A stretch of DNA of 15,969 nt, from NCBI GenBank assembly GCA_003990745.1, contig RBNI01003383.1, positions 1 through 15,969 on the forward strand. The letters are read 5' to 3'. Each line of letters starts with the position of its first letter. The stretch's first letter is position 1. Origin of the DNA: Jimgerdemannia flammicorona. Its lineage: Eukaryota > Mucoromycota > Endogonomycetes > Endogonales > Endogonaceae. The notes below the pieces were generated by a model. It was not told the DNA's origin and made no database searches. It was given only the letters and a program-made list of their open reading frames with translations. The translations under genes were made by a program, and so were the position numbers. Shown in pieces: positions 1 to 15,969 of the stretch.

Positions 1-170
1 TAAAAAAAAAAAAAAAACATAGAGAATATATCTAATATATCTTGAAAGCAGTAAGATATATTAAAGATAAGCTATGAGAATCAGAGCCTTTTTTTGAGCT
101 GCAAGAAATAGAGAGTAAGGAAATGAAATAGAAAGAGTGGAAGAATAAAGTAGAGAGAGTAAAGGCTCCT

Positions 171-220
<50 letters not shown>

Positions 221-480
221 TATAGAGAATAGTTATAATAGTATCTTGTGTAAGGAGTATGAACAGTCTTTTCAAGTGGTGAGGCATGTAGAAAATGAGC
301 TGTGAGAAATGAAGAGTGAGGGAATAAAGTAGTAAGAGCAAAGGCCCTATAAAAAAAAAAAAAGTATGGAGAATGTGCTGTACCTCAGAGAAAGAGTACA
401 GATAGTCCTTTCAAGCAGAGCTATAGGAAAAGAGGCATGGGAAAATAATATGTACAAATGCTGGCTAGATGTACAGTACC
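1..480 (+). repeat. Three tandem poly(A)-ended retroposon-like units
   Basis: Three diverged copies of a roughly 150-200 bp unit lie head to tail, separated by A-runs at 2-17 (16 A), 172-216 (45 A) and 351-363 (13 A). Units 1 (18-216) and 2 (217-363) share a 5' tagagaata block, an agctRtgagaa block and an end reading gaataaagtag...aaaggc followed by A. Units 2 and 3 share agtcYtttcaag and gaggcatg blocks. Unit 3 runs from 364 to about 460 and its end is unclear. A repeated unit that always ends in A is typical of SINEs or 3' fragments of LINEs laid down in one orientation. No RNA polymerase III box was confirmed and no protein is encoded. Confidence 0.6.
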
Positions 481-563
481 AGATATATTATGCCAGATAT
501 ACCTTACTAGATGTAGATATATCATGCCAGATGTACCTTATCAGATACAGATGTACCAGATTG
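481..563. repeat. 34-bp tandem repeat, about 2.4 copies
   Basis: Copies at 481-514 and 515-548 both follow agatatatYatgccagat, then Rtacctta, with a few transitions between them. A partial third copy starts at 549 (agatgtaccag). It lies between the poly(A) units and the 3' flank of the hAT transposon. It may be minisatellite or transposon subterminal sequence; no coding role is visible. Confidence 0.55.
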
Positions 564-723
564 CTGAATACCCTCAATTACCCCTACTGCCTATAAGGCA
601 ATAAGTCAAATTTGAGATATATTTATTGAAAAATTAATTTAGAGTTATTCCCTAAACTAATTTAACTTTTTCTGCCCAATGTTATGTAATTACAATAAGC
701 TGAAATCAGGATGCTGAACTCTA
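564..723 (-). other. hAT 3' flank, non-coding
   Basis: AT-rich sequence downstream of the hAT transposase stop (minus sense). It should contain the 3' UTR and one terminal inverted repeat, but I could not pair a convincing inverted repeat with the other end near 12470. An aagtcaaattt stretch near 603-614 weakly resembles a gagtcagttcaaa stretch in the reverse complement of the far end, which is too weak to call. No gene is seen. Confidence 0.35.
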
Positions 724-1166
724 TCAGGATTTCAGACATATGTATACTTGAATGATCTCAGCTTTAAGAGAGTATATCCTTGGTACAACAAGCTCTTTAT
801 CACCAAAAAACACCAATTCAACTGATATGCTTATTGTAGGAATAGCTAGATAATCTCTGACCATATTGCTCAAATTAGAAAAGTCTATCTGATGACTCTA
901 TAAATTTAAAATATAGGAAATTTTAAAGCCAAAAACTTATAATATTTAATAAAAATAATTATGAAAATTCTTATCTTTTACTAATCTAATGTGCCAATAC
1001 TCTCTAATAAGACTATTTGATCAGTAGACAGATACATTGTAAGCTCATCTATTGAAGATTCTCTTTTTCTTTTTTTACTATAAAGATGCTGTATAATAGA
1101 ATAATTTGTGTAATTATCCAAACCATAGTCAGAACCTAGTAGAGGTGCATAGTTTTTCCAATATAT
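724..1166 (-). pseudogene. hAT transposase, 3' part (C-terminal dimerisation domain)
   Basis: This is the downstream portion of a hAT-family cut-and-paste transposase cut off by the gypsy insertion. Exon 982-1166 reads IYWKNYAPLL... then DELTMYLS, the usual acidic DELxxYL lead-in to the hAT dimerisation domain. Intron 896-981 follows (GTAAAAG donor, AG acceptor, 86 bp) and joins a split Tyr codon. Exon 724-895 carries SNMVRDYLAIP, SVELVFFGDKELV and IQVYICLKS, matching the family pattern LxxMARDxLAIPxxSxxxERxFS...LKSW. The normally conserved Glu-Arg is Glu-Leu here. The TGA at 724-726 falls where the family usually has Trp, so it may be a mutated codon. The upstream exons lie beyond 9955. The gene cannot make a functional protein. 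Confidence 0.9.
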
Positions 1167-1369
1167 TGTCACATAGTGGTCACTGAGTCTTTCAAATATG
1201 CCAGATTCTCTTCAAGGTGTATCTCTTAGACTAACTCAAGTTTGTTATAAGCAAGTTCTTATTGGAGTACCTTCCCAAGGTCTTATAGTCCTTAAACTTC
1301 TTATTTTTAACTGTCTTGTTATCTCTTAGATTTCTTGCAAGGAAGTGTGTATAGGTGAACTTGACTGAC

Positions 1370-1375
1370 TTTATT
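1370..1375 (-). terminator. Candidate polyadenylation signal in the 3' LTR
   Basis: AATAAA on the minus strand, 20 bases past the TATA box. The same signal is at 8615-8620 in the 5' LTR. In the 3' LTR it could end the element's RNA in R. Usage is inferred from position only. Confidence 0.4.
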
Positions 1376-1394
1376 TCAGAGGAAATAAGAGGGG

Positions 1395-1402
1395 TATTTA
1401 TA
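1395..1402 (-). promoter_or_regulatory. U3 TATA box (left LTR)
   Basis: TATAAATA on the minus strand, followed by ACCCC. It is identical in the right LTR at 8640-8647. It lies about 230 bp from the LTR end, leaving room for R and U5. An AATAAA follows about 20 bases downstream at 1370-1375. Confidence 0.6.
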
Positions 1403-1510
1403 CAAAATATAATTCAATGATTGCTAAGATATAAAGCTAAATATAAATTCCAATAACTAAAACTACCAAGTTCTAGGGCTGGCATTGATAGTTATACAGG
1501 TTCAGGATAC

Positions 1511-1634
1511 TGGCATTATTTGGTATCACATCAAAATGCCAGTGCTGGAACAATTTCATGTCACCTCAGAATACCAGTACTGGTATTATCTGGTATTACA
1601 TGAGAATACCGGTGCTGGTATTATCCAGTGTAAC
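1511..1634 (-). repeat. 35-bp tandem repeats in U3 (left LTR)
   Basis: Units at 1511-1545, 1546-1580 and 1581-1615, plus a partial unit to about 1634. Each begins tgg and ends with a ccagtgc-like block. The unit junction forms a perfect 16-bp palindrome at 1571-1586 (ataccagt/actggtat). The array lies about 110-230 bp upstream of the U3 TATA box in minus sense, where enhancers are expected. Binding by a host factor is inference. Confidence 0.7.
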
Positions 1635-1641
1635 AAAGAAC

Positions 1642-2469
1642 TTAGAGCAGAAAGTTCAGGACCATGGGGGCTTCATCATCATCATCATCATCATCACTGA
1701 AGGAGATGAGATCTGCAAATTCGTCATGCAGGTCACGTGTTTCACATACCTCGATGTCATGTGGGATGACGTCATCGCCGATGACATCATCACATTCAGC
1801 TGTGGCAGAAAAATCGGGAATAAGGTCTGGAGCTCTCCAGTCTATGAGGTTCTCTTCCACAAAATAAGGAACAAATGTGGGGTCTTGGGGGGATCTAACT
1901 CAGATGCTTGGGCCTTGGAATACTGAGATCAATTCTTGCAGGAATTGGTCTGGGTTGTCCTGAAGGATGGGGTACCAAAAGTCTTCTACTTCTTTGCTAT
2001 TGAGGGTGATAGTGGACTGGGCTTCTGTAGCCACCCTAGCTTCTAGCACATTGATATGGTGGGATGATAGGTCTCTGAAGTCTGAGACTCTAACATACTC
2101 CAAGTTGGAGATTGACCATGGTGCATGCCTGAAGATCTGATGGATCTTCTTAGCTGTCCTCATTTCACATATATCTATGGGAGTAGCATCTTGTAGCTCT
2201 TGGGTGCTGGCCTGTGGAAACTCCCAGTAGAGGAGGTTTCTTATTTCATACTCCTGCTACATTTGGAGACATTCAGTAGCAATGGTGATCCTTGTTTCCA
2301 TTTCACAGCAGTAGAGAATGAAGTGATAAGGGTCTGCAGTGCCCAGGTAGACACTAGGAGTCCTTCTTGAGTGAGTCCCCATGGCTCTTCTGATGTCTTG
2401 GAACATCCTTTCTTCAACTGAGGTGCCTTGGTGGTTCCTTGACCTTGAGGTTTGACAGGCGGCAGGTAT
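1642..2469 (-). pseudogene. Unrecognised ORF inside the U3 of the left LTR
   Basis: I do not recognise this protein. One minus-strand frame runs 276 codons from an ATA at 2467-2469 (ATG in the right LTR) to the stop at 1642-1644, broken by only two stops. The TAG at 2257-2259 is private to this copy (TGG in the right LTR). The TGA at 1900-1902 is shared by both LTRs and may be the true end, giving about 189 residues. Visible segments include TPSVYLGTADPYHFILY, VEDFWYPILQDNPDQFLQ and, after the shared stop, an acidic tail with a seven-Asp run encoded by a (TCA)8 microsatellite. It looks soluble, with no signal peptide or membrane segment. The same frame continues upstream as Lys/Glu-rich sequence (KHLEEYKRRIKE) but with several stops shared by both copies. 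Confidence 0.6.
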
Positions 2470-2711
2470 TTCATTTGTGGTAAGTCTTTGAGCTATTTTG
2501 GGATTGGTGGTTCTTATTGGTTACTGCTACTGTGGTTCCTTAATCCTTCTTTTATATTCTTCAAGATGCTTGTACTGTAGTCACAATGACTCACAGTTGG
2601 TCATCATTGCTCATCTCATATGCCGTATAATCTTCTTGTGCTCCAATCTGGTGGCTTGCAAGGAAAGGCTGTCTCCTGTGCTGATGTTATCATTCTGGGG
2701 TCACTGTTACA

Positions 2712-2721
2712 TCTTCCTCCT
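2712..2721 (-). promoter_or_regulatory. Polypurine tract (plus-strand priming)
   Basis: AGGAGGAAGA on the minus strand directly abuts the first base (T of TGTAACAG) of the 3' LTR. This is the expected position and composition for the plus-strand primer of an LTR retrotransposon, and it fixes both the orientation and the LTR edge. Confidence 0.85.
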
Positions 2722-3075
2722 GAATAAGGATCTTCCTGAGCATCCTTATTCATTGGTCCAGTCCTGAAAAATTTACTGATCCCATAACCTCTGGCAAGAG
2801 ATCGAAAAGTGGTATTTATGGGCTAGTGTCTTTCCTTTATATTTTGGCGTAATGGTGAAGGGTCACTTCCTTTATATAGAGCAAGGGCCTGATTCTGATC
2901 TTGACCAATCAGTTGATGGTTCAAACTCCTCTGACTTCAAAAGTCTCATGGATGAGTAGTTGCCAGTGCTGTATCCCTTAGAGAATGGTCTAGACAGATA
3001 GCCTGCTGGTCACGGGACATGCTGTTATGATTCGCGGACTAGAACCTCACAGGCAGTCATCACGTTTTGCTTCTC
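2722..3075 (-). promoter_or_regulatory. Non-coding segment between integrase and PPT, with CCAAT and TATA motifs
   Basis: About 350 bases without a sustained coding frame. In minus order it contains a CCAAT element (in inverted orientation, plus-strand 2905-2909), TATATAAAGG (TATA core 2871-2878), a second ATATAAAGG at about 2834-2842 and a CATAAATACC motif near 2812-2821. Then come 90-odd bases to the PPT and 3' LTR. The CCAAT-TATA spacing of about 30 bases resembles a Pol II promoter pointing into the U3 reading frame. An internal promoter for a short RNA ending at the LTR AATAAA is inference. No env-like gene is present. Confidence 0.4.
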
Positions 3076-4280
3076 TTATATAGGTTTATGGTACTTCTTG
3101 AGTCTGTTCCTATATACTGTGGTAGGCAGTATGGTCTCTGAGATTTTTCTAAGCCAAAAGATAGTTCTCTTGATATCTTGCATGTAGAAGGGTCCTTTCC
3201 ATTTGGGCTCCAGTTTTCACAACCATAAGGCTTCTACTATATTTCGATACAGTAGAACCTTTTCTCCAATTTGGATGGGTTCTAGGGCCTTGTGATTCTT
3301 TTCTGCATTCTTTCTTGTCAGCACTTGTGACTTGGTGATGTAATCTTCAGCCTTCTTCCTGATTTGGTGTAGTCTCTGGATTTTTGCATCAACCTGTCTC
3401 CAAGTTAGGTCTAGATTTGTAGCTGAGGTTCTATCAGAATCTTCTTCTCTAAAGAGCAGCTCTCTTGGAGTAAAATGTATGCTCTGTGACCATATGTCTC
3501 ATAGGACAGAGAGGGTAGTTGGGAGATAGTTATCCCAATTCTCATATGTCTCTGAGATCTTTGCTAGGATGTTCTTGAGAGTCTTGTTGGTTCTTTCTGT
3601 CTGTCCATTTCCTTGAGGGTAGTATGCAGTGGTCTTGATGTGCTGGATCTTGTATTTCTGATACATTATCTCATGGAATCCATTGACAAATTCCATTCTG
3701 CAGTCTGTTGTGATTTGCTTTGGTGTCTTGTAGCAGCAGATGATTTCTCGGTGCAGGAAGTCGGCTATAGAGAGGGCATTGGCTTCTTGTAATACTCCTG
3801 CCTCTATCCATTTGGTGAAGAGGTCTACAATAACTATAATATAGCAGTTTCCTAATAGTGTTACTGGTAGTGGTCCAATGATATCCATTGCGATGTAGTG
3901 GAAGGGGATAGGCTCAATTCTTGATGACCTGGGTGCCTGATCTTGCTGATCTTGTTTCTGTTTTTGGCACTTGTCACACCCTTTGACAAATTGGCATAGG
4001 TCTTCTTCTATCTTAGGCCACCACATGGTTCTTCTTGCCTTGTCATATGTGTTGATTCCTCCTAAGTGTCCTTGCTTGTGTACTTCCTTCATTACTTGAT
4101 ACTTCTTATGTTCAGGTATTACTAGCTTTCCTCCTTTTCTGAGTATAGTGTTGTCTAATTCAAACTATTTCCAAGTCCGGTTGATGATGGTGATTATCCA
4201 GGGTTTGAGGTGGTTGGGCATCTTCCACTGCCTAAGGTAGCTGATTAATCCATAGTATAGCTCCTTATTCATGTTGAATG
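3076..4280 (-). pseudogene. Ty3/gypsy integrase (HHCC, DDE core, GPY/F module)
   Basis: Integrase inserts the cDNA into the host genome. The N-terminal zinc domain shows HKQGHLGG and CDKCQKQK. The core has Asp in AMDIIGPLP, Asp in ITTDCRMEF and Glu in AYYPQGNGQTERTNKTLK, so the three catalytic acids remain. The neighbourhood is altered: DCRMEF is usually D-x-G-x-E-F, and AYYPQ is usually AYHPQ; both can arise by C-to-T/G-to-A changes. LEPKWKGPFYMQDI near 3190 is the GPY/F module. Stops interrupt it at 4165-4167 (TAG), 3499-3501 (TGA) and 3217-3219 (TGA), and the frame ends at TAA 3076-3078. It is in a different frame from the RNase H before it. No chromodomain follows. Confidence 0.92.
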
Positions 4281-4297
4281 GTCTTGATGGGGGTGTT

Positions 4298-4760
4298 TCA
4301 GGGTGTCCTTGAGAGTGCATCGGCATTGGTGTTGGTCTTTCCTGAGCAGTGCTTGACAGTACAGTCATACTCTTACAGCCTATAGATCTATCTGGCATAT
4401 ATTCCTTTGGGGTTCAGAGTGTAGAATAGCCAGGCAAGAGCAGAATGGTCTGTTTGAATGGTGAAGTATTTTCCAGCTAGGTAGTAGTGGAACTTGTCTA
4501 CTGCCCAGACTACTGCTAAGCATTCAAGCTTGCATGACTTGTAGTTCTGTTCTGCTCCATGGGTACCTTGGCTTATATAGGAGATGATATATTCATGTCC
4601 ATCTTTCTTCTAAGCTAGGACTGCTCTAAGTCCTATAGTACTCACATCTGTCTGTAGGATGAATTCTAGGTTCCAGTCTGATCTTCTGAGGATGGGTACT
4701 TGGGTCAACCTGGTCTTGAGTTTATTGAAGGTTTCTTGGTGCTCCTTGGTCCATTCAAAT
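4298..4760 (-). pseudogene. RNase H domain of pol
   Basis: The domain degrades the RNA of the RNA:DNA hybrid. QTDVSTIGLRAVLA corresponds to the family's TDASxxGxGAVL opening, with Ala to Val and Gly to Arg changes that fit transitions; the first Asp is kept. A TAG at 4610-4612 follows, where the family commonly has Gln. TIQTDHSALAWLF supplies the later Asp, and NADALSR closes the domain. The frame ends at TGA 4298-4300, after which the integrase is read in another frame, so an indel lies between about 4260 and 4300. It continues directly from the RT. Confidence 0.88.
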
Positions 4761-5690
4761 TTGGTCTCCTTCTTCAGTAACTCATAGATAGGTGCTGTAA
4801 TGTTGGAGTATCCTTTGATGAATCTTCTGTAGTAGCTGGCCAGTCCAAGGAAGGCATGGACTTCTGTGGTTGTTCTGGGTCTTGAGTAGGCTGCAACAGC
4901 CTCGATCTTCATGGGGTCTGTGTAGATTCCAGTCTGGTTGATGAGGTGTCCTAGGTAGGCAATTTCTTGAGCAGCAAACTTGTATTTCTTGGGCTTAATG
5001 TAGAGGCCATACTCCTTGAGCCTCTTGAGGGCTAGCTGTATGTGATTGACATGTTCCCATGTAGTGTTGCTGAAGATGATCATATCATCAACATAGACAA
5101 AGAGCCATTTTCTGATCTCATTGCTGAAGACTCTGTTCATCATTTGCTGGAAACTTGCTGGGGCATTGCACATTCCAAATGGCATTCACAGGTAGATATA
5201 GGTGATATTAGGTGTGATGAAGGCTGATTTCTCACTGGCATCTTGAGTGAGACCAATCTGATGGAAGCCTGAGAACAGATCCAAGATGGTGTAGTATTTG
5301 GCTTTGCTTCCAAGAGTGGTAAGGATTTCTTGAATATTCGGCAAGGGCTGTCTATCCTTCTTGGTGATGGCATTGAGCTTCCTGTAGTCAATGCAAAGTC
5401 TTGGCGCAAACTCTCCAGGCTTGTTTCTTTTCTTTGGGGCTAGGACAATGGGTGAGGCCCAGGGGCTGATGGCTTGCTTGATGATTCTGGCTTCTTCCAT
5501 TTCTGAGTTCTGCTTTCAGCCACTCTCTGTAGGCAGGTGGTATGGGTCTGGCTTTCTGGTAGATAGGCTTGGTATCACTGGTGTTAACTTTGTGGTAGTA
5601 CTTGGGTTCTTGATTGTGGATATCTCTAAAGTCTGTAGCAAGTACTCCTTCATTATAGTACAGGATCTTGAGAAGTTGTTCCTCCAGGGA
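4761..5690 (-). pseudogene. Ty3/gypsy reverse transcriptase
   Basis: RT copies element RNA into cDNA. The N-terminal part in the first frame reads KPIYQKARPIPPAYREWLKAEL (about 5510-5590). A frame break at about 5500 then moves to the next frame: ISPWASPIVLAPKK, LCIDYRKLNAITKKD, YTILDLFSGFHQI. A TGA at 5186-5188 (Trp or Arg expected) precedes MPFGMCNAPASFQQMMNRVF. YVDD, the catalytic signature, is intact at 5084-5095. FLGLASYYRRFIKGYS marks the connection towards RNase H. The break could be decay (one extra base or two missing); programmed frameshifting in the middle of an RT would be unusual. dUTPase lies immediately upstream in the same frame as the RT N-terminus. Confidence 0.93.
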
Positions 5691-5774
5691 AAAGTTTTCT
5701 CCAATGGTATATGTGTGCTTGTTCTGGTCCTTGTCTTTCTTGTACTCAAGTTTAGTAATCTTAGTGGTGGCATA

Positions 5775-6190
5775 GGCTCCTCTTCCAGTAGATCCAAAGC
5801 CTTGTTCTCCTCTCTTGGTCTTAATGAGTTTGATGGCTTCTATGATCTTGGGCTTCTTGAATTCATGGATCAGCATCTGGCCAATCCTGTCATGCTTCTT
5901 GACTTCGAAGAGGGTGGTGTGGTTGTGATTTCTGACTATGAGAAAGATCTCACCAGTGTAATCAGAGTCAATTACTCCTCCTTCAACTGAGATTTCGCTT
6001 TTGGCCAGACTGCTCCTGGTCTTGATAATTCTGGCATGGTTTTCTGGTAACTTGACTCCAATTCCGGTGCCAAGTAGGGTAGTGGTCTGTGGTTTAAGAG
6101 TAGTATCTTAAATGCTGGCAAGATCCATTCCTATGGCTCCTTCAGTCTTGTATTCTGAGATCTTGGCTTCGGGGTGAAACTTATTGATCT
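5775..6190 (-). pseudogene. dUTPase domain within gag-pol, between protease and RT
   Basis: Trimeric-type dUTPase hydrolyses dUTP to dUMP and PPi, keeping uracil out of DNA. All five motifs occur in order: GAIGMDLAS (about 6115-6145), TRSSLA (6003-6020), GVIDSDYTGEI with its catalytic Asp (about 5945-5978), DRIGQMLI (5868-5891) and RGEQGFGSTG (about 5785-5815). Motif spacing matches the family. The single defect is a TAA at 6108-6110 just after motif 1, explicable as CAA to TAA. It shares the frame of gag and protease and runs straight into the RT N-terminus, so it was a polyprotein domain. Retroviral dUTPases are known next to protease in betaretroviruses and between RNase H and integrase in non-primate lentiviruses. 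This location in a fungal Ty3/gypsy element is unusual to me. Confidence 0.93.
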
Positions 6191-6560
6191 TGAGGGTGAT
6201 GTCTGATTCTTGTTCCTCCTCATTGTCACTGTCAGCTTGAAGCTCTGGAGACTGGTCACCTTCTTCAGCTTTCCTTTTTGCTTCAGCGGCTTCTTGCTCA
6301 TGTTTCTGTTGGTGGATTTTCCTGACTTCACTGATATAGGACCAGCAGTCATTCAGGTGTTCAGAGCAGTACATTCTAGTACCATGGGGGCATCTTCCTT
6401 GAGGGGTATAGCCATCGATGATCTTATTGTACCACTGCTCATCTGTGAGCTTGGGTGTCTTGCTCTTGTTCTTGTTCACTGAGTGCATGAAGACCTCTGT
6501 GTCTTCTTCATCTCCTTCCTCCATGTCTAGTAGTACTCCTTTGTGGACATTGATAGAGAC
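6191..6560 (-). pseudogene. Protease-dUTPase linker with Cys/His cluster
   Basis: A polyprotein segment in the same frame as protease and dUTPase. MEEGDEEDTEVF begins an acidic stretch. KLTDEQWYNKIIDGYTPQG then leads into CPHGTRMYCSEHLNDC (6345-6392), a Cx7Cx2Hx3C arrangement that could bind one zinc ion. A charged, probably coiled-coil stretch (KIHQQKHEQEAAEAKRKAEE) and an acidic DNEEEQESD tract follow. I know no family with this cluster. It may be a nucleic-acid-binding or structural insertion that came with the dUTPase. A TGA at 6561-6563 separates it from the protease. Confidence 0.6.
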
Positions 6561-6890
6561 TCATACCTTTCTTCCTCTGTAGTTGATCTGCATCTTCTGG
6601 GCATTGAGGTCAATGATGGCCTTGGCCTTGTGAAGCCATTGGTTGCCAATGAGGATGTCATAGTTGGTGGTGCTTATAACAATCATGTCTACTGGGATGG
6701 TAGCTCCTCCTATCTTGATGGGGACTTCTCGGATTTTGCCAAGGGGGGTAGCTCGTATACCATCTGCTGTGACATAGACCATCTTGGTGGACTCTTCAAT
6801 ATCCCAACCTAGGTGGTCAATTGCCTTCTTGCTCATAAGACATCCTCCAGCACCAGTATTAATGATGGCATCAAAGATATAGTCTTCAAT
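6561..6890 (-). pseudogene. Retroviral-type aspartic protease, catalytic Asp replaced
   Basis: The protease processes the polyprotein. The active-site triplet is read as IINTGAGG (AAT at 6858-6860) instead of Asp-Thr/Ser-Gly; GAT to AAT is a G-to-A change that removes catalysis. The rest of the fold is clear: CLMSKKAIDHLGW, ADGIRATPLGKI, then YDILIGNQWLHKAKAIIDL, the conserved hydrophobic-Gly strand near the C-terminus. TAG stops at 6921-6923 and 6891-6893 lie just upstream and TGA 6561-6563 lies downstream, all in the gag-dUTPase frame. Confidence 0.88.
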
Positions 6891-7484
6891 CTAGCAGAGG
6901 GTATAGGCTGATATCTTATGCTAATCTTTGGATTCTTCACCTGAGTTCTCAGATTCTTCTTGTGCATTGTGAGCTTCTACAATCTTGTACTCTTGATTCT
7001 GAGCAGTAGTTGCAAGTCCTACTCTCAACTGCTGTCTGAAGACAGGGACTTCAGCTAGTTGTCCAAAAGTGGCATTGACCTTCTGTTTCTTGAGGTCCTT
7101 GTAGATATCATACTGGTGGATCTTGGTCTTGCGCAGCTTCTGTTCCTTCTTGCTTTCACTTTCTCCTGAGACTGGAGTAGTGCCTTCAATAATTTGGTGG
7201 GCAGCTTCGTCTAACTCCATGTCTTGATCAATCTCCTTGGGTTGGGTCTTGCTTTGAATAGTGATAGCTGGGGTCTTCTTTGGTCTTCCAACTGGCTTGC
7301 TGTTGCTCTTCTTATCATAGGGCTTAGACCAGGTTCTGGTATCTTCAGTAGTAGGGTAGAATTTGAGCTCCTTGTAGTATTCTTCATCATCAGTGTCACC
7401 AATCTCCTCGATGACTACTGCATTGGTTTGTTCTCTGGTTCTGCTAGCATTGCTTGGTTGGGCTTTGTGTCTTGTTTCAGTTAT
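6891..7484 (-). pseudogene. Gag C-terminal / pre-protease linker
   Basis: A hydrophilic, low-complexity segment continuing the gag frame from the zinc knuckle to the protease. It has an acidic EEIGDTDDEE patch, a basic KPVGRPKK stretch resembling an AT-hook core, KEIDQDMELDE, then FGQLAEVPVFRQQLRVGL shortly before the protease. A relict at about 12473-13104 shares KEIDQDM, the FxQLxExPxFR block and ESKD, so this region is conserved in the element family. Stops at 6921 and 6891 (both TAG) fit mutated Gln codons. Confidence 0.75.
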
Positions 7485-8321
7485 GCAACTCTTTACATAG
7501 TAGCCTTCTTCTCTACATCTGAAGCATATAATGTTATTGTATTCTTCTGTAGCAACTGTAAATCTCTGTACTGGTCTCCTGTTGGTGCTTCAGACTTCTC
7601 TAATAACATCACCAAGGTGTGCAGTCATCTCGGCAAACTGCTTGACAAGTTCTTCCACTGGGTCAGCTTTGGCTGTCTTGGGGGTAGATGGGGTTGGTTG
7701 TCTGTTTACGACTGTGACAGGTAAGATACTAGTTGGCTTTGATGGCTCCATCTTGATGCCAGTTATTTTTTCTATTGAGTGTTCAGCAGGGTGTCTGGCA
7801 GTCCAATATCTATGTGCAAAGACCACTTTCTGATCAAGGGTCAGTGCAGCTGGGGTAGACTGGATTGTTAGGGCAATTTCAGGGTAAACTCCTTTGAGGA
7901 AGGTTGAATCCACTATTTGTTCCTTGAGGCAGTCATCATAGCTAGCCAAGACAATCTGGTGGCAGATTCGGGTATAGAATGAGTTGGGATCTTTACTAAG
8001 TCCCTGGCAGATAGTATTGAGTTGATCCTTGAGAGCTTGCTTGATCTCTTTGGTATAATATGTTGTTCTGAGGAAGACCTTCATGTTGGTAAGTTTGACT
8101 GCATCAGTACCAGTAATAGTGGCTGTATTGAACTTGTCTCTGGCAGGTCCTCTAAGGCTGACTGGTAGAAGGGCCAATTGAGCATCCACACCAAGGGCTT
8201 GTATGGTGGTGAATTGTTCAAAGTCTTCAATGAAGGTCAGAATTGACTCTTCAGTAGTATATCCATAGAATGTGAGGGGGTGTATTTCTATCTTATCTTG
8301 AATTCTTGCAGGGGTAATTCT
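7485..8321 (-). pseudogene. Gag (capsid region and CCHC-type zinc knuckle)
   Basis: Gag forms the particle and packages RNA. The frame is open from about 8321 (HPLTFYG, ESILTFIEDFEQFTTI), through a helical capsid-like region (LLPVSLRGPARDKF, YPEIALTIQSTPAALTLDQK), to a TGA at 7590-7592 that likely replaces Arg or Trp. It then reaches the knuckle CFRCREEGYYVKSC at 7485-7526. The knuckle fits Cx2Cx4Hx4C except that His is Tyr (TAC at 7500-7502, from CAC by C to T); the relict near 12490 keeps GHY at this place. No in-frame ATG was found between the PBS and 8190, where TGA codons occur, so the true start is lost or was not ATG. Confidence 0.85.
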
Positions 8322-8390
8322 TGTAGTCAGGGTAGTTGTTTTGGAGGTTGTTCATTTTTCAGCTTGAAAGTGAGGGATTCATCTTGAATC

Positions 8391-8408
8391 ACCAGCTAAT
8401 GGGCACCA
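8391..8408 (-). promoter_or_regulatory. Primer-binding site
   Basis: After the 5' LTR and a 3-base spacer, the minus strand reads TGGTGCCCATTAGCTGG. TGG pairs with the universal CCA end of tRNAs, and TGGTGCCC would pair with a tRNA ending GGGCACCA. I cannot assign the tRNA without a genome tRNA set. Confidence 0.7.
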
Positions 8409-8639
8409 AGTTGTCATGTAGTGGTCACTGAGTCCTTCAAATATACCAGATTCTCTTCAAGGTGTATCTCTTAGACTAACTCAAGTTTGTTATAAGCAAG
8501 TTCTTATTGGAGTGCCTTCCCAAGGTCTTATAGTCCTCAAACTTCTTATTTTTAACTATCTTGTTATCTCTTAGATTGCTTGTGAGGAAGTGTGTATAGG
8601 TGAACTTGACTGACTTTATTTCAGAGGAAATAAGAGGGG

Positions 8640-8647
8640 TATTTATA
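8640..8647 (-). promoter_or_regulatory. U3 TATA box (right, 5' LTR): likely genomic RNA promoter
   Basis: TATAAATA on the minus strand in the LTR that precedes gag, so this copy would start the full-length RNA. The surrounding 60 bases are unchanged between the LTRs although the rest of the LTRs has diverged. Confidence 0.6.
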
Positions 8648-8755
8648 CAAAATATAATTCAATGGTTGCTAAGATATAAAGCTAAATATAAATTCCAATA
8701 ACTAAAACTACCAAGTTCCAGGGCTGGCATTGATGGTTGTACAGGTTCAGGATGC

Positions 8756-8880
8756 TGGCATTATTTGGTATTACATCAAAATGCCAGTGCTAGAACAATT
8801 TCGCGTCACCTCAGAATACCAGTGCTGGCATTATCTGGTATTACATGAGAATACTAGTGCTGGTATTATCTAGTATAACA
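8756..8880 (-). repeat. 35-bp tandem repeats in U3 (right LTR)
   Basis: The same 35-bp array as in the left LTR: units at 8756-8790, 8791-8825 and 8826-8860, then a partial unit. Differences from the left copy are nearly all transitions. It sits upstream of the TATA box at 8640-8647 in minus sense. Confidence 0.7.
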
Positions 8881-8886
8881 AAGAAC

Positions 8887-9713
8887 TTAGAGCAGAAAGT
8901 TCAGGACTATGGGGGCTTCATCATCATTATCATCATCATCACTAAAGGAGATGAGATCTGTGAATTCGTCATGCAGGTTGCGCATTTCGCATACCTCGAT
9001 GTCATGTGGGATGACGTCATCGCCGATGATGTCATCACGTTTGGCTGTGGTGGAAAAATTGGGAACAAGGTCTGGAGCTCTCCAGTCTATGAGATTCTCT
9101 TCCACAAAATAAGGAACAAATGTGGGGTCTTGGGGAGATCTAACTCAGATGCTTGGGCCTTGGAATACTGAGATCAATCCTTGCAGGAATTGGTCTGGGT
9201 TATCCTGAAGGATGGGGTACCAGAAGTCTTCTACTTCTTCACTGTTGAGGGTGATAGTGGACTGGGCTTCTGTAGTCACCCTGACTTCTAGCACATTGAT
9301 ATGGCGGGATGACAGGTCTCTGAAGTCTGAGACTCTAACATACTCCAAGTTGGGGATTGACCATGTGTATGCCTGAAGATCTGATAGATCTTCTTAGCTG
9401 TCCTCATTTCATGTATGTCCATGGGAGTAGCATCTTGTAGCTCTTGGGTGCTGGCCTGTGGGAACTCCCGGCAGAGGAGGTTTCCTATTTCATACTCCTG
9501 CCATATTTAGAGACATTCAGTAGCAATGGTGATCCTTGTTTCCATTTTACGGTAGTAGAGAATGAAGTGATAAGGGTCTGTAGTGCCCAGGTAGACACTA
9601 GGAGTCCTTCTTGAGTAGGTCCCCATGGCTCTTCTGATGTCTTGGAACATCCTTTCTTCAACTAAGGTACCTTGGTGGTTCCTTGACCTTGAGGTTTGGC
9701 AGGCGGCAGGCAT
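8887..9713 (-). pseudogene. Unrecognised ORF inside the U3 of the right LTR
   Basis: Second copy of the U3 reading frame. It starts at ATG 9711-9713 (MPAACQTSRSRNHQG) and continues as VYLGTTDPYHFILYYRK. A private TAA at 9507-9509 replaces the CAA kept in the left LTR. A one-base deletion near 9363-9370 shifts the frame, which resumes as LEYVRVSDFRDLSS... to the shared TGA at 9145-9147. A 72-codon acidic segment beginning MEENLIDWRAP ends at 8887. The two LTR copies were identical when the element inserted, so each shows a sense codon where the other has a private stop. The protein has no family I can name. Being in U3 on the sense strand, it recalls U3-encoded accessory genes of some retroviruses, but no homology is claimed. 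Confidence 0.6.
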
Positions 9714-9955
9714 TTTGTTTGTGGTAAGTCTTTGAGCTATTTTGGGATTGGTGGTTCTTGTTGGTTACTACTACTGTAGTTCCTTGATCCTTCTTTTATA
9801 TTCTTCAGGATGCTTGTACTGTAGTCACAATGACTCACAGTTGATCATCATTGCTCATCTCATATACCGTATAATCTTTTTGTGCTTCGATCTGGTGGCT
9901 TGCAAGGAAAGGCTGTCTCCTGTACTGATGTTATCATTCTGGGGTCACTGTTACA

Positions 9956-12132
9956 ATATGTTAGTAATTGATTGCTCTGCCTCCTCAATAAATTCTTTTT
10001 CTCAGCCTTGATCTTTATAATATTAAAGCTTTAATTGTAGATCTAAAACTGGTCAAATATTGGAATTATAATCAAAATAATGAAATTTCTCATTTTAATT
10101 TATAAAAAACAATACTTTACTTACTGGTGCTGACAGAAAATACAGAAGCACCTGTTTTTGAATAATATTTTTTAAGCTTCTTCAAAGCTGCTTTACTAGC
10201 TTCCTTTTGCCTTAAAAAAGATATATCTTTATTCTCCAATAAGTCTAGTAGGTCTTTAAGTTGATCAATCAAAAGATTATACACTGGAATTGCAGAATAT
10301 ATTATTGAAAACTTTTGCCAAATAACTTCTTTTGTATATTCATTAAAATGCTAAAATAAAATAAAGAGTAAAAGTATAAAAAAAGATGAGTAAAGTAAGA
10401 CTAAATTTGCAAAAATACTAATAAATACCTTTTTACTCACCTCTAAAACTTTAACAACTTTCCTCAATTTTGCCCACTCATTCTTTTCAATTACTATATC
10501 TCACATATCTTTATCAGTAGCAGCTATAGGATCTAGTACCTAAATTATATATGTTTAAATAAGTTAATATTAATTAATAAGTCAAATCTTATTCTATAAT
10601 ATTATCATTAATAATCTATATATTATAGCAAGTATTAGTGCTCATTCAATCATCATAAATTTTGAATTCCAATGTGTACTGATATCCAAAATAAGTTCTT
10701 TTAGATTGAGAGAGATTGCTTTATACTATTCAGTAAGTTTTTTTTGCCATAGTGGTGATGATCAAATTGTAATAATCAATTTGCATAACTTTGAAATAGT
10801 ATTAGAGCTTTTGCTAGATTCACTCCAGTCACTGAATAGTTGCATGAGATAATCTTGAGCAGTGAGATTTAGAACATAGACTTGACACTATATATAGTTG
10901 TTGTTAGTATCAAAGATTATATTTTCTTATTGAAGTTTTATTATTAAAGTATAGAGAAATATAATATTATTAGAGGCATTGTCTATTGTAATAGCCAATA
11001 TCTCTATTTCAAAATTTTTATATATAAAATTATATAGAAAATAGTTAATAATTAAAAGTAAAAAGCTTTTTTTTTTTTTTTCATTCTCTTTTTATATTAG
11101 TTTAAAAATAAAAAACTCCTATACTTTAGTTGTAATTCCAAACTCATGAATATAGTTTATAAATACTTCTGTAATATTTTCTTCAGAGTGAGGACCCTCA
11201 AGCTTTATGAAGTCAAGAGTAAGAGTTTGAAGCTGTCAATTGGAATCAATCTAATGTCTAGTAATACTAAGAAACAAAATGACATTGGGAGATATCCAGA
11301 TATCAATCATAAATAAAATTTTACCCATAATACTCTATAGTAAAATTTAAAATATAGTTAATAACTACATATAATTAATTCAATAATATTCTTAATATTA
11401 CTAATATTTTACCTGAAGCTTTTGACAGAGATTATTATATTCTTTTTTATAAGCCTCTATAATATCATTATGAATAGTATCAGCACTTGGGGTATATAAA
11501 TTAGTCTTAAGAAAACCAAAGAGACTTTATAAAGAAGTACTCTCAATTACTATAAATAGTTGATCATTATATATAATCCAATGAATAAGTTGATTTCAAA
11601 ACTCTAAAGCAGAATATGGCTAAATTTGGGGTGTTTTTTTTAAGTATAAAAGACATATTTTTAAATTTATATTAAAATAAAAAAGAGATCACCTACTTAC
11701 TATAGCCAGAATATCAATTTTACTTGATACTATATTTAACTCTATTTTATCTAAATATTGGGCCTTTATATACTTTATCATATTTATTGTAGAACCACTA
11801 TATATTTTATATTTCTACCTATATTTTAAATTTTTTATATTTATATCAAATAAACTATAAATATATATATATTTTTTTAAAAAAAAAAAAAAAAAAAATT
11901 ACCTGCAATATATACAAGTAACTTCATTTTCCCCAGTTTTGGTACAGTGTTAACAAACTTTAGAATAAGGAGTATAGTATGAAATATTATTTAAAGAAGA
12001 AGTCTAACTTAAAGTATCACCAGTATTAGAAAATACTGATAACTGATCTGTTGATGTTGATGTTGATATAGTATATATGTGAGTATATATATATATATAT
12101 ATATTCATATTTATATTTGTAAATATACCCAT
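9956..12132 (-). pseudogene. hAT transposase, 5' part (BED finger and catalytic region), eight introns in whole gene
   Basis: Exons on the minus strand, by GT-AG ends and reading frame: 11903-12132, 11701-11818, 11413-11619, 11125-11334, about 10626-11001, 10441-10539, 10125-10350 and 9956-10048, continuing at 1162. The start is ATG 12132 or 12108. Exons 1-2 hold a BED-type finger (TCIYC at the end of exon 1, then GSTINMIKYIK). Family landmarks follow: PSADTIHNDIIEAY, IDIWISPN, LDFIKLEGPHSEEN, LAITIDNASNN, LDISTHWNSKFMMIE, IPVYNLLIDQL and LKKYYSKTGASVF. Predicted length with the 3' part is about 637 codons, normal for hAT. More than a dozen in-frame stops occur, nearly all at plausible Gln, Trp or Arg positions (e.g. 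TAA 10023-10025, TGA 10002-10004). The donor of the intron near 10625 is lost. Confidence 0.9.
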
Positions 12133-12156
12133 GAATATTTTTCTCTCACATTCCTC

Positions 12157-12164
12157 TATTTATA
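12157..12164 (-). promoter_or_regulatory. TATA box of the hAT transposase gene
   Basis: TATAAATA on the minus strand, 25-50 bases before the candidate ATGs at 12132 and 12108. It is close to the start codon, so the leader would be short. A (TA)n microsatellite at 12084-12104 lies in the first exon and keeps the frame here. Confidence 0.45.
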
Positions 12165-12194
12165 CATATAAGTAAATTATGTAATAAGTTTCAT

Positions 12195-12470
12195 TTATTT
12201 ATAAGATTCAAATTAGATGATTCAAATCTAGCTGAGATTCAAATTTGATAATTCAAATCTGATGATTTAAATCTGATTATTTGAATTCAGTAATTCAAAT
12301 TTAGTGATTTGAATTCAGTGATTTGAATTCAGTAATATGAATCATCAGTTTGGAGATTTGAATTAGAGCAGTCACAATTCAAACTGATTTGAATTAATTA
12401 TATGATGAATTCAAATCAGTTTGAATCAGGAATAGACTCAATTTAAACTGGTTTGAACTGACTCATTTGG
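12195..12470. repeat. TTCAAA/TTTGAA-rich subterminal repeat array of the hAT element
   Basis: About 270 bases packed with some 15 or more copies of TTCAAA or its complement TTTGAA, often as attcaaatc, gatttgaat or the palindrome gaattcaaat. It lies between the transposase promoter and the gypsy relict, i.e. at the 5' end of the hAT element. hAT transposases bind short repeated subterminal motifs, so this may be the binding array. No gene is present and no terminal inverted repeat could be fixed. Confidence 0.5.
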
Positions 12471-12472
12471 AG

Positions 12473-13104
12473 TACTAGCTATATCTATAGAGAAAAAGGT
12501 CACTACTTATATAAATATATAAGTGAGATCAAGTATAAGGTCTAGTTAAGCAATGCTACTCAGAATAAAGAACAGATCAATATTATCACCTTTGAAGAAA
12601 TTGAAGTATCTGATGAAGAAGAATGGGAGATCTATCTTATTTAGACTATAAAGAAAGATTTCTATAAAGAGCTCTATAAGAGACTACCAAAAAGACTCAA
12701 GAAGAACTTAGTGGAAAGACAGATAGTGACTATTATAGAAAGTCAAGCTAAAGAAATAGACCAAGATATGAAGCTTGAGAAGACAGTTCAAGATATCATC
12801 TGAGAAACTACCTCAGTCTTAGCTAGTAAAGGAAAAAAGAAGAAAAAGTTTCACAAGATCAAGATCTTCAAGTATAATATCTTTAAGAATCTCAGTCAAT
12901 AAAAAGTCAATACAAACTTTGACCAGTTGATAGAAATTCCCACATTTAGATAATAAATGAGATTTGGACTTATTAAAACAGTCAAAGACTAAGACTAGAA
13001 GATAACTAAGATCAATAATATTTAAGAAGACTTTAGAGAAGAGAGTAAAGATAATTATAAGATCTCTATCTATATAATCTATTAGATTGAGGATAGAGTC
13101 TTTG
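12473..13104 (+). pseudogene. Relict gypsy gag-to-protease segment (paralogue of 6840-7530)
   Basis: A plus-strand frame aligns with the gypsy element in this window from the zinc knuckle to just before the protease active site. Shared anchors are G-H-Y (knuckle), K-x-x-x-S-N, EQ-x-N, KEIDQDM, KxKIxxYxIxKxL, FxQLxExPxFR, ESKD and IEDxxF. Stops are frequent: TAG 12543, TAA 12900, TAA 12951, TAA 12954, TAA 12990 and TAA 13023 each fall opposite Gln in the gypsy copy. Cys codons of the knuckle have become Tyr. The match stops at 13101-13104, directly before T-rich sequence and LINE-related DNA, so the relict was probably cut by the LINE. Confidence 0.8.
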
Positions 13105-13700
13105 TTTTTTTTTGTTTTATTTTATAGACTCAAAGTCCTGCAGATTTTATTAGAAGAGAACCTAAACTATATAGGTCAAAACTCTCCCACTACTTCCCAA
13201 GCACTATATCCCTATTAAACTTAAATTAGCTATTATCCAGTAGCTTGACCATACCAGATACAGCAGGACTTAAGTTATCTATATCTCATTCTGCATACTA
13301 TGCTCTTCCTACTACTAGAGAGTAAGTAATCATATATCTATAACTAAAGGCATATATCTGAAACTCCATTATATATACAAGGCTATATCTAAGTTAATTT
13401 ACATAGTACCTACTACCCCAAGTAGAGTAATAGGCAAAGCAAAACTAGAGAAGGAGAGGCCTATAAAGTTCCTATAAAAACTACTTTAGATGAGAAGGGT
13501 GAGATAGTAGTAGAAAGGAGTATTAGATGAGACAGAAGAGATAGTAGTTAGAACTCTAGAGATCTTAGGCTAGTTGAGTTCATGGTAAAAGTAATTGTCA
13601 AGTAAGGAGAAAGGTAAAGAGGGTGTACTGGACATTGAATAGTATCTAGAGAATTGGCATCAGCAGAAGGCTTGGGTGAACTTGGAGTATCTATTTGAGG
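13105..13700 (+). other. Decayed 5' part of LINE, no readable gene
   Basis: It begins with a T-rich run (13105-13135) at the relict breakpoint. The remainder is AT-rich and full of stops in all frames. No AP endonuclease motif or ORF1 could be recognised, so the LINE is either 5'-truncated or too damaged to read here. The purine-rich stretch from about 13440 may already belong to the segment before the RT. Confidence 0.4.
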
Positions 13701-15969
13701 AGAGGAGATCAGTAAGATATTGGTGATGACAAGTCTCAGGACAGCCCCTGGGGAGGATGGTCTATCTTGGGATTTCTGGAAGATATTGAGTTAACTTTAG
13801 AGGAGATAACATAGATATATAATGAAATTATTAGCTCAGGGGCTTAGATTGAATAGCAGCACCCAGGTCTTGTAGCTCTGTTATATAAAAATAAAGAGAG
13901 AAGAGAGAAGTGGAAGAATTGAAGACTAATTATACTTCTGAATATGGATCACAAGCTGGTTATAAAGATACTAGTGGCTAGACTATAAGAAGTGACTCAG
14001 CAGGTACTGGAGACAGAGCAGAGGGGCTTCATTGGGGACTATTTGATAATAAATGAGACAGTATAGATATATAATATCATTGAGAGAGTATATACTATAG
14101 GAGTAGATAATTGGCTAGTATTTCTGGACCAGGAGAAGACATATGACAGAGTCTGGTGAGTATGGCTAAAGGGAGTATTGAAGTATATGGGGGTTCTTCC
14201 AGGATTTAGACAATCTTTAATCAGTCTGTTAGAGGGGAGTCAGGTAGCTATTCTGGTAAATAGACACAGGGAGATTTCATTCCCCCTGAGCAGAGAAGTA
14301 CTGCAGGGGGATCTACTATCACTAATCCTTTATACTCTCTCTCTAGAGCCTTTATTAGACAGGATTGGATACAAGATTGGGGGGATTGAATATTCTGGGA
14401 GTAAATTGGAAGATGGGGGCCTTTGCTGATAATATAGTGATTGGGCTGAGCTCTGTAGAGAATGTGATAGCACTGAAGAGAGCAGTAAAATAGTATAAGA
14501 GATGCTTAGGTGCTAAGCTTAATATATAAGTGTGAGACTCTGATATTAGGTAGAGTACATATATAATAGTAGAGGGAGATATGCTTGAAATGATTGTCTC
14601 AGTAGAAGAAACAGTTTATTATTTAGGATCTACTTCTTAGTGTATGGCTCTCTATTATCTTAGAGATAATAAGAGTAGTAGTATTGAATATATATTAACT
14701 ATCTAAGTTATAGTATCTGGTATATTACTTGAACTTCTCAGCATAGATGGTCAAGAGATTATTGAAGATAGCTAGGACCTAAATATAGATAGAGTAGTGG
14801 AGTCAGATTGGCTGAGAGGTATTGATATTACTGATAGACTATGGAAGACTGTGTCTGATGGATTTCACCAAGTATCTATACTGCTTGAGAGTATGGTGGC
14901 TGAAGCAGACTAGTAAATTGAGGGGCCAAGAGTGAGTGCCCCTTATGTAGAGAGTATGGAAGATGCAGTTCTCTCCCTGTGATATATCTGGTGACTTGCT
15001 TTCTCTAGTAGTACTGAAGGAGAGCCAGAAGATATACTTTAGGAGATTCTAGTAGTAAGTGATTGATAGCACTCACTGGATTAGTCTCTAATGGTAGAGT
15101 GATGAGGGAGAGATAGACAGGAGACCCAGGATATAGAGATGGGATGCCTTCTGTTAGAGGGTATATCAGTAGATGACTTCAGTTTAGAGGATAGTATAGA
15201 GTATCTTTAGGAATATAGGAGAGATTTGTAGCTAGAGACTTGACAGAGAATAGGAATTAGTAAAGAGTGAGACTGAAATAGTATTTAATTATAGAGTAAG
15301 CAGATGGTATGGTAAATTCTCTCCAAGTTTTGGATAATGTAATAGAGGCTTTCATGATACAATATAATGTTGAACTATTGGTCAGGATATTTGTTAGAAG
15401 GGAGTGCCTTAAAGTGTGAGGAGTATCTTAATATTAGGCAAGAGGATAGAGTAATGCAGACTTCTGAGCATTGGCTGTGGGAGTATGAGGTAATAGGAGA
15501 CTTTTGGAGGACAATTGAGAGTCAGATAGGGGTATACCTGCCTGGGTTGATAGTAGATAAAAGGTGGGATAATCTCTGAAGGAAGTTGGTGGGAGGGATT
15601 GGTGATGAGTAGTTAACTATTAGATAGATACTGGCTATTTGAGTTGGGCTTGCTGGACATTAGCTGTATATATTTGAGAATGATCAGTAATTGGTACTTG
15701 TATTGTAGGTTGCAAGGTGGGAATGATTGATACTGAACCTTTTAAATGATTGATGATAGGGATGGGGACCTAGAGAGGGGCTCTATAGAAAACTTGTAGA
15801 GAAGATTTACAAGTGGGGAGGATTGGGATAGCAGGGGGGATAGTGACTTTCCAGAGTAATGAGGAAAGAGAAGAGAAGACTCCTTGTGGGATTGGGTGAG
15901 GGTACATCTGTATTAGTATAACATAGACTGATTGGTAATAAAGTGGAAGTCTGAGTGACTATAAAAAAA
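13701..15969 (+). pseudogene. Non-LTR (LINE) reverse transcriptase, heavily mutated
   Basis: Target-primed reverse transcriptase of a LINE. Order of motifs: APGEDGLSWDFWK (from about 13743), LLNMDHKLVIKILVARL (about 13937-13990), LDQEKTYDRVW with the first catalytic Asp (14127-14129), LQGDLLSLILYTLSLEPLLD (RQGDPLSP type, two Pro to Leu) and FADN at 14422-14433 where the family has [YF]ADD; GAT to AAT removes a metal-binding Asp. One extra G near 14408 shifts the frame just before FADN. Near 15460, TSEHWLWEYEVIGDFW resembles the zinc-binding C-terminal domain found after LINE RTs, with a Cys changed to Tyr. Many TAG/TAA/TGA stops. The RT type resembles L1/Tad-like elements; the clade is not resolved. 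Confidence 0.85.
15937..15969 (+). terminator. LINE 3' end: polyadenylation signal and A-rich tail
   Basis: An AATAAA at about 15938-15943 is followed within 25 bases by ctat and seven A at the window edge. Unit 2 of the array at the window start also ends ctat plus an A-run. The tail may continue beyond the window. Confidence 0.55.

Follow-up and report, generated by a model that had tools for sequence, protein, structure and literature searches.

The window, a stretch of DNA of 15,969 nucleotides, contains one inactivated copy of an 8.8-kb Ty3/gypsy LTR retrotransposon, lying on the minus strand and carrying a trimeric dUTPase domain between protease (PR) and reverse transcriptase (RT). Comparison of copies indicates that the domain belongs to the element family, and the genome holds three dUTPase-bearing families, here called A (the window family), B and C, in which the domain lies on either side of the protease. 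In this high-copy fungal element, the Pol dUTPase quite probably hydrolyses dUTP beside RT and limits uracil in the cDNA.

Motif reading on the minus strand defines the dUTPase domain at 5784..6140, with motif 1 (GAIGMDLAS) at 6140-6114, motif 2 (TRSSLA) at 6020-6003, motif 3 (GVIDSDYTGEI) at 5978-5946, motif 4 (DRIGQMLI) at 5891-5868 and motif 5 (RGEQGFGSTG) at 5813-5784. The five motifs share one frame and follow the expected order, in keeping with the five-motif definition of trimeric dUTPases. The initial annotation named no strand; a plus-strand reading of 5775-6190 was rejected, as its translation contains stops and no motif. Moreover, PF00692 matches the stop-free piece 6107-5391 with E=6.6e-22 over profile positions 23-129 of 129; this provides the Pfam comparison that the initial annotation had proposed and, together with the motifs, bears out its central reading of a dUTPase domain within a fungal Ty3/gypsy polyprotein between protease and RT. 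The same annotation described the motifs as both in order and in frame between the two enzymes: the order, the single motif frame and the location hold, whereas in the window copy a stop lies between motifs 1 and 2 and RT occupies a different frame. An AlphaFold2 model of the Cys/His motif plus dUTPase of another family A copy (L065) has a mean pLDDT of 75, with values above 90 in the dUTPase core and low confidence in the Cys/His region. All 50 PDB fold matches listed for this model are dUTPases, with target TM scores up to 0.94, as for the Entamoeba structure 3lqw; the predicted fold of the L065 domain is thus that of a dUTPase.

The surrounding element shows two traits of Ty3/gypsy elements, namely LTRs around a coding region and the Pol order PR - RT - RNase H - integrase (IN) by Pfam, and all its features lie on the minus strand. 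By direct reading, the 3′ LTR (1167..2711) has TG..CA ends and a purine-rich tract before it on the element strand, while the 5′ LTR (8412..9955) was placed by direct reading and by alignment with the 3′ LTR, the pair being 93.9% identical over 1546 columns (1166-2711 against 8411-9955). The 4-bp repeat ATAT flanks the element as a possible target-site duplication that, being AT-rich, may also have arisen by chance. Directly after the 5′ LTR, a putative primer-binding site (8391..8408) begins TGGTGCCC, with a TGG start; no tRNA was matched to this sequence, and Rfam and tRNA scans of the window gave no match. The gag region contains a CCHC zinc knuckle (CX2CX4HX4C, 7485..7526, direct reading), and its pieces have no Pfam match. 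A stop-free piece of aspartic protease (6566..6890, PF08284 E=2.3e-9), which shares its frame with the dUTPase, is followed by a Cys/His motif (CPH..CSEH..C, 6342..6398, direct reading), which separates it from the dUTPase. Beyond the dUTPase lie RT (4610..5515, PF00078 E=4.5e-9 and 4.8e-19 in two pieces, with an internal stop), part of RNase H (4393..4609, PF17917 E=1.1e-21), and an integrase comprising an H2C2 zinc domain and rve core (3499..4092, PF17921 E=3.7e-14 and PF00665 E=7.2e-10). Past the integrase core, direct reading finds a GPF-like motif, KWKGPFY (3175..3204), presumably the module named GPY/F. No chromodomain of family A was found by Pfam in window 3498-3222, a scan that ends before the last stretch ahead of the LTR.

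The window copy itself is dead. Stops interrupt gag, RT and the dUTPase (between motifs 1 and 2) and flank the protease match on either side; the frame also shifts between dUTPase and RT and again ahead of the integrase. The polyprotein is therefore closed, by the stop between motifs 1 and 2 and by the displacement of RT into a frame other than that of the dUTPase. Outside the element, the flank at window 10000-13000 is very AT-rich, with 21-27% GC against about 44% in the element, and has no listed ORF of 100 aa.

Searches of the window's own assembly (134.8 Mb, 7754 contigs) place this copy within a large family. The host is most likely Jimgerdemannia flammicorona or a close relative in the Endogonales; for this species, excerpted reports give a genome of 240 Mb (PMC7928374) and a repeat content above 77%, such genomes deriving from field-collected fruiting bodies (PMC10386755). 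A query of dUTPase plus linker returned at least 150 matches at 77-100% identity (best 150 of 7036 candidates, the window's place included), a count that is a lower bound and in which copies lacking the domain could not appear, because the query contained the dUTPase. The Pfam dUTPase model likewise gave at least 150 matches on the same genome (best 150 of 5391 candidates). All 150 scored matches of the first query continue from the dUTPase into the stretch leading to RT. The initial annotation had kept in view that a separate host dUTPase gene might have been inserted into the window copy alone. With the domain joined to the stretch before RT at 149 other scored places, and with a metagenome protein (P0002, 90% identity over 64% of the query) also carrying dUTPase and RT, such a private insertion is effectively excluded. 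The host assignment draws on a mitochondrial cox3 of the assembly (G000:C3007, translation table 4), whose best match is a Jimgerdemannia flammicorona protein (P0094, 82% over 88%); by eye the two agree exactly over long stretches, and the remainder seems to reflect another splicing or code reading. This contig is tied to that of the window solely by membership of one assembly. As a separate observation, the mitochondrial contig (G000:C3007, L077) carries a full cox3 and a second set of cox3 pieces; an open frame continues past cox3 and may belong to a mobile intron.

Other family A copies retain what the window copy has lost. Specifically, L065 has a single 802-aa ORF that contains most of PR (residues 2-84, profile 47-130 of 136), dUTPase (223-350), RT (476-631) and RNase H (696-801). 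Among 30 distinct copies, the checked motif residues are nearly invariant: R2, S2, Y3, Q4, R5 and F5 are each present in 30/30, and D1 and D3 in 29/30, while the matched dUTPase domain lacks a stop in 26/30. The dN/dS of the dUTPase, 0.21 (29 ungapped copies), sits within the 0.17-0.33 range of the other pol parts, namely PR 0.33 (25), linker 0.23 (21), pre-RT 0.17 (30), RT 0.27 (27) and RT-RH 0.25 (25); these loci were chosen as best protein matches, which biases them toward conservation, with lower dN and fewer stops chiefly in the dUTPase. The PR, RT and RNase H parts lay outside the search query, and their dN/dS is still 0.33, 0.27 and 0.25. The dN/dS sample is confined to the 30 loci L035-L064, L035 being the window's own place; in a set of 34 loci, two were skipped for too short a match, and two of those used were re-fetches of others. 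The single ORF of L065, the near-invariant catalytic residues and a dN/dS of about 0.2 together argue that the domain is a family trait. In L066, an 871-aa ORF (L066:887-3502) passes from the RT of an A element, where it starts, into unrelated DNA; a nested insertion in this copy is the probable cause.

The three families differ in where the domain is placed. Pol of family A runs PR - Cys/His motif - dUTPase - RT - RNase H - IN. In family B, one locus (L031) has a CCHC knuckle and dUTPase in one ORF and RT in a later one, the knuckle scoring 20.5 bits with PF00098 against a cut-off of 20.8, and a second locus (L034) has dUTPase then PR in one ORF; combining these ORFs gives the order CCHC-dUTPase-PR-RT. 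In family C, a single ORF of L032 encodes dUTPase, PR and RT in that order, preceded by a CCHC motif found by eye, and L033 has a chromodomain (E=1.1e-17). A second dUTPase-bearing family is also abundant, with at least 150 matches at 92-100% identity to its own domain (best 150 of 5182 candidates). The matched domain is free of stops in 7/9 distinct B copies and in only 4/32 distinct C copies.

The Cys/His motif accompanies the domain in mirrored positions: in A it follows PR and precedes the dUTPase, and in B, where the segment lies at L034:3529-4197, it follows the dUTPase and precedes PR. The A and B segments share 22 of 49 residues, and their local score of 127 far exceeds the maximum of 47 among 1000 shuffles; the motif matches no Pfam family above cut-off. 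Ten pairs were compared, with 1000 shuffles each. Beyond A with B, the A segment scores 57 against P0078 (shuffle maximum 52, reached by 0/1000), the B segment scores 38 against P0052 (reached by 3/1000), and in the other seven pairs the score was reached by 95 to 535 of 1000 shuffles. In addition, a regular expression for the motif matches 7/41 dUTPase-bearing proteins and 0/54 others; in one of the seven, P0067, the motif lies about 440 residues from the dUTPase, and the other six represent four element kinds. On these comparisons, the case for homology of the motif outside A and B is weak.

For the function of the domain, lowering of dUTP beside RT is the most likely reading by analogy with retroviral dUTPases, which, according to excerpts of PMC2427051, are produced within Gag-Pol and should be packaged, and on which nonprimate lentiviruses depend in non-dividing cells. 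In open-frame copies, the polyprotein would include the dUTPase and presumably bring it into the virus-like particle, where the enzyme would split dUTP into dUMP and pyrophosphate close to RT. A low dUTP/dTTP ratio would then leave little uracil in the cDNA, and such cDNA may escape cutting or loss before integration. We infer enzymatic activity, trimerisation, packaging and a benefit to transposition.

The conserved residues also bear on whether the domain might be retained for something other than catalysis, be it as a folded spacer or trimeric scaffold between protease and RT, or as a nucleic-acid or assembly module working with the Cys/His motif. That motif does adjoin the dUTPase in A and B, and some B and C copies lack motif residues, the motif 2 Arg being kept in 7/9 B copies and the motif 5 basic residue in 7/9 B and 19/32 C copies. 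In its title, PMC4261571 reports a lentivirus whose replication depends critically on a dUTPase-related gene even though the encoded protein has no dUTPase activity. Nevertheless, each of the eight checked residues persists in 29 or 30 of 30 A copies, and motif 3 retains its catalytic Asp, a residue that a mere scaffold would not need, throughout B (9/9) and C (32/32); a purely non-catalytic role is accordingly unlikely, and dUTP hydrolysis beside RT is preferred.

Uracil-DNA glycosylase bears on the proposed role because its action would turn uracil in cDNA into a liability. PF03167 has no match in the assembly, which itself seems incomplete: among repair-gene controls, MutS_V occurs in 3 contigs and HhH-GPD in 1 place. 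In view of this sparseness, the absence of PF03167 was dropped as evidence against a uracil-related role. A search with an animal dUTPase fragment singled out no host dUTPase gene among its best 150 places, many of which coincide with repeat places.

Phylogenetic analysis indicates that the dUTPase likely entered RT lineages at least twice, by capture or by exchange between elements, a conclusion that follows from the rejection of shared RT clades. The RT tree contains 55 related RTs, without a copia or retroviral outgroup; 8 of 63 rows lacked an RT stretch of 150 residues and were omitted, including the dUTPase-bearing P0031, P0052, P0055, P0056 and P0078. The RT of L065 groups with P0003 and P0004 (100/98), both of which also join dUTPase to RT, while those of B and C belong to a separate 26-row clade (100/99), which includes proteins without dUTPase annotation as well. 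AU tests reject a single RT clade uniting A with B (p=0.010) or with C (p=0.0004), as well as one comprising the tree's full set of seven dUTPase-bearing RTs (p=8.6e-11), whereas B+C is not rejected (p=0.379).

The domain tree, with 58 rows chosen by hand from two protein searches, resolves little because the domain is short; A, B and C stand apart in it, in an analysis whose bootstrap had not settled. No one-clade hypothesis for the domain is rejected at 0.05, whether for A+B+C (p=0.067), A+B (0.253), A+C (0.102), B+C (0.14) or A with P0003/P0004/P0052 (0.196). This leaves some room for a single capture inherited by A, B and C and followed by relocation inside the polyprotein, an account with which the Cys/His motif common to A and B and the RT compatibility of B with C also agree. 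The RT rejections, the failure of A, B and C to join in that unsettled domain tree, and the intervening RTs from proteins not annotated with dUTPase, some of them partial, weigh against it and make it a rather improbable history. More speculatively, dUTP control might be a general condition for Ty3/gypsy success in this genome, with a dUTPase-finger cassette of A and B swapped between lineages and installed on the other side of PR, a proposal that we hold only tentatively and regard as doubtful.

Several dUTPase-bearing proteins from the same searches have other architectures. Among P0060-P0080 and P0089, mostly from ENA contigs, several combine dUTPase with PF13976, PF07727 or PF25597, domains of Ty1/copia type, and dUTPase may therefore also occur in copia-type elements. 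In the dUTPase tree, four of these proteins group as a single clade, with P0089 placed elsewhere. P0055 and P0056 of Zingiber officinale carry dUTPase and RT or RNase H domains together with PF06839, presumably the GRF zinc finger, and possibly represent an endogenous pararetrovirus.

The elements also bear a pronounced C-to-T signature. The window LTR pair differs at 94 sites, 93 of them transitions and 1 a transversion, and its K2P distance of 0.065 was not used for dating because almost all changes are of one type. The changed fraction, measured on repeat DNA alone in this LTR pair, is 43/246 at CpA, 5/219 at CpT, 10/150 at CpC, 9/25 at CpG, 24/33 at mixed CpG/CpA and 2/24 at other sites, with CpA differing from CpT at p=2e-8 and changes on both strands. 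Repeats within other loci, either LTR pairs or tandem, show transition:transversion counts of 13:0 (L032), 83:2 and 37:6 (L034), 38:1 (L065) and 14:3 (L066), and comparison of the window LTR with fragments at other loci gives 435:36. Between copies, the coding-part ratio is 21.2 in C and lower in A (7.1) and B (6.0).

This process was considered in relation to the domain, since the initial annotation suggested that the dUTPase might counter a deamination-based host defence. The strength of the C-to-T process on the elements would fit such a need. The damage is nonetheless heavy in copies of elements that carry the domain, affects both strands and depends on context, all of which speaks against a dUTPase that stops deamination. 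Moreover, dUTPase acts on free dUTP and cannot undo a deaminated cytosine in DNA. A protective role of this kind is consequently very unlikely and the suggestion is abandoned, leaving the lowering of dUTP beside RT as the preferred function.

The RIP criteria observed are C-to-T transitions in repeats, a preference for CpA and an effect on both strands, and the signature resembles that of RIP or of deamination linked to methylation. Because CpG sites change at least as often as CpA, methylation decay by itself offers a partial alternative. The evidence bearing on an RID-type cytosine methyltransferase consists of two brief exon matches to DNA_methylase (E=5.0e-4 and 7.8e-4). According to the excerpted text of PMC12543289, strong RIP signatures occur in 130 species, all in four ascomycete classes, with traces in 105 genomes; within a partial coverage of the literature on RIP in Mucoromycota and Endogonales, no title or abstract opening concerned this host. 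A RIP-like signature in a likely Mucoromycotina host may thus be the more unusual side result of the analysis.

The PR-dUTPase-RT architecture is not new. The initial annotation was not aware of dUTPase as a standard domain of fungal Ty3/gypsy elements, and the implied suggestion that it might be unreported is not borne out: in the excerpts of PMC2864245, from 2010, Ty3/gypsy families of Postia placenta carry the domain N-terminally in Pol, C-terminally or between PR and RT, and independent acquisition was already proposed there. PosPlaTy3-5 and its relatives resemble the window element in having dUTPase between PR and RT in a fungal Ty3/gypsy context, and Postia resembles the present genome in that its families carry the domain at different places; the host, however, is a basidiomycete, and the likeness is by description only. 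Earlier fungal LTR retrotransposons with dUTPase, as cited in excerpts of PMC2864245, PMC5408684 and PMC6431247, are Phanerochaete Metaviridae (Novikova and Blinov 2008) and Tmt1 of Tuber (Riccioni et al. 2008). The bdelloid rotifer elements Juno, Vesta and TelKA also place dUTPase between PR and RT, but have animal hosts and ORF3 genes, and Juno has an extra zinc knuckle after the dUTPase (by description, PMC5408684, in excerpt). Planarian elements share the order, in a report whose excerpt also mentions fungi (PMC6431247), and dUTPase enrichment is described in Entomophthora (PMC11105155, in excerpt). The badnavirus CYVBV has the zinc finger - trimeric dUTPase - protease order of families B and C, although it is a plant pararetrovirus and the window family has the protease first (PMC5649073, in excerpt). 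Betaretroviruses and nonprimate lentiviruses likewise hold the enzyme inside a retroviral polyprotein (PMC2427051, in excerpt). Among the literature matches listed, none reports a dUTPase retrotransposon in Endogonales. What this analysis adds is the presence of three dUTPase families in one genome on both sides of the protease, together with their spread over at least two RT lineages and a Cys/His motif that two families hold in mirrored order.

Collectively, these results extend the small set of published dUTPase retrotransposons to an early-diverging, mycorrhizal lineage of fungi. As judged against the excerpted survey of PMC12543289, the C-to-T signature suggests a RIP-like process beyond the four ascomycete classes with strong signatures. 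If the cassette proposal is correct, the Cys/His finger would represent an as yet unnamed partner of retroelement dUTPases that perhaps tethers the enzyme to nucleic acid or to RT. The combination of very many copies and two domain placements in one genome makes this fungus a setting in which both a possible dUTP problem during reverse transcription in fungi of this kind and the possible movement of dUTPase modules between retroelements can be tested.
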